A DNA stretch of 64,000 nucleotides. Origin: Streptococcus suis. GTDB lineage: Bacteria > Bacillota > Bacilli > Lactobacillales > Streptococcaceae. A model generated the notes under the pieces. The model was not told the origin of the DNA and ran no database searches. It worked only from the letters and a program-made list of their open reading frames with translations. Shown one piece after another: positions 1-64,000 of the stretch. Numbering within the stretch: position 1 is the stretch's first letter; each line of letters begins with the position of its first letter. The stretch lies in contig NZ_CP082205.1 of NCBI RefSeq assembly GCF_019856455.1, forward strand, positions 1,674,001 to 1,738,000. Reading direction: 5' to 3'. The translations under genes were made by a program, and so were the position numbers.

Positions 1-3000
1 GTCACCACTAGACTGTGGAATAGGAGTGACTACTACAACATCAAATTGACCTGCTTCAGTTGGTAGACTAATTTGCTTAACAATTTCAGCCGTTGCGTCA
101 TCACTACTGCTTGCTGGAAGGACACGGGCTTCTCCAGTTACTTGTGGCTGGTAGCGATCCGATTTAGGAAGAACACCGATTGGCAATTCATGTGTGACAC
201 CTTCCCCATGAGCTGTTTGTTGGACAACAACCTGAATAGACACCCGCTTCTGACTGCCATCATCATATTTTACAAGGACTGGTACGCTGTGTTCGCCAAG
301 AGTAGTTGGAAGAGGATTTACAAGACGTTTTTCAACAGGACCTGCCTGGGCATCAACCTGAACCTTAGCTAAAAGAGCATTTCCAACCACAGACAAGTCG
401 TCATCAGTTTCATAAACATGCTTATCTCCAACATGAACTGAATAGACATCTGCTTTCCAGGGGATAACCTGAATTGGGATAGTCACCTCATGAGTGTCCT
501 TACGGACTTGAAGACTGGTCACTTGTGGAGTCAGAGTAACAGGCACCAATTCCACACCGTACTCTCCAAATTGGTCTGGAGTAATGGTTTTGGACAGACC
601 TTGATTGTCCACCAGCTTCACTTGAAGACCTGACAAGTCCACTGTTTCAGCCGGACGATAGTCTGTCTTAGTCGGCAGGATTACCAATTCAAGACCTGTA
701 ACTGCAGTTTTATCGAATACTTTAACTGGGGTCACCAATTCCAATGGAATCTCAATTGTCTTAGAAGTTTGGAGATTGTTTAATTGTGTCTGGTCGAAAC
801 TTGAAGCAATCACATAATGACCTAGATCTGGTCGAGGCAGGCGGTTTTCCAAATCTGTCACAGAAGAGCCTGCTTGCAAGGTCACACTTTCTTCTTTAAC
901 AACCGTTTCACCATCTTTGAAACGAAGGTTGATTTGGAGACTAGCTGGTACAACCTGCACTGTAACCTCTACTCGCTTCTGACTACCATCATCATATTTG
1001 ACAAGGACTGGTACGCTGTGTTCGCCAAGAGTAGTTGGAAGAGGGTTTACAAGACCTTTTTCAACAGGACCTGCTTGGGCATCAACCTGAACCTTAGCTA
1101 AAAGAGCATTTCCAACCACAGACAAGTCGTCATCTGTTTCATAAACATGCTCCTCCCCAACAGTAACTGCATAGACATCTGCTTTCCATGGGATAACCTG
1201 AATTGGAATAGCCAACTCATGATTGTCCTTACGGACTTGAAGACTGGTCACTTGTGGGGTCAGGGTAACAGGCACCAATTCCACACCGTACTCACCAAAT
1301 TGGTCTGGAATAATGGTTTTGGACAGACCTTGATTATCCATCAGTCTCACTTGAAGACCTGCCAAGTCCACTGTTTCAGCTGGGCGATAGTCTGTCTTAG
1401 TCGGTGGGGTTACCAATTCAAGAACTGTAACTGCAGTTTTATCGAATACTTTAACTGGTAAGGCAGGCGTAATCAATTCCAATGGAATTTCAATTGTCTT
1501 AGAAGCTTGGATATTGTTTAATTGAGTCTTGTCGAAACTTGAAGAAATCTCATAATGACCTAGAGCTGGTCGAGGCAGGCGGTTTTCCAAATCTGTCACA
1601 GAAGAGCCTGCTTGCAAGGTCACACTTTCTTCTTTAACAACCGTTTCACCATCTTTGAAACGAAGGTTGATTTGGAGACTAGCTGGTACAACCTGCACTG
1701 TAACCTCTACTCGCTTCTGACTACCATCATCATATTTGACAAGGACTGGTACGCTGTGTTCGCCAAGAGTAGTTGGAAGAGGGTTTACAAGACCTTTTTC
1801 AACAGGACCTGCTTGGGCATCAACCTGAACCTTAGCTAAAAGAGCATTTCCAACCACAGACAAGTCGTCATCTGTTTCATAAACATGCTCCTCCCCAACA
1901 GTAACTGCATAGACATCTGCTTTCCATGGGATAACCTGAATTGGAATAGCCAACTCATGATTGTCCTTACGGACTTGAAGACTGGTCACTTGTGGGGTCA
2001 GGGTAACAGGCACCAATTCCACACCGTACTCACCAAATTGGTCTGGAATAATGGTTTTGGACAGACCTTGATTATCCATCAGTCTCACTTGAAGACCTGC
2101 CAAGTCCACTGTTTCAGCTGGGCGATAGTCTGTCTTAGTCGGTGGGGTTACCAATTCAAGAACTGTAACTGCAGTTTTATCGAATACTTTAACTGGTAAG
2201 GCAGGCGTAATCAATTCCAATGGAATATCAATTATCTGAGAAGTTTGCAGGTTGTTCAATTGAGTCTGGTCGAAACTTGAAGAAATCTCATAATGACCTA
2301 GAGCTGGTCGAGGCAGGCGGTTTTCCAAATCTGTCACAGAAGAGCCTGCTTGCAAGGTCACACTTTCTTCCTTAACAACCGTTTCACCATCTTTGAAACG
2401 AAGGTTGATTTGGAGGTTCTGCGGTGTCTGAGTCGGCTCTACCAAACGATAGGCTACTCCATCCTGAACCAAATCAAAACGATTATATCCGTTTTCCAAA
2501 GCGATTCTGGCATTAGGAGATGTCCAACCTTCTGCAATGACATATTCCTTGTTTACATTCTGAGCCAGTGCCTGTTCAAAACCTCTAACAAGTACTTGAA
2601 CATTATCTTGAATATCTCCTGTTACCTGCAAGCTAGAGCTAACTGGGATAATCAGTTTTCCATCTCCAATCAGTTCACCGACTTCAAGATTCTGGTCCAT
2701 CTCCAGATTGAGAAGGCTACCTTTTTCCACTTCTAGTCGGGTGGAGATACTAGAAACTCGATTAGATAGGGTAATATTGGCTTGATCTTGCAAGGCCAAT
2801 TCCTGCACTTCTACTAAATCTAGCCCATAGATACGAGTTGCTTTCAGACTCACTTGGTTATCTGAACTATTAGTTGCCATAACTTTCTTGATATTGCCGG
2901 AATTACTCTCTAGGCTAACCCGACCAAGTGTTTGGTTACCATCTACACCACCTAAGTCAATCCCTTGATCAACCTTGGCAAATTCTGAGTCTATGATAAT

Positions 3001-6000
3001 CTCAACCGGAATCAAACTAGCCCCTTGGGCATGGCCCGCATAAATTTGCTGGAAGCGAGTGTCTGAGGAACCGCCAATAATCGAAATCCGAGCATGGCTT
3101 CCTGAAGGGGTGTCAGTTGGTGAACCTGCAATCAAGATTGGACGAAGACCTGTCTGAGCCTGACTGATGGTCGTTGACACATTATTAAAGGTCAGATGGT
3201 TACCATCCGCATAAATTTTCGGTTGTTGAGCACCATCTGGAATCATCGCAAGGTTGAGATTGGTCAGAGTCACGTTTTTTGTCGTCAGCAGATTAAGTCC
3301 ACGGAGATTTAATTTATTTCCACGACCATCAATTGTCACCGCCTTATCAATGACAAAATTCGTTGAAAAATTTTGTCCATCACGATAGATGATATCACTT
3401 ACCAATTTGATTGTATCACCATCTTTAGCTTGGGAAATAGCATAAGACAAGCTCTGATATGGATTTGTTTCTGTTCCCTGACCCTCGGTAGATGTTTCAG
3501 CACCGTTGGTGACATATAGATCACGCGCCTGAACTTCTTGATAAATACTTGTACGGAAGTCGTCTGTATCTTTCAAATAAGCCTGGAAGATACTTTTTTT
3601 CAATTCTTGAACAGCTGAAACTCTGGTTGACAAAGGTACTTTGTTGGTTGCATTGAGCTTCATCTGTTGTAGGTCTTTTGCAATCGCTGTATCCATCAAA
3701 CTCTGAATAGCCACGAAATCACTAGCAACTCCTGTAGATTTCAGTTCAGATACCTTGCCAATGCGACGATCAAACATAGCCTTCTTGAAGGTTGCGAGGT
3801 CCCCACCATATTCCGGCATAATGGCATTCAGTGCTAGCTGATCATTGGCGTATTGCCCAGAAATATAGGCGACCATACCATTTTCATAGCCATATTCACC
3901 AAGAATGTCATAGGCATTTCTTCTAAAGCTAATGTCACCTACTGTTCCTGCATTGTTTTGCAGACCTGCATAGATAGGCTCAAAGAGAGGAATGGTGTAG
4001 TAAGAATTGGTCCGAGCTGTTCCTGTGGTATTTAGACCGTCAAACTTGTAACGACCTGAAATCAATTGCTTATCTACAAAATCATGGATAGATTGCAAAC
4101 CTGCTGCTAAATCTCTCGAAATTGGTTGAGCTTGATCTGTCTGACCACCATTAGCACTTGCGACAAGGCTCAGCTGATTAAGAAGGACTGCCCTATCTTC
4201 AGGTATCTGACCCAAGATAGACTGAGCTTCTGCGTAGTCTAAAGTGTACAAGACGTCCAAAATACCCTGCATATAGGTCTTGAGGTCATCACTTGTTTGG
4301 AAACGGTCTGGACTAGCATTTTGTGTCCGATTGTCCCCCATGCGATATGCTGCATTGATAATAAAGCTTGGGTCTTGATAGGGTGTTTTAGCAACATCCA
4401 TAGACTCAAACATTCCTCTGGCAAAAACTTCTTGTAACTGGCCAGCTCGTCTATCATAGCCATTTAACCAAACGTTCTTATCCAGCATATGGGTCAATTC
4501 ATGGGTATAGACAGACTGACCTGCCTCAGACAGGGATTTTTTCAAAAAGAGATTAATGGAAGTCTTTCCATTAGCCTGACCATCAGCTTGTAAAAAGTTG
4601 GCATAAAGGTTGAGCGGTCTGATAAATTTCTTGACCCCTTCTAAAACACCTGAACCATATTTTGGTGAATAAAGTTCTTGAACGCGCTGAGTAGCTGTCC
4701 CTAGTTTCTGCGGACTATCAACCACAATAATGGTTTCATGATTGGCTAGAATATCCCTGTTCTGACTGATGCGATGCCAGAATTTCAAAAAGCTTTCCTG
4801 GTCATCAGCATAGGATTGTAAGCTAGCTTTAAATGTTGCCAAGCCGGTCTGGACACCTGGTCGGACATAGGATTCCGTTAGACCGTAGTTGACTGTGTTT
4901 GATGTGCTAATGGCATATACAAGATCAGTAGGTAGGGTCAGGAGAGGAATGAAATGGTTGTTCAGACGTACATTGCTCTTTAATTTCTGATAGAGCGAGG
5001 AATTTCCGTAAGGAGATTGGGACTCTGCCAGATGAGCCTTGCTAGTCTCCTGAAACCATTGCTCACCTGTTTTGCCTGGTTCAAACAAGCTTACTCCCTT
5101 CTCCACAAAGGAGAAAATATCAGCTTGATTTGTAATTGGAGCTAGTTTGGTTTGGTAAGTAGTCGCTGACTGTCCTAAGGTCAAATCACGATAGGTCAAG
5201 GTATTCAAGATAGTAAGAGTTTCAAGGGGACTCCTGCCACCACCAAAAACCTGAGGGTGATACAAGATCAAATCCTGAGCCTGATGGGGACCAAATTCAA
5301 AGGAATATTGACGATCCAGATAGGAAAGACCTGCTAAAATCTTCTCCTTATTACGACGGATATCCTCTACATTGACCTGACTTGATTTCTCAAAAATACC
5401 TGTCAGAGTCGTTTCAATCTTAGCTTTTACTCGCTCAAAACTCTCTCTCATATCCAGCATATCCATATAGGCTATCTGCTTGAGAGACTGCAGCTGGTCA
5501 GCTGACAGAGCATTTCCCCCATTTTCCTTCCGAATGGCTGTCTCTAGAGCAGTTTTTTCAAGAAAACTTTCCTGATGAGACAAGTGGGGATAGAGCGATT
5601 CGTAGGTCACAGCCACAAAGTCATTCTTCAGCGAAGCAACCTGCTGCGCAACTGCCTCGCTGGTCTGTCTTGTCGTTGGCTGAGTCGTCGCAGGGACTAT
5701 CTGACTCCTACTATCCGAATAAACCACTTGAAACTGCTGAACTGTTTTTCCATTGACAGAGGTCATAAGCTCCCCTTGGGCATCAAGTGGTAATTTAGCT
5801 ACTTCCGTAACCGCCACACTGCGTGCTCTTCGTGCTGAACGTAACACAGGCTGAACGACTTCTTCTACTGTTGCTGTCTCAGTTGGCTGAACTGGTTGAG
5901 TAACCTCGTCCGTTGAACCCGCTGGTTCTTGTGCCGTTTGAATAGATTTTGGTTCTACTTGCTCAATAATCTGATGAGAATTTTCGACTGTGAGAGTGCT

Positions 6001-6417
6001 CTCATCACCAGCTGTATTTGACTGCTCTTCTGCAGTCTGTTCTTGCCCTGCTTCTGCTGAAAGTGCTGCTTGGGGTGCTGAAATATCTTGAGAAACCACT
6101 TCCTTCTGAATAGCTGGTTCTACTTCCACAAGCTGGCTTTCTTGAGCTGGGTTCTCCTGTGTGGCTTGGTTTAATGAGGAACCAACAGTTTCTGGAATTT
6201 GAACAGTTACCTCATTGGTTTCCTGCAGTTGATTTGCTTGATCTGTCACTGCCTGACTAGTTTGCTGGCTACTAACAGGAGTTTGGCTTGCCTCTTGGGC
6301 AGCCGCAACCTGCCCTCCAGCAACACTAAAGCTAATTGCCAAGGCAACAGATACGACACCGATGGAAAACTTACGGATTCCAAAATGCTGCTTCTTTTGT
6401 AAAAAATGTAAATTCAT
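1..6417 (-). CDS. Large M26-family zinc metalloprotease, surface protein (C-terminal part beyond window)
   Basis: The minus frame from ATG 6417 stays open to base 1, giving 2139 visible codons; the C-terminus is outside. An AGGAG lies 5 nt before the ATG. The N-terminus has a YSIRK-like signal (IRKFSIGVVSV) followed by a Gln/Glu/Thr/Ser-rich region. The zinc motif HELTH is at about residues 639-643 (4489-4503), with a downstream RRAGQLQEVFARG segment supplying the likely glutamate ligand, as in the M26 IgA1-protease/ZmpB/ZmpC family. A region opening with a TNGAETSTEGQG-type segment (about 3520 down to 2450) resembles the beta-helix part of this family. Below about 2430 come tandem 246-aa units with Rib/Ig-like character. 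It is a paralogue of the protease at 7651-14958. Expected location is the cell wall, cleaving host proteins; the substrate cannot be read from sequence, so IgA1 protease or ZmpC naming is left open. Confidence 0.85.
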   Translation of the reverse strand, partial: MNLHFLQKKQHFGIRKFSIGVVSVALAISFSVAGGQVAAAQEASQTPVSSQQTSQAVTDQANQLQETNEVTVQIPETVGSSLNQATQENPAQESQLVEVEPAIQKEVVSQDISAPQAALSAEAGQEQTAEEQSNTAGDESTLTVENSHQIIEQVEPKSIQTAQEPAGSTDEVTQPVQPTETATVEEVVQPVLRSARRARSVAVTEVAKLPLDAQGELMTSVNGKTVQQFQVVYSDSRSQIVPATTQPTTRQTSEAVAQQVASLKNDFVAVTYESLYPHLSHQESFLEKTALETAIRKENGGNALSADQLQSLKQIAYMDMLDMRESFERVKAKIETTLTGIFEKSSQVNVEDIRRNKEKILAGLSYLDRQYSFEFGPHQAQDLILYHPQVFGGGRSPLETLTILNTLTYRDLTLGQSATTYQTKLAPITNQADIFSFVEKGVSLFEPGKTGEQWFQETSKAHLAESQSPYGNSSLYQKLKSNVRLNNHFIPLLTLPTDLVYAISTSNTVNYGLTESYVRPGVQTGLATFKASLQSYADDQESFLKFWHRISQNRDILANHETIIVVDSPQKLGTATQRVQELYSPKYGSGVLEGVKKFIRPLNLYANFLQADGQANGKTSINLFLKKSLSEAGQSVYTHELTHMLDKNVWLNGYDRRAGQLQEVFARGMFESMDVAKTPYQDPSFIINAAYRMGDNRTQNASPDRFQTSDDLKTYMQGILDVLYTLDYAEAQSILGQIPEDRAVLLNQLSLVASANGGQTDQAQPISRDLAAGLQSIHDFVDKQLISGRYKFDGLNTTGTARTNSYYTIPLFEPIYAGLQNNAGTVGDISFRRNAYDILGEYGYENGMVAYISGQYANDQLALNAIMPEYGGDLATFKKAMFDRRIGKVSELKSTGVASDFVAIQSLMDTAIAKDLQQMKLNATNKVPLSTRVSAVQELKKSIFQAYLKDTDDFRTSIYQEVQARDLYVTNGAETSTEGQGTETNPYQSLSYAISQAKDGDTIKLVSDIIYRDGQNFSTNFVIDKAVTIDGRGNKLNLRGLNLLTTKNVTLTNLNLAMIPDGAQQPKIYADGNHLTFNNVSTTISQAQTGLRPILIAGSPTDTPSGSHARISIIGGSSDTRFQQIYAGHAQGASLIPVEIIIDSEFAKVDQGIDLGGVDGNQTLGRVSLESNSGNIKKVMATNSSDNQVSLKATRIYGLDLVEVQELALQDQANITLSNRVSSISTRLEVEKGSLLNLEMDQNLEVGELIGDGKLIIPVSSSLQVTGDIQDNVQVLVRGFEQALAQNVNKEYVIAEGWTSPNARIALENGYNRFDLVQDGVAYRLVEPTQTPQNLQINLRFKDGETVVKEESVTLQAGSSVTDLENRLPRPALGHYEISSSFDQTQLNNLQTSQIIDIPLELITPALPVKVFDKTAVTVLELVTPPTKTDYRPAETVDLAGLQVRLMDNQGLSKTIIPDQFGEYGVELVPVTLTPQVTSLQVRKDNHELAIPIQVIPWKADVYAVTVGEEHVYETDDDLSVVGNALLAKVQVDAQAGPVEKGLVNPLPTTLGEHSVPVLVKYDDGSQKRVEVTVQVVPASLQINLRFKDGETVVKEESVTLQAGSSVTDLENRLPRPALGHYEISSSFDKTQLNNIQASKTIEIPLELITPALPVKVFDKTAVTVLELVTPPTKTDYRPAETVDLAGLQVRLMDNQGLSKTIIPDQFGEYGVELVPVTLTPQVTSLQVRKDNHELAIPIQVIPWKADVYAVTVGEEHVYETDDDLSVVGNALLAKVQVDAQAGPVEKGLVNPLPTTLGEHSVPVLVKYDDGSQKRVEVTVQVVPASLQINLRFKDGETVVKEESVTLQAGSSVTDLENRLPRPDLGHYVIASSFDQTQLNNLQTSKTIEIPLELVTPVKVFDKTAVTGLELVILPTKTDYRPAETVDLSGLQVKLVDNQGLSKTITPDQFGEYGVELVPVTLTPQVTSLQVRKDTHEVTIPIQVIPWKADVYSVHVGDKHVYETDDDLSVVGNALLAKVQVDAQAGPVEKRLVNPLPTTLGEHSVPVLVKYDDGSQKRVSIQVVVQQTAHGEGVTHELPIGVLPKSDRYQPQVTGEARVLPASSSDDATAEIVKQISLPTEAGQFDVVVVTPIPQSSGD
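225..2420 (-). repeat. Tandem 738-bp coding repeats (about 246 aa) in the left protease
   Basis: The same block recurs at 870, 1608 and 2346, an exact 738-bp period. The two promoter-proximal units are almost identical in DNA, with a few changes near 1480-1520 versus 2218-2258. The third, at about 225-944, is more diverged. Each unit has an Ig-like part (VRKDNHELAIPIQVIPW) and a Rib-like part (GEHSVPVLVKYDDGSQKR). The likely role is a stalk that carries the catalytic domain away from the wall. The high DNA identity points to recent duplication or gene conversion. Confidence 0.85.
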
Positions 6418-6455
6418 CAAAATCTCCTTTTGAACCAAATAAAAAATATACTACA

Positions 6456-6484
6456 ATTATATAAATAAAAAGAATGCAATGCAA
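6456..6484 (-). promoter_or_regulatory. Promoter of the left protease
   Basis: On the minus strand TTGCAT (6479-6484) and TATAAT (6456-6461) are separated by 17 nt. The predicted start is near 6449, giving a leader of about 30 nt with an AGGAG site. The rest of the gap up to the IS end at 6565 shows nothing recognisable. Confidence 0.7.
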
Positions 6485-6564
6485 AGAAAATGCTGACAAA
6501 TTTATCACAACGAAAAATTTCCCAACAATAACCGTCAGGAAACCAATAAAAACTATTATTTTTT

Positions 6565-6583
6565 ACCCGTTGTGCTAGTTAAT
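6565..6583. repeat. IS982 left terminal inverted repeat
   Basis: ACCCGTTGTGCTAGTTAAT, which matches the complement of 7559-7577 at all 19 positions. Confidence 0.93.
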
Positions 6584-7494
6584 CAAGCGTAAGCAAGGGA
6601 ATATTTTAAACTGATACCGAATTCAGTATGACTGCTTTTAAGCAAAAGAGAATAGATAAGTAATATTGCCTCTGTCTTAAATTTGAGCGCCTGAATGTTT
6701 CGACAACGTAAAGCCTCCATTCCAAACTGCTCTAAACTAGAAAATACAGTCTCCACTGTTTTCCTCAATCGACTTATTTTGTAATTTTCTAGCCACGAAT
6801 ACCCCATCATGTTTTTTCTGAGTTGAGAAATTAACTGGATACCACAGTCTACTAACGCTGCCTTTGTCTGTCTATCCACATATCCTTTATCTCCATAAAC
6901 GATTGGAAATGGGCTATTTTCAAGTAGCTCCAAAGCAACATCGCCATCATAAATAGATGCGGGTGTGATAACATAATCAATAGGAAACCCACTATCGCTG
7001 ACAAGAACTGAAAATTTCAAGCCATAATAATGGATTTTCTTAGTCGCATTATAGCCAATATCTGCCACCTCTGATAACAATGTAGCTCTCATGTTGCGAA
7101 TGGGGTGACATAGGGCACAAGGAAAGCTGTCAATCAAGCCGAACGAGCAGGTTTGACAAAGATCTAAGACCATAAAATAGCGCATACGCTGAATACTTTG
7201 AGCAAGATTTTGACAGATACGGCAAAATCGTGAGTGTTCTGGGAAGTTGTCAGGGAAGAGATTATGACGAATCGCACGGGAAATAGCACTTGCCGTCCTG
7301 CGGCCCTCTTGAATTGCCCAAAGATAACTAGCGATAACAACGACATCAGACTGTTTTTGTAGGTGGATGTTTCGCCGATTTCGAACCTCATGGGGAACAA
7401 ATCGCTCATATAAAGCGAGAACTTGAGTCAAGATTTTTGAAAAAATAACTTGTGTTTGATTGGGATTTGCGAGATAATAATGTTGGCTTTGCAT
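6583..7494 (-). CDS. IS982-family transposase
   Basis: 303 aa, the usual length for this family. Typical DDE segments are visible: LIDSFPCALCH with the first aspartate, YVITPASIYDG and VYGDKGYVD in the middle, and VETVFSSLEQFG with the glutamate near the C-terminus. The start at 7494 has a GAGGG about 6 nt upstream, and the stop codon begins within the left terminal repeat, a compact arrangement normal for IS982. No frameshift or internal stop is seen, so the element may still be active. Confidence 0.93.
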   Translation of the reverse strand: MQSQHYYLANPNQTQVIFSKILTQVLALYERFVPHEVRNRRNIHLQKQSDVVVIASYLWAIQEGRRTASAISRAIRHNLFPDNFPEHSRFCRICQNLAQSIQRMRYFMVLDLCQTCSFGLIDSFPCALCHPIRNMRATLLSEVADIGYNATKKIHYYGLKFSVLVSDSGFPIDYVITPASIYDGDVALELLENSPFPIVYGDKGYVDRQTKAALVDCGIQLISQLRKNMMGYSWLENYKISRLRKTVETVFSSLEQFGMEALRCRNIQALKFKTEAILLIYSLLLKSSHTEFGISLKYSLAYA

Positions 7495-7558
7495 ATTATT
7501 CCCTCATTTCGTGGTTATTTTGAGTTTATGATACGCAAAGTTTTTTTAGTTGGCTAAA

Positions 7559-7577
7559 ATTAACTAGCACAACGGGT
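7559..7577. repeat. IS982 right terminal inverted repeat
   Basis: This is the exact inverted copy of 6565-6583. The outer end (GGGT, 7577) abuts the promoter region of the right protease. Confidence 0.93.
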
Positions 7578-7587
7578 ACTATACTAC

Positions 7588-7616
7588 TTGCGAAAACGCT
7601 TAATTTCTGTTATATT
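7588..7616 (+). promoter_or_regulatory. Promoter of the right protease with overlapping cre-like site
   Basis: TTGCGA (7588-7593) and TATATT (7611-7616) are 17 nt apart. CGAAAACGCTTAAT (7591-7604) fits 12 of 14 positions of the CcpA cre consensus and overlaps the -35 box, which suggests catabolite repression. The -35 box starts 10 bp from the IS end. Function is inferred. Confidence 0.6.
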
Positions 7617-7650
7617 CTAGATAACTACATGAACTAGAAAAGGGGAAAAT

Positions 7651-10600
7651 ATGGAACGGAAACAAAGATTTTCTATAAAAAAATTATCAATCGGTGTTGT
7701 GTCCATTTGTATCGGATTTGCATTTCTTACTCAAGGAAACAGTACTGTAGCAGCCGCTGAAAATAGTGTTGAAGTTATTATTAGCAACGCAACAGGCGAA
7801 GAGGAAACAATCCCTACTCAACCTACGGAAACTCCTAACAATAGAGAGAGCATTCAAAATACGGAAACTACTACTCAAGAAGAAGTCACCGTGAATAATA
7901 CGGTCGAGGGACAAACTGATACCGAAAAAAGCACCCGTACGGAACAAGCGGTACCTGAATCTACCACTAGTCAGAATGACCACCTTGCAAATACCGAAGA
8001 CACCACTACAACTTCATCTTCAACAGAGAGCTCAGTAAATGAAGTAGAGTTCCCAACGGAAACTACTGCTCTTTCCTCCCCTGAATCATCCCCTAAAATA
8101 GAAACTATCGATGCCAGTTTAAAAGCAGAGCAACCTAACACAAGCGAAGGAACAACAGCCCTTCGTGCCGCAACCAATACAAGCCCCACAACTACTGTGA
8201 CTGGAAATGATACTGCTATCCAAGCAATTGAAAATGGAAGCATCACTCCGTCTAAAACGATAGCATCTCTAAACGCTGAAGAGAAACAAACTCTTAACAA
8301 CCTTATTCTCACAAACTTTGAAACTAGCGCTGATAAAGTAGCTTTACTAGATGTTGTAAAACCTAAAGAGAGTTTAAGTATTTCTGATTTAACAAAATAT
8401 TTTGTTCCGCTTATAAAACAACTAAAGTCGGATCCTAATTACAAGCACTTGACTGACCAAGAAAGGTCCGCTGAAGCAACAAAATTAGCGCTGATTGAAG
8501 CAAACAAAAACCTCTACGAAGATGCGAGTATTGAAGCTCTTGCGCCTGAGGCGAAAAACACTTTCCAACAACTACTTGCATTTAACAATGGTCAGCTACT
8601 TACGGAAAAATCAGGGCTTACAGTTGAAACTCTAAAAAATAATCTTAGTCAACTGTATCGTGGTGTCCTATACCTCCAGCAACAATACTCCTTTGAAAAA
8701 GATTTACCACAAACTCTTGTCTTTACTCCCCACACAATCGGTAATATCCAAGCTGACCAGACAAGTGCCTATGACCGATTGATGGCTTATGGTGGTCACA
8801 TTACTGATAAACGGTCACTTGCCTTAAATCTTAATCAAATACAATTCAATAACCGTATGATTGGTCAATACACTGGTACCAAATCTACTGCTGAATTAGT
8901 TAAAAAAATAGCTCAATCTAAAGGAAAAGATGTAAATAGCTACTTTACAGAACAGTCCCAAGCTTTGATTGGAACAAGCCCAAACATCTCCATCTTTGAA
9001 TTATTAAAAACCAATAAACCAGAATATATCCTCCCTGTCCTCTCTCAAGGTAGAGGTGTTTACCTTGCAGGTACTAGCAACAGTTTGACTCTTGGGCTTT
9101 TAGATTCGTATACAGACCTGTACCCTGAGTTGAAAAACTACAGCAAGGAACGTGGGGTACAACAACCTACATCTACTTTCTTCGAAAAAATCCTTACCTA
9201 CCAAGAAAATTGGTTGACTTTCCTTAACTCTGCTAAAAAAGATAGTACAACTATTCCATTTACACTAGCAGTCGATACGATGAATGTCTATAACGAGACC
9301 ACCAAAGCACACACTTGGTCACCTAACGAAGGCACTTCTGCACATTCTGCGGTACTCAACTTCTTCTCTCCAATGAATCTCTGGGAAAATTATGTTCGTT
9401 CAGGAGTTGGACTAGGAGGTGTTGCAAACGGTGAAAATATGATTAAAGCCTACGAGACACGCTTTATGCACAGTAACCTTTCAGGTGTCGCACTGTTCAC
9501 TCACGAAATGACTCATACAAACGATGAGGCTAGGTTGTTCGGTGGAACTTATCGAAAAGAAGGTCGACGAGCTGGTCAAGGACCTGAAGTGTATGCACGA
9601 GGTTTATTTGAAGTAATTGATAATACACAAAACGGTGTTCCTGGTGAGTACAAACCTGTCTTTAATTTGAATACCGCTCTCACTATTGCTGACAGTCCAA
9701 ATCGTACTCAAGCATTAACACCTCAAACTTCTACAGAAAAGTTAGCAAATTACACAAAAAATCTTGTTGATTTAGTCGCTTATTTGGAAGCTGTTGAAGC
9801 GAGGGTTGCTTTAAAATCCCTAGCAGAGAATGAATTAGCTACTTATTTCAATAAGGTCGTCCAAGTACCTCGCAATACCACTTCTAACACTAGCACGACA
9901 ACCACCAGTCTCCCTTCTACCAACGATGCATTTCTCCCCTATGGGCAGTTGACGGTTGCTTCACTTACTAAACCAACTAGCATCAATGATTTGGTTGACC
10001 AAGATGCAGTCAGTGGTCAGTTTATCCCTCGTGGAATTTCCCCTATCCTAACGGAATTAAGTCATAACCAATATGATCATGTCCCACTTCTAGAAAGCTT
10101 CTACGGTGCTTCAGAAGCTCCAAGTGGCAATAATACCGTTGGAGATATCTCTTTCAAGCGACATGCATATGAAATATTGGCATGGAAAGGCTGGGATGCC
10201 TTTATAAGTTACATTAGTAACAGATACAATAGCGACTCAGAAGCTTTTAAAGCAATCTTAGGAAACGAATATTCAGATTGGGCTAGTTTCAAAAAAGCGC
10301 AATATAAACGGTTAGAAGATAAGGAACCGGTTAATCAATTGTGGCAAACTAGCCAATTGGAGAAAGAGTTAGAAACAGCTATAAAAGCTGATTTAGCAGT
10401 ATTAACCACCTATCGAAATTCAATTAACAGTCTACTTAACAGTCGTTCCACTGTTACTCAAACGCAGTTAGACCAAGCAGCTCAAAAAGCTTCAGTTGCT
10501 CGGTTAGCAACTAATGTCCGTAAAGTTAAATTAGATATTCTAAACAAAGCTCTACAGTTTAACAATCTAGAAGCTAGTATCTTTGAAGCACCAAAACAAT

Positions 10601-13600
10601 CTGACATTATCTATGTAAAAAATGGCGGAAACGGACAAGGACTGACAGAAGATACCCCTATGGGAAGTTTGGCTGAAGCCTTGCAGAAAGCTACAGATGG
10701 TACTATCATCAAACTGGTCGGCAATGCCACCGAGCGAACTCCACTCGTCATCAATAAAGCAGTTACCATTGAGAGTGATAGCAGTGAAAATGCGATTATT
10801 TTTAATGAGAGTATTCAAATTTCAAATAACGTTACCCTACGTAATTTAAGTATTCATGCTTTAACAGAAAGCAATGTCCCTGGAAACATCTACATAGATG
10901 GTCAAGTGACAATGGATCATGTATCCACTCTTATATCCAATCGTCAAACTGATAAACGCCCTAGTCTTATCATAGGTTCATCAGCAGATACAACTGATAA
11001 GCGTGAATCCAGTTTGAAAATTTTAAATACAAATGAAACTGTTTTCGATAAGATGACCGTCCAAAATGCTGCAGATATTGCGATTGCAAATGGTACACAA
11101 ATTAAAAATGGTGTCGAAGTGACTACACCTTCTCCTGTTACAATCACTTCTGAAAGTAATCAGGTCAATAAATTCCAAGCACCTGAAACCAATCAAGTAA
11201 CCCTTATTTTCAATGGTAGCAAGGCAAGTAATGTAGAATTAAACCATATCGCAAATCTTATTTTAAAACATCCTTCTTCTATCTCGCTAAGCAGTCAATC
11301 GATCACACCAATCCAACAAACCTTAGCTATCGAAAATGGTAGCCGACTTAACTTGGGTGATTTAGCTGTGCATTTCCAATCTCTTACAGGTGATGGAATG
11401 TTGGAATTCACTGACAAGGGGCAATTAAGTATACAGGATGTATCTGGACATGCCACAATCCATTTTAAACGTAATGATATGGATTTTTCAGCATCAGATG
11501 GTAAAACATTTGTCGCTGTTGCTTCTAAAAAAGATGGGCTCTCTGTCAAGTTAAAACCGCTAGAACTCAATCTAGAAATAGATGAAAATGGAAACTACAT
11601 CTACCATCAGCCTTACTCTGCTAGCTACTATTTCGATACCGAAGATAGCAGAGTCTTACCAAATGAGATTTACGACTTGCAACCAGATGATAAGGAAAGT
11701 CTTGACCAAGCTATCCCAGCACCAGAAACAATTACTGTAGAAGTGCCAGATGGCGAAGGAAAATGGGTATTTGATAAGTGGGAATTGGATTCTAATAGTA
11801 CTACAAAACGACAATTCTATACCGGTTACTGGCGCTATACGACTTCCCCTCAAACAACAGTTCGGTACGAGGAGGTGCCTTTCGCTGTCGTTTACCAAGC
11901 GGATGAAAACAAGGCAGCAGGCGAAACGACAGTCATCTTCAGCGGAAAACTCGGTAAAGTGAAAATCACTGAAACTGAGGGCGCTGAGCCGATTAGAGAA
12001 ATCGTAGAAAACCCTCAAAACAAGATTGTTTCAGTCGGTACTATGACAGAAGTCACCAACACTATCTTGGCATTCAAAACCGTTAAACTAGACGATGACC
12101 AATTGCCAAAAGGACAAACGAAAGTCGTTAAGAAAGGTAAAGACGGGCGGGAAACAACCACAACGACCTATACCCTAGACACCGCTACAGGACTGATTAC
12201 CTCTAGCACTAAGACGGAAAGAGTTGACCCTGTTGACGAGGTGGTAAGTGTCGGAACAAAAATTATCCCTCAAACAACAGTTCGGTACGAGGAGGTGCCT
12301 TTCGCTGTCGTTTACCAAGCGGATGAAAACAAGGTGGCAGGCGAAACGACAGTCATCTTCAGCGGAAAACTCGGTAAAGTGAAAATCACTGAAACTGAGG
12401 GCGCTGAGCCGATTAGAGAAATCGTAGAAAACCCTCAAAACAAGATTGTTTCAGTCGGTACTATGACAGAAGTCACCAACACTATCTTGGCATTCAAAAC
12501 CGTTAAACTAGACGATGACCAATTGCCAAAAGGACAAACGAAAGTCGTTAAGAAAGGTAAAGACGGGCGGGAAACAACCACGACGACCTATACCCTAGAC
12601 ACCGCTACAGGACTGATTACCTCTAGCACTAAGACGGAAAGAGTTGACCCTGTTGACGAGGTGGTAAGTGTCGGAACAAAAATTATCCCTCAAACAACAG
12701 TTCGGTACGAGGAGGTGCCTTTCGCTGTCGTTTACCAAGCGGATGAAAACAAGGTGGCAGGCGAAACGACAGTCATCTTCAGCGGAAAACTCGGTAAAGT
12801 GAAAATCACTGAAACTGAGGGCGCTGAGCCGATTAGAGAAATCGTAGAAAACCCTCAAAACAAGATTGTTTCAGTCGGTACTATGACAGAAGTCACCAAC
12901 ACTATCTTGGCATTCAAAACCGTTAAACTAGACGATGACCAATTGCCAAAAGGACAAACGAAAGTCGTTAAGAAAGGTAAAGACGGGCGGGAAACAACCA
13001 CGACGACCTATACCCTAGACACCGCTACAGGACTGATTACCTCTAGCACTAAGACGGAAAGAGTTGACCCTGTTGACGAAGTGGTAAGTGTCGGAACGAA
13101 AATTATCCCTCAAACAACAGTTCGGTACGAGGAGGTGCCTTTCGCTGTCGATTACCAAGCGGATGAAAACAAGGTGGCAGGCGAAACGACAGTCATCTTC
13201 AGCGGAAAACTCGGTAAAGTGAAAATCACTGAAACTGAGGGCGCTGAGCCGATTAGAGAAATCGTAGAAAAACCTCAAAACAAGATTGTTTCAGTCGGTA
13301 CTATGACGGAAGTCACCAACACTATCTTGGCATTCAAAACCGTTAAACTAGACGATGACCAATTGCCAAAAGGACAAACGAAAGTCGTTAAGAAAGGTAA
13401 AGACGGGCGGGAAACAACCACGACGACCTATACCCTAGACACCGCTACAGGACTGATTACCTCTAGCACTAAGACGGAAAGAGTTGACCCTGTTGACGAA
13501 GTGGTAAGTGTCGGAACGAAAATTATCTCTCAAACAACAGTTCGGTACGAGGAGGTGCCTTTCGCTGTCGATTACCAAGCGGATGAAAACAAGGTGGCAG

Positions 13601-14958
13601 GCGAAACGACAGTCATCTTCAGCGGAAAACTCGGTAAAGTGAAAATCACTGAAACTGAGGGCGCTGAGCCGATTAGAGAAATCGTAGAAAACCCTCAAAA
13701 CAAGATTATTTCAGTCGGTACTATGACGGAAGTCACCAACACTATCTTGGCATTCAAAACCGTTAAACTAGACGATGACCAATTGCCAAAAGGACAAACG
13801 AAAGTCGTTAAGAAAGGTAAAGACGGGCGGGAAACAACCACGACGACCTATACCCTAGACACCGCTACAGGACTGATTACCTCTAGCACTAAGACGGAAA
13901 GACTTGACCCTGTTGACGAAGTGGTAAGTGTCGGAACGAAAATTATCCCTCAAACAACAGTTCGGTACGAGGAGGTGCCTTTCGCTGTCGATTACCAAGC
14001 GGATGAAAACAAGGTGGCAGGCGAAACGACAGTCATCTTCAGCGGAAAACTCGGTAAAGTGAAAATCACTGAAACTGAGGGCGCTGAGCCGATTAGAGAA
14101 ATCGTAGAAAACCCTCAAAACAAGATTATTTCAGTCGGTACTATGACGGAAGTCACCAACACTATCTTGGCATTCAAAACCGTTAAACTAGACGATGACC
14201 AATTGCCAAAAGGACAAACGAAAGTCGTTAAGCAAGGTAAAGACGGGCGGGAAACAACCACAACGACCTATACCCTAGACACCGCTACAGGACTGATTAC
14301 CTCTAGCACTAAGACGGAAAGAGTTGACCCTGTTGACGAGGTGGTAAGTGTCGGGATTTTAGAGACCAAAGTTACAGATACTGCCCCTGAGCAGGTTATA
14401 AAACCTGAACTAAAATGGACTACAACAATTGTTCCGATTCCTTTCCAAACGAGATACATAGTGGATAATCAATTGAAGCTTGGTGAAGAGATCATCCTTG
14501 TTCCAGGAAGAAATGGTCAACGACAAGTTATTACTCTTGTAAATGGCTCAGTCGTTGGAAGAAACGATGAAGAAATCATTTCTGATATTGTTCTCCTCGA
14601 TCCGATCGAACAAATTATCAAAATCGGAAACCGCAGTACCGATAAAGCAATAGATCTCCCAAGCAAAAAAGAAAAAACAGATATTTCAAATCTTGGACTA
14701 GCATTACCAAATAATAAAGTAAGCTCTACTCCAATTAAACTCGCAGAGACACCAAAATCAATTCAATATCTGACTGACAGGAAGTATGATTCAACAGTTT
14801 CTCCGAGCCAGCTTCAACAAACCAATGGCGTAATATTACCAAAAACAGGTGAACAAAAAGAAAACTTCCTTGCCAGATTGGGATACATTTCCCTATTATC
14901 TTTAGAATTTTGTTGGGCTATCTCAACTCTTCTCAAAAATAAAAGGAAGAGTAAATAA
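7651..14958 (+). CDS. LPxTG-anchored M26-family zinc metalloprotease with G5 repeats
   Basis: 2435 aa; AAAAGGGG lies just before ATG 7651. Domains in order: a YSIRK-like signal (FSIKKLSIGVVSI, residues 7-19); a Thr/Ser/Glu-rich stretch to about 170; an M26 catalytic region with HEMTH at 618-622 and a downstream RRAGQGPEVYARG glutamate segment; a beta-helix-like region from about 985 (YVKNGGNGQG); six 140-aa repeats at about 1400-2235; a wall-sorting signal LPKTGE, hydrophobic segment and KNKRKSK tail. It therefore sits on the wall with a classical C-terminal anchor, whereas pneumococcal ZmpB/ZmpC carry an N-terminal LPxTG. The substrate is unknown; S. suis M26 proteases have been named IgA1 protease and ZmpC. 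Transcribed alone from the promoter at 7588, ending at the hairpin at 14977. Confidence 0.93.
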   Translation: MERKQRFSIKKLSIGVVSICIGFAFLTQGNSTVAAAENSVEVIISNATGEEETIPTQPTETPNNRESIQNTETTTQEEVTVNNTVEGQTDTEKSTRTEQAVPESTTSQNDHLANTEDTTTTSSSTESSVNEVEFPTETTALSSPESSPKIETIDASLKAEQPNTSEGTTALRAATNTSPTTTVTGNDTAIQAIENGSITPSKTIASLNAEEKQTLNNLILTNFETSADKVALLDVVKPKESLSISDLTKYFVPLIKQLKSDPNYKHLTDQERSAEATKLALIEANKNLYEDASIEALAPEAKNTFQQLLAFNNGQLLTEKSGLTVETLKNNLSQLYRGVLYLQQQYSFEKDLPQTLVFTPHTIGNIQADQTSAYDRLMAYGGHITDKRSLALNLNQIQFNNRMIGQYTGTKSTAELVKKIAQSKGKDVNSYFTEQSQALIGTSPNISIFELLKTNKPEYILPVLSQGRGVYLAGTSNSLTLGLLDSYTDLYPELKNYSKERGVQQPTSTFFEKILTYQENWLTFLNSAKKDSTTIPFTLAVDTMNVYNETTKAHTWSPNEGTSAHSAVLNFFSPMNLWENYVRSGVGLGGVANGENMIKAYETRFMHSNLSGVALFTHEMTHTNDEARLFGGTYRKEGRRAGQGPEVYARGLFEVIDNTQNGVPGEYKPVFNLNTALTIADSPNRTQALTPQTSTEKLANYTKNLVDLVAYLEAVEARVALKSLAENELATYFNKVVQVPRNTTSNTSTTTTSLPSTNDAFLPYGQLTVASLTKPTSINDLVDQDAVSGQFIPRGISPILTELSHNQYDHVPLLESFYGASEAPSGNNTVGDISFKRHAYEILAWKGWDAFISYISNRYNSDSEAFKAILGNEYSDWASFKKAQYKRLEDKEPVNQLWQTSQLEKELETAIKADLAVLTTYRNSINSLLNSRSTVTQTQLDQAAQKASVARLATNVRKVKLDILNKALQFNNLEASIFEAPKQSDIIYVKNGGNGQGLTEDTPMGSLAEALQKATDGTIIKLVGNATERTPLVINKAVTIESDSSENAIIFNESIQISNNVTLRNLSIHALTESNVPGNIYIDGQVTMDHVSTLISNRQTDKRPSLIIGSSADTTDKRESSLKILNTNETVFDKMTVQNAADIAIANGTQIKNGVEVTTPSPVTITSESNQVNKFQAPETNQVTLIFNGSKASNVELNHIANLILKHPSSISLSSQSITPIQQTLAIENGSRLNLGDLAVHFQSLTGDGMLEFTDKGQLSIQDVSGHATIHFKRNDMDFSASDGKTFVAVASKKDGLSVKLKPLELNLEIDENGNYIYHQPYSASYYFDTEDSRVLPNEIYDLQPDDKESLDQAIPAPETITVEVPDGEGKWVFDKWELDSNSTTKRQFYTGYWRYTTSPQTTVRYEEVPFAVVYQADENKAAGETTVIFSGKLGKVKITETEGAEPIREIVENPQNKIVSVGTMTEVTNTILAFKTVKLDDDQLPKGQTKVVKKGKDGRETTTTTYTLDTATGLITSSTKTERVDPVDEVVSVGTKIIPQTTVRYEEVPFAVVYQADENKVAGETTVIFSGKLGKVKITETEGAEPIREIVENPQNKIVSVGTMTEVTNTILAFKTVKLDDDQLPKGQTKVVKKGKDGRETTTTTYTLDTATGLITSSTKTERVDPVDEVVSVGTKIIPQTTVRYEEVPFAVVYQADENKVAGETTVIFSGKLGKVKITETEGAEPIREIVENPQNKIVSVGTMTEVTNTILAFKTVKLDDDQLPKGQTKVVKKGKDGRETTTTTYTLDTATGLITSSTKTERVDPVDEVVSVGTKIIPQTTVRYEEVPFAVDYQADENKVAGETTVIFSGKLGKVKITETEGAEPIREIVEKPQNKIVSVGTMTEVTNTILAFKTVKLDDDQLPKGQTKVVKKGKDGRETTTTTYTLDTATGLITSSTKTERVDPVDEVVSVGTKIISQTTVRYEEVPFAVDYQADENKVAGETTVIFSGKLGKVKITETEGAEPIREIVENPQNKIISVGTMTEVTNTILAFKTVKLDDDQLPKGQTKVVKKGKDGRETTTTTYTLDTATGLITSSTKTERLDPVDEVVSVGTKIIPQTTVRYEEVPFAVDYQADENKVAGETTVIFSGKLGKVKITETEGAEPIREIVENPQNKIISVGTMTEVTNTILAFKTVKLDDDQLPKGQTKVVKQGKDGRETTTTTYTLDTATGLITSSTKTERVDPVDEVVSVGILETKVTDTAPEQVIKPELKWTTTIVPIPFQTRYIVDNQLKLGEEIILVPGRNGQRQVITLVNGSVVGRNDEEIISDIVLLDPIEQIIKIGNRSTDKAIDLPSKKEKTDISNLGLALPNNKVSSTPIKLAETPKSIQYLTDRKYDSTVSPSQLQQTNGVILPKTGEQKENFLARLGYISLLSLEFCWAISTLLKNKRKSK
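11848..14354 (+). repeat. Six tandem 420-bp G5-domain repeats
   Basis: Copies start at 11848, 12268, 12688, 13108, 13528 and 13948, with an exact 420-bp period and only scattered single-base differences. Each unit encodes 140 aa with two G5-like segments (VRYEEVPFAV and NTILAFKTVKLDDDQLPKGQ). The first three copies read AVVYQ and the last three AVDYQ, so two subfamilies lie in blocks. G5 domains are linked to glycan or zinc-dependent adhesion and stalk formation. Such identity favours slipped-strand or recombination change in copy number. Confidence 0.95.
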
Positions 14959-14976
14959 TATGTATTTCCATCCCAA

Positions 14977-15006
14977 AAAAAGTTAGACTTTTCCGTCTAA
15001 CTTTTT
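14977..15006 (+). terminator. Terminator of the right protease
   Basis: AAAAAGTTAGAC, a 6-nt TTTTCC loop, then GTCTAACTTTTT: a 12-bp perfect stem starting 19 nt after the stop, with the T-run inside the 3' arm. Confidence 0.88.
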
Positions 15007-15210
15007 GAGACAGTTCAACATAGGGTTACTTCTAATTCTTATGACATTGACGACTCCTTCCTTCTGATGGGAACTTTTGAAAGTCGACCAGATCTATACT
15101 AATCGTCTACCTCCTCTCCCAAGAGATAAAAAAACTCTTTGGAAATAAGAAAACAGTATTGAATAGAATAGCATAAACTTACTAATAGGCCTATGCCACC
15201 CAACTCCCTT
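15007..15210. other. Non-coding gap between protease and comEC
   Basis: About 200 bp between the two hairpins. No ORF with a ribosome-binding site and no clear promoter or repeat was seen; it may be degraded sequence. Confidence 0.5.
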
Positions 15211-15267
15211 AAAGGACTCTATAATTTCTATAGTGAGCAAATCCACTGTAGAAATTATAGATCCTTT
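15211..15267. terminator. Long bidirectional hairpin downstream of comEC
   Basis: Arms 15211-15235 and 15243-15267 pair over about 24 bp (core CTATAATTTCTA) with one bulge, flanked by AAAGG on one side and CCTTTTTTT on the other. It lies 11 nt past the comEC stop and can end transcription from either direction. Confidence 0.75.
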
Positions 15268-15278
15268 TTTTCATATCA

Positions 15279-17516
15279 TCATTCCCTCACCGTCTCAATT
15301 TGCCACTCCCTCCAACCTAGAAAGCGAATGGCTCCTTGCTGGTCGGTACGATAGACTTGGATATTCCGATTGTCAAATCGTTCCAAGGTTTCTTGGTGGG
15401 GGTGTTTGTAACGATTGTTTTCTCCTGCTGATACCAGAGCAATCTTGGCTCCGATATGGTCTAGAAATTCAGGATAGGAAGAACCTTTGGAGCCGTGGTG
15501 GCCGGCTTTGAGGACATCGACAGGCAGGTTGGGATAGGTTGCTATCAAGTCCAACTCCCCTTGCTCCAAATCTCCTGTAAAGAGAAAGTTGGTTTCCAAC
15601 AAGCGACCGTAGAGAACAATAGAATCATTATTGCCACCGTCTCCTGTCCCATCTGGGTAGAGGACTTCCAGATAGGAGTCAAAAATCGGCAAGCGGTCGC
15701 CCACTTTCACCACATGGACTGGGACATTGATTTTTTTCAGAGTTGCTACAAAGTCAGGCACCGTCAGACTTCCCGGCGACACGACAATCCGACCAATTTG
15801 CACCTGCTTAGCCACTTCCAGCACATCGCCCACATGGTCTGTATCTGTGTGGGTCAGCACTAGACTATCAATCCTATCTACACCCCGACTATGCAGATAG
15901 GGAATCAAAGTCCGCTCTGCATTTGCCTGCCGAGACCGCTCCTGCCACGCTTCCTTGGCCGCGAAATCGACTCGTCCGCCCACATCAATCAGGACCGTCC
16001 GCCCCCGCATATCCCGCAAAAAGATGCTGTCCCCCTGCCCGATGTCCACCACCGTCACCTCGTTTTCCAGCGGGTGTTTAGTGATGAAAAATAGCAGAGC
16101 AAGGACCAAGATTAGTCCTAAGAGCCATTTCTTTTTCCTGTGGAAATCGTAGAGCAAGAAAAGGCTGACCAGCAAGAGAACAAGAATTACCCCAGACGGC
16201 TTGCCCAGTATCCAAGGCCGCAATCCCAAATCAGCCACCCAGACAATGATTTTCTCCATAAAGACAAAAAATCCGTTGACCCAAGTCATCTGGACAACTG
16301 GCGACAAAAGAAAAATGACCGACAAACCTGGCAAAAGCAGGACATCAAAGACAAAGGAAAAGACAAAAGTTAAGAGGATAGACAAAGGCTGAAAGGCATA
16401 GAAATAGGTCATAAGCACCGGCAAAATTCCCAGCGAAATACTGAGGCTCTCCACCGCAGCCTTTTTGACCTGCCCCAAGTCTTCAAAATCAAAAACTGTC
16501 AGCAAAAAAGCATAGGTAAAGGTCAGGACACCACCAGCTGTCAAGAGAAATCGGGGCAAAATCAGCAGACAGACAAAGACTGTCACCGCAAAATTATCCA
16601 ACTTCCGCAAGCCTAGATTACCCAGAATTTTTTGGACCAAGGACCGCACCACCGATACGGAAAAACCTGTCAAACTCACATAGACAAAGGAAAAGGGAAT
16701 TTGTAATTTATCAACCGTTTCCTTGGTCAAGCCCAAACGCAGTAACATCCAGCGAAACTTGTCGATGAAAAATCCAACCTGCATACCAGACAGGGCAAAG
16801 AGATGAATGATTCCTAAACTAGAATAGAGATCACTCATCTGGTCAAACTCACTATCCAAGTCCCCAAACAAGAGCCCTGTCATGTAGTGGCTCATGGGAG
16901 CCGGAAAATTGGTTTTGACATAGACCAAGGCTTGCCTCCGCCAGCTTGATAGCCAGTCAAAGACATTCCATGACTGGACAGGGACAATCTTCTTAATCGC
17001 AGTTATCTTGACTGTTCGGTAAATGCCCTGTGTTTTCAGATAGGCCTGATAATCAAAACCCTTGAAATTCCGCTGACCAGCTGGCAGGCTGACCTCTGCT
17101 TCCACTTCAAGCTGGACCAAATCTGTCAGCTCTTGAAAATAAGCCTGCTCCTCCTGACTGGCTAATTTGTAGAAAACTTGATAGGTTTGTCCGTCAGCCC
17201 GACCGCGAAAGGACAGGCTGTCCCCGTTGACTTCAATGGTATCTGGAATGACCTGCAAAGTCGCCACTTGCTCTGGGGCTGACTGGTCTGTCCACTCCCA
17301 TTGGACCTTTTGGCATCCGAAAAACAGACCACATAGGGCTAAAAGCGGCAGCGTTTTGATGAAAACTGCCTTACCTTGCCGAAATCCAAAGACCAGCAAC
17401 AACAAACTGAGCAGGCCTATTGTCAAGAGGGAAAAAGAGTGGACTGCAAAGTAGGCCGCCACCGCTAAGATGGCTAGGTGGAGGGGCTGGCAGGGGAGCT
17501 TACTCAACCGTGACAT
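15279..17516 (-). CDS. comEC: ComEC/Rec2 DNA-uptake channel protein
   Basis: 745 aa from ATG 17516 (MSRLSKLPCQPLHL), preceded by a GGAAAG. An upstream in-frame start would read 120 bp further into comEA and is less likely. An N-terminal hydrophobic segment is followed by a soluble OB-like region, a multi-spanning competence domain (FALSGMQVGFFIDK at its start), and a C-terminal metallo-beta-lactamase-like domain with THTDTDHVGD near residues 556-565 and GHHGSKGS further on. ComEC forms the membrane pore that takes up single-stranded DNA during transformation. It overlaps comEA by 17 bp, so the two are co-transcribed and probably translationally coupled, as in other streptococci. Confidence 0.95.
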   Translation of the reverse strand: MSRLSKLPCQPLHLAILAVAAYFAVHSFSLLTIGLLSLLLLVFGFRQGKAVFIKTLPLLALCGLFFGCQKVQWEWTDQSAPEQVATLQVIPDTIEVNGDSLSFRGRADGQTYQVFYKLASQEEQAYFQELTDLVQLEVEAEVSLPAGQRNFKGFDYQAYLKTQGIYRTVKITAIKKIVPVQSWNVFDWLSSWRRQALVYVKTNFPAPMSHYMTGLLFGDLDSEFDQMSDLYSSLGIIHLFALSGMQVGFFIDKFRWMLLRLGLTKETVDKLQIPFSFVYVSLTGFSVSVVRSLVQKILGNLGLRKLDNFAVTVFVCLLILPRFLLTAGGVLTFTYAFLLTVFDFEDLGQVKKAAVESLSISLGILPVLMTYFYAFQPLSILLTFVFSFVFDVLLLPGLSVIFLLSPVVQMTWVNGFFVFMEKIIVWVADLGLRPWILGKPSGVILVLLLVSLFLLYDFHRKKKWLLGLILVLALLFFITKHPLENEVTVVDIGQGDSIFLRDMRGRTVLIDVGGRVDFAAKEAWQERSRQANAERTLIPYLHSRGVDRIDSLVLTHTDTDHVGDVLEVAKQVQIGRIVVSPGSLTVPDFVATLKKINVPVHVVKVGDRLPIFDSYLEVLYPDGTGDGGNNDSIVLYGRLLETNFLFTGDLEQGELDLIATYPNLPVDVLKAGHHGSKGSSYPEFLDHIGAKIALVSAGENNRYKHPHQETLERFDNRNIQVYRTDQQGAIRFLGWREWQIETVRE

Positions 17517-18162
17517 AAGGTCGAATGCTTTCCATGGTCTTGTCGCCGATGCCCGAAACATTGTTGAGGTCATCCACCGACTTGAAGCCACCGTTGGCCT
17601 CACGATAGGCGATAATGTCCGCCGCCCGCTTGGCACCGATACCCGAAATGGTCTGCAGGTCAGTCTCGGTCGCCGTGTTGAGATTGACTAGACTGGTGTT
17701 TTTTTCTTCTTGGGACATAGCAGAGCTGGTAGTCGTGCTGGCCACCACCGAGATATTTTCATCCTTGCTGGCCACATAGACCACCGCTTCGTCGCTGAGC
17801 TTCTGAGCCAGATTGATAGACTTGGGGTCTGCCTGACTGGTCAAGCCGCCAGCTACTTCAACTGCATCATTAACACGCGCACCAGCTTCTAAGGTGTACA
17901 GTCCTGGTTTTACTACCGCTCCTTTGACATCAACGACCAGCTGGGTAGGCTCTTCACTTGCTTCTGTACTGACTTCTTCAAGCTGCTCCTGACTACTTGA
18001 ACTTTGCTGTGGCTGTGAAAAATCAGTCAGGCCTGTCTGGTCAGACTTGGCTGGTTGACTGAATATTAAGAACGTCGCCATTAGCAAGCCAGCCACTGCT
18101 GGCAGAGCAATTTGCCACTTGTATTCTTTAAGCATTTCTATATAAGTTTTGATTGTATCCAT
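17500..18162 (-). CDS. comEA: ComEA DNA receptor
   Basis: 220 aa. A single N-terminal membrane anchor (residues 15-35), a low-complexity Ser/Gln/Glu linker, an SLBB-type segment (VDVKGAVVKPGLYTL), and a C-terminal helix-hairpin-helix pair (LQTISGIGAKRAADII, LNNVSGIGDKTMESI) that binds double-stranded DNA. It hands DNA to ComEC. A GGAGG lies 7 nt before the ATG. A late-competence box is expected upstream, but no exact TACGAATA is seen in the short space after the plsC terminator. Confidence 0.95.
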   Translation of the reverse strand: MDTIKTYIEMLKEYKWQIALPAVAGLLMATFLIFSQPAKSDQTGLTDFSQPQQSSSSQEQLEEVSTEASEEPTQLVVDVKGAVVKPGLYTLEAGARVNDAVEVAGGLTSQADPKSINLAQKLSDEAVVYVASKDENISVVASTTTSSAMSQEEKNTSLVNLNTATETDLQTISGIGAKRAADIIAYREANGGFKSVDDLNNVSGIGDKTMESIRPYVTVE

Positions 18163-18194
18163 AAATTACCTCCACCTATATAGTGCGCAAAAGA

Positions 18195-18221
18195 AACAAA
18201 AAACCCGCAAGCTGCGAGTTT
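18195..18221 (-). terminator. Terminator after the acyltransferase gene
   Basis: On the minus strand AACTCGCA and TGCGGGTT form a stem with a short loop and one G-U pair, followed by TTTTTTGTTT. It separates plsC from comEA, so comEA must have its own promoter. Confidence 0.85.
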
Positions 18222-18228
18222 CATCATA

Positions 18229-18975
18229 TTATTTTTTATCCAATTGGGTGCTTGGTTGCCAGAAGAAGCTAGCAATATAGCTAAAGACGTAGGTCAAGCC
18301 TAGGATGAGGGCAACCAGAAGGAGCACAGGAATACGATAGATATATGTCAAAATATTTGGTTTTTTCTTGGTTTGGAAAGAAGTTGCATGCTCATCTAAG
18401 CGTTTGAATTCAGCTTCAATTCGGCTAGTTACTTCTGCTGTACCTGCATCATCCATACGCTTGATGTCCGAAACATCGATAGGATTTCCAAAAGCCACAT
18501 CGATTCGCTCACCAGCTAAGATCCCCTTGATAGTCATGGGACCCACATAGGTAGCTGGCATGAGTTTGACCTTGGCTGACTTGGCAATGACCGCCACACC
18601 ACCTTTTAGCTCAGATGAATGACGACTTCCAGAAGGAAACATGACCAGCGAACGGTCACTTTTTTTCAACATGTTAACTGGATACTTGATGGCTGCCATG
18701 CCAGGATTGTCACGGTCAATTGGAAAGGCTCCACATTTTGAAATCCACCAACCAAAACCGCGGTCCTTGAAGAGTTCTTTTTTGGCCATAAAGATGAACT
18801 GCTTGGGAGCAGCTGCGTAGCCAAGAAAGACTGGATCCCAGAAGGTTTTGTGCGGAGCGATAAGAATATAATTTTCCTCCTGTGGCAAAATCTTCTCTCT
18901 ATCATGATAGTGAATATTGCCATTGATGGCCCACAACAAGAATGTTAATAGTGTTCGTAGATAAGAATAAAACAT
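18229..18975 (-). CDS. plsC: 1-acyl-sn-glycerol-3-phosphate acyltransferase
   Basis: 248 aa from ATG 18975, chosen because AGGAG lies 7 nt upstream; a TTG 18 bp earlier would overlap that site. The acyltransferase block HKTFWDP (H-x4-D) is followed by GAFPIDRDNP and FPSGSRHSS (the usual FPEG is FPSG here), then PATYVGP. A C-terminal hydrophobic segment suggests membrane attachment. It makes phosphatidic acid from lysophosphatidic acid. The FPSG variant leaves some doubt about the exact acyl acceptor. Confidence 0.88.
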   Translation of the reverse strand: MFYSYLRTLLTFLLWAINGNIHYHDREKILPQEENYILIAPHKTFWDPVFLGYAAAPKQFIFMAKKELFKDRGFGWWISKCGAFPIDRDNPGMAAIKYPVNMLKKSDRSLVMFPSGSRHSSELKGGVAVIAKSAKVKLMPATYVGPMTIKGILAGERIDVAFGNPIDVSDIKRMDDAGTAEVTSRIEAEFKRLDEHATSFQTKKKPNILTYIYRIPVLLLVALILGLTYVFSYIASFFWQPSTQLDKK

Positions 18976-19086
18976 AAACTTCTCCTTTTTCAATCTTTCC
19001 TATTATAGCACAAATTTGCGTCAGAACGAAATGTCATATTCATTCAAATTTACGGTCAAAATACCCACTATTTACATAGCCCAGAC

Positions 19087-19115
19087 TTGTCAAATATCCT
19101 CGATAGGTTTACAAT
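19087..19115 (+). promoter_or_regulatory. murE promoter, 6 nt from the start codon
   Basis: TTGTCA (19087-19092), 17-nt spacer, TACAAT (19110-19115). The ATG follows after 6 nt, so the predicted transcription start falls at or beside the A of the start codon. Confidence 0.75.
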
Positions 19116-19121
19116 AGAAGC

Positions 19122-20567
19122 ATGATTACAATTGAACGTGTATTAGAAATATTGAAGGCGGATGTTAACTTCTGCCATATCAAGCAAAATAACCAGACTG
19201 ACAGCACATGGACGGATATCCAGTTTGACGCCCTCAGCTATGACAGCCGTAGGGTTAGCCCAACAACCCTCTTTTTTGCCAAGGGTTTGGCCTTTAAGAA
19301 GGAATTTCTGGAAAAGGCTATCGAGGTTGGGCTGGCTTTTTACGTGTCTGAAATCGACTATGAGGTCGGCATTCCTGCTATCATCGTCCACGACATCAAG
19401 CAGGCTATGAGCCTGATTGCCATGGAATTTCATGGTCATCCCCAGAAACAGCTCAAACTCCTGGCCTTCACCGGCACCAAGGGTAAAACAACGGCGGCTT
19501 ATTTTGCTTTTAACATTCTCAAACAGAGCCACAAGCCTGCCATGCTTTCGACCATGAACACCACACTGGACGGTAAGACCTTCTTCAAGTCCACACTGAC
19601 CACGCCCGAAAGCCTGGACCTCTTTGCCATGATGGCGGAGGCGGTCAAGAACGGTATGACCCACTTGATTATGGAGGTGTCCAGCCAGGCCTATCTGGTC
19701 AAGCGGGTTTACGGGCTGACCTTTGATGTCGGTGTCTTCCTCAACATCAGCCCCGACCACATCGGCCCCATTGAGCACCCGACTTTTGAGGACTATTTCG
19801 ATCACAAGCGGCTTTTGATGGACAATAGCAGAGCAGTCATTGTCAATGCTGGAATGGACCATTTTGAAGTGGTGAGAGACCAAGTCAGCTCCAAAGACCA
19901 TGACTTTTATGGACCGACTTCTGACAACCAGATTAGCCAATCAGCAGGTTTTGACTTCACAGCGACCGGCAAATTAGCTGGCCACTACGACATCCAGCTG
20001 ATTGGTGGCTTCAACCAAGAAAATGCCATCGCAGCAGGACTGGCCTGTCTCCGTTTGGGAGCAAGTCTGGAAGATATTCACACAGGGATTGCCCAAACCA
20101 ATGTCCCTGGTCGTATGGAAGTCCTGACCCAGCAAAACGGAGCCAAGGTCTTCGTGGACTACGCCCACAATGGCGACAGTGTCAAGAAGCTGATTGATGT
20201 CGTCTTAGAGCACCAGACAGGCAAGGTTATCCTAATCCTTGGTGCTCCTGGTAACAAGGGAGAAAGTCGCCGCAAAGACTTCGGTCTTCTGCTCAATGAC
20301 TATCCGCAGATTGAGGTCATTCTGACAGCTGATGACCCTAACCGTGAAGATCCAGCTGCTATTGCTGAACAAATCCGTGCCCACATGACCCGTCCAAGTA
20401 ACTTTATCTTGGACCGGGAAGAAGCCATTCGCACAGCTATGAGCCAGACGACTTCTTCTCAAGATGCTGTCATTATCGCTGGAAAGGGAGCTGATGCCTA
20501 CCAGATTGTCAACGGCGAAAAGGCCGCCTATGACGGTGATTTGGAAGTAGCAAAACAATATTTGTAA
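19122..20567 (+). CDS. murE: UDP-N-acetylmuramoyl-L-alanyl-D-glutamate--L-lysine ligase
   Basis: 481 aa. The Mur ligase order is clear: N-terminal substrate domain, ATP loop FTGTKGKTT near residues 115-123, [43 protein letters not shown], and DDPNREDP near 406. DDPN rather than DNPR marks the lysine-adding type, fitting Gram-positive L-Lys peptidoglycan. It acts in the cytoplasm on the muropeptide precursor. The start matches the family's N-terminus ([14 protein letters not shown]), yet no Shine-Dalgarno precedes it and the -10 box is 6 nt away, so the mRNA may be leaderless. Confidence 0.95.
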
Positions 20568-20573
20568 TATACG

Positions 20574-20866
20574 GAGGCTGGGCAAAAAGCCCAGCACCGC
20601 TTCTCAAAGTTAGTGTCAACATCTCAGCGCAGTGGTTGATTGGCTTTAACAGTCCAGTGGACTGTTAAAGGTTGGAGATAGTATTTGCGAAGCAAATCTC
20701 AGCAATTCGTGTTTTACACTCCAAATCTAACCATTACGACTGATGCGAACAGAGTTCGCTTCATTTCCAACCTCCAACAGTCACTACTCTGACTGTTGGA
20801 GCTATGCGGGGGTGGGAAAACGAACTCTTCTATGAATGGTTGAGTTCTTTCCCACTCCCTTTTTTA
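20574..20866 (+). repeat. Hairpin-rich intergenic repeat ending in a terminator
   Basis: Six separate hairpins in about 290 nt: 20577-20595 (GCTGGGC); 20644-20670 (13-bp arms, single-base centre); 20683-20697 (ATTTGC); 20745-20759 (GCGAAC); 20772-20801 (11-bp CTCCAACAGTC arms); 20806-20859, the terminator. GACTGTT/AACAGTC-type arms occur twice. No ORF with a start signal is present. The density of palindromes suggests a dispersed repeat such as those known in S. suis intergenic regions, but I cannot confirm other copies from this window. Confidence 0.65.
20806..20866 (+). terminator. murE terminator
   Basis: GTGGGAAAacGAACTC (20812-20827) pairs with GAGTTCTTTCCCAC (20842-20855) around a 14-nt loop with a 2-nt bulge. 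The stem extends with GGGGG/CTCCC and is followed by CTTTTTTAT. Confidence 0.85.
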
Positions 20867-20932
20867 TAACGATTCTCATTAAATTAAAATTTTCAGAAAA
20901 CTCTTTGTTTTGGTAATTTTTTTTGATATAAT
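20866..20932 (+). promoter_or_regulatory. Promoter and possible iron-regulator site of the ABC importer
   Basis: TTGTTT (20905-20910), 16-nt spacer, TATAAT (20927-20932). Just upstream, ATAACGATTCTCATTA (20866-20881) resembles half of a Fur/PerR-type box. The promoter is well supported; the operator is a guess from the neighbouring iron-type genes. Confidence 0.5.
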
Positions 20933-20982
20933 ACTGGTCGGAACAAATTATTAATGAATCATATTCTGGTAAGGAGGAGTTT

Positions 20983-21768
20983 GTGTCTTCGATTCAAGCG
21001 GAAAATATCCAAGTCTCTTACGACAATCGGATTATTATTGATGAATTATCAACAAGTATTCCAAAAGGAAGTATAACGACAATCATTGGTGCCAATGGCT
21101 GTGGAAAATCGACCTTGCTTAAGGCGTTGACAAGGATTATCCCTGTTCAAGAAGGGGCTATCTATTTAGATGGACAAGCCATTTCACAACTACCAACCAA
21201 AGAAGTTGCAAAAAAATTAGCCCTGCTCCCTCAGGTCTTAGAAGCGACAGAAGGGATTTCCGTTTATGAACTGGTCTCCTATGGTCGCTTTCCGCATCAA
21301 AATGGACTGGGACATCTCACTGATCAGGATAGAGAGAAAATCAACTGGGCCTTGGAAGTCACCCAGACCGCTCCCTACGCTAGGTTACCAGTTGATGATT
21401 TATCAGGTGGTCAGAGGCAACGTGTTTGGATTGCGATGGCACTTGCCCAAGATACGGATACCATTTTCTTAGATGAACCAACAACCTATCTTGATCTCAA
21501 TCATCAATTGGAAGTCTTAGAACTTTTAAAAGAACTGAATCAAAGCCGACAGAAAACCATTGTGATGGTCCTTCACGATGTTAATTTATCAGCTCGATTT
21601 TCAGATTATATGATTGCCATGAAAAAGGGAGATATTCGCTACCATGGGTCTGTGTCCAATATGATGACAACTGAGATACTGAGGGACATTTTTAGCATTG
21701 AACCTCAATTGATGCAGGTTGCTGGTCAAGATTACCCTATTTTGCTAACTTACGATTTAAAAAAATAA
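20983..21768 (+). CDS. Iron/siderophore-type ABC transporter ATP-binding protein
   Basis: 261 aa of the FecE/FhuC group. Walker A GANGCGKST, signature LSGGQRQRVWIAMALAQ, Walker B TIFLDEPTTYLDL and H-loop VLHDVN are intact. It starts with GTG at 20983, 3 nt after AAGGAGGAG; no better ATG exists. It is the first gene of a four-gene operon (ATPase, lipoprotein, two permeases) that imports a ferric chelate or haem-like ligand. The substrate cannot be fixed from sequence. Confidence 0.92.
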   Translation: MSSIQAENIQVSYDNRIIIDELSTSIPKGSITTIIGANGCGKSTLLKALTRIIPVQEGAIYLDGQAISQLPTKEVAKKLALLPQVLEATEGISVYELVSYGRFPHQNGLGHLTDQDREKINWALEVTQTAPYARLPVDDLSGGQRQRVWIAMALAQDTDTIFLDEPTTYLDLNHQLEVLELLKELNQSRQKTIVMVLHDVNLSARFSDYMIAMKKGDIRYHGSVSNMMTTEILRDIFSIEPQLMQVAGQDYPILLTYDLKK

Positions 21769-21780
21769 TAAGGAGAAAAA

Positions 21781-22710
21781 ATGAAAAAGTTTTTAGCTAT
21801 TTTTAGTTTATTTGTTGGGCTGTTTTTCTTAACAGCTTGTTCTACCTCTTCCTCTTCAACAGACGTAGAATTGTCTAGCATGCCAAAGATTGAAGGCATT
21901 ACTTACCACGGTGACATTCCAAAAAATCCTAAAAAAGTTGTCAACTTTGCTTACTCTTACACAGGCTATCTCTTACAATTAGGAATTGATGTATCTAGCT
22001 ATAGTCTAGATTTAGAGAAAAATAGTCCCGTCTTTGGAGACAAACTAAAGGATGTTCCACAATTGACAACGGCAGATACAGAAGCGATTGCCGCACAAAA
22101 GCCAGATGTCATTCTAGTATTTGCTGGTGATGATAACTTAGAAACACTGAAAGAAATTGCTCCAGTTATTGAAATCACTTATGGAAAGAGTGACTACTTG
22201 AAAATGCTGACAGATATTGGTCAGATTTTTGGAAAAGAAAAGGAAGCACAAGCCTGGTTAGATCAATGGGATAAGAAAGTTGCTACTGCGAAAGAGGAAT
22301 TGAAAGGATTGATTGATACAAGTTCAACATTTACCGTCATGGACTTCTTCGATAAGAATATCTTCCTTTATGGTAATAACTTTGGTCGTGGTGGAGAATT
22401 AATCTATCGCGCTCTCGGTTTTGCCGCTCCTGCAAAGGTTCAAGAAGACATCATCAATAAAGAAGGCTGGTTTGGGGTATCTCAAGAAGCTCTTCCAGAA
22501 TATGTTGGCGACTATGTCCTTGTTAACGTCAATGATAAAACAAAAGAAGCAGCTGCCTCTCTCAAAGAAAGTGATATTTGGAAAAATCTACCTGCTGTAA
22601 AGAATGGTCACGTCATCGAGATAGACTATAACCTCTTCTACTTCTCCGATCCGATGTCTTTAGATTTACAAATTGACGCCTTTGTCTCAGAAATTCAAAA
22701 ACTTCAGTAA
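21781..22710 (+). CDS. Iron/siderophore-type substrate-binding lipoprotein
   Basis: 309 aa. A signal peptide with lipobox FLTAC (Cys20) makes this a membrane-anchored lipoprotein. It has the two-lobed class III binding-protein fold signs: NFAYSYTGYLLQLGID near the first lobe, QKPDVILVFAGDDN, and a C-terminal KNGHVIEIDYNLFYFSDP. AAGGAG lies 5 nt before ATG 21781, 12 nt after the ATPase stop. It captures the ligand outside the cell and passes it to the two permeases. Confidence 0.92.
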   Translation: MKKFLAIFSLFVGLFFLTACSTSSSSTDVELSSMPKIEGITYHGDIPKNPKKVVNFAYSYTGYLLQLGIDVSSYSLDLEKNSPVFGDKLKDVPQLTTADTEAIAAQKPDVILVFAGDDNLETLKEIAPVIEITYGKSDYLKMLTDIGQIFGKEKEAQAWLDQWDKKVATAKEELKGLIDTSSTFTVMDFFDKNIFLYGNNFGRGGELIYRALGFAAPAKVQEDIINKEGWFGVSQEALPEYVGDYVLVNVNDKTKEAAASLKESDIWKNLPAVKNGHVIEIDYNLFYFSDPMSLDLQIDAFVSEIQKLQ

Positions 22711-22723
22711 AAGGACTGGATAT

Positions 22724-23749
22724 ATGAACAAACTAGTAAGTTCTCGTTATCCCAAAACAAAGCCAAAGAATATTTGGCTTGTTTTTTTCATCATCTGTCT
22801 TTCTTTCATAGCTGGAGTCTATCTTAGTTTACGCTTTGGAGCTATTTCTTATAGCCACCAACAACTGATAGAAACCCTAACGCATCCACTGACAGATTCT
22901 TCCGCTCAGGATGTTATCATCGATTTGCGCTTGCCTAGAATGGTAGCCGCCATCTTGGTGGGAGCTGCCATGGCCCAAGCTGGGGCAATGATGCAAGGAA
23001 TTACACGCAATCCGATCGCCGATCCTGGCTTATTAGGAATCAATGCTGGAGCAGGACTTGCTCTCATTGTTGCCTATGCTCTGTTCGGTGGTTTGCACTA
23101 CAGTCAAATTTTATTAATATGTTTACTGGGCTCCTGTCTGGCAGCCGGTCTAGTCTTTGGTCTAGCTTATCAGGTGCAAAAAGGCTACAATCAACTACGT
23201 TTAATTTTATCTGGCGCCATGGTAGCAAGTCTATTTTCTGCTATTGGTCAGGCTATTACTATCTACTTTGATTTATCAACTGCAGTGATTGGCTGGCAAG
23301 CAGGGGGATTGGTACAGGTAAACTGGAAGATGCTGGCCATCATCGCTCCTCTTATCATCATTGGCCTCATCCTTGCTCAACTCTTTTCGCATCAGCTGAC
23401 CATCCTGAGTCTCAACGAAACCGTTGCTAAAAATCTAGGTCAACGAACCCTACTGATGACCTTGGTTTTGTTGGGAATTGTCCTTCTACTCTCAGCTTCT
23501 GCGGTAGCTCTTGTGGGCTCGCTTTCTTTTATCGGGCTCATTATTCCTCACTTTATCCGCATGTTTACAGGGAAAAATTACAAGCTACTCTTGCCATTAA
23601 CTGCCTTTGCAGGGGCTAGTTTCCTCATCTGGGTAGATTTGGTTTGCCGTTCTATCAATCCACCTGTTGAAACTCCCATTAGCGCAGTCATCAGTATCAT
23701 TGGTCTCCCTTGCTTCCTATGGTTGATTAGAAAGGAGAAACACTTTTGA
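22724..23749 (+). CDS. FecCD-family permease, first subunit
   Basis: 341 aa from ATG 22724 (MNKLVSSRYP), with AAAAGGA upstream; a longer frame reaching into the lipoprotein gene is unlikely. About nine to ten membrane segments. Family blocks include LPRMVAAILVGAAMAQAGAM, TRNPIADPGLLGINAGAG and a C-terminal FIGLIIPHFIRM that contacts the ATPase. It pairs with the following permease as a heterodimer. Confidence 0.92.
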   Translation: MNKLVSSRYPKTKPKNIWLVFFIICLSFIAGVYLSLRFGAISYSHQQLIETLTHPLTDSSAQDVIIDLRLPRMVAAILVGAAMAQAGAMMQGITRNPIADPGLLGINAGAGLALIVAYALFGGLHYSQILLICLLGSCLAAGLVFGLAYQVQKGYNQLRLILSGAMVASLFSAIGQAITIYFDLSTAVIGWQAGGLVQVNWKMLAIIAPLIIIGLILAQLFSHQLTILSLNETVAKNLGQRTLLMTLVLLGIVLLLSASAVALVGSLSFIGLIIPHFIRMFTGKNYKLLLPLTAFAGASFLIWVDLVCRSINPPVETPISAVISIIGLPCFLWLIRKEKHF

Positions 23750-24747
23750 TAAGACATCACAACTATCTAAAAATATTCACATTCCTGCTAATCCTTTTAT
23801 TTGTCATTTTCCTACTTTCCTTATCTATCGGCTATAGCAATTCATCCTTTTCGGATCTCATCGACGTCATGAGTGGGCGTGCCAGTTCATCGACTCTACT
23901 GATTATTGGGCGAATTCGCTTACCTAGAATAATCGCCTCCATTATCGGAGGGGCTTCTCTGGCTTTGGCGGGTTTGTTGCTACAAACTTTGACCCGCAAT
24001 CCTCTGGCAGATTCTGGAATATTAGGAATCAACGCAGGAGCTGGTCTTGTTGTGGCACTATTTGTCGGTCTCTCTTCAAAAATCAGCCCTGTCTTATTGA
24101 GTCTCATGCCTCTATTTGCTATGATGGGCGGTGGATTAACCATTTTTCTAGTTTACTGGATTGCACGTAAGAAGCTGTACGGCATCCATCCTGCACGCTT
24201 AATTATCACGGGAGTTGGAATTTCGAGCATGCTGTCTGGTATCATGGTCAGCATCATCAGCCAATTAGATGACTTTAAGATGGAATACATTGTCCAGTGG
24301 CTCAGCGGTCGAGTAAATGGTGGAGATTGGAAAACTATCGCAATCTATACTCCTCTTCTTCTATTGGTGTGGATGGCAACGTTTAGTCGAAGTCGCTCAC
24401 TCAATATTATGAATCTAAACGACCAGACAGCCATGGCTTTGGGACTCCACTTACAGCGTGAAAGGCGGATTACCTTGATATTGGCTACCGCCCTAGCCTC
24501 TCTTAGTGTCATTTTAGTTGGTAATATCACCTTCGTTGGTCTCATTGCTGGTCACATAGTGCACAAATGGTTAGGAAATGACCATCGTATCATCATTCCA
24601 GCTACTATGATAATAGGAAGCTTCATTCTACTTCTAGCGGATACCATAGGACGAGTACTACTTGTCGGAACAGGCATCCCAACCGGCATCATAGTCTCCC
24701 TTATCGGCGCTCCCTATTTTCTGTGGTTACTAAAACAAGAAGGCTAG
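23746..24747 (+). CDS. FecCD-family permease, second subunit
   Basis: 333 aa. It starts with TTG 23746, overlapping the TGA of the first permease (TTGA), after AAAGGAGAAA, which argues for translational coupling. Blocks LPRIIASIIGGASLALAGLL, TRNPLADSGILGINAGAG and FVGLIAGHIVHKW mirror those of its partner. About nine membrane segments. Last gene of the importer operon. Confidence 0.92.
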   Translation: MIRHHNYLKIFTFLLILLFVIFLLSLSIGYSNSSFSDLIDVMSGRASSSTLLIIGRIRLPRIIASIIGGASLALAGLLLQTLTRNPLADSGILGINAGAGLVVALFVGLSSKISPVLLSLMPLFAMMGGGLTIFLVYWIARKKLYGIHPARLIITGVGISSMLSGIMVSIISQLDDFKMEYIVQWLSGRVNGGDWKTIAIYTPLLLLVWMATFSRSRSLNIMNLNDQTAMALGLHLQRERRITLILATALASLSVILVGNITFVGLIAGHIVHKWLGNDHRIIIPATMIIGSFILLLADTIGRVLLVGTGIPTGIIVSLIGAPYFLWLLKQEG

Positions 24748-24765
24748 ATGACTCCAGCCTTCTTG
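24736..24765. terminator. Bidirectional terminator between importer operon and gpx
   Basis: CAAGAAGGCT and AGCCTTCTTG (10-bp arms) around a 10-nt loop, followed by TTATTTTT on the plus strand and TTTTA on the minus. It contains the permease stop codon. Confidence 0.85.
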
Positions 24766-25245
24766 TTATTTTTCTAGGTAAAGTTCAATATCCTCTTTAA
24801 GTTTTAATGGACTAGTTGTTGGTAAATATCGTTTGACCACACGCCCTTGTCTATCCACCAAAAACTTGGTAAAATTCCACTCAATTCGACCTCCCAATAA
24901 GGTCGATTTTTCTTTCTTAAGATAGCGATATAGCGGACTAGCTTCAGATCCATTCACAGCAATTTTAGCAAAACGAGGAAAAGTTGTACCATAATTCAAG
25001 CTACAGATCTGATTGATGTCTTCCGCAGAACCGGGAGCCTGATTTAAAAATTGATTACAAGGAAAATCTAGCACGACAAAACCGTTGTCTTTATAAGTAT
25101 CATAGAGTTCTTGCAATTCCTTGTATTGAGGTGCCAATCCACAACCTGGCGCTGTATTGACTATAAGTAAAACTTGTCCTTGATACTCAGCCATGGACTG
25201 GTCTGTGCCATCTTGTTTTTGTACTGTAAAATCATAAATTCTCAT
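24766..25245 (-). CDS. Glutathione peroxidase family protein
   Basis: 159 aa from ATG 25245 with GAGGAGG upstream; longer in-frame readings run into rsuA. Catalytic cysteine in APGCGLAPQYKELQ (the family usually has NVASxCG), then FPCNQF and WNFTKFLVDRQG with the partner Trp and Asn. A cysteine enzyme rather than selenocysteine, probably reducing peroxides with thioredoxin or glutathione in the cytoplasm. It starts 13 nt after the rsuA stop, so the two are one transcript. Confidence 0.92.
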   Translation of the reverse strand: MRIYDFTVQKQDGTDQSMAEYQGQVLLIVNTAPGCGLAPQYKELQELYDTYKDNGFVVLDFPCNQFLNQAPGSAEDINQICSLNYGTTFPRFAKIAVNGSEASPLYRYLKKEKSTLLGGRIEWNFTKFLVDRQGRVVKRYLPTTSPLKLKEDIELYLEK

Positions 25246-25258
25246 TATATATCCTCCT

Positions 25259-25975
25259 CTAGTCAAAATAAGTGAATAAATGTTCCATTTCATTTGGAGT
25301 GAGTTGTCTGTATGCACCTCGTTCCAAATCCCCCAACTCGAAACCACCAAAGGAAATCCGCTTGAGATAAGTGACCTTGACACCATAGGCTAGAAACATT
25401 TTCTTAACCTGATGAAACTTACCTTCTGCCAGCTTGATGGTCGCTCTGCTATGGTCCAAAGAAGCCTCCAAGACAGTCAAATCTGCAGGCTGGCAACGAG
25501 TGCCGTCCAAAAAGGTAACACCTGAGGCAAAAAATTTTGAAGCATCCTCAGCCAAGCATCCATTTACCTCCACATAGTAGACCTTGTCCACATGGTGGCT
25601 GGGATGGAGCATGCGATAACCGAGCGGACCATTGTTGGTAATGAGGACTAGGCCTTCGGTATCCCTGTCCAGGCGACCGACTGGGTAGAGACCTTCCCTA
25701 CTGTCTTGCGGAGAAATCAAGTCGATGACTGTCTGATGCTCCTGGTCTGTCACTGCAGAAACGACTCCTGCTGGTTTATGGAGCAAATAATAGGCGGAAC
25801 CGTCTAAGGTAACTTTTTTACCCGAAACTTGGATAGTTTGTAACTCTGGGTCAACAATCTGGCTTAGGCTTTGAGCTGCTTGTCCGTTAATCTTGATTTG
25901 CTGAGCTTTGAAAAGTTTTTTAACTTGCTTACGCGAGCCAATCTTGGCTTTTTCTAAACATTTGTCCAATCTCAT
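25259..25975 (-). CDS. rsuA: 16S rRNA pseudouridine synthase, RsuA family
   Basis: 238 aa. An N-terminal S4 RNA-binding domain (MRLDKCLEKAKIGSRKQVKK) and the catalytic GRLDRDTEGLVLITNNG, whose aspartate attacks uridine, then GKFHQVKKMF. It modifies small-subunit rRNA; the exact site (U516 in E. coli RsuA) is assumed by family. First gene of a two-gene unit with gpx. Confidence 0.9.
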   Translation of the reverse strand: MRLDKCLEKAKIGSRKQVKKLFKAQQIKINGQAAQSLSQIVDPELQTIQVSGKKVTLDGSAYYLLHKPAGVVSAVTDQEHQTVIDLISPQDSREGLYPVGRLDRDTEGLVLITNNGPLGYRMLHPSHHVDKVYYVEVNGCLAEDASKFFASGVTFLDGTRCQPADLTVLEASLDHSRATIKLAEGKFHQVKKMFLAYGVKVTYLKRISFGGFELGDLERGAYRQLTPNEMEHLFTYFD

Positions 25976-26003
25976 GGGACTATTGTATCACAAATCATAT
26001 AGC

Positions 26004-26031
26004 TTGACTCTTTTTGAAAAAGGTTTATAAT
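26004..26031 (+). promoter_or_regulatory. Promoter of the glutathionyl-hydroquinone reductase gene
   Basis: TTGACT (26004-26009), 16-nt spacer, TATAAT (26026-26031). The predicted start is near 26038. Confidence 0.75.
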
Positions 26032-26059
26032 ACTAGTTAGTGATATATTTTTTTACAAA

Positions 26060-26095
26060 GGAAATCCAATCATCCTATTGGATTTCCCATTTTTT
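26060..26095 (+). terminator. Terminator-like hairpin in the 5' leader (possible attenuator)
   Basis: GGAAATCCAAT (26060-26070) and ATTGGATTTCC (26077-26087): an 11-bp perfect stem, 6-nt loop, then CATTTTTTC. It lies about 22 nt after the predicted transcription start and 18 nt before the gene. No gene ends upstream on this strand, so it is not an ordinary terminator. Confidence 0.65.
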
Positions 26096-26113
26096 CAGTA
26101 AGGGAGAAAATTC

Positions 26114-27070
26114 ATGGGACTTTTACAAGATGGCAAATGGGTGGATCAGTGGTATGATACCAAATCAACAGGCGGTAAATTTGTCCGTACTGTCACACAA
26201 TTTCGCAACTGGATTACTCCAGATGGACAAGCAGGTCCGACAGGAAAAGGCGGTTTCAAGGCCGAGTCTGGTCGCTACCACCTCTATATTTCTCTGGCTT
26301 GTCCTTGGGCTAGTCGGACCTTGATTATGCGAAAATTGAAGGGCTTGGAAGACCATATTTCCTTGTCTGTCGTTCATCCACTCATGTTAGAAAATGGCTG
26401 GACATTTGAAGATGGTCCTGGTGTTATCAAGGATACCCTCTTTAACAGCGATTATCTCTATCAGGTCTATTTGAAAGCTGACCCACACTATACAGGACGT
26501 GTCACCGTTCCAGTTCTTTGGGACAAAGAAACCAATACAATCGTAAGCAACGAGTCTGCCGAGATTATGCGGATGTTCAATACCGCCTTCAATGACATCA
26601 CGGGCAATCAGGATGATTATTATCCAGCAGACTTGCAAGCTGAGATTGATGCCATGAATGACTTTGTCTATCCAAACATCAACAACGGTGTCTACAAGGC
26701 TGGTTTTTCAACCAATCAGAAAGTCTATGAAAAAGAAGTCAACAATCTCTTTGCTGCCTTGGACAAACTAGAAGAACATTTGGCTGTCAGGGACTATCTA
26801 GTGGGAAATCAATTGACCGAGGCTGATATTCGCCTCTTTACCACCTTGGTGCGTTTCGACCCTGTTTACTTTGGGCATTTCAAATGCAATATCAAGGCCT
26901 TGGTTGACTATCCAAACTTGTGGGATTATACCAAGCGGATTTACAACCACTCTGGTATTGCGGAGACGGTTGACTTTGACCATATCAAGCAGCACTACTA
27001 CGGTAGCCACAAAACCATTAACCCAACAGGTATTGTTCCTGTCGGACCTGACTTGGACTGGACACTGTAA
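26114..27070 (+). CDS. Glutathionyl-hydroquinone reductase (Xi-class glutathione transferase)
   Basis: 318 aa with AAGGGAG before ATG 26114. The catalytic Cys is in SLACPWASRTLIMRKLKGL (thioredoxin-fold part), followed by the family's long insertion (YQVYLKADPHYTGRVTVPVLWD) and an all-helical C-terminal domain with LTEADIRLFTTLVRFD. Members (YqjG, Ecm4) reduce glutathionyl-hydroquinones. Streptococci often import glutathione, so a role in thiol or quinone detoxification is plausible. Monocistronic, bounded by the promoter at 26004 and hairpin at 27076. Confidence 0.9.
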   Translation: MGLLQDGKWVDQWYDTKSTGGKFVRTVTQFRNWITPDGQAGPTGKGGFKAESGRYHLYISLACPWASRTLIMRKLKGLEDHISLSVVHPLMLENGWTFEDGPGVIKDTLFNSDYLYQVYLKADPHYTGRVTVPVLWDKETNTIVSNESAEIMRMFNTAFNDITGNQDDYYPADLQAEIDAMNDFVYPNINNGVYKAGFSTNQKVYEKEVNNLFAALDKLEEHLAVRDYLVGNQLTEADIRLFTTLVRFDPVYFGHFKCNIKALVDYPNLWDYTKRIYNHSGIAETVDFDHIKQHYYGSHKTINPTGIVPVGPDLDWTL

Positions 27071-27075
27071 GAAAT

Positions 27076-27100
27076 AAAGGGAGATGACAGCCTCCCTTTT
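27076..27100 (+). terminator. Weak terminator after the reductase gene
   Basis: AAAGGGAG and CTCCCTTT with an 8-nt loop and a short TTTT. An ATGACA inside the loop could serve as -35 for TATAAT at 27108-27113 (18-nt spacer), so the ltrA promoter may overlap the hairpin. Confidence 0.65.
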
Positions 27101-27142
27101 CGTATGGTATAATATTTCAGATTTTTTGAAAAGGAGATTGAC

Positions 27143-28249
27143 ATGTCTGAAATTATCGCAAAACGCGTATCAAACTATGAATTGTTTTATGACTTGGTCT
27201 TTGTATTAGCTACTTCTTCACTGACTGGCCTCTTACACGGGGACCATATCGGTCTCAGGGAAATTCTAACTTTTATCACCGCTAACCTGATTATTATGAC
27301 CTTGTGGATTAATGAGACGATTTACCTCAACAAATATGGTGAACGGGATTTGTTGGATATTTTCACTATCATCGCTTCTATGTTTGTAGTGGGACAACTG
27401 TCTCTAACCTTTAGTCATGATTTTGAAGCAACAGCCCTGCCCTTTACTATCTTTTTGACCCTGTCTTATTTGCTACTTTGCTTGCAGTACTACCTTCGTG
27501 GGCGAAAAATCGGTTTTACGGCTGATATTAAGCATAGTCTCTATATGTTTGGGATTTATTTGCTGGTATTTTTCTTGGCTTTGGTAGCTATTTACTTCAA
27601 TTTCTGGACCTATGATGAAAAGAGCCTCTTGCTTTTTTATCTTCCATTTTTCATTTCCTATTTTTTCAAAGACAAACTCAGCCATGATGTGATGAACTTT
27701 CCTCATATCGTAGAACGCTGCCAGCTGATTACTATTATCACCTTTGGTGAAATGGTCATTGCGATTTTGAAGAATTATCCAATTCAGACGCATCTGCTCA
27801 CTAGTGTTCTCTTCTTCTTGGCAATGGCGTTCTCCTTTATGTTTTACATTTCGCAAACCTATCTCAATATCAATCACCATCAAAAGACAAATGTAGCCAC
27901 CTTACTCTATGCCCATATGGTACTGGTTTTAGGCATCAACTTCTTTACAGTTGCTGTGGAAGTCTTACCTGGTGAGCATGCCACTTTTGGTTTGCCCTTC
28001 CTACTCATCGGCTACTTCCTCTACTATCTGGGAATCCTAATGACCAGTCGCTACAACCAGGACCTTTATCAACTGGATAAGATGGTTTGGCTTCAGTATG
28101 CTATTGTAGTATTCACTACCATCATTCTTCTGATAGCCTTCCACCACCATCTATCTTTGATTGCTGCTATTCTCGTTGCTAGTTCATTTATGATGATGGT
28201 CATCTCTTTCCGCCACCGCAACCGTGTACAAGATGACCTTGAATCCTAA
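27143..28249 (+). CDS. LtrA-family low-temperature-requirement membrane protein
   Basis: 368 aa. The opening (RVSNYELFYDLVFVLATSSLTGLLHG) is the LtrA family signature; the remainder is about ten membrane segments. AAAAGGAG lies 9 nt before the ATG and TATAAT at 27108. In Listeria ltrA was found through a cold-growth mutant, but the biochemical function is not known, so only family membership is claimed. Confidence 0.85.
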   Translation: MSEIIAKRVSNYELFYDLVFVLATSSLTGLLHGDHIGLREILTFITANLIIMTLWINETIYLNKYGERDLLDIFTIIASMFVVGQLSLTFSHDFEATALPFTIFLTLSYLLLCLQYYLRGRKIGFTADIKHSLYMFGIYLLVFFLALVAIYFNFWTYDEKSLLLFYLPFFISYFFKDKLSHDVMNFPHIVERCQLITIITFGEMVIAILKNYPIQTHLLTSVLFFLAMAFSFMFYISQTYLNINHHQKTNVATLLYAHMVLVLGINFFTVAVEVLPGEHATFGLPFLLIGYFLYYLGILMTSRYNQDLYQLDKMVWLQYAIVVFTTIILLIAFHHHLSLIAAILVASSFMMMVISFRHRNRVQDDLES

Positions 28250-28250
28250 G

Positions 28251-28282
28251 AAAACCGACTGCCAAAAATGGTAGTCGGTTTT
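28251..28282. terminator. Bidirectional terminator between ltrA-like gene and nagB
   Basis: AAAACCGACTGCCA and TGGTAGTCGGTTTT, a 14-bp stem with one G-U pair and an AAAA loop. It serves both converging genes. Confidence 0.9.
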
Positions 28283-28287
28283 GTTTA

Positions 28288-28992
28288 TTATGCTAATTTA
28301 CTTGCTGCCGCTTGGTCGAGGATAAGGATGACATCGTCATGGTTTTGGAGGACGCTTGCTGGGACATCTTCTGTCACTGCCCCTTCCACTGTCGCCTTAA
28401 TGGCGTCAGCTTTTTCCTGACCATAGGCCATGAGAACAATGGTCTTGGCTGCCATAATGTTGGCGATGCCCATGGAGATAGCTTGTTTTGGCACATCTTC
28501 TAGATTTTCAAAGAAGCGTGCATTGGCTTCAATGGTTGATGGTGCCAATTCAACCAGATGGGTTTGACCATCAAATGGAGCACCTGGTTCATTGAAACCG
28601 ATATGGCCGTTGCGACCGATACCGAGAATTTGGAAATCAATTGGATGCTCTACTAAAATTTTATTGTAACGTTCTGTTTCAGCAACTACATCTGTCGCCA
28701 AACCATTCGGTAAATAAGATTTCTTAAACGGTTTGGCATTGAAAAGATTTTCCTTCATAAAATGAATATAGGATTGGTCGCTCTCCTCACCTAAACCAAC
28801 GTACTCATCCAAGTTTACAGATGTCACATCCGAAAAGTCTAAATCCGACTCACGAATCAATCTGTAAAATTCTAACGGACTGGAGCCTGTTGCCAAACCT
28901 AATACCTTGGCACCTCCGTTCAATTTTTCTCTCAAAATGTCTAATGCTACAGTTGCTCCTTCAACTTGATTGTTTACTACATGAATTTTCAT
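28288..28992 (-). CDS. nagB: Glucosamine-6-phosphate deaminase
   Basis: 234 aa from ATG 28992 with AGAGGTG upstream; the longer frame reads through the promoter and is discarded. Motifs [23 protein letters not shown] (catalytic Asp/Glu) and [14 protein letters not shown] are intact. It converts glucosamine-6-phosphate to fructose-6-phosphate and ammonia, feeding amino sugars into glycolysis. Two NagR-type operators flank its start region, one inside the promoter, so it should be induced by amino sugars. Confidence 0.95.
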
Positions 28993-29004
28993 AACGCACC
29001 TCTT

Positions 29005-29016
29005 TGGTCTATACCA
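29005..29016. promoter_or_regulatory. NagR operator 2
   Basis: TGGTCTATACCA, the inverse of operator 1, 34 bp away centre to centre and in the nagB leader. Spacing of about three helical turns would allow cooperative or looped binding. Confidence 0.75.
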
Positions 29017-29032
29017 TTTATTGTTTTTCTTT

Positions 29033-29061
29033 ATTATATGGTATAGACCAATTTTTGTCAA
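29033..29061 (-). promoter_or_regulatory. nagB promoter
   Basis: Minus strand TTGACA (29056-29061), 17-nt spacer, TATAAT (29033-29038): a consensus sigma-A promoter. The spacer contains the upstream operator. Confidence 0.9.
29039..29050. promoter_or_regulatory. NagR (GntR-family) operator 1
   Basis: TGGTATAGACCA, 10 of 12 positions dyad-symmetric, located between -35 and -10 of nagB. It matches the dre-type site of NagR/DasR regulators (TGGTCTAGACCA). Confidence 0.8.
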
Positions 29062-29157
29062 GAATTTATACTTATAGAGTATTACATTAGCACGAATAAT
29101 TTTAATTCTCTTCCCATCCATCAAGACTTAAGTGTCTAACTATGATATAATACATTT

Positions 29158-29325
29158 ATGACAGATGTGCTTTTTTACTTATTTTTTATTGGTATTCTGT
29201 TCTGCCTTACTGGCTATTTTATTTCTAAATCAAAGGTCCTAAAGTTTATTTTCTACCTGATTGGTAGTCTATTGGTGGCTTTGCCATTTGCCCTATTGAT
29301 TTATTTTACCTATATTTTATTTTAG
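29158..29325 (+). CDS. Small two-helix membrane protein, unknown function
   Basis: 55 aa, starting MTDVLFYLFFIGILF. Two hydrophobic helices (about 5-22 and 28-54) are joined by a short basic loop (SKSKVLK). TATAAT at 29146-29151 lies 6 nt before the ATG and no Shine-Dalgarno is present, so a leaderless start is possible. The stop is followed after 3 nt by the AAGGAG of queA, so it is probably the first gene of that transcript. I do not recognise the family; coding nature rests on the intact frame, hydrophobic pattern and position. Confidence 0.55.
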   Translation: MTDVLFYLFFIGILFCLTGYFISKSKVLKFIFYLIGSLLVALPFALLIYFTYILF

Positions 29326-29339
29326 TCTAAGGAGTGAAT

Positions 29340-30368
29340 ATGAATACTGAAGATTTTGATTTTGATTTACCCGAAGAGCTTATCGCTCAAGTTCCCCTTG
29401 AAAAGCGCGACAGCTCTAAACTATTGATCCTCGACCGCGAAAAACGGAGCATGGTTGACAGTCACTTTGACCATATTATCGACCAGCTAAATCCCGGTGA
29501 TGCTCTGGTCATGAACAATACACGTGTTCTGCCTGCCCGTCTCTATGGCTACAAGCCTGAAACTATGGGACATGTTGAGCTTTTGCTTTTAAAAAATACC
29601 CAAGGTGATCAGTGGGAAGTTCTTGCTAAACCAGCAAAACGTCTGAAGGTCGGTACCTCAGTCGCTTTTGGTGACGGACGATTAACTGCTACTATCGTAG
29701 AAGAATTAGAACACGGTGGAAGAATAGTTGAATTCTCCTATGAAGGTATCTTCCTTGAAGTCTTGGAAAGTCTAGGCGAAATGCCACTTCCACCTTACAT
29801 TCATGAAAAATTAGAAGACCGTGAACGCTATCAAACAGTTTATGCCAAGGAAAACGGTTCTGCCGCAGCTCCAACTGCTGGACTACATTTCACCCAAGAA
29901 TTACTCGAAAAAATCGAAGCTAAAGGAGTGAAACTAGTCTATCTGACTCTTCACGTTGGACTTGGGACCTTCCGACCAGTCTCTGTTGATAACGTTGATG
30001 AACATGAAATGCACTCGGAATTCTATAACCTATCAGCAGAAGCTGCTCACACCCTCAATCAGGTCAAAGATAGCGGTGGTCGTATCGTCGCAGTCGGCAC
30101 GACATCCATCCGCACCCTCGAAACCATCGGTAATAAATTTGATGGCCGTTTGGAAGCTGATTCTGGTTGGACAAATATCTTCATCAAACCTGGCTACACC
30201 TTCCGAATCGTTGATGCCTTCTCAACCAATTTCCACCTACCAAAATCTACTTTGGTTATGCTAGTTTCTGCCTTTGCAGGTAGAGAATTTACCTTAGATG
30301 CCTATAAACATGCTGTTGAAGAACGTTACCGCTTCTTTAGTTTTGGGGATGCAATGTTTATTCAATAG
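29340..30368 (+). CDS. queA: S-adenosylmethionine:tRNA ribosyltransferase-isomerase
   Basis: 342 aa from ATG 29340 ([17 protein letters not shown]), with AAGGAG 5 nt upstream; a GTG two codons earlier overlaps that site. Family blocks: [69 protein letters not shown]. It transfers ribosyl from SAM to preQ1 in tRNA (GUN anticodons), making epoxyqueuosine. Normal full length. Confidence 0.96.
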
Positions 30369-30431
30369 GCTGTTATCACCAATTTATTCTGAGTTCAGAT
30401 TTTATTTTCCTTACATCTCAAGGAGGGCCCT

Positions 30432-30905
30432 ATGAACAAGATTGAAAGCCGCCATCAGCTGATCCTGTCTCTAATCATGGAGAAGAAAATACATACCCAG
30501 CAGGAATTGCAAGAATTACTAGAGGTCAACGGAGTCTCCGTCACCCAATCTACCCTCTCCCGTGACATCAAGATGCTCAATCTTGTCAAAGTCAACGAAG
30601 ATGATTGTTCTCACTATGTCATCAACCCCATTGCTCCTACTCGCTGGGAAAAACGACTGCGACTCTATATGGAAGATGCTTTGGTCATGCTAAAACCTAT
30701 CCAACATCAAGTGGTGCTCAAGACCCTACCTGGATTGGCCAACTCATTCGGTTCTATTTTGGATGCCATGGAGATTCCTCAAATTGTAGCGACCGTCTGC
30801 GGTGACGATGTCTGTCTCATCATTTGTGAAGATGTCGAGGAGGCACAAGCTTGCTTCGAGCACTTGAAACAGTTTACTCCACCATTTTTCTTTAGTAAAT
30901 TATAA
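30432..30905 (+). CDS. argR: ArgR-family arginine repressor
   Basis: 157 aa. N-terminal winged helix ([21 protein letters not shown], then [17 protein letters not shown]) and a C-terminal hexamer/arginine domain with [16 protein letters not shown] and [19 protein letters not shown] lies upstream of ATG 30432. It faces the arc cluster across 325 bp. ArgR paralogues of this kind control the arginine deiminase pathway in streptococci, and one maps beside the S. suis arc genes; direct targets here are inferred. Confidence 0.9.
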
Positions 30906-31165
30906 AAATTTTTGTTCACAAACAACATACTTAATTTTAAAGATAATTTTTCAAATAAATATCAATAACTTCCCTTTATACTCATAAACGAAGATATAAC
31001 ATATAAGCGCTTTATTGTAGAATAGTCTAATTTGACTTATTCTATATGCAGATGGGGTCTATTTCTAAAACAGCATATAATAAGTCACACTTTCATATAT
31101 TTTTGTCCACTTCTTGTGAACAGTGACACATTTCTATCTCATCTTTCAATGTTATTCTTCATAAG
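30906..31165. other. AT-rich gap between argR and the arc cluster
   Basis: No ORF with a start signal. Several AT-rich palindrome-like patches (TTGTTCACAAACAA at about 30914) are present, but none is a convincing ARG box or promoter. Confidence 0.4.
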
Positions 31166-31197
31166 AAAAGCTCTTAGATATTTCACTAAGAGCTTTT
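31166..31197. terminator. Terminator of the arc cluster
   Basis: AAAAGCTCTTAG and CTAAGAGCTTTT, a 12-bp perfect stem with an 8-nt loop, 33 nt past the dipeptidase stop on the minus strand; usable from both directions. Confidence 0.8.
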
Positions 31198-31230
31198 AAA
31201 CTGTAATTTACTATTCAATACTGATGATGG

Positions 31231-32571
31231 CTATTCCGCAGCCAGGCGATAGACTGCCTCAGCATAAATATCCATTGTTTTATATAAGTCTTCTAATGGC
31301 ATGCGTTCATTTTCCTGATGCTCTGTTTGTTCTGTATCTGGGAAACATGCACCAAAGGCCACACAGTTTGGCATGGTACGAGCAAAGGTAGCCCCACCTG
31401 ACGAGATTGGCTCGCTTGTCAAATCTCCTGTCTTATCTTGATAAACAGACATGAGCGTAGATACCAGCTGGCTGTCTAATGGCACATACAAGGAAGCAAG
31501 GTAGTCGTACTCTTCATAGGTCAAGCCACATGATTGCGCTTTGGCTTGTAAAGTAGAAACTAGGGCTTCTTTATCCGCAGTGACAGGAATACGAATGTCC
31601 AAGCGAATTTCTGATTTTTTTGCGCTAATGGTTAGACCTGCAATATTGAAACTGAGTGTCCCTGATGGTTCATCGGTCACATCACCAAAAAGCTTAAATC
31701 CTGTGGCATCTTCACCAACTGCATTGACGATAAAGTCCAAGGCTGGATGACTTTCGAAATGTTCCAAAGCCTTGGCCAAACGAACGATGGCATTGACCCC
31801 CTCAGCAGCATCCTTGGCGTGTCGCGAAATACCAAGAACCGTTACTTGATCATCTTTGGTTTCATAATCAAAGCCTAATTGATCTAATTCCGCAATAACT
31901 CCTGCTAATAAATGACCAGAATAGCTTGCCTTGGCAGGCACTACGTTATAAGCAGTTCCCGCTTCGATACTCAGACAAGGGTGACCTGGACCATGCAATT
32001 TGACCTGTAGTAATCCTTTTTCAGCATAAGTCAAAGGGAAGGAAGAATCTGGTGCAAAGCCCATGGTTGCTACTTCTTCCAACTGATTGTAGCGGTTCAT
32101 ACACCGCCATAAGGTCTCTTCATCTGTTCCAAAAATGAAACGAATCCGTTTGTTAAATAGGACTCCTGCATCAAGAAGTGCTTTTACTGCAAATAAGGCT
32201 GCCATCGAAGGACCTTTATCGTCTTGAACACCGCGTCCAATAATATAATCTCCCTCTACCACAGCCTCAAAAGGCGGCGTCTGCCATTGACTAAGATCAC
32301 CAGCAGGTACCACATCTAAGTGGCAAAGGATTGCTAATAATTCTTCGCCTTGCCCAATTTCAGCATAGCCATAATAACCAGCAGGGTCTAAATAAGTTTT
32401 AAAACCCATTTTTTCCGTCAAAGCCAACGTGTGCTCCAGAACATCCTGAATCGCTTGACCAAATGGCGTATCTGCCTGATGTTCTTGCAAAACAGAAGGA
32501 AAAGCAACCAGTTCTTGGATGGCTTGAATACATGCCTCCTGATGCGATGACTGAATAAAACTTGTTCTCAT
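31231..32571 (-). CDS. arcT: M20-family dinuclear metallo-dipeptidase of the arc cluster
   Basis: 446 aa from ATG 32571 (MRTSFIQSSHQEA), with AAAGGGGA upstream; a longer frame lacks such a site. Metal ligands of M20/PepV-type peptidases are visible: LCHLDVVPAG, RGVQDDKGPSMAALFA, FIFGTDEET, FAPDSSFPLTYAEKG, and the final His in TEHQENERMP. It probably releases amino acids, perhaps arginine, from dipeptides in the cytoplasm. It follows arcD by 118 nt. The name arcT is used for this position in streptococcal arc clusters; the function is family-based. Confidence 0.85.
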   Translation of the reverse strand: MRTSFIQSSHQEACIQAIQELVAFPSVLQEHQADTPFGQAIQDVLEHTLALTEKMGFKTYLDPAGYYGYAEIGQGEELLAILCHLDVVPAGDLSQWQTPPFEAVVEGDYIIGRGVQDDKGPSMAALFAVKALLDAGVLFNKRIRFIFGTDEETLWRCMNRYNQLEEVATMGFAPDSSFPLTYAEKGLLQVKLHGPGHPCLSIEAGTAYNVVPAKASYSGHLLAGVIAELDQLGFDYETKDDQVTVLGISRHAKDAAEGVNAIVRLAKALEHFESHPALDFIVNAVGEDATGFKLFGDVTDEPSGTLSFNIAGLTISAKKSEIRLDIRIPVTADKEALVSTLQAKAQSCGLTYEEYDYLASLYVPLDSQLVSTLMSVYQDKTGDLTSEPISSGGATFARTMPNCVAFGACFPDTEQTEHQENERMPLEDLYKTMDIYAEAVYRLAAE

Positions 32572-32689
32572 TGTGTCCCCTTTCAACATAATAAGATATG
32601 ATATATTTTCTAGCACTATTCTATCATAAAAGGAAAAACTGAGCCAAATTTTATCTGTATTCATGATAAAATCTGACCCAGAATTTCGA

Positions 32690-34192
32690 TTAAAAGAATG
32701 TCGCAATGACCAAAATAGCTATGGAGGCAATCATGATGCCTACGATTAACTTACCTACAAATTTATACCAAGTACCAATTTCAACACGACCAAGAGCCAA
32801 GGCTCCCATTACAATACCTGATGTTGGAGCCACCAAGTTCAAGAGACCTGATGCAGCTTGGAAAGCTGTGATAACCAGGCTTGCTGGTACATTTACAAAC
32901 TCACCAAGAGGTGCCATGATACCCATAGAAGCCCCTGCAAGACCTGATGAAGATGGAATCAAGAAGGACATTGGTAGGTAGAAGAGATAGGTCAAAATGA
33001 TGAATACTTGTGAAGACAAACCTTGCAATCCTTCTTCACCCATATGGAGAATAGTGGCAGTAATCATACCATCGTTCATGATGACTTGAATACCACGCGC
33101 GATAGCACAAATCAAAGCTACGCTGAAAATATCAGCAGCACCGAACATAAAGGATTTTACCAAACGTTCTTCACTCATACCATAAACTAAACCAACTACA
33201 ATCCCTGCGATACCAAAGAGCATTGCTCCTTCTGGGAAGTACCAAGTACCAAGAGCAGCTGTTGAAGAACCAATCACTTGACCGATGAATGGAAGACCAA
33301 TCAACCAATCATTAAATTGTGTAAAGATAGTCACACCCAAATCTTCCCATGGAATAAAGCTACAAATCATGAGAACAAATGTTAGTACAAATACCCAGAG
33401 AACACGTTTTTGAGCTGGTGATAATTCTGCATTCACTTCTTGAGTTGCTGCGACATTAAAGTGTTGCATATCTGCTTCACGCTGTTTGTAAACCAAGGAC
33501 CTAGTCGGATCGTTTTTCACTTTCTCAGCATAGTTGGCTACAAAGAGAACCCCCATCAAGAGAATAACAACGAAGAAGACCAAGCGCCAAATCATACCGT
33601 CCGCAACACTTACACCTGCTGCATCAGAGGCTACAACCGTTGCAAATGGGTTTACAGTAGAAGCCAAACAGCCGATTTGAGAACCTAGCAAGATGATGGC
33701 TACACCAGTAATACTGTCAAAACCAACCGCCATCATAACAGGAACAAGGAGTGGGAAGAAAGCCATTGTTTCTTCACCCATACCATAGGTTGAGCCTCCC
33801 AAGGCAAACAAAGGCATGAGGATGTAAATCAACATTTTTTCACGACCTTTGAAGCGTTTTACAATAGAAGCAATCCCTACATCAAGTGCACCTGTTTCGT
33901 TAACTACACCAAGAAAGGCACCAACCATGATGATGAAGAATGCTACGTTAATCGCTGCTTCAGTCGCACCGTGACCAAGCATGGCACGAACTGGAGCCAT
34001 AAAAACATCGTAAATCCCTTGTGGATTTTGAGCAACCTTCTCATAGGTACCAGCCACCAAACGTCCGGCTTCATCAACCTGATATTGACCAGCTGGAATA
34101 ATCCATGTCATCACTGCCATAAAGGCAATAATGAGCATCAATATTGTATAAGACGAAGGCAATTTAAAGCCTTTTTTCACTTTTTCGCTCAT
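32690..34192 (-). CDS. arcD: Arginine/ornithine antiporter of the YfcC/DcuC-like family
   Basis: 500 aa with about 12 membrane segments; AGGAGG lies 8 nt before the ATG. Family blocks are MTWIIPAGQYQVDEAGRLV, GGSTYGMGEETMAFFPLLVPV and LGSQIGCLASTVNPFATVVA. This is not the amino acid-permease type of ArcD; streptococcal arc clusters use this YfcC-like carrier to exchange arginine for ornithine. Between arcC and the dipeptidase gene in the catabolic cluster, so an exchanger role is likely. Confidence 0.88.
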   Translation of the reverse strand: MSEKVKKGFKLPSSYTILMLIIAFMAVMTWIIPAGQYQVDEAGRLVAGTYEKVAQNPQGIYDVFMAPVRAMLGHGATEAAINVAFFIIMVGAFLGVVNETGALDVGIASIVKRFKGREKMLIYILMPLFALGGSTYGMGEETMAFFPLLVPVMMAVGFDSITGVAIILLGSQIGCLASTVNPFATVVASDAAGVSVADGMIWRLVFFVVILLMGVLFVANYAEKVKNDPTRSLVYKQREADMQHFNVAATQEVNAELSPAQKRVLWVFVLTFVLMICSFIPWEDLGVTIFTQFNDWLIGLPFIGQVIGSSTAALGTWYFPEGAMLFGIAGIVVGLVYGMSEERLVKSFMFGAADIFSVALICAIARGIQVIMNDGMITATILHMGEEGLQGLSSQVFIILTYLFYLPMSFLIPSSSGLAGASMGIMAPLGEFVNVPASLVITAFQAASGLLNLVAPTSGIVMGALALGRVEIGTWYKFVGKLIVGIMIASIAILVIATFF

Positions 34193-34534
34193 CGCAAAAA
34201 CCTCCTATAATATTTTGAAAGTTTATCCCCTATTTAAGGGAAATTGTATCCGTAATAACCGTATCAAATATCCACCTATCTTCAAGAGATGTCTATCTCC
34301 TTCAGTCTATTATCTGAAATCATTGCTTATAGATAGATACTTGATAGGAAATGGATGAGAGGGGAGGGAGCTTAGAAGCCCAGACCTTCATGTTTAGATT
34401 AAAGGGAACCCTTGTAGGACTATCAACACTTCCACTCCCCTAACTCCATCAATAAATAACCCGTCTAGTTTAAAAACTATATTTGCATGCAGAGTACATC
34501 AATAAATAGAAGCCTCAACGATACATACAGCTGC
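34193..34534. other. Structured gap between arcC and arcD
   Basis: 342 bp without an ORF. GGGGAG (34361-34366) can pair with CTCCCC (34435-34440) around a 68-nt region that holds a second small hairpin (AAGGG/CCCTT, 34402-34413). There is no T-run after it on the minus strand, so it may set the relative amount of arcC and arcD mRNA rather than end transcription. Confidence 0.45.
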
Positions 34535-35482
34535 TTAGCCTTTGACAATGATCGTGCCGCTATCGGATTCAATCAAAGCGCCTAAGTTTTCTAATGAGGT
34601 AATGACTGCTTTTGATTGCGGCTTATTGTTTACAAAAGCAATAGCTGCTTCAACTTTCGGTAGCATGGAACCTGGTGCGAATTGATTTTGTTTGATATAT
34701 TCTTCCAATTCAGCCACGGTAACGGTTTCTAATTTTTCTTGGTCTGGTTTGTTGAAGTTAACAAAGACATAATCTACACCTGTCAAGACGATAAACAAGT
34801 CTGCATCAACCAATTCTGCCAAACATTGAGAAGCAAAGTCCTTATCGATAACTGCTTCCACACCGGTCAGGGTGCCATCTGCTTCTTGGACAACTGGAAT
34901 ACCTCCGCCTCCAGCAGCTACGACAACTTCACCTGCATTGATAAGGGTACGAATGGTACCAATTTCTTTGATTCCTACAGGTTTTGGCGAAGCAACGACT
35001 TTGCGCCAGCCACGACCGGCATCTTCTTTGAAGGTTGCACCAGTCTTTTCTGCTTCTGCTTTCGCTTCTTCTTCTGTATAGAATGGTCCAATCGGCTTAG
35101 TCAAATTTTCGAAGGCGGGATCATTCTTATCCACGATAACCTGGGTCACAACAGATACTACATCTTTTTCAATGCCTGCCTTGAGCAATTCATTTTCCAA
35201 GGCATTTTGCAACCAGAAACCAATCGAACCTTCTGTCATGGCTACCAAACTGTCTAGTGGAAAAGCTGGGTTCTTTTCCGAATCAGCAGCAAGGTTTTGA
35301 AGAAGTAAGTTTCCAACCTGAGGACCGTTACCATGCGTGATAATAAGGTCATCCCCATTTTTTATCAATTTTACAAGGTGCTTGGCTGTTTGTACCAAGG
35401 CCTCTTTTTGTGCTTTAGCCGATGGGTCGGACGATAAAATGGCATTGCCACCCAAGGCTACTACAATTTTACGATTTGCCAT
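34535..35482 (-). CDS. arcC: Carbamate kinase
   Basis: 315 aa from ATG 35482 ([15 protein letters not shown]), the usual family start and length; the longer frame adds residues not found in the family. Motifs [37 protein letters not shown] and [12 protein letters not shown] are present. It makes ATP, CO2 and ammonia from carbamoyl phosphate, the energy-yielding last step of the pathway. Confidence 0.96.
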
Positions 35483-35545
35483 ATCTCTTGCTTTTTCCTC
35501 ACTTTCGCGAAATAGTAATCGCTTACACATCTACCCTCAAAATAA

Positions 35546-35566
35546 GGGGGCTGGGTGCCAGCCCCC
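35546..35566 (-). terminator. Strong GC hairpin between arcB and arcC
   Basis: GGGGGCTGG and CCAGCCCCC with a 3-nt loop, in the 117-nt gap between the two genes. The minus strand continues TTATTTTG, only a weak U-run, so partial termination or an RNase-resistant processing point is more likely than a full stop. Confidence 0.7.
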
Positions 35567-35599
35567 GGAGGTTGCGATGCGTTATTAGATCGTTATTTA

Positions 35600-36613
35600 T
35601 TACACACGTGGAACAAATGGATCCCCTAAAGTAGCCGCCATCACTGCTTTAATAGTGTGCATACGGTTTTCAGCTTGGTCGAAGTGACGAGCATACTTGC
35701 TACGGAATACTTCGTCTGTTACTTCCATTTCTTCTACGCCGAATTTTTCAGCGACATCTTTACCATAAACAGTGTTTGTATCATGGAAGGCAGGCAAGCA
35801 GTGCAAGAAGATGAGATTTTCATTTTCTGCTTTTTTCACCAATTCCATATTCACTTGGTATGGTTTCAAGAGGGCAACGCGTTCAGCAAATTTATCTTCT
35901 TCACCCATTGATACCCAAACGTCTGTATAAAGGACATCCGCGCCTTTGACTGCTTCATCAGCATTATCAGTAATGAGAACACGTGCTCCACTTTCTTTCG
36001 CAAAACCTTCAGCCAATGCCACAACAGCTTCATCTGGGAAGAGTTCTTTTGGAGAGAAGATATGGACATTGACACCAAGGATAGCACCTGTCACCAAAAG
36101 TGAGTTAGCAACGTTGTTACGGCCATCACCACAGTAAACCAGAGTCAAGCCTTCCAACTTGCCAAAGTTTTCTTTAACAGTCAAGTAGTCCGCCAACATT
36201 TGAGTTGGGTGCCATGCATCTGTCAAACCATTCCATACTGGCACACCAGAGAATTCTGCCAATTCTTCCACCATTTTTTGACTGAAACCACGAAATTCAA
36301 TACCGTCGAACATGCGTCCCAAAACTTTAGCAGTATCTTCTGTAGATTCTTTCTTACCAAGTTGGATGTCATTTGCACCAAGATATTCTGGATGGGCACC
36401 AAGGTCAATCGATGCTACTGTGAAGGCAGCACGAGTACGTGTTGATGTTTTTTCAAACAAGAGAGCAATATTTTTACCTTCCAAATAACGGTGTGGAATA
36501 TTGCGCTTTTTCAAATCTTTCAAATGAGCTGAGAAATCAATCAACCATTCCAATTCTGCGCGTGTGAAATCTTTCTCTGCAAGGAAATGTCTACCTTTAA
36601 ATACATTTGTCAT
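35600..36613 (-). CDS. arcB: Ornithine carbamoyltransferase, catabolic
   Basis: 337 aa. Carbamoyl-phosphate loop [12 protein letters not shown], then [14 protein letters not shown], and the ornithine-side HCLPAFHD are intact. GGAGAAGAG precedes the ATG. In the arginine deiminase pathway it works in the phosphorolytic direction: citrulline plus phosphate to ornithine and carbamoyl phosphate. Its place between arcA and arcC supports the catabolic assignment over the biosynthetic ArgF. Confidence 0.96.
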
Positions 36614-36631
36614 TGTCTCTTCTCCTAATGT

Positions 36632-37072
36632 TTAAATAAATTTTGTCAATGTCTGGCACCATTCTCCATCTTCTTGATAAACTTCAGAAGTTGCTTGGTA
36701 GCCAACTGACTCATAAAAAGTCTTTGCAGTTAACTCCGAATGTATATTCAACTGATGAAAGCCTGCTTCACGTGCATAAGCTTCCAGAGAGCTGATAACC
36801 ATTTTTCCATAGCCTTTTCCACGAAAATTCGGTAGAGTGGCTATTCGAGTTAGACGAGCTTGACCAGGACCGACAGGAAGAAAACGTCCCGTTGAAACAG
36901 GCTCTTCACCAATAAAGAGATTGGCGTAAACTCTTCCTTCCGTATCATTCTGGTCAAATTCATCTTCCTTTGCAATACCACGCTCAAGGACAAATACCTT
37001 ATAGCGGACATAGATAGAGGCTGCGCGTTGCCATTCTTCCGAACCGATTGTTGTTCGTTCTATACTTGGCAT
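36632..37072 (-). CDS. GNAT-family N-acetyltransferase in the arc cluster
   Basis: 146 aa. The acetyl-CoA binding block is RIATLPNFRGKGYGKMVISSLEAYA (R/Q-x2-G-x-G/A), followed by the C-terminal FYESVGYQATSEVYQEDG. Its ATG shares one base with the arcA stop (TAATG), so translation is coupled to arcA. It lies between arcA and arcB, a position where S. suis arc clusters carry an unnamed ORF. The acceptor is unknown. Confidence 0.85.
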   Translation of the reverse strand: MPSIERTTIGSEEWQRAASIYVRYKVFVLERGIAKEDEFDQNDTEGRVYANLFIGEEPVSTGRFLPVGPGQARLTRIATLPNFRGKGYGKMVISSLEAYAREAGFHQLNIHSELTAKTFYESVGYQATSEVYQEDGEWCQTLTKFI

Positions 37073-38301
37073 TAGATGTCTTCCCGTTCAAACGGCATTG
37101 ACATACAACGAGGTCCACCACGACCGCGAACCAATTCGCTTCCGCCAATCTTAATCAAACGAAGCCCTTTGGACTCGAGGATAGCATTGGTAATCGTATT
37201 GCGTTTGTAAACAACTACCACACCTGGTGCAATAGTCAATGTATTTGAACCATCATTCCATTGCTCACGACCAGCAGCAACAATATCACCGCCGCCACAA
37301 CGGATCAATTCTACTTTTTCAAGACCAAGGTTCGCAGCCAAAAGTTCTGCCAAGTCACCATGTTCTTCTTCAATATGAAGTGTATCATTTTCATAGGTTA
37401 CAGAGAAGACACGAAGGTCACCTTCAATTTCTGGGTGGATAGTAAACTTATCATAGTCAACCATGGTAAATACTGTATCCAAGTGCATGAATTTACGGTT
37501 GTTAGCAAATTCGAATGCCAATACTTTCTTGAAGCCAACATGCTGTTCAAAGATATTTACCAATAGTTTTTCAATTGATGCAGCATCGGTACGTTGTGAA
37601 ATACCTACTGCCAAAACATCTTTTGAAAGAACCAATTCGTCACCACCCTCTATACGAGTAGTTTCCTCACGATTGTAAACCAATGGAACTTTTCCACCAT
37701 ATTCAGGGTGATGGGTGAAGATATATTTACCATACAAGGTTTCACGGTTCCGTGTTTCTGAATACATGTGGTTAAGAGAAACAGCATTACCAATCGTAGC
37801 AAATGGATCCCGTGTGAAGTAAAGGTTTGGCATTGGGTCTATTGCAAATGGGTAAGAGGATTCAACCAAATCTGTCAAACCTTTTTCTTCAGAAGGGATT
37901 TCTGGCAATTCTGCCTTTTGAACACCAGCCATCGTTTTCTCAACCAGTTCTTGATTATCTTCAATAGACATCAACAACTTGCGAATTGCCTTCTTAGTCG
38001 CCCGACCACGAATGTTAGATTCTTCGAGATATTCATCAATAAATTGTTCACGAATTTCAGGTGTAACAAGTGACTCAGCAGCTAATTTTTCCAAGTAGAG
38101 CACTTCGACACCTTCATCACGAAGAGCTTGAGCAAAAGCATCATGCTCTTTCTGTGCATCTTCTAAGAATGGAATATCATCGAAGAGTAGGCGTTCTAGA
38201 TAGTCAGGCATCAGGTTTTCAATTTCCTTACCTGGTCTGTGTAACATAACTTTTTTCAGCTTACCAATTTCTGAAAAAACATGAATTGGATGGTTTGACA
38301 T
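37072..38301 (-). CDS. arcA: Arginine deiminase
   Basis: 409 aa from ATG 38301 ([16 protein letters not shown]) after AAGGAGGA; the longer frame is discarded. Motifs: [42 protein letters not shown], and the catalytic Cys in [15 protein letters not shown] near the C-terminus. It hydrolyses arginine to citrulline and ammonia, raising pH and starting the ATP-yielding route. In S. suis this enzyme supports acid survival. First gene after the regulated promoter at 38388-38452. Confidence 0.97.
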
Positions 38302-38387
38302 GATCTGTCCTCCTTGTAGATTTATACATGATGGGAAACGAGGAGGACCGTACGCTTTCCTGCCTCTCATTTCCTCTTTACATCCAT

Positions 38388-38393
38388 AGTTTA
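38388..38393 (-). promoter_or_regulatory. Possible arcA -10 box
   Basis: TAAACT on the minus strand, about 87 nt before arcA. No good -35 is present at the expected distance, as is common for activator-dependent promoters. Tentative. Confidence 0.4.
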
Positions 38394-38414
38394 ACAGAGC
38401 AAAAAAACAAAAAC

Positions 38415-38430
38415 TTGAAAACGCTCACAT
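38415..38430 (-). promoter_or_regulatory. cre site for CcpA upstream of arcA
   Basis: ATGTGAGCGTTTTCAA on the minus strand fits the WTGNNARCGNWWWCAW consensus at every position. It covers the region where the -35 would be, fitting glucose repression of the arc genes. Confidence 0.75.
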
Positions 38431-38436
38431 TTATTT

Positions 38437-38452
38437 TGAGAAATTCTTCACA
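38437..38452. promoter_or_regulatory. CRP/FNR-type palindrome, candidate FlpS site
   Basis: TGTGAAGAATTTCTCA on the minus strand, that is TGTGA-N6-TCTCA, one mismatch from TGTGA-N6-TCACA. Its centre is about 63 bp before the predicted arcA start, near the class I activator position. Binding by FlpS is inferred from the adjacent gene. Confidence 0.5.
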
Positions 38453-38461
38453 TTTTCAACC

Positions 38462-38475
38462 TTATTTATAAATAA
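38462..38475. promoter_or_regulatory. AT-rich 14-bp perfect palindrome upstream of arcA
   Basis: TTATTTATAAATAA. It could be an ArgR half-site region or an UP-like element; nothing in the sequence decides between these. Confidence 0.3.
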
Positions 38476-38553
38476 TTATCGATTATATCGCCTATATTCC
38501 GCATAATTCTTTGCGTTATATCATTATATGAATTTTTATTTTTTATAAAAAAA

Positions 38554-38577
38554 ACAGAAACTTCAATGAGTTTCTGT
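38554..38577 (-). terminator. flpS terminator
   Basis: ACAGAAACT and AGTTTCTGT with a 6-nt loop, followed on the minus strand by TTTTTTTT. The stem starts inside the last codons of flpS. Confidence 0.88.
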
Positions 38578-39258
38578 CAAATTTTCTAAGAAATAATCAA
38601 TATCTAAATAAGTTAACTGTTTATGGCTATAAGCAATTTTACCATCCTGCTTCAGTTGCTTCAAAACATAGCTAACCGTTTCCCGTGTCGTAGCTGCTAA
38701 ACGCGAAATCTCTTGAATATGAATTTCAAATGGCAAGGTAGCAAACTGCTCTCGCTGGCACATATCCCAATAAAGAAGAGCCAAGGCTTGAACGACTCGA
38801 TCTGATGCCTTGGAACGCATCGCATTTCGCAAGCGCAACTCTTGAAAACGAAGCACTTTGGATAATTTTTGACAGATATAAGTCATTTGACTCGGATTTA
38901 TCTTCGACAAGGTTTCAAACAAGACCATCGGTACAATAAAATACTCTAGGTCCGTTATGGCAATGGCAGTATAATGATAAGGTTTGTCCTGAAACATATC
39001 TCCAAAAGGGAAGGCACCGCCCTGCCGAATATAGTCCAAATACGTAAAACTATCCGTCTCATCATATTGTTCAATCCGAGCATAGCCCTTATACAATACA
39101 AATAGATAATCTCTAGGATCCTCTGCGTAAAAAAAGATTTGTCCCTTAGGAATCTTTCGAAAACGAATATGCTTAGCTAATTGATCAAAGCTATCACGTG
39201 TCAAACGTTCAAAAGTTGGATGTGCCCTTAGATAATCATATTGTTCGTTGCTTATCAT
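38563..39258 (-). CDS. flpS: Crp/Fnr-family activator of the arginine deiminase genes
   Basis: 231 aa from ATG 39258, with AAAGGAG upstream (a TTG one codon earlier is not needed). An N-terminal cyclic-nucleotide-binding-like barrel (KIPKGQIFFYAEDPRDYLFVLYKGYARI) and a C-terminal helix-turn-helix (EISRLAATTRETVSYVLKQLKQDGKI). No N-terminal Cys cluster of the E. coli FNR kind is seen. S. suis FlpS is known as an oxygen-responsive activator of the arc operon and lies directly upstream of arcA, exactly as here. Confidence 0.92.
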   Translation of the reverse strand: MISNEQYDYLRAHPTFERLTRDSFDQLAKHIRFRKIPKGQIFFYAEDPRDYLFVLYKGYARIEQYDETDSFTYLDYIRQGGAFPFGDMFQDKPYHYTAIAITDLEYFIVPMVLFETLSKINPSQMTYICQKLSKVLRFQELRLRNAMRSKASDRVVQALALLYWDMCQREQFATLPFEIHIQEISRLAATTRETVSYVLKQLKQDGKIAYSHKQLTYLDIDYFLENLTETH

Positions 39259-39426
39259 CAAAACTCCTTTCTAGCTAAAGTATCCTTCTATCTATTCTAA
39301 CATATATTAATGTTATATGCTAATCATTACTGAAAAATTCATAAAACAGGGTCATTCCTGTGAAGAGGAATACTATCACAGCATACAAAAAACTGGTCCT
39401 CTCGAACCAGTCTTAGTATCGTCGAA

Positions 39427-39512
39427 TGAATTAACTTTCAAACAAGGAACTGACGTGCAAGCAATACTAGAGTACGGCAATCCGAGAGTAACGATGTATC
39501 AAAGTTAATTCA
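39427..39512. repeat. Short inverted-repeat element, copy 1
   Basis: 86 bp bounded by TGAATTAACTTT and AAAGTTAATTCA (12-bp perfect inverted ends). The core includes CAAGGAACTG and TACGGCAATCCGAGAGTAACG, which aligns with the element at 44185-44286. Non-coding, MITE-like. Confidence 0.6.
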
Positions 39513-39541
39513 AATATCTATAACATTCTATGTATACCTAT

Positions 39542-40459
39542 CTATTCAGTCAATTCATCCGCAATCTTATTGATTTTCCGCAAACGATGATTGACACCAC
39601 TTTTAGTGATCGGTACCGTTAGACTATCCGCCAATTGCTGAATGGAATAGTCTGGATGCTGAATTCGCAACTGGGCAATCTCCTGCAAGTCACCTGACAA
39701 CTGATCTAGACCGATAGTATCCATAATTTTGATAATATTATTGATTGTTTTCATACTAGCATTGACCGTCTTTGCAATATTAGCGGCTTCCGCATTTGTA
39801 GCTCGATTTAGGTCATTGCGAGCCTCACGAAGCAATTTAACATTCTCAAATTCTGTCTTTGTCTCTTCTGCTCCAATCACCAAAAGAAAATCCATAATGT
39901 CCTCTGCACGTTGCAGATAGGTAATGGTTCCCTTACTTCGCTCAATGACTTTGGCATCCAAAAGAAATTTCTGCATCAGATTGGCCAGGTCATTGGCATG
40001 GTCACTATAGACAGAAGCTATTTCAAGCTGGTATTTTCCTTTTTCAGGATCCTTAACAGAGCCTGCCGCTAAAAATGCTCCACGAAGATAGGCTTGACTC
40101 CACGAATCATTTTCCAAAACCAAGGGAGAAATCCCCGTCTCTAATCCAAAGAAGCTATCAGCCAAATGCAAATCGTTCAATATCTCATTCACGCCGTCTT
40201 CTATCAAAACTGCATACACACGATTCTTTTTGAGATTAGGTTTTTGATGATGGCGAATCTCAGCCTTAATCTGGTAGAAATGGAGTAACAGTTCATAAAT
40301 GTGACGGGCAATCTTTGCATTTTCCGTGCTGATAGAAAGAGTCAAACCTGATGAAGCTAAGCCCAAACTACCTGATAATTTGATAATAGCAGATAGCTCG
40401 CTCTTATTTGAGCTAGACTGAAGCAGCAATTCTTCCTTTACTTGTACTGTAAAACTCAT
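39542..40459 (-). CDS. whiA: WhiA-family DNA-binding protein
   Basis: 305 aa. A degenerate LAGLIDADG-like N-terminal domain ([15 protein letters not shown] and [22 protein letters not shown]) and a C-terminal helix-turn-helix ([17 protein letters not shown], then [16 protein letters not shown]). In Firmicutes WhiA affects cell division and chromosome segregation. Its ATG overlaps the yvcK stop (ATGA) as the last gene of rapZ-yvcK-whiA, a conserved order. Confidence 0.95.
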
Positions 40460-41430
40460 GGCCGCACCTGCAAAATCTTGAGCAACTCTTCTACCACCAA
40501 GTCACCATCATGGAAAGCTCCGCCATTTTTCAAACGAAGAAAATTCGAAGAAATCACACGATTAGCCTGTTTTTGCAAACCTGCAAAATCGTGTTTTACC
40601 TGTACCAAGTATTCATCAAACTGGTTGCTATTCATATACTCTTGTGGAACTGGCTCAATATTGACCAAAACTGTATCAATGAATTGTTCAGCTAGGTGTG
40701 CATTGAGAACCGCCACGTGGTCCGCATCTGAGAAAAACTCAGTCTCTCCCCGTTGGGTCATAATGTTGCACACATAGGTCACTTCAGCCTTGGTTTCTTT
40801 TAGGGCTTTGCCAATATCAGAAATCATCAGATTCGGCAAGATTGAGGTAAAAAGAGAACCCGGTCCAAGTACAATCATGTCACTTTCCATAATCGTTTCA
40901 ACTACCTGGCGACTGGCTTTCGGTTCATCATCATTATAAGAGTTTGTCACATAGACATGATCAATCATCCCATTATGCTTGGAAATCTTGCTCTCACCTG
41001 CCACCTCGGTCCCGTCTGTAAAAATAGCATGAAGGGTCAAGGCCTGTTCGCTAGATGGATAAATCCGCCCTGTCGTATGGAAAAAGCGCGTCAACAACCT
41101 CATCGCATTGTAGGTTGAACCCTGCATTTCTGAAATGCCAGCAATGATGAGATTCCCTAGTGGATGACCAGCCAAGGGTCCATCTGAATCCGCAAAACGA
41201 TACTGGAAAATTTGTTCATAAAGTTTGGGCATATCCGACATCGCTAAAAGGACATTGCGCAAATCACCTGGAGGGGTCACCTGCAAAGCCTGACGGATTT
41301 CCCCCGAAGATCCTCCGTCATCAGCTACCGTCACGATAGCGGTAATCTCTACATCCTTATCCCGCAAACTCTTCAAAATGACTGGAATACCAGTCCCGCC
41401 CCCGATAACTGTAATCTTTGGTTTTCTCAT
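40456..41430 (-). CDS. yvcK: YvcK/CofD-like gluconeogenesis factor
   Basis: 324 aa. The nucleotide-binding start [19 protein letters not shown] and [40 protein letters not shown] blocks are typical. YvcK binds UDP-sugars and links carbon metabolism to cell-wall synthesis. It overlaps rapZ and whiA by 4 nt (ATGA) at each end, so the three genes are translationally coupled. Confidence 0.95.
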
Positions 41431-42314
41431 GAGCGGTTGACCGTCTCCTTCCGTCTATCCTTATCACGATGACTACGATTGACAATCCAGTTTTTCTCCA
41501 AATCATCTGCCAAGCGTTTGGCAAAAGCTACGCTTCTATGCTGACCGCCTGTGCAACCAACAGCGATCGTTAGAACTGATTTTCCTTCCTTCTGATAACC
41601 TGGCAAAATCGGCTTAATTAAGCCTAGAAGATTTCTGTAAAAGTCTTCTGATTCCTGATGGTCCATAACATAATCAAATACAGCAGGATCCAATCCAGTC
41701 AAGTTGCGCAATTCTACTTTATAGTAAGGATTTGGCAAGAAACGCACATCAAAGACCAAGTCCGCATCCAGAGGCAGACCATATTTGAAACCAAAGGACA
41801 TGACTTCCACACGGAAGGATGGCTGATTATCTTGACTAGCAAACTGCTCCGAAATTGCCTTACGGAGATTACGAGGAGTCAGCTCAGTCGTGTCAATAAC
41901 ATTCTGGCTCATATTTTTCAAGGGAGCCAAAAGTTCACGCTCTAGCTGAATCCCGTCCAAAACACGACCATCAGCCGCCAAAGGATGGGAACGACGAGTT
42001 TCTTTATAGCGAGCAACCAATTCACTATCCGTCGCATCCAAGAATAGGACTTTAAAATCTAAATCCTCTGCCCCCTCAATCTCATCCAACACCTCTCGAA
42101 TCTCCGAGAAGAAGGAGCGACTCCGCATATCTACAACAAGAGCAATCTTATTGTTATCCTGGCTGTGGCGAATCAACTCTAAAAACTTTGGCAAGAGAGT
42201 CGGTGGCATATTATCAATGGTAAAATAACCCAAGTCCTCAAAAGACTGAATGGCTACCGTCTTACCAGCTCCCGACATCCCTGTCACAATTACTAAGTGG
42301 AGTTTGTCCAACAT
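41427..42314 (-). CDS. rapZ: RapZ-family nucleotide-binding protein
   Basis: 295 aa. Walker [15 protein letters not shown] at about residues 9-22, then [26 protein letters not shown], and the C-terminal [17 protein letters not shown]. coli RapZ binds GlcN6P and guides RNase E to GlmZ; Gram-positive members (YvcJ) hydrolyse nucleotides and the RNA role is not shown. First gene of the three-gene unit; GGAGGG precedes the ATG. Confidence 0.95.
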
Positions 42315-42335
42315 GACATTCCCTCCTTTTCTCTT

Positions 42336-42713
42336 CTAATCAATAACTGCAATAACTTCAATCTCAACCTTAACATCACGTGGCAAGCGTGCAACTTCCA
42401 CCGCTGAACGAGCTGGAAAATCTGCTGAGAAAGCTGTTTTATAAACTTCATTAAAGGCTACAAAATCATTCATATCTTTTAGGAAACAAGTCGTCTTCAC
42501 CACATGGTCAAAGTCTGTTCCTGCTTCTGATAAAATTGCTGCGATATTTTTCAAGACTTGCTCAGTCTGCTCCTGAATGGTTTCACCAACCACTTCACCC
42601 GTTTCAGGTGACAAAGGAACTTGACCAGAGGCAAATAGGAAATTTCCAACAACCTTCCCTTGAACGTAAGGTCCAATTGCTGCAGGTGCCTTATCTGTGT
42701 GAATGGTTTTCAT
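42336..42713 (-). CDS. ridA: RidA-family enamine/imine deaminase
   Basis: 125 aa, normal length. KAPAAIGPYVQGKVVGNFLFASGQVPL and the C-terminal RSAVEVARLPRDVKVEIEVIAV carry the conserved Arg. It hydrolyses reactive 2-aminoacrylate-type intermediates formed by PLP enzymes. AAAGGAG lies upstream, and a TATAAT (42745-42750, minus) suggests its own promoter although rapZ follows after only 21 nt. Confidence 0.93.
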   Translation of the reverse strand: MKTIHTDKAPAAIGPYVQGKVVGNFLFASGQVPLSPETGEVVGETIQEQTEQVLKNIAAILSEAGTDFDHVVKTTCFLKDMNDFVAFNEVYKTAFSADFPARSAVEVARLPRDVKVEIEVIAVID

Positions 42714-42754
42714 CTGATGATCTCCTTTTTATCTTTCTATTGATATTATACCAA

Positions 42755-42779
42755 AAAACTGACCTATTCAGCCAGTTTT
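42755..42779 (-). terminator. Short terminator after the MATE gene
   Basis: AAAACTG and CAGTTTT arms (7 bp) with an 11-nt loop, then TTGG on the minus strand; spans the stop codon. Modest strength. Confidence 0.5.
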
Positions 42780-44083
42780 CGTGTTTTTACTGTAAATCTC
42801 CACGTCAAAAAAGTCGCTCGTAACAACAGGTCAATCAAAATCGACAGCCAGACGCCGGCAATTCCTAAACCGAACATCTGACCTAAGACGACAACACCAG
42901 AGACGCGCAGCCCCCACATCCCTATCATTGTGGAGTAGAGCGGCGACTTGGTATCCCCCAAGCCCTGCAGAGCGCCAGCCATGATCAAAGAAACCGCCAG
43001 CCCCGGCTGGTTGAAGGCATCAATCCGCAGGGCTATGACGACTTGACGGACGGCTTCTAGGTCTTTGGTAAATAGCAGAGCAAAACTTGGAGCTCCGAAA
43101 AATAAGATGGTCCCGAGCAGGAACATGATGGCTACTCCATAGGCAGAGCTGAGAAATGCGACTCGTCTAACTGTGAGGATGTCCCCCTTTCCCAAGGCTT
43201 GACCGATCAAAACCGCCGCCGCTGTCGCAAGACCATAGTCTGGCATATAGGTAAAACTCTCGATATTACCTGCAATCATATGAGAAGCATAGACAGTCGT
43301 CCCCAGCCCCACAATCAAACTGAAATAGACAACCTGTCCCAACCGCATAACCAAGCGTTCGGCTGCTGCAGGTAGGGTCAAATCCACCATTTCCTTAGGA
43401 CTTCCCAAGTGGAACAATTGCTTGAGATCAACTGCCAAGTCAGTCTGTTGCACCTTTCGGTAAAGCAAGACTGTACCAAGCAAGCGAGCTAAGACGGTTC
43501 CCAAGGCTGTCCCTACAATCCCCAAACCTGACCAGGAGCCAATACCAAAAATCAAGAAATAGTCCAAGACCACATTAAAACCATTGGTCAGTAAGCTCAT
43601 TTTCATAGGAGATACTGTATCCCCAGATGCCCGCAGGATTGTTCCCAAAATAGTCATCAAGGCCTGAAAAATCGTCAAACCACCAACCCAGTAAAAAAAG
43701 GCCTGGGCGCCAGCCAAACTCTCCGCATCTGCTCCCATTAAGACTAGCATCTGCCGCCCGAAAATAAGGGATAGTAAACCAAATAGTAGACCTACACCTA
43801 CTGAAAGCACTAAGGCTTGACGGACATGAAAGGTAAGAGATTCCCTATCTCCTGCGCCAATAGACCGAGCAATCAAAGCTGTTGTCCCAACTCCCAAAGC
43901 CATATAGACCGCCAAATAGACATTCAAAATCGTATTGGCAAGACCAACTGCCGTCACCGCTACCAGCCCTAGCTGGGCTATCAGAAGGGTATCCACAAAA
44001 CCAACTAAGGTCTGAAAAATATTTTCCACCGTAGCAGGCAAGGCCAAACGAATAATTTCTTTTCCTAAACTTTCTTGCTTCAT
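42764..44083 (-). CDS. MATE-family multidrug/toxin exporter
   Basis: 439 aa from ATG 44083 (MKQESLGKEIIRLALPA), with GGAGAGG upstream; the longer frame adds a hydrophobic tail of doubtful reality. Twelve membrane segments in two six-helix halves; PATVENIFQTLVGFVDTLLIAQLG and the second-half PAAAERLVMRLGQVVYF are MATE signatures. It exports cationic drugs or metabolites using Na+ or H+ gradients. The substrate is unknown. Confidence 0.9.
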   Translation of the reverse strand: MKQESLGKEIIRLALPATVENIFQTLVGFVDTLLIAQLGLVAVTAVGLANTILNVYLAVYMALGVGTTALIARSIGAGDRESLTFHVRQALVLSVGVGLLFGLLSLIFGRQMLVLMGADAESLAGAQAFFYWVGGLTIFQALMTILGTILRASGDTVSPMKMSLLTNGFNVVLDYFLIFGIGSWSGLGIVGTALGTVLARLLGTVLLYRKVQQTDLAVDLKQLFHLGSPKEMVDLTLPAAAERLVMRLGQVVYFSLIVGLGTTVYASHMIAGNIESFTYMPDYGLATAAAVLIGQALGKGDILTVRRVAFLSSAYGVAIMFLLGTILFFGAPSFALLFTKDLEAVRQVVIALRIDAFNQPGLAVSLIMAGALQGLGDTKSPLYSTMIGMWGLRVSGVVVLGQMFGLGIAGVWLSILIDLLLRATFLTWRFTVKTRKLAE

Positions 44084-44184
44084 TTTCCTCTCCACGATTT
44101 TATTTAGAATAATTATAAATAAAAGCGAGCGAAAAAGCAAGAAAACAGACCACATGTGTAGTCTGTCAGTGAATATTTATTTCG

Positions 44185-44286
44185 CAGTCTTTCAGTTTAC
44201 TTTTAGTACTAGGCAAGGAGCTGCAGGCTGTACTAAGGTACGGCAAAGCGAGTTAACGACGTAATAAAAGAAAAACTGAACGACTG
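44185..44286. repeat. Short inverted-repeat element, copy 2, abutting asnS
   Basis: About 102 bp with ends CAGTCTTTCAGTTTACTTTTA and the complement of 44265-44286, nearly all paired. Core: CAAGGAGCTGCAGG and TACGGCAAAGCGAGTTAACGACG, which aligns with the core of copy 1. It ends 2 nt from the asnS stop codon and could also act as a transcript-end hairpin. Confidence 0.65.
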
Positions 44287-44288
44287 TA

Positions 44289-45635
44289 TTACGGATGCAA
44301 GCGGTGCAACATTCTCGGGAATGGAATGGCTTCACGAATGTGTTTTGTACCAGCGACGAAGGTTACCATACGCTCGATACCAATACCAAAACCACCGTGT
44401 GGCACTGAACCGTATTTACGAAGGTCAAGGTAAAATTCGTATTCTGACTTGTCCATGCCGAGTTCATCCATCTTAGCTACCAAGGCATCGTAATCGTCCT
44501 CACGCATAGAACCACCGATGATTTCACCGTAGCCTTCTGGAGCCAAGAGGTCCGCACAAAGCACGCGCTCTGGATTACCTGGAACTGGCTTCATGTAGAA
44601 GGCCTTGAAGCTTGCTGGATAGTTAACAACGAAAGTTGGTACACCAAAGTAGTTTGAAATCCAAGTTTCATGAGGTGATCCAAAGTCATCACCATGCTCG
44701 ATGTGTTCGTAGTCTGTATCTTCATCAGCTTCATGTTCTTGAAGAAGGGTAATGGCATCATCATAAGCCACACGTTTGAATGGCTCTGCAATGTAGCGTT
44801 TGAGGGCATCCACATCACGCTCAAGAGTTTCCAAGGCTTGTGGAGCACGGTCGATAACCCCTTGAATCAAGGCTTTGACATAAGCTTCTTGCAAGTCAAG
44901 TGACTCTTCATGGCTGAGGAATGAATACTCGGCATCCATCATCCAGAACTCAGTCAAGTGACGGCGAGTTTTTGACTTTTCAGCACGGAAAACAGGACCG
45001 AAGTCGAAAACACGACCAAGGGCCATAGCACCAGCTTCCAGGTAAAGCTGACCTGATTGACTGAGGTAGGCAGGCTGACCAAAGTAGTCTGTTTCGAACA
45101 ATTCTGTTGAATCTTCTGCCGCATTTCCAGACAAGATTGGGCTATCAAACTTGATAAAGCCATTCTTTTCAAAGAATTCATAAGTCGCATAGATGATGGC
45201 GTTACGGATTTGCTGGATAGCGACCTGTTTACGAGAACGCAACCAGAGATGACGGTTGTCCATAAGGAAGTCCGTACCGTGTTCTTTTGGTGTGATTGGG
45301 TAATCTTGTGACTCACCGATCACTTCAAGGTCTGTCACATCCAACTCATAACCAAACTTAGAACGCTCATCTTCCTTGACAATCCCTGTCACATAGACAG
45401 ACGTTTCTTGACTGAGACGTTTTGCTACATCGAACTTCTCAGTACCAGCTTCTTCACCGAATTTTTCGATAAAGTTCGGTTTGAAGGCAACTGCTTGGAA
45501 AAAGGCTGTTCCGTCACGCAATTGCAGGAAGGCTAACTTGCCCTTGCCTGATTTGTTGGCAACCCAGGCACCGATGGTCACTTCTTGACCGACATAATCT
45601 TTTACTTGGTTGATGGTAATCAATTTTCTAGACAT
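44289..45635 (-). CDS. asnS: Asparaginyl-tRNA synthetase
   Basis: 448 aa. An N-terminal OB-fold anticodon domain ([24 protein letters not shown]), class II motif 2 ([24 protein letters not shown]) and motif 3 ([11 protein letters not shown]) are intact. It charges tRNA-Asn. GAGG lies upstream of the ATG, 17 nt after aspB; the order tseB-aspB-asnS is the same as ypmB-aspB-asnS in Bacillus subtilis. Confidence 0.97.
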
Positions 45636-45652
45636 TATTTTTCCTCTTTTTA

Positions 45653-46831
45653 TTATTTCATAAATGTGTATAGTCGAGCTACTGCTTCTTTGAGCGTGTC
45701 CATATCTGTTGCATAGCTGAGGCGGATATTCTCAGGAGCTCCAAAACCAGCACCTGTCACCATTGCAACTCCTACTTCTTCCAGGATAGCGGTGGTAAAT
45801 TCGGTCACATCTGTGTAGCCTTTCATTTCCATAGCTTTTTTGACATTAGGGAAGAGATAAAAGGCTCCTTCTGGCTTGATGACTTCAAAACCAGGCACTT
45901 CTACCAGCAAGGGATAAATGGTATTGAGTCGCTCTTCAAAGGCCTGACGCATGGTTTCAACCGTATCTTGTGGACCTGTAAAGGCTTCAATAGCCGCATA
46001 CTGAGCAACGGTTGTTAAATTCGAAGTCGTTTGTCCGACAATCTTACTCATGGCCGCAATGATTTCAGGATTACCAACGGCAAATCCAACCCGCCAACCT
46101 GTCATGGCATAGGCCTTGGCCACTCCATTGACCACAATAGTCTGCTGACGAATGCTTTCTGAAATGCTTGAAATCGGTGTGAAGGTATTTCCATTATAGA
46201 CCAAACGACCGTAAATATCGTCTGCCAAGATGAGAATGTCGTGTTCCACAGCCCAGTTGCCAATAGCTTCCAATTCCTCACGGGTGTAAATCATACCCGT
46301 CGGATTGGACGGACTGTTGAGCAAGAGGACCTTGGTCTTGTCAGTCCGAGCCGCTTCCAACTGGTCAACCGTTACCTTGAAATTATGCTCTTCTGTGGCA
46401 GTGACAAAGACAGGCACTCCTTCGTTCATCTTGATTTGATCTGCATAAGAAACCCAGTAAGGTGTTGGAATGATCACCTCATCACCAGGATTGATGACCG
46501 CCGCAAAGAAGGCATAGAGGACAAACTTAGCACCTGTCGCAAGAACAACTTGATTGCGTTCGATAGAGTAGCCATAGAAATTCTCAAAGTAGGTATTGAC
46601 TGCGTCCTTCAACTCAGGAAGCCCTGAAGCTACCGTATAAAAACTCGCCTTACCATTTTCGATTGATTTAATGGCAGCCTCTTGGATATTCTTCGGTGTA
46701 ACGAAGTCTGGCTCACCCAAGGTCAGCTCTAAAATATCACGTCCTTCCGCCTTCAAGGCTTTTGCACGCGCACCTGCTGCCAGAGTTACACTTTCTTCCA
46801 TCTCTAAGACTCGTCTTGATAACTTGCTCAT
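45653..46831 (-). CDS. aspB: Aspartate aminotransferase, class I
   Basis: 392 aa. PLP fold I blocks: [53 protein letters not shown], the PLP lysine in [16 protein letters not shown], and the Arg in [10 protein letters not shown]. It makes aspartate from oxaloacetate and glutamate, feeding asparagine metabolism beside asnS. Its ATG overlaps the tseB stop (ATGA). Confidence 0.95.
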
Positions 46832-47325
46832 AAGCCCTCCCGTTTGATAAAGTTCCCTGTTTCAAATTCAACTAAATAGTAGGCAGTACCTGATTTGACT
46901 TCCCAAATTGGTTTGTCATCCCTAAAACCTAGAATCACCCTATCAGCTGTTGACGCACCATTCTCTGTAGCGACTGCCTGCGCTTCTTCCTTAGAAATCC
47001 CATTCGCCATTGGATAAACGTACACAGTATTTGTCTCTTCAGGAATGATAACCGCAATCATTTCACCCTGACTCGTCTTTCCTTGCACGCTAAAGTATGT
47101 TTCTGTCCCGTTGTAGATAGAGACATCATCAACAACCTCTATATCCGTATAGTCTCGAGCAATAGAAATAGCGTGATTCTGTACATCAGAAAAAGGCTTA
47201 GTTGCAAGGTCCCAAATAACGAATATCGAAAAAGTCATGACACTTAGAAGTATAAAGGAACCAGCTATCAGCTGTCCCTTCTTCGTTGCCAATGCTTCCA
47301 AAAGTTGAAAAATCTTTTTTTCCAT
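46828..47325 (-). CDS. TseB/YpmB-like membrane-anchored protein
   Basis: 165 aa with one N-terminal membrane helix (residues about 19-40) and an extracytoplasmic PepSY-like repeat region (AISIARDYTDIEVVDDVSIYNG and ISKEEAQAVATENG). It matches the YpmB/TseB family linked to peptidoglycan synthase control, by layout and by its neighbours aspB and asnS. TATAAT (47337-47342, minus) lies only 9 nt before the ATG, so the leader is very short. Confidence 0.85.
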   Translation of the reverse strand: MEKKIFQLLEALATKKGQLIAGSFILLSVMTFSIFVIWDLATKPFSDVQNHAISIARDYTDIEVVDDVSIYNGTETYFSVQGKTSQGEMIAVIIPEETNTVYVYPMANGISKEEAQAVATENGASTADRVILGFRDDKPIWEVKSGTAYYLVEFETGNFIKREGL

Positions 47326-47503
47326 AGTAGTCCTATTATACTACAAGTTAAAGCATATTTCCATTTTTTCCGTAATTGAATTGTGAATAAACTTTCATTC
47401 TCTTTCAGACAGAGAACGAATATAAGATCTGGGACCCACAGTTCAGCTTCTCTATGCTATAGAAAGTACTTTACCTATGAATATAGGATTTAACTTTTTT
47501 TGC

Positions 47504-47532
47504 TTGATAACCGAACTATTTATTGCTAAAAT
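47504..47532 (+). promoter_or_regulatory. marR promoter, 6 nt from the start codon
   Basis: TTGATA (47504-47509), 17-nt spacer, TAAAAT (47527-47532), then ATTCTC and ATG. The predicted transcript begins at or next to the start codon. Confidence 0.7.
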
Positions 47533-47538
47533 ATTCTC

Positions 47539-47988
47539 ATGAGAACTGTTGAACAATCTTTAAACGAGAACAAGCATGCACTTCACAGTCTAGTCGTCTT
47601 TCGCAGAGCAGCTAATACTATCACAAAATCAGAATTAGAAACAATCAAAAAATACGGACTGACAGTTTGTCAGTTTGGAGTGATGGAGGCACTCTACAAC
47701 AAAGGAAATCTGCGAATTCAAGACTTAATTGATAAATTATTAAGTACTTCTGGCAACATGACTGTCGTTATAAAAAACATGATTCGAGATGGTTATATCT
47801 ACAAGACTGTCGATACAAATGACCGTCGTGCTTCCTTGATTGCTCTCACTCCACTTGGACGCGAAACCATTGAAAAAATCCTTCCAGAGCATTATGATCA
47901 CGTTGGAGAGATTTTTTCTGTCCTTAGTTCAGAAGAACAAGACCAATTAGCCGAGATACTTAAAAAATTCAAGAACCAGCAGACCTAG
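47539..47988 (+). CDS. MarR-family transcriptional regulator
   Basis: 149 aa. Winged helix: [49 protein letters not shown], wing in [16 protein letters not shown]. No Shine-Dalgarno is present and the promoter's -10 box is 6 nt away, so it may be leaderless. The neighbouring FMN reductase begins 62 nt later behind its own promoter and is the likely target, as in redox-sensing MarR pairs. No clear operator palindrome was found. Confidence 0.9.
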
Positions 47989-47990
47989 GA

Positions 47991-48019
47991 TTGCCAACAA
48001 AAGACAAATACGATATACT
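47991..48019 (+). promoter_or_regulatory. Promoter of the FMN reductase gene
   Basis: TTGCCA (47991-47996), 17-nt spacer, TATACT (48014-48019), directly after the marR stop. Confidence 0.65.
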
Positions 48020-48050
48020 AAATTTATGTTTTTATGAAAAGGAGGCCATC

Positions 48051-48596
48051 ATGGCAAACGTATTGTTTTTAGTTGGTTCACTACGTGACGGTTCTTTTAA
48101 CCATCAAATGGCCAAAAAAGCTGAAGCATTCTTGGCTGATAAGGCTCAAGTATCTTACATTGATCTTGTAAAAATTCCCCTATTCAACCAAGACATCGAG
48201 ACCCCTATCCTTTCTGAAATCGCAGAGCTACGTGCACAAGTAGACGCTGCGGATGCTATCTGGATTTTCTCACCAGTATATAACTATGCAATCCCAGGCA
48301 TCGTAAAAAATGCTCTCGATTGGCTCAGTCGTTCGCTCGATTTATCCAATCCAAAAGGACCATCTATCCTACAAGATAAAATCACAACTGTCTCTGCAGT
48401 CGCAAACAGTGGTCACGACCACCTATTCAAAGACTTCCAACACCTTCTTCCATTTATCCGTACTCAGATTGCTGGTGAATTTACAGGTTCAACCATCAAT
48501 CCAGAAGCATGGGCAACAGGTGTATTAGAGTTGTCTGATGAAACTCTAACAAAACTCGAGCAACAAGCAGCTGACCTGTTGGCAGCAATTCAATAA
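48051..48596 (+). CDS. NADPH-dependent FMN reductase family protein
   Basis: 181 aa from ATG 48051 after AAAAGGAGG; an upstream in-frame start lies in the promoter. Flavodoxin-like fold: [21 protein letters not shown] (phosphate loop), then [24 protein letters not shown], the family's substrate block. It reduces flavins, quinones or azo compounds with NAD(P)H. Probably under the MarR regulator just upstream. Confidence 0.9.
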
Positions 48597-48629
48597 TCAA
48601 AAAAACCAGAATTTCTGGTTTTTTTTGAT
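48597..48629 (+). terminator. Terminator of the FMN reductase gene
   Basis: AAAAACCAGA and TCTGGTTTTT with a 3-nt loop; flanking AATCAAA/TTTGATT extends the stem, and a run of eight T follows. Confidence 0.9.
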
Positions 48630-48649
48630 TAATATTTTGAGAGCATTTC

Positions 48650-48753
48650 ATACTCAACGAAAATCAAAAGTAGCCTAGGAAACGAAGTCGAAGATAGATC
48701 TGGAGTTCATCAAGGCAAGTTGACAACGGATAATTTTGATTTTCGAAGAGTAT
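48650..48753. repeat. Short inverted-repeat element, copy 3 (ATACTC ends)
   Basis: 104 bp with ends ATACTCAACGAAAATCAAAA and its complement at 48734-48753 (18 of 20 match). The core AAGGCAAGTTGACAACGG recalls the cores of the other two elements. ATACTC...GAAAATC ends of this kind recur in streptococcal genomes. No coding potential. Confidence 0.7.
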
Positions 48754-48798
48754 CAACTTCTGCCAAGAATCAATTACTACCTTGATGACTTCTCAAAA

Positions 48799-49911
48799 TC
48801 ATTCCCCAACTTCATTTCTCACACATTGCAAGGCCGCACCGATAACCTGGTGCATATCGTAGTAACGATAATGACCAAGACGCCCACCGAATATAACGTT
48901 CTCTTGTTGTTCTGCGAGGCGTTTATAAGCAGTATAAAGTTTGTTGTTACGATCATTGTTCACTGGATAATACGGCTCATCGCCTCGTTTCCAGGTCTTC
49001 GAATACTCACGTGTAATAATGGTTTTCGGTTGTGTACCAAATTCGAAATGTTTGTGTTCGATAATACGAGTAAATGGCGTTTCACTATCTGTGTAGTTCA
49101 CAACTGCATTCCCTTGATAGTTTTCCATATCCAACACTTCTGTCTCAAATCGAAGGCTACGATATTCCAATTCACCAAGTTGGTAATCAAAGAACTCGTC
49201 AATCATTCCTGTAAAGACAATCTTCGGATAGGTAGCTAAATAGTCTTCCTTATTGGCAAAGAAATCAACATTTGTCTCAACATCAATATTCTCATGATCC
49301 AACATTTTTTCAACAATCTGCGTGTAACCGCCGATTGGAATACCTTGATATGTGTCGTTGAAATAGTTATTATCATAAGTTAAACGCACGGGTAAACGAC
49401 GGATGATAAAGGCAGGTAACTCCGTACATGGTTTTTCCCATTGTTTCTCGGTATATGACTTAATCAATTTTTCATAGATGTCTGTACCAACTAGTGAGAT
49501 GGCTTGTTCTTCCAAGTTCTCAGGCGTTTTTCCTCCCAAAACAGCTCGTTGCTCTGCAATCTTCGCTTCTGCTTCAGCAGGGGTCACCACGCCCCACAGT
49601 TTATTGAAAGTATTCATGTTGAATGGAAGATTGTAGATTTCACCTTTGTAGTTGGCGACTGGTGTATTTGTATAGCGGTTGAACTCCGCAAACTGATTCA
49701 CATAATCCCAAATTTCTTTTTCAGAAGTATGGAAAATATGTGCGCCATATTCATGGACTTGAATACCTTCTACTTCTTTGGTATAGATGTTACCCGCAAT
49801 GTGTTCTCGTTTTTCGATAACCTTTATTTTTTTACCCTTTTTAGCTGCCTCGTGAGCAAAGACCGCTCCGAACAGACCTGCACCAACAACTAAGTAGTCG
49901 TAATGTTTCAT
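48799..49911 (-). CDS. glf: UDP-galactopyranose mutase
   Basis: 370 aa. FAD-binding start YDYLVVGAGLFGAVFAHEAAKKG, then HEYGAHIFHTSEKEIWDYV, PFNMNTFNKLWG, EKQWEKPCTELPAFIIRRLPVR and a C-terminal GRLGHYRYYDMHQVIG. It converts UDP-galactopyranose to UDP-galactofuranose for the capsule. AGGAGG is 14 nt before the ATG, further than usual. It is the last capsule-type gene, separated from wzx by the rpn genes. Confidence 0.96.
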   Translation of the reverse strand: MKHYDYLVVGAGLFGAVFAHEAAKKGKKIKVIEKREHIAGNIYTKEVEGIQVHEYGAHIFHTSEKEIWDYVNQFAEFNRYTNTPVANYKGEIYNLPFNMNTFNKLWGVVTPAEAEAKIAEQRAVLGGKTPENLEEQAISLVGTDIYEKLIKSYTEKQWEKPCTELPAFIIRRLPVRLTYDNNYFNDTYQGIPIGGYTQIVEKMLDHENIDVETNVDFFANKEDYLATYPKIVFTGMIDEFFDYQLGELEYRSLRFETEVLDMENYQGNAVVNYTDSETPFTRIIEHKHFEFGTQPKTIITREYSKTWKRGDEPYYPVNNDRNNKLYTAYKRLAEQQENVIFGGRLGHYRYYDMHQVIGAALQCVRNEVGE

Positions 49912-49929
49912 ATATTTTGTATTTTCCTC

Positions 49930-50187
49930 CTAGAACTGATGTTCTTGCGAGAATTGAGTCAACTGTTCCGAAGTTAGTCCTGTTATTTCTAACACATCCT
50001 CTATGTCAAGACCTCTAGCTAATAATTTTTGTGCAACATCTAAACTTTTTTGTAGACTTCCTTCTTCTAGGCCTTTCTCTAGACCTTCGGCTCTTCCTTC
50101 TTCCTTTCCACGATTTCTACCACGTATAAAAGAACTTTCCAATTCTCCAAAGTGGTTGGAAGCATTACGCAACCATTGATCTACCAT
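49930..50187 (-). CDS. Stand-alone Rpn C-terminal domain (candidate antitoxin paralogue)
   Basis: 85 aa from ATG 50187 with AGGAGG 8 nt upstream. The whole protein matches the last 77 residues of the Rpn nuclease next to it: MVDQWLRNASNHFGELESS, RGRNRGKEEGR, and LEITGLTSEQL. It differs by an 8-residue insertion of GL/EG-type repeats and a few substitutions. The nuclease core is absent. It starts at the residue that follows the internal ribosome-binding site in the parent, so the duplication carried a ready-made start. In E. coli, C-terminal fragments of Rpn made from internal starts inhibit the full toxin; this copy may do the same. A degraded duplicate is the other option. Confidence 0.8.
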   Translation of the reverse strand: MVDQWLRNASNHFGELESSFIRGRNRGKEEGRAEGLEKGLEEGSLQKSLDVAQKLLARGLDIEDVLEITGLTSEQLTQFSQEHQF

Positions 50188-50199
50188 TTTCACTACCTC

Positions 50200-50433
50200 C
50201 TAAAACTGATGGTCTTGTGAAAGGGAAGCCAACTGTTCTGAAGTTAAGCCGGTGATTTCTAAAACATCTTCTATGCCAAGACCTCTGTTTAATAAGCGCT
50301 GAGCAACTTCTAAACTTTTTTGTATACTACCTTCTAATCGACCTTCTTCCTTTCCACGATTTCTACCACGTATAAAAGAACTTTCCAATTCCCCAAAATG
50401 ATTGGAGGCATTACGCAACCATTGATCTACCAT
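50200..50433 (-). CDS. Predicted internal product of rpn (RpnS-like, 77 aa)
   Basis: Inside rpn, AGAGGAGGA (50441-50448 area) lies 7 nt before an in-frame ATG at codon 226. This would give a separate 77-aa C-terminal protein. The same start is used by the stand-alone copy at 49930-50187. Prediction by analogy with E. coli RpnS; not a separate gene. Confidence 0.6.
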   Translation of the reverse strand: MVDQWLRNASNHFGELESSFIRGRNRGKEEGRLEGSIQKSLEVAQRLLNRGLGIEDVLEITGLTSEQLASLSQDHQF

Positions 50434-51108
50434 TTCGATTTCCTCCTCTGTCCATGTATTTCTGTTTAGCAGATTCTCTGCCTTTTCAATAATATCTGAT
50501 GTCGATTGACTAAATTCTCTATTTGCAAAAAATTCAATCCATTGGCGTTGATTTTTCCCAAGTTGACCCTTACGAAACTTTTTCAGCTCAATGATAACCA
50601 TTTCAAATGGTTTCTTTAATTCTTCCTGATCACCAAATGGTAATTCTAAGATTTGACTGCTATCTTTTTCAGTCATTACAAAACTGTGAATAGGTTTTTC
50701 ATCATCGAAATACTTACTCGCTACTAAAGCAATCGAATAAATCGGAGAAATTTTATTATACATATCATGCGTCTGCGTGACCTTCTCACGAATATTGGGC
50801 AAGTCCTTCACCAAATGTTGGCAGGAATAAGTCCACAAACGCTTGATAAAACCATTTTGATAGGCAACTTGAATCTCGATAATGACCTGTGTCCCATCTT
50901 CTAACCGAGCCAAAATATCTACGGTTGTACTAAAGTGTCTAGTCCTTTCTTTTTTCACATCCGCGATAGTTCCATTCAATATCTGAACAGATTTGGGACG
51001 AAAACCTAAAAAGGTATCTATAAAGTCAATGGTAATTTCGTGGTCATTGAAAATCTTTTTTGCAATAATATCAGCCATAGGGCTGACTGCCTGACGGCGT
51101 TTTGTCAT
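50200..51108 (-). CDS. Rpn family PD-(D/E)XK nuclease
   Basis: 302 aa with GGAGG before ATG 51108. The PD-(D/E)XK core shows D64 (TTVDILARL) and E78-x-Q80 (IIEIQVAYQ), the E-x-Q form of this family. A C-terminal helical domain (226-302) has the variable RNRGKEEGRLEGS stretch. These proteins are called recombination-promoting nuclease or putative transposase, and E. coli members act as toxic anti-phage proteins. TATAAT at 51177-51182 (minus) suggests its own promoter. It is inserted between wzx and glf. Confidence 0.88.
   Translation of the reverse strand: MTKRRQAVSPMADIIAKKIFNDHEITIDFIDTFLGFRPKSVQILNGTIADVKKERTRHFSTTVDILARLEDGTQVIIEIQVAYQNGFIKRLWTYSCQHLVKDLPNIREKVTQTHDMYNKISPIYSIALVASKYFDDEKPIHSFVMTEKDSSQILELPFGDQEELKKPFEMVIIELKKFRKGQLGKNQRQWIEFFANREFSQSTSDIIEKAENLLNRNTWTEEEIEMVDQWLRNASNHFGELESSFIRGRNRGKEEGRLEGSIQKSLEVAQRLLNRGLGIEDVLEITGLTSEQLASLSQDHQF
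50441..50448 (-). promoter_or_regulatory. Internal ribosome-binding site within rpn
   Basis: Consensus-strength Shine-Dalgarno (AGAGGAGG) in the codons for Thr-Glu-Glu-Glu, 7 nt before ATG 50433. Confidence 0.65.
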
Positions 51109-51213
51109 CTCTATCCTCCAAATAATAAGATTGAGAAATACTCTCTACTTATTTATTCGGAAAATATTCTAGTTATATTATAGCATGACATCTAAATTTT
51201 TTCTAGTAACAGC

Positions 51214-51310
51214 TCAATAACAAAGTATATCGAAAACTTTTCCCATACTACCTTCTGGAAAAGTGAAGTTGTCTACAAGGAATTCTAATCTACCATGTGT
51301 TATATCATAG
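51214..51310 (-). pseudogene. Protein-like remnant upstream of rpn
   Basis: A minus frame without an ATG at its head reads YDITHGRLEFLVDNFTF and PEGSMGKVFDIL before a stop. Neighbouring frames contain short protein-like pieces (QVGHYDCIGFSKDLGV). This suggests a decayed gene in 51183-51440. No family recognised. Confidence 0.3.
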
Positions 51311-51440
51311 AAAAACTAAGAATTACCATTTATTTTAAATGAAACTAATCCGTTTCTAAGCCAATAATATATCGTCATTTATACACCCAAATCTTTACTA
51401 AATCCAATACAGTCATAGTGCCCAACTTGACGAACCAATT

Positions 51441-51464
51441 AAGTAGTTGTACATTCAACTACTT
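51441..51464. terminator. Hairpin after the 60-aa ORF
   Basis: AAGTAGTTG and CAACTACTT, 9-bp perfect arms, 6-nt loop; only a short AATTGG follows on the minus strand, so terminator strength is doubtful. Confidence 0.45.
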
Positions 51465-51466
51465 CA

Positions 51467-51649
51467 CTAAGTCAGATGGTCATAGTGCAGTACCTTATCC
51501 AAAATAGTTTCTAATATTTCTTGAATGATAGATTGGAAGAATGTGAGTTCCACTTTTCCGAGACGAATTTTCATCAGGATATCATTTCTATTTTTTCTTT
51601 CAAAGCGATGCGATTGGGGAACAGTCAATGGGACGATAGGGTGTGACAT
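51467..51649 (-). CDS. Small ORF, possible IS66-type accessory protein remnant
   Basis: 60 aa from ATG 51649 with GGAGG 6 nt upstream. The segment MKIRLGKVELTFFQSIIQEILETILDKVL has the strand-then-leucine-helix pattern found at the end of IS66 TnpA (OrfA) proteins, but I cannot name it with certainty. A hairpin (51441-51464) follows. No other IS66 genes are intact nearby. Confidence 0.4.
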   Translation of the reverse strand: MSHPIVPLTVPQSHRFERKNRNDILMKIRLGKVELTFFQSIIQEILETILDKVLHYDHLT

Positions 51650-51744
51650 AAAAATCCTCCAGTTTTGTTTTTATAACAGTATACTGGAGGAGGGAGTAGT
51701 TGGATAGATGCCTTGTTATTGATCGGTTACGGTGTTAGTCAATT

Positions 51745-53130
51745 TTATCTGACTATCTTATTTATAAGTGTGCAAATAAAAAATTTATTTAAATATACTA
51801 TACATATAAGAAGTAAAAACTGAATCAATAACATTATCTCTAAATCAAAAAATAACAATATCAGCTGTAAAATTATTAAAAGAATAGATCCATAGATCTG
51901 TGTCCAATCAATCTTTACATCAACGATATCTTTGGTTCCATAATATCTTAAAAGAAATATAACAAAAAAACTTATTGCATTCGAAAGTGCTGCACCAACC
52001 AAACCTAAAAATGTTATTAAAACGATATTCAATAGAAAATTTACTAATCCTCCATACATAGAAGTTCGCAGTATTCCTTCTGTTTTTTTAGATACAATAT
52101 AGTACGTTGCAAAATAATCTGAGAAAGCAGAAAAAATTGTACCTAATGTTAACAAAGGGACAAGATACCAAGCAGTAAAATAATCCGAAGAAAAAAGAAT
52201 ACTAAATAAAGGTTTTATTAACATTGTTAATAGGGAAGAGCTAATAAAAAGCATGGAGGCTAAGGATTTGAAGACCGTTGTATAATAATCAACAGCTGTT
52301 GTACTTCTTTCTTCTTCAACTGCAGAAATCTGCCAAGCCTGTATAAATACTTGATTTACAGTGCTTAATAAAGACGGAAATTTACTGGCAACTACGAATA
52401 AACCTGTCCAATAAGCTCCTGATAAATATAAAACTAAGTAACGACTTGAAACAGTCATTAACCACCACATAATAGAATTAGGAACTAGTGGTATAGAATA
52501 AATTAAAAGTATTCGTATATCTTGCTTTGTTACAAATTTTGGTGAAATATCATGACATGCATCTGAACCAAAAAATAAAATGATATCAGATAGAGAGTAG
52601 GCAATAATCTGAGCCCAAAAAAATCCATCTAGCCCTTTTCGAAGTTGAACAATGAATATGTAGCTGAACATGGCAATAAATATTGATAAAAGTATACCAT
52701 TTAGAGAGAATAACTGAACTTTCCCCTTAGAACGTGCATACTGACCAAAAAGATTTTGAAAAAAAGCTAGAGCTAAAAGAATATAAAAATAATGAATGTA
52801 AATCTTAAAAGATGTTAACATCAATATTGGCAAAAAGACTAAAGCTATACAAAAACCAAAAATTCCAATGAAAATGGAATTAGAAATAACTTTCTCCTTA
52901 TCATAACTACTATCCAAACCAAAGCGTAAAACCGCGTCATAAATGCTCAAAAAAACTACTGGAGCTATGAGGTTTGTAATAGTTGTTAGCATCGTGTCTG
53001 AAATTCCGAACTGCTCAGCTGAGAGGTAATGAGCATAAAAGGGAACTAATAAAAAAGTGATAAACTTACTCCCGAAATTACCTATTGCAAATAATATTGA
53101 ATTATTTAATAATTTTTTATAATTCCCCAT
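51745..53130 (-). CDS. wzx: Wzx-type polysaccharide flippase
   Basis: 461 aa with about 14 hydrophobic segments and the MOP-superfamily start NNSILFAIGNFGSKFITFLLVPFYAHYLSAEQFG. GAGG is 10 nt before the ATG. It moves the undecaprenyl-linked capsule repeat unit across the membrane. Very AT-rich, like the glycosyltransferase genes that follow upstream on the same strand. The name rests on topology and on the neighbouring wzy. Confidence 0.9.
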   Translation of the reverse strand: MGNYKKLLNNSILFAIGNFGSKFITFLLVPFYAHYLSAEQFGISDTMLTTITNLIAPVVFLSIYDAVLRFGLDSSYDKEKVISNSIFIGIFGFCIALVFLPILMLTSFKIYIHYFYILLALAFFQNLFGQYARSKGKVQLFSLNGILLSIFIAMFSYIFIVQLRKGLDGFFWAQIIAYSLSDIILFFGSDACHDISPKFVTKQDIRILLIYSIPLVPNSIMWWLMTVSSRYLVLYLSGAYWTGLFVVASKFPSLLSTVNQVFIQAWQISAVEEERSTTAVDYYTTVFKSLASMLFISSSLLTMLIKPLFSILFSSDYFTAWYLVPLLTLGTIFSAFSDYFATYYIVSKKTEGILRTSMYGGLVNFLLNIVLITFLGLVGAALSNAISFFVIFLLRYYGTKDIVDVKIDWTQIYGSILLIILQLILLFFDLEIMLLIQFLLLICIVYLNKFFICTLINKIVR

Positions 53131-53640
53131 TTTGTAATATCCTCAAAAATAATAATCTATCGAATCTATCAACAAATGCATGTACCGCTAACTAATTATA
53201 GTATACATCTAATGATTATGACCCATTTTAAAATCTATAAAACCTATGAATACTAACATCTAATATATTGTAAGGTCTTTCGAAAACAAGTACAATAAAT
53301 TCCATACAATAACATAATTTATATACAAAATCACGACACATTTTCTAATTTTAATTTTCAGTACTAATAAGTTTGGTATCATTGCTCAAGACCAAAAATA
53401 TCTTGAATTTATGTCCAAATCTATCTTAATTAAATCTATGTTCATACGGTTATATAAAAACTGCGATACAAAATACTACGCCGTTTCGTAACAACTATTC
53501 CGTACAAATGTTAATAGACAACCCATATTGATAATGTCTTTAAATAGTTTTCTTTTGAGAGATGTTTTCCATCAATAGTCAATCTAATCTACACACATGT
53601 ATAGTAAACAACTAATTTCATAGAATATTTGAAAATAGTT
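53131..53640. other. AT-rich gap within the capsule locus
   Basis: 510 bp between wzx and a glycosyltransferase gene, unusual for a locus whose other genes mostly overlap. Minus-strand frames hold short protein-like pieces (HLSKENYLKTLSI, NRMNIDLIKIDLDINSRYF) broken by stops, so a lost gene is possible. Nothing intact was found. Confidence 0.4.
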
Positions 53641-54759
53641 TTATAATAAACTGTCTAACATCTGTTCAATTTTTTCCATCCTATAATTCAAATCAAATGA
53701 ATCACTCTTTAATTGGGCCATATGTTTGTATTTCTCCAATTTTTCTGGATTTTTCAATAAGTTCATCAATCCCTCATAGAGTCCTGACTCAGAATTTTCA
53801 ACAATCATACCGTATTCATTATTCTTTCCCAGTAATTCTTTCATACCTGAGCAATCTGTAGTTAATACTGGTGTATTAACTATTAATGCCTCTGTTACAG
53901 CAGTGCTAAACCCCTCATGTAATGAGGAACAGATAAACAAATCAGCACTCTTGACTCTAGCATAAGGATTTTCATGATAACCTATCAATTTGATATTATC
54001 TTGCAAACCTAAAGCTTTAATTTTTTGCTCTAACTCTCCTCTAAGTTCACCTTCACCTAAAATTTCAAGAGTTACCTGAGGATACATATTAATCACTTTA
54101 GACATTACATCCAAAAGACGACTGTAACCTTTCTGAGGATGCAAACGTCCAACCGAAACTATATGAAATCCTATCGGTGATTTCTTTATGTAGAGACTCT
54201 TTTCTTCTGATAATTTTCTAATACTATCAGTATCAATCGGATTATACAGTATCTCTTCACTCAATTTCAGTTCTGGAAATAAATTATGAAATCCGCTCTT
54301 TACCGTCTCGGCAACATAAATCACTCTATCAAAATTATTTTGTAACTTTATAAACTCTTTCTTAGAACTATAACATTTTAAAAATTCGTTCTCGTCAGAA
54401 TACTCATTGTGAATCCATTGGATTTTTTTTGTATCATCATCTAGGGCAGCAATAATTCTAGTTGCGGGACTTTCCAAAAATGAAATAGCAATATCGTACC
54501 TTTCTTGTCCAATAAATTTTCTTGCTAAAAATTCTGGACTAAATAATCGAAAAATCACTGTATTTCCTCGAAAGAGACGTTTAAAAATAAACTTATAGTG
54601 AATATGCTTAGCCAAATACTTCTTGTTTATTCCTGTGTCAAAAAGAGTAAGTACTGTTACTTCGTACTTTTCTCTATTCAAATTGTTTACAAGATTTACC
54701 AAAACTTTTTCAGCTCCGCCACCGCTAAGCGTCGGAATAAAAAATAGAATTTTTTTCAT
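53641..54759 (-). CDS. Family 4 glycosyltransferase (capsule)
   Basis: 372 aa from ATG 54759 (MKKILFFIPTLSGGGAEKVLVNLV), with GGAG 8 nt upstream. GT-B fold: the N-terminal GGGAEK loop, VSVGRLHPQKGYSRLLDV in the middle, and the nucleotide-sugar block CSSLHEGFSTAVTEALIVNTPVLTTD (E-x7-E). It adds one sugar of the repeat unit at the inner membrane face. Donor and linkage cannot be read. Confidence 0.9.
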   Translation of the reverse strand: MKKILFFIPTLSGGGAEKVLVNLVNNLNREKYEVTVLTLFDTGINKKYLAKHIHYKFIFKRLFRGNTVIFRLFSPEFLARKFIGQERYDIAISFLESPATRIIAALDDDTKKIQWIHNEYSDENEFLKCYSSKKEFIKLQNNFDRVIYVAETVKSGFHNLFPELKLSEEILYNPIDTDSIRKLSEEKSLYIKKSPIGFHIVSVGRLHPQKGYSRLLDVMSKVINMYPQVTLEILGEGELRGELEQKIKALGLQDNIKLIGYHENPYARVKSADLFICSSLHEGFSTAVTEALIVNTPVLTTDCSGMKELLGKNNEYGMIVENSESGLYEGLMNLLKNPEKLEKYKHMAQLKSDSFDLNYRMEKIEQMLDSLL

Positions 54760-54816
54760 TTTATAATCTCCATCACACACCTTAAAATATATAGGAAACA
54801 GAAGTATCCTTTAATG

Positions 54817-55614
54817 TCATCGTTTCAACTTAAATTGATGCAATAGTTTGTAGAGACTAGCAGGTACTAAGATTAATAGCAAAGGCTTCATTATATATAC
54901 ATAATTGTATATAGGCAGCTTTAGTTTATGGATGGCTAGATGTTTTACATATATTTCATTGAGACGATTGGAAATAGTTCTACGAGCTTGTGCATCTTTA
55001 TCATCTCTAAATTTAATCAGAGGTTCTCTAAGATTATATCCATAAAAGCCATATTCATACATTTTAATCCACAAATGATAATCTTCAACTCTTAACAATC
55101 TAGGCGATACAGTATATCCACCAACTTGTAAAAGTGCACTCCTACGCATAAGGATAGAAGGATGAGAAAAAGAACTTCCTTTCACCATGTCCTTTTTTTG
55201 TGGAATCTTAATCAATGTACTTATTCCCCAATCACCAGAGTCATCAAAATGAATCATATTAGTACCGACAAATGCAAATTCTGGATTTGAATCTAGAAAC
55301 TCAACTTGTTTTTGAAATCTCATTGGTAACGAGATATCATCAGCATCCATTCGAGCGATATATTCGCCTTTTGCTATATTTAGACAATCATTCAATGTCT
55401 CATTTAACCCCTTATTAACATCATGTATGATTAACTTTATCTTGTTAGGAAACCTATGTGAATACTTGGTTAGAATATCAAGTGAGCTATCTGTAGAACC
55501 ATCATCACATATAATCAATTCAAAATCTTGGTATGTTTGATTAAAAATAGACTCCAACGCTTCTCTTAAGGTTTTTTCTGCATTATAAACTCCCATTAAA
55601 ACAGATATTCTCAT
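54817..55614 (-). CDS. Family 2 glycosyltransferase (capsule)
   Basis: 265 aa from ATG 55614, which overlaps the wzy stop (ATGA). GT-A blocks: ISVLMGVYNAEKTLREALESI, LIICDDGSTD, and the DXD-type metal site in YIARMDADDISLP. A C-terminal hydrophobic stretch (YNYVYIMKPLLLILVPASL) may hold it at the membrane. Adds a sugar to the repeat unit; specificity unknown. Confidence 0.9.
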   Translation of the reverse strand: MRISVLMGVYNAEKTLREALESIFNQTYQDFELIICDDGSTDSSLDILTKYSHRFPNKIKLIIHDVNKGLNETLNDCLNIAKGEYIARMDADDISLPMRFQKQVEFLDSNPEFAFVGTNMIHFDDSGDWGISTLIKIPQKKDMVKGSSFSHPSILMRRSALLQVGGYTVSPRLLRVEDYHLWIKMYEYGFYGYNLREPLIKFRDDKDAQARRTISNRLNEIYVKHLAIHKLKLPIYNYVYIMKPLLLILVPASLYKLLHQFKLKR

Positions 55615-56840
55615 TTTACAATTCTCCATTTTCTAAAATTTCTACTATCATCGTCAAAGAAAGATGCCAGAAGAAATAACATCCAAAAATAAGGTTGCCT
55701 GTGATTTGCTAAAGTTAAACTTTCAAACATTAATGGAACAAAAATATAAAAAATAAGGTTACCTGATTTTCTTATGTTTATCCAAATCCATCTTACAAAT
55801 ATTATAAAAGGAAGGAAACCATAATAAAACAGCAAGCCAAAGAGTGTTGAATGTATTTCAAGATTTGAAATACCACTTAAAGCAAAGCGCTGAGGATAAC
55901 CTTCTCCTGCACCAAATAAAAGATACTCTGGATATAAAATTATCCTATCAATTCCTCTTTCTTGAATAAGTGACAATTCCGTTTGATTTTGATTTATAGT
56001 AAAACCTCTTCCAAATTTCTGCAATACCCTTTCATACAGAAAGCTATCCTGTATCTTATCAAAAAATTGGAAAACACCAGCAAAATGTAAACAAAATAGA
56101 ATGAAAAATGCCAAAACGAGAATAACAATTTGTTTAATAATTTTTTCCTTATTTTCAGAAATAGCAAACATAAAGAAATATAAGAAAGCGAAACCTAAAA
56201 AGATACCTGTAGAAGATGTTGCAAATAAAAGTACTAACGTCAAACAATGAACAAATAAATTTTCTTTTCTACCTAATAATCTGTTTAAAATAATAATGAT
56301 AAATATACTAGTTAGTAGAAAAAAACCAAGTTGATTTGGGTCGTTAAATGTACCAATGTACCTTAATTCACTAGCATCAACAAACGAGAGTGGAACAAAA
56401 AAATCAATACCGTAAAATGCGAATTGGAGGTATATTCCTCCCTTAACAATAAATAGCAAACTTTCTATAAAGCGTTTCCCTTTAAAAAATTGTCGACACA
56501 TCAAAATTACAATTGTATTGTATAGATAATATACTGTCGATAGAAGGAATGACCAACCATTTCCTGATATAAAATATAGTCCCCAATAAAATAAATTTAT
56601 CAAAATAATACAACATAAAAATATTGAATAATTTTTTTCTTTTTTATCATATGGTATCCTCCAATTATTTTCATATAAAAATGCAATAAAAGAGAATATC
56701 AAAAGTATGTCACTTGGTTGAATACCTCCTGAATTTAAAAAATAAAATGGTTTACCTAGCAAAAAACATAAAAATATTATTTCGGAACCTCTAAGGCTCT
56801 TAGAACTAGAGGTGGGTTGACTATAATTACTTATCAACAA
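55611..56840 (-). CDS. wzy: Wzy-type capsule repeat-unit polymerase
   Basis: 409 aa with about ten to eleven hydrophobic segments and a large outer loop that includes YIGTFNDPNQLGFFLLTS and the following region, as in the O-antigen ligase/polymerase superfamily. It starts with TTG (56840), overlapping the preceding gene by 14 nt; no ATG exists near, and GGAG lies 10 nt upstream. It joins repeat units on the outer membrane face. Confidence 0.88.
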   Translation of the reverse strand: MLISNYSQPTSSSKSLRGSEIIFLCFLLGKPFYFLNSGGIQPSDILLIFSFIAFLYENNWRIPYDKKEKNYSIFLCCIILINLFYWGLYFISGNGWSFLLSTVYYLYNTIVILMCRQFFKGKRFIESLLFIVKGGIYLQFAFYGIDFFVPLSFVDASELRYIGTFNDPNQLGFFLLTSIFIIIILNRLLGRKENLFVHCLTLVLLFATSSTGIFLGFAFLYFFMFAISENKEKIIKQIVILVLAFFILFCLHFAGVFQFFDKIQDSFLYERVLQKFGRGFTINQNQTELSLIQERGIDRIILYPEYLLFGAGEGYPQRFALSGISNLEIHSTLFGLLFYYGFLPFIIFVRWIWINIRKSGNLIFYIFVPLMFESLTLANHRQPYFWMLFLLASFFDDDSRNFRKWRIVK

Positions 56841-57945
56841 TGTAAATTTTCTCCATCATACTCATAATTTTGGAAATAGAATAACTACTGACCAGATTAA
56901 GGTTGTTCTTATACATTCTTCTATAATGATTAGGTTTATCTAAAAGACTTGTAACAAATCTAGAAAAATTCTTCTGTTCAGAGCGTTCTAAAACAAATCC
57001 GTTTTGAAAATTTTGAACTAAGTCTCGATTCCCACGACAATTCGTCACTATTAAGGGCAATCCTGTTGCCATCGCCTCAATTAAGTTAACTGGAAGACCT
57101 TCTCTTTTGGAACTTGATAAAGCTATGTCTGAAGCTTTTAAAAGATCTGCAATGTCATTACGATATCCCAAAAATCGAACATATCTTTCAAGATTCAGTT
57201 GATTAACCAACTGTTGGAGTTGTCTTTCTAAATGGCCACTACCAACAAGTAAAAGCACTATATCTTCTCTTTCCTTACAAAGTATTTCCATCATTTTAAT
57301 CAAAAGAATTTGATTTTTATTGATATTTAGTTCCCCAATACAAATCAAGTACTTCTTATCTGTTTCTAGTCCTAACTGTTTCTTAATAGCCAGTTTTTCA
57401 TCAGATGAAACAGGATAGAACTTCTCTAAATCAACTCCAACACCAGGTACTAAATGTAAATGCTTCATCTTAAATTTTTTTTTGGCAATTGAGTAGTCTT
57501 CCTTATTGATGGTAATTAAAGTATCAGTATAACGTGAGAGAATCTTTTCGATTGGATAATAGATCAACCAGCTAAACAGTGGTCCCCCCTTTAGGAAATG
57601 AAAGCCGTGTGCTGTGTAGAATACTCTCGTTTTCTCAATACCCTTACATGCCAAGCGCACAACAGCTGACGCAATTGGTGTGTGCGTATGAACAATATCA
57701 TATTCTTCCTGGCACACTAATTGCCGAACCTGTTTAATTAATCTCAAAAAATTATTCTTTCTAGGACTCCTATTAAACTCTAGTTCATAGAAATTTCTAG
57801 TATTTTCTAATAACGCATCGCTTAATGGTTTTTCCACTTTACATGCAATATCAACTTTATGACCAGCATTCACCAATTCCTGAATATGAGAAACTAAAAA
57901 TGCATTCAGTGTGTTTGAAATCGTTGTAACGTATAGTATTTTCAT
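56827..57945 (-). CDS. Family 4 glycosyltransferase (capsule)
   Basis: 372 aa from ATG 57945, overlapping the acetyltransferase stop by one base (TGATG), with AAAGG upstream. Blocks: VTTISNTLNAFLVSHIQELVNAGH, the GT4 signature VFYTAHGFHFLKGGP, and LSSSKREGLPVNLIEAMATGLPLIVTNC (E-x7-E). The HGFHF segment is found in PglA/WbpT/EpsF-like enzymes that add GalNAc or similar to the first sugar, so it may add the second sugar. Confidence 0.9.
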   Translation of the reverse strand: MKILYVTTISNTLNAFLVSHIQELVNAGHKVDIACKVEKPLSDALLENTRNFYELEFNRSPRKNNFLRLIKQVRQLVCQEEYDIVHTHTPIASAVVRLACKGIEKTRVFYTAHGFHFLKGGPLFSWLIYYPIEKILSRYTDTLITINKEDYSIAKKKFKMKHLHLVPGVGVDLEKFYPVSSDEKLAIKKQLGLETDKKYLICIGELNINKNQILLIKMMEILCKEREDIVLLLVGSGHLERQLQQLVNQLNLERYVRFLGYRNDIADLLKASDIALSSSKREGLPVNLIEAMATGLPLIVTNCRGNRDLVQNFQNGFVLERSEQKNFSRFVTSLLDKPNHYRRMYKNNLNLVSSYSISKIMSMMEKIYIVDK

Positions 57946-58550
57946 CAATAAACCTTTCTACAAGGATGTCCAACATAGGTTCCTGAACTATCAATCGATT
58001 TAATGACAACTCCACCCGCTCCAATAATGACATCTTCACAAATAGATAACGATTGGATAACTGAACTTCCAATCCCTATCCAAGAATTACGACCAATGGT
58101 AACTCCACCTGCCAAATGACTCCCTGGAGAAATATGTACAAAATCTTTCAGGTGACAATCATGATCAACTGTAACACCTGTGTTAATAATGCAAAAATCA
58201 CCAATTTTAGCATCCGTGTTTATAACTACCCCTGCCATAACAGCAGTACCTTTACCAATTGACACTGTACGACTAATGGTAGCGCTTGGGTGTATTAAGG
58301 TAACAAAATTCAATTCTTCATATCTCTTAGCTATCTCATTGCGAACTTTGTTATTTCCAATAGCAATGAAAATATCATCATTTTTAAAATTAATAATATC
58401 TTCTACCTTTCCCACAATGGGGTGGCCTGTGCATTCCAATTTATCTTGAGCATCATCTAAAAAAATAATCTTATCATAACCTGTTTTTTCAGCAATATCT
58501 GCAACCACCTTACCATGACCACTAGCTCCAATAATCGCAAGTTTTTTCAT
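57945..58550 (-). CDS. PglD/NeuD-like sugar N- or O-acetyltransferase
   Basis: 201 aa. N-terminal Rossmann-like part ([31 protein letters not shown]) binds the nucleotide sugar; the C-terminal part is a left-handed beta-helix of hexapeptides ([19 protein letters not shown]) with the catalytic His in [13 protein letters not shown]. In PglD this enzyme N-acetylates UDP-4-amino-sugar to UDP-diNAc-bacillosamine. ATGA overlap with the transferase gene upstream. Confidence 0.9.
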
Positions 58551-59164
58551 TTATTTCCTTTAAACTCCTCCATTGTCACTGAATCAGCAGAAGAAATCCC
58601 GCTTCTCTTGAATACTGCTAAGACTGTTTGTATAAGAATTATAATATCACCTATAAAAGTAACACTGCCAACATATTTGACATCCATTTTAAACTTTTCC
58701 TCCCAAGTTAGAGAATTCCTACCATTCGCTTGAGCATAGCCCGTCAAACCCGGTCTAACCTCATGCCTTCTTGCTTGCTCTTCAGAGTATAGTGGTAAGT
58801 ATTTTACCAATAACGGTCTAGGACCTACAATACTCATATCACCTTTTAAAATATTAAAAAGTTCAGGAAGTTCATCTAGACTAGTCGAACGGAGCCACTT
58901 ACCAAATGCCGTAAGTCGAACACTGTCTGGCAAAAGTTCTCCCTTTTCATCTTTTTCATCCGTCATGGTTCGAAATTTATACATTTTAAATATCTTTTCA
59001 TCTTTACCAGGACGTTCTTGCGTAAACAAGACTGGCGAACCTAATTTAAAATACACCAAAATACTGACCATAAGAATGATTGGAGATAGTAAAATAATCG
59101 CGAACAAAGATAGTAGAATATCTAACAAACGTTTAAAATATTTTTCATATAATCCTTTTTTCAT
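58547..59164 (-). CDS. PglC-like initial sugar-phosphate transferase
   Basis: 205 aa, the short monotopic form without extra membrane domains. One re-entrant hydrophobic helix ([19 protein letters not shown]), then [47 protein letters not shown] (catalytic Asp-Glu) and [14 protein letters not shown]. It loads the first sugar phosphate onto undecaprenyl phosphate to start the repeat unit. PglC-type members prefer UDP-diNAc-bacillosamine or related diamino sugars, in keeping with the flanking genes. Confidence 0.93.
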
Positions 59165-59176
59165 TTTCCCTAATTC

Positions 59177-60427
59177 CTATTCAAAGCAAGCTTTTATGGT
59201 CTCAATAATAATATTCTGCTCTTCTACAGTCATCTTATTATCACTCGGCAGACATAGTCCGCGTTCAAATAGGTCTGTTCCTACATCTGAGTAATTTCCC
59301 GCGATGTAAGCATTGGTTTGAGCTCTACCATTCCCATTCTTTGTAATAAATGGATTCATTCTAAAAATTGGTTGAGAGTGCATCGGTTTCCAGATTGGTC
59401 GACCTTCCGCATTGATTGCATTTAATGCATCTAATATTTCTGAAGGAGATGTTTTCCCTTTCTCAGAAGTATAAAGAACATCGCTATCCGAACGCACCTG
59501 TTTCGCCATGGCTTCAGGATTAATGAGCAGGCAAGATAGCCAATAATTCGGTACTGAATTACTTGGATCAAATGGATTCATTTTTATTGGCAAATCCTTC
59601 AATCCTTCTTGATAACGTTCGTAAATAGCTTTCTTCTGTGCGATATGCTCATCTAAATATGGCATTTGACCGCGAACAACCCCTGCAATAACGTTGCTCA
59701 TTCGGTAATTGTAGCCAATCTCTTCATGTTGGTACCAAGTAGCCTGTTCACGTGCTTGTGTTGACCATTTTCTAACTTTATTTGCCGCCTTCAAATCAGT
59801 GGTTAGTAAAGCTCCACCGCTTGAACCAGTAATAATTTTATTTCCATTAAAAGAAATAACAGAGTGTTGTCCAAAAGTTCCAGTCTGTTGTCCCTTATAA
59901 CTTGCTCCCAAAGACTCCGCTGCATCTTCGATAAGAATTGCACCATGTTTATCACAAATAGCTTGTATTTCATTGATTTTTGCAGGTACTCCATACAAGT
60001 GAACCAACACAACAACTTTTACATCCGGATAAATTTCAAATGCTTTCTCCAATGCATCCGGATCCATATTCCATGTCTCGTACTCAGAATCAATGAATAC
60101 TGGAATCCCACCTTCATATGTGATTGGATTTACAGTGGCTGAAAAAGTAACATCCGAACAAAAAACATAATCACCATTCTTAATCCCTGCTAGCTTCATT
60201 GCTAAATGTAGAGCAGATGTTCCTGAAGAAAGGGCAACTACGTGCTCACTTTTTGTATATTCTGTTATTAATTTCTCTAGGGTATTAATATTTGAACCTG
60301 CTGTCGTCATCCAGTTGGTATCATAGGCTTCCTTCATATATGCTAATTCATCACCGTGCATTGTAGGTGAGGCAAGCCACACCTTATTCTCAAAAGGGGT
60401 TACTTTTTTTGTAAAATCAAATGCCAT
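59177..60427 (-). CDS. PglE-like UDP-4-keto sugar aminotransferase (DegT family)
   Basis: 416 aa. PLP fold I of the DegT/DnrJ/EryC1 kind: ALSSGTSALHLAMKLAGIKNGDYV, FSATVNPITYEGG, ILIEDAAESLGASYKGQQTGTFG and the PLP lysine in VISFNGNKIITGSSGG. It would aminate the 4-keto-6-deoxy product of the dehydratase at 61264-63090. GAGGAG precedes the ATG. Confidence 0.92.
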   Translation of the reverse strand: MAFDFTKKVTPFENKVWLASPTMHGDELAYMKEAYDTNWMTTAGSNINTLEKLITEYTKSEHVVALSSGTSALHLAMKLAGIKNGDYVFCSDVTFSATVNPITYEGGIPVFIDSEYETWNMDPDALEKAFEIYPDVKVVVLVHLYGVPAKINEIQAICDKHGAILIEDAAESLGASYKGQQTGTFGQHSVISFNGNKIITGSSGGALLTTDLKAANKVRKWSTQAREQATWYQHEEIGYNYRMSNVIAGVVRGQMPYLDEHIAQKKAIYERYQEGLKDLPIKMNPFDPSNSVPNYWLSCLLINPEAMAKQVRSDSDVLYTSEKGKTSPSEILDALNAINAEGRPIWKPMHSQPIFRMNPFITKNGNGRAQTNAYIAGNYSDVGTDLFERGLCLPSDNKMTVEEQNIIIETIKACFE

Positions 60428-60461
60428 TTTTTTCTCCTCTTTATTTAACTATTGTAGTTAA

Positions 60462-61178
60462 TTAATCCTCAATCCTAAAATACTCTAAATAGTCCTTAAA
60501 TCGATCTTGTGCGGCTAGACAAGTATCTAATAAGAAACCATTCTGTTCTCCCCACTCGGCTAAGCCACGATAGTAAAAATACTTCATGTCATCTCCAATG
60601 ATAAAGGGGACATGTCCATGTTTGAGACATTCTTTGAACATAATGAGTCGACCTACTCGCCCGTTACCATCTTGGAAGGGATGGATGCGTTCAAATCGAA
60701 CATGAAAGTCAAGAATATCCTCAAAGGAAGTAGGTGATAGAGCATGATAATTTCTAAGCAATTCTTGCATGTCTGACTCCACATACTCGGGTAGAGTCGT
60801 TTCACGACCGCCGACTTCATTTGGGTATAATTTATAATCTCCGATTTGGAACCATGACTTCCGAGAATCGGAAGTACCACTCTTCAAGATAGCATGAATC
60901 TCCTTTATCCAAGTTTCATTCAAGTCATCTTGAAAGCTAACTAAGAGAAAATCAAAAGCCGTAAAATGATTGATCGTTTCAATAATATCATCCACCTTTA
61001 TGGTTGGATTGTCTTCAAAACCAATCGTATTGGTCTCATAGATATACCGTGTCTGGTCATGCGTCAGTTGACTCCCCTCTATATGGTTTGAGTTGAAAGC
61101 CAGCTCTATCTGAACCTTATGGTAAAGACCACCTTTGATTCTGTTTTCTTTTTCTCTTACTAACCTATGACCTAACAT
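60462..61178 (-). CDS. Fic-domain protein with N-terminal inhibitory motif
   Basis: 238 aa. The catalytic loop HPFQDGNGRVGR starts at His166, fitting the HxFx(D/E)GNGRxxR consensus. Near the N-terminus S30-N-H-I-E34-G35 matches the (S/T)xxxE(G/N) inhibitory helix, making this a class II, self-inhibited AMP-transferase. AGAGG lies before ATG 61178. It sits between the capsule dehydratase and aminotransferase genes, preceded by a hairpin (61205-61242). It has no obvious capsule role; the target is unknown. Confidence 0.9.
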   Translation of the reverse strand: MLGHRLVREKENRIKGGLYHKVQIELAFNSNHIEGSQLTHDQTRYIYETNTIGFEDNPTIKVDDIIETINHFTAFDFLLVSFQDDLNETWIKEIHAILKSGTSDSRKSWFQIGDYKLYPNEVGGRETTLPEYVESDMQELLRNYHALSPTSFEDILDFHVRFERIHPFQDGNGRVGRLIMFKECLKHGHVPFIIGDDMKYFYYRGLAEWGEQNGFLLDTCLAAQDRFKDYLEYFRIED

Positions 61179-61204
61179 ATCTTACCTCTGGAAAGTTTTT
61201 CAAC

Positions 61205-61242
61205 CTTCCTAGAATTTAAATCTCATTTAAACTCTAGGAAAG
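61205..61242. repeat. Hairpin between dehydratase and Fic genes
   Basis: CTTCCTAGAATTTAAA (61205-61220) and TTTAAACTCTAGGAAAG (61226-61242): about 16 bp paired with one mismatch and one bulge, no T-run. It could be an mRNA-processing point or a trace of an insertion boundary. Confidence 0.55.
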
Positions 61243-61263
61243 TAAAAATATCTTTTACTTTCT

Positions 61264-63090
61264 TTATTCTTGTTTTGCAAATTCAATCAACACACCTTTT
61301 AATTCATTTCTATCTTTTTGGAGTAATCCATTGATAAATGAATTGACAATGTCCGATTGCTTATTTGTAACGCGACCCACAAATATTTTTTCATAAATCT
61401 GTTCGCTGACACGTTCTTCTGTTGATAGTAATTCCTCGTAGAGTTTCTCGCCTGGTCTAATTCCAGATTCTACAATCCCGATTTCTTCCTCTGTATGTCC
61501 ACTTAACAAGATAACTTTTCTTGCCAATTCCAGGATTTGTACTGGCTCACCCATATCCAAGACAAAGATTTCTCCACCTTTTGCCAAATGTCCAGCTTGT
61601 ATAACCAAACGACTTGCCTCAGGTATCGTCATGAAATAACGAGTCATCCTAAAGTCGGTAACCGTAACAGGTCCACCTTTTCTAATTTGCTCTTTGAATA
61701 GCGGAACAACACTTCCACGACTACCTAGAACATTCCCAAAACGGACTGCCGCAAATTGAGTCTGACCTGGCTCGTTTAAACCTGTTACAATCATTTCTGC
61801 AACACGTTTAGTCGCTCCCATAACATTTGGTGGATTAACAGCTTTATCTGTTGAAACCATAACAAATTTGGCAACCTTTGCAGTTTTAGCCGCCTCAGCC
61901 ACATTCTTCGTTCCAAAAATATTATTCTTCACTGCTTCATGTGGATTGTATTCCATCAAAGGAACATGCTTATGTGCTGCAGCATGATAAACAACATCGG
62001 GTTGATATTCAGCCATTATGCTAAAGATCAATTCTCTATCTTGAATATCTGCAATGAGAGGGACCAACTCAATCTTACCTTGGTACTTTTCCAGTAACTC
62101 TCGATGAATGAGATAGATTGAATTTTCTCCATGTCCAAGCAACAACAAGCGTTTAGGCGTAAACTTAGCAATTTGACGACATAACTCTGAACCGATAGAG
62201 CCACCTGCTCCTGTGACAAGGATTGTTTTCCCTTTGAAAAACTGATTCAATTCATCCTGATCCAAAACAACCTCTGGTCGACCAAGAAGGTCTGCTACGT
62301 CAATTTCCTGAAAGGCACTGACAGACATGTTCCCCGCCATAATGTCTTCAATGCTCGGCATATTATTGACGGTCACTCCTGTAGTGTTACAGATTTCAAC
62401 AATCTTCTCTCGCTCCTTACCGTTTAAAGAAGGGATGGCAATCGTCACTTGGTCAACGGCTAATTCCTCTACCAATCGTGGAATATCATTACGGTTTCCT
62501 AAAACTTTAGCGGTACGGATAAATGTTCCAAGTTTATTTGGATCACGATCAACTATACCGACAATTTCAAAATTCAATTTTCTATCTTCGACGGTATTGA
62601 TAAAAGTATTCCCACCATCTCCAGCACCTACTACTAAGATTCTTAGTGGACTAACCTTCTTTCGAATGACATTTTTTCTCGTCTCATGTAAGATTCTCCA
62701 AACAATCCTCGGGGTAATGAGCATCACATACGACAAAAATAAGGATACTAAGATGAAACGATAACTAAAGGTCTGCCATAAAATCGTTGAGATAATTAAA
62801 AATAATGAATAAGCGGATATCAAACTCAGTCCTATTTTCACATAACTTTGATATCCAGTATACCTCGTAATTAGCGAAAAAACCTTTAGTCTAATTGAGA
62901 TAATCATATAGAATATTAAAACAAATAAAACTGCAAGAATAAAGCGTTCATCTGGAATGTCAATAATAACATCCAAAAACAGCCTGCTCAAAATCATGGA
63001 AACTATAATAAGACACATATCCATGCACATGAGTATCAATCGTTTACTGTTGCGATCTAACAGTTTGTCAGTAACAGTTCCCAAATCCAT
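61264..63090 (-). CDS. PglF/CapD-like membrane UDP-sugar 4,6-dehydratase
   Basis: 608 aa. Four N-terminal membrane segments (about 15-115), a first Rossmann-like part (ILVVGAGDGGNTFINTVEDR), and a second with VTGAGGSIGSELCRQI, YHAAAHKHVPLME, VSTDKAVNPPNVMGATKR (Met in place of the SDR tyrosine, usual for inverting and PglF-type members) and RPGEKLYEELLS. It converts UDP-GlcNAc to the 4-keto-6-deoxy sugar. GGAG lies 5 nt before the ATG. First assembly gene after the wze-wzh regulatory genes. Confidence 0.92.
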   Translation of the reverse strand: MDLGTVTDKLLDRNSKRLILMCMDMCLIIVSMILSRLFLDVIIDIPDERFILAVLFVLIFYMIISIRLKVFSLITRYTGYQSYVKIGLSLISAYSLFLIISTILWQTFSYRFILVSLFLSYVMLITPRIVWRILHETRKNVIRKKVSPLRILVVGAGDGGNTFINTVEDRKLNFEIVGIVDRDPNKLGTFIRTAKVLGNRNDIPRLVEELAVDQVTIAIPSLNGKEREKIVEICNTTGVTVNNMPSIEDIMAGNMSVSAFQEIDVADLLGRPEVVLDQDELNQFFKGKTILVTGAGGSIGSELCRQIAKFTPKRLLLLGHGENSIYLIHRELLEKYQGKIELVPLIADIQDRELIFSIMAEYQPDVVYHAAAHKHVPLMEYNPHEAVKNNIFGTKNVAEAAKTAKVAKFVMVSTDKAVNPPNVMGATKRVAEMIVTGLNEPGQTQFAAVRFGNVLGSRGSVVPLFKEQIRKGGPVTVTDFRMTRYFMTIPEASRLVIQAGHLAKGGEIFVLDMGEPVQILELARKVILLSGHTEEEIGIVESGIRPGEKLYEELLSTEERVSEQIYEKIFVGRVTNKQSDIVNSFINGLLQKDRNELKGVLIEFAKQE

Positions 63091-63118
63091 TTTTTCTCCA
63101 AAATCTAGATTAACCAGC

Positions 63119-63850
63119 TTAAATTGCCTGGTTTTTTAATAGCATAAGAGGATTCTTTTTCAACAACGCTTTCGCTTTATCTTTGCTAAATTCCTCTGTT
63201 ATTAACTTATAAGCCTCCCTCATAAACGGAGGTCTACTAGATAAATTATGCATATCGCTAGCAACACAATGTACTAAATCCTGCTCTAAAAAATATCGAG
63301 TACGTTTTTTAAATTCTTTTGCTTGATCGCCAATTAAAGCGGGCTTCAGCACATGGTTACTATTTACCTGAGTATAGCATCCCTTGTCAATTAGCTCTTC
63401 TACTCTCCCTGCATGAAACGCTAGGGCATCATATCGTTCTATATGGGCAAGTACGGGAGTTAGCCCAAGTAGCGTCACTTCGTTCACTGCTTCTTGAATC
63501 TCTTTCCAGGGAGTATTCATACTGAATTCCAAAAGAATATAGCGCGAGCCATTAAGCGTTGGTACTTTCTTTTTTTCAAGTTTGCTTAAGATATCTTTAC
63601 TATAATACAATTCAGCACCATAGCACAATCGTATTTCAGGATAAACTTCTGCTACTGCTGCTTTAAGTTGAAGAAAGTTAGTCATGATAACTTTTTCTGG
63701 TGTTTCAAACATCCCTTTTCGTCTATGAGATGTCGCCACGATATAGCGAACACCTTGACGATAAGCTTCGCCTATCAAACTCAGGCTCTCTTCAATTGTC
63801 TTTGGACCATCATCCACACCAAATATAATATGCGAATGAACATCAATCAT
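63119..63850 (-). CDS. wzh: Wzh tyrosine-protein phosphatase (PHP type)
   Basis: 243 aa. The metal-binding PHP start MIDVHSHIIFGVDDGPKT, then YIVATSHRRKGMFETPEKV, TPVLAHIERYDA and CVASDMHNLSSRPPFM complete the site. It dephosphorylates the Wze kinase and so controls capsule length. AGGTG precedes the ATG. S. suis names for this gene vary (cpsD; CpsB in pneumococcus), so wzh is used. Confidence 0.94.
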   Translation of the reverse strand: MIDVHSHIIFGVDDGPKTIEESLSLIGEAYRQGVRYIVATSHRRKGMFETPEKVIMTNFLQLKAAVAEVYPEIRLCYGAELYYSKDILSKLEKKKVPTLNGSRYILLEFSMNTPWKEIQEAVNEVTLLGLTPVLAHIERYDALAFHAGRVEELIDKGCYTQVNSNHVLKPALIGDQAKEFKKRTRYFLEQDLVHCVASDMHNLSSRPPFMREAYKLITEEFSKDKAKALLKKNPLMLLKNQAI

Positions 63851-63887
63851 ACTAACACCTACTTAATCAAAGCTCATATCATAAAAA

Positions 63888-64000
63888 TCAAGCTTTTTTA
63901 CCGTAATTACCATAATTTCCATAATCACCATATTTCTCAGTTGCAATATCATACTTGTTCAAGATAACGCCTAAAAACTGTGTTCCTGTTTGCTCCAACT
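63888..64000 (-). CDS. wze: Wze capsule tyrosine kinase, C-terminal end only
   Basis: The last 37 codons before TGA 63890-63888 are visible, the rest lies beyond base 64000. The end reads TGTQFLGVILNKYDIATEKYGDYGNYGNYGKKA in part, with a cluster of four YG tyrosines, the autophosphorylation tail of CpsD/Wze kinases. It acts with the Wzd membrane adaptor, expected beyond the window. Confidence 0.88.
   Translation of the reverse strand, partial: LEQTGTQFLGVILNKYDIATEKYGDYGNYGNYGKKA

What the first reader, a model, noticed from the sequence alone, without database searches (positions are those of the whole stretch)
49930..51108. Rpn nuclease with an internal antitoxin start and a duplicated stand-alone antitoxin
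Seen: rpn carries a consensus Shine-Dalgarno (AGAGGAGG) 7 nt before an in-frame ATG at codon 226, and the next gene, after a 12-nt gap, is a separate copy of exactly this C-terminal part with its own AGGAGG and ATG at the homologous residue. The two differ mainly by an 8-residue insertion in the GR/EG-rich stretch. Known: E. coli Rpn proteins are toxic anti-phage nucleases inhibited by C-terminal fragments made from internal starts. Inference: this locus shows both an intragenic and a detached antitoxin, so duplication may have freed the antitoxin to diverge in length.
Basis: partly seen in the sequence, partly recalled or inferred. Interest (0 to 1): 0.85.

Follow-up and report, generated by a model that had tools for sequence, protein, structure and literature searches.

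The report
Rpn toxin with stored antitoxin alleles
A bacterial DNA-cutting toxin gene carries its own antidote inside its tail and is followed by a second antidote gene that is not a copy of that tail but a different version of it, one that serves as the toxin's own tail in another strain; this suggests that such loci store alternative tails.

Summary
In detail: a 302-aa Rpn nuclease with a strong internal start at codon 226, then, after 12 nt, a stand-alone tail gene 8 residues longer. Internal and detached Rpn antitoxins are already published for E. coli (Zhong 2023), so the anatomy is of a known kind. But the detached gene is not a copy of this tail; it is another tail allele. A relative (L012) with 99.7% identical nuclease DNA carries nearly the window's detached tail as its own toxin tail and has no detached gene. 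S. suis YS56 has a different toxin tail but a 258/258-nt identical detached gene. E. coli rpnE/ypaA shows the same: two strains with identical nuclease DNA, where one's toxin tail ends like the other's orphan. In the Streptococcus loci fetched, 47 of 90 rpn genes have 1-3 intact orphans; 9 of 63 match their neighbour's length (6.75 expected by chance), although in a published test of RpnC the number of repeats had to match. Best reading: rpn loci are tail-cassette arrays; the first cassette is fused to the nuclease, later ones are displaced or reserve alleles aimed at other tail types. The evolutionary part is well supported; function is inferred.

The parts
51177..51205 (-). promoter-like site (TAGAAA-17-TATAAT, TG before -10) upstream of rpnL
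   Evidence: 10 of 12 matches; 11 sites found in the region, 6.9 expected, so a consensus match only
50200..51108 (-). rpnL: Rpn-family PD-(D/E)XK nuclease, 302 aa, with nested antitoxin
   Evidence: PF12784 60.9 bits; TIGR01784 96 bits, cut-off 52.1; D13, D64, E78, Q80, R90 invariant in 25 sequences
50434..51108 (-). nuclease part (225 codons), 99.7% identical in DNA to L012
50442..50447 (-). AGGAGG of the internal start, inside codons TEEE
50200..50433 (-). resident tail / intragenic antitoxin RpnS, type A1, 77 aa
50188..50199 (-). 12-nt linker GAGGTAGTGAAA between rpnL stop and orphan start; in L071, L014 and L073 the linker is GAGGAAATCGAA, like the leader of the internal start
   Evidence: window and L071 linkers 66.7% identical
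50196..50201 (-). AGGAGG of the orphan, overlapping the rpnL stop codon
49930..50187 (-). detached (orphan) rpnS, type A2, 85 aa, 8 residues longer than the resident tail; 258 of 258 nt identical in S. suis YS56
48799..49911 (-). flank: glf (UDP-galactopyranose mutase), starts 18 nt after the orphan stop
51745..53130 (-). flank: polysaccharide flippase-like gene; the rpn locus lies in a capsule-type gene cluster

Best explanation
This is an Rpn toxin-antitoxin locus organised as a tail-cassette array. The nuclease is fused to a first cassette (type A1) whose internal start makes the cognate antitoxin. Behind it stands a second cassette (type A2) with its own Shine-Dalgarno and ATG, which is the former, or an alternative, tail of the toxin. 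SHOWN by sequence: modular tails, near-identity of this orphan to a toxin tail elsewhere, different tails on unchanged nucleases, length mismatch with the neighbour. INFERRED: the cassettes move by recombination in the conserved first ~90 nt / leader; the orphan is translated; it does not neutralise its A1 neighbour but toxins with an A2 tail, including the one the cell would make right after the array recombines and the orphan becomes the tail. Because the antitoxin is nested in the tail, one recombination event changes toxin and antitoxin together, and the pre-made orphan could make that change safe.
For: Window vs L012: nuclease 99.7% of 675 nt (100% in protein); L012 tail = window orphan (100% over 93 nt, 95.4% over 153 nt, one repeat fewer), not the window resident tail (94.6%, 78.0%); L012 has no orphan and glf follows directly. 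Window vs YS56 (L071): nuclease 87.0%, resident 3' tails 55.3%, orphan 258/258 nt identical. Nearest nucleases by path, L012 and P0082, carry A2, so A2 was probably resident before A1. Types A1, A2 and B occur both as resident (24, 6, 10 of 43; 3 untyped) and as orphan (23, 26, 24 of 75; 2 untyped). L009 orphan 2 is 100% identical to resident tails P0141, P0146 and P0147. E. coli: L115 (one cassette) vs L108 (two): nuclease identical over 729 nt, last 75 nt of tail 100% to the L108 orphan, 68.1% to its resident. Length: 9 of 63 intact Streptococcus orphans match the neighbour, 6.75 expected; 9 of 9 E. coli two-cassette loci read mismatch, some of them the same allele. Zhong 2023: one extra repeat on either side abolishes neutralisation of RpnC.
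Against: The matching rule was tested with one toxin (RpnC) only; it may not hold here. Nine of 47 residents do have one length-matched orphan (L009, L085 and L098 within arrays of two or three). Orphans are on average closer to their own resident than to the average one of the group (last-30 identity 0.724 vs 0.553; above it in 53 of 63), so within-locus duplication or conversion also happens. L115's tail is 65 aa, the L108 orphan 73 aa, and L012's tail is one repeat shorter than the window orphan, so neither is a bare promotion of that orphan. Deletion between direct repeats would by itself leave the orphan's 3' end on the nuclease, so one-cassette strains do not prove displacement. Only 43 of 204 detached tails have a >=95% identical toxin tail in the set compared. 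Only 4 of 45 orphans have a length-matched, >=85% identical paralogous toxin in the same genome. No expression, toxicity or binding data.
Confidence: 0.6

Rival explanations
1. Extra dose of antitoxin: the orphan is a duplicated antitoxin that helps to neutralise the neighbouring RpnL, and repeat number matters less here than in E. coli RpnC.
For: Own Shine-Dalgarno and start; first 31 codons 94.6% identical in DNA and identical in protein; pN/pS resident vs orphan 0.19 in the window, 0.205 pooled over 59 pairs, below 1 in all 59; within-locus similarity above the group average.
Against: Length matches the neighbour no more often than chance (9 of 63, 6.75 expected, P 0.22); last 30 residues closest to a foreign toxin in 49 of 63; published loss of neutralisation with one repeat difference.
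Confidence: 0.2
2. Recombination by-product: direct-repeat tails are duplicated, exchanged and lost by unequal crossing-over; orphans are transient passengers without function.
For: Repeated one/two-cassette changes (at least 5 on a weakly supported tree of 15 E. coli rpnE alleles); chance-level length matching. Low pN/pS could have accrued while each allele was still a toxin tail.
Against: ATG at the homologous place in 66 of 75 tail-like downstream frames and AGGAGG before 52 of 75; 3101 of 5426 E. coli genomes show the two-cassette junction over >=80% of the query; YpaA protein is detected in E. coli (Zhong 2023).
Confidence: 0.17
3. The orphan is a regulator: its C-terminal helices (HTH-like) bind DNA or phage factors rather than RpnL.
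For: Zhong 2023 mention HTH relatedness; some E. coli records name the orphan 'Rpn/YhgA-type helix-turn-helix domain-containing protein'.
Against: The tail of the RpnL model matches RpnA-S, a published antitoxin. No operator search was made.
Confidence: 0.05

Closest known systems
E. coli rpnE-ypaA (rpnE_S) and rpnC-rpnC_S (Zhong et al. 2023, PMC10327210)
   Same: Nuclease with internal antitoxin start and a detached downstream antitoxin; E. coli rpnE-ypaA also has a 12-nt linker and, found here, a heterotypic, length-mismatched orphan. The paper also notes fusion of the N-terminal domain with rpnS, and tandem arrays of rpn genes.
   Different: Abstract, introduction, Results, Discussion and legends (read; the supplement was not) do not describe the orphan as a different tail allele that is the toxin tail of other strains, chance-level length matching, or one rpn gene followed by two or three orphans.
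Orphan immunity arrays of V. cholerae T6SS (Kirchberger 2017, PMC5361080; abstract and start of introduction read)
   Same: Old effectors replaced, old immunity genes kept downstream and matching those of other strains.
   Different: There toxin and immunity are separate genes and the toxin is injected; here the antitoxin is the toxin's own tail and the published E. coli toxins act inside the cell.
Tandem esaG immunity paralogues of T7SS (PMC9484751; search listing with start of abstract only)
   Same: Recombination between tandem antitoxin paralogues.
   Different: Antitoxin not nested in the toxin (recalled).

Membership tests
Rpn nuclease (RpnL) | PDDEXK_2 / TIGR01784 domain above curated cut-off | tested here: met
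Rpn nuclease (RpnL) | Catalytic residues equivalent to RpnA D11, D63, E82, Q84, R94 | tested here: met
   window D13, D64, E78, Q80, R90 invariant in 25 sequences; RpnA residues from passages of PMC5350276; equivalence assigned by me from motif and spacing
Rpn nuclease (RpnL) | Toxic DNA endonuclease | not testable with these tools
   bench only
Rpn nuclease (RpnL) | PD-(D/E)XK fold in a structure search | tested here: inconclusive
   model pLDDT 68.0; no PDB match at E<=0.001
Intragenic Rpn antitoxin (RpnS) | Internal start with ribosome-binding site | tested here: met
   (90 of 90)
Intragenic Rpn antitoxin (RpnS) | Fold of E. coli RpnA-S (7TH0) with variable four-residue repeats | tested here: met
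   tail of the RpnL model on 7TH0: 1.0 A over 42 columns, prob 1.00, but E 0.096, rank 7; sequence E 1.3e-4, second to a repeat protein (8VD6) whose stretches fail singly; 4-residue steps in 58 of 63 pairs
Intragenic Rpn antitoxin (RpnS) | Neutralises the toxin | not testable with these tools
   bench only
Cognate detached RpnS | Same repeat number as the neighbouring toxin | tested here: not met
   window orphan +8 residues; 54 of 63 differ in Streptococcus
Detached RpnS as simple duplicate of its upstream tail | Closest relative is the resident tail | tested here: not met
   window: L012 toxin tail is closer; over all: foreign closest in 49 of 63, own 11, tie 3
Orphan immunity array (CDI/T6SS-like) | Orphan equals immunity of other strains | tested here: met
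   near-identity to toxin tails of other strains for the window orphan, L009 orphan 2 and E. coli L108
Orphan immunity array (CDI/T6SS-like) | Toxin delivered into neighbours | not tested
   no export route was looked for

The most novel reading that the evidence does not exclude
Rpn loci are switchable toxin-specificity arrays: orphan antitoxins are stored tail alleles. Recombination promotes an orphan to toxin tail, which changes the toxin's partner specificity (and perhaps what activates it) together with its nested antitoxin in one step, and the already present orphan protein protects the cell during the change and against incoming rpn alleles.
Probability: 0.35. Interest if true: 0.85.

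Novelty: new variant of a known kind. Interest (0 to 1): 0.62.

Why it matters
Detached Rpn antitoxins have been described as second copies. If they are stored tail alleles mismatched to their neighbours, then Rpn defence loci behave like immunity-gene arrays, and the puzzling variation in four-residue repeats becomes a kin-type code with a testable rule: each orphan should neutralise toxins with its tail, not its neighbour. The same pattern in Streptococcus and E. coli makes it testable in K-12.

Tried and rejected
Orphans serving paralogous toxins in the same genome: only 4 of 45 orphans in genomes with a same-group paralogue find a length-matched >=85% identical toxin tail, so rejected as the general role. 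RNA element at 49500-52000: no Rfam match at gathering scores. PADLOC: no match for RpnL; a 16-bit match of the orphan to 'putative invertase' was ignored. PD-(D/E)XK fold by structure search: inconclusive. Length matches are neither above nor below chance (P 0.22 / 0.88), so I claim no selection for mismatch. pN/pS is not used as proof of function, because divergence may predate detachment. Internal promoter before the internal start: the scan gave only 9-of-12 sites inside rpnL.

Rows dropped and corrected: of 105 long RpnL-like frames, four are second views of contigs already held (L069, L072, L075, L067) and six begin too late in the protein; 95 were used in the final count. My first pass used 92, because a query with 34 extra N-terminal residues made L018, L021 and L076 look incomplete; one search puts them back (8 of 59 matches became 9 of 63, 44 of 87 residents with orphans became 47 of 90; the reading did not change). 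pN/pS and the same-genome test were not rerun and rest on the 59. L022, L062, L063, L065, L066, L077, L079 gave no long RpnL frame. Of 75 tail-like downstream frames, the 63 that begin with M and have >=55 aa were compared. The match list was cut, so some loci of the 29 genomes were not fetched. E. coli: I chose 14 of the 40 listed rpnE places (of 5371 records with a match) for variety, not at random, plus MG1655. One search listed 120 of 153 proteins.

Full report
OBSERVATION. On the minus strand, rpnL (51108-50200, 302 aa) has an ATG at codon 226 (50433), 8 nt after AGGAGG; a 12-nt gap follows its stop, then an 85-aa ORF (50187-49930) that begins at the homologous Met and has 8 extra residues in the charged repeat. 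The internal start is no chance: 90 of 90 RpnL frames of >=270 aa in the Streptococcus loci fetched have (A)GGAGG 8 nt before an ATG there. The window genome has three further rpn loci: one (L009) with three tandem detached tails with 4-nt ATGA overlaps, one (L010) with a detached tail 12 residues longer, one broken (L011).

FAMILY. Rpn nuclease by PF12784 and TIGR01784, with D13, D64, E78, Q80, R90 invariant, which I equate with RpnA D11, D63, E82, Q84, R94 (passages of PMC5350276). The tail of the RpnL model superposes on E. coli RpnA-S, 7TH0, at 1.0 A over 42 columns (prob 1.00, E 0.096); the nuclease part found no PDB match at E<=0.001. The orphan model is a long helix 15-57 plus shorter helices, at low confidence (pLDDT 65.6).

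WHAT IS KNOWN. Zhong et al. 2023 (PMC10327210; abstract, introduction, Results, Discussion and legends read, supplement not) show that RpnS made from an internal start neutralises RpnL, that E. coli rpnE and some rpnC have a detached second RpnS, that rpnS can be lost by deletion or by fusion to the N-terminal domain, and that one added repeat on either side abolishes neutralisation of RpnC. So intragenic plus detached antitoxin is known. The listings of five searches show no later study of Rpn antitoxins or of Rpn in Streptococcus in this library; later papers that merely hold the terms (such as PMC12707154 and PMC13400510) were not read.

THE ORPHAN IS A DIFFERENT ALLELE. S. suis tails of this family fall into at least three C-terminal types: A1 (window toxin), A2 (window orphan), B (labels mine). 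All three are found as toxin tails (24, 6, 10 of 43; 3 untyped) and as orphans (23, 26, 24 of 75; 2 untyped). YS56 (L071) has a nuclease 87.0% identical and a type B tail, yet its orphan is identical to the window's over 258 of 258 nt. In L071, L014 and L073 the linker after the toxin stop is GAGGAAATCGAA, the leader that precedes the internal start (one base different in L014 and L073), so the repeated unit is leader-ATG-tail-stop; the window's linker GAGGTAGTGAAA has drifted from it. The nearest nucleases to the window by tree path, L012 and P0082, both carry A2, which favours A2 as the earlier resident that A1 displaced; tree support is modest.

GENERALITY. Streptococcus: 29 of 118 genomes have matches. 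Of 90 resident tails in the loci fetched, 47 have intact orphans: 35 have one, 8 two, 4 three. Orphan and neighbour differ by a multiple of four residues (zero included) in 58 of 63 pairs; 9 match in length against 6.75 expected from random pairing within groups; 38 of 47 residents have no matched orphan. The last 30 residues of the orphan are closer to a foreign toxin in 49 of 63, to its own in 11, tied in 3; taking the best of many foreign tails favours 'foreign', but 27 of 63 pass a strict test (own <=0.80, some foreign >=0.90), and the average own identity (0.724) is still above the average foreign one (0.553). Of 204 detached S. suis-type tails, 43 have a >=95% identical toxin tail in the set compared. 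Outside Streptococcus, one Bacillota locus (L118) has two orphans with 3 and 6 IKEG repeats against 2 in its toxin tail. E. coli rpnE, 15 loci read: 9 two-cassette loci have toxin tail type 1 and orphan type 2, all of different length; 6 one-cassette loci have toxin tail type 2. L115 and L108 have identical nuclease DNA (729 nt); the last 75 nt of the L115 tail are 100% identical to the L108 orphan and 68.1% to the L108 resident, while the repeat numbers differ (65 against 73 aa). The type 1-linker junction covers >=80% of the query in 3101 of 5426 genomes, the type 2 end plus flank in 5364. One/two-cassette states change at least 5 times on a weakly supported tree of 15 nuclease alleles.

HOW IT PROBABLY WORKS. 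Tail types differ in length and sequence, and published work on RpnC says that length must match. So the orphan most likely protects against A2-tailed toxin, not its neighbour: a toxin of earlier or sister cells that arrives by DNA uptake, or the one made when recombination fuses the orphan to the nuclease. Since antitoxin and tail are one sequence, such a fusion yields a matched pair at once. This functional part is inference. The plain alternatives, extra antitoxin dose and recombination by-product, remain open, and pN/pS of about 0.2 does not decide, since the divergence may have arisen while each allele was a toxin tail.

VERDICT. Observation confirmed; interpretation partly supported; known kind with a twist that I did not find described (heterotypic, mismatched tail-cassette arrays).

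Noticed in passing
L009:3088-3865 (own genome, C1:817087-817864): Three tandem orphan tails with 4-nt ATGA overlaps behind a second rpnL; the middle one is identical in protein to toxin tails of other S. suis strains.
   Followed up: yes
window 48799-53130: The rpn locus sits between a flippase-like gene and glf of a capsule-type cluster, on the same strand. DNA like the window's glf is found in the fetched stretches L012, L014, L022, L071, L073, L074 and L078, not in L013, L015 or L070.
   Followed up: partly
window 60462-61178: Fic/DOC-family protein encoded inside the capsule-type cluster.
   Followed up: no
window 7651-14958: 2435-aa YSIRK surface protein with an M26 peptidase region and 13 G5-domain stretches.
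   Followed up: no
L011 (own genome, C1:376879-377757): Rpn gene with three stops inside the match; a transposase-like frame, judged by eye, follows at L011 3345-4253.
   Followed up: no
P0080, P0081: UniRef names these S. suis Rpn proteins 'Glycyl-tRNA synthetase subunit alpha', evidently a mislabel.
   Followed up: no
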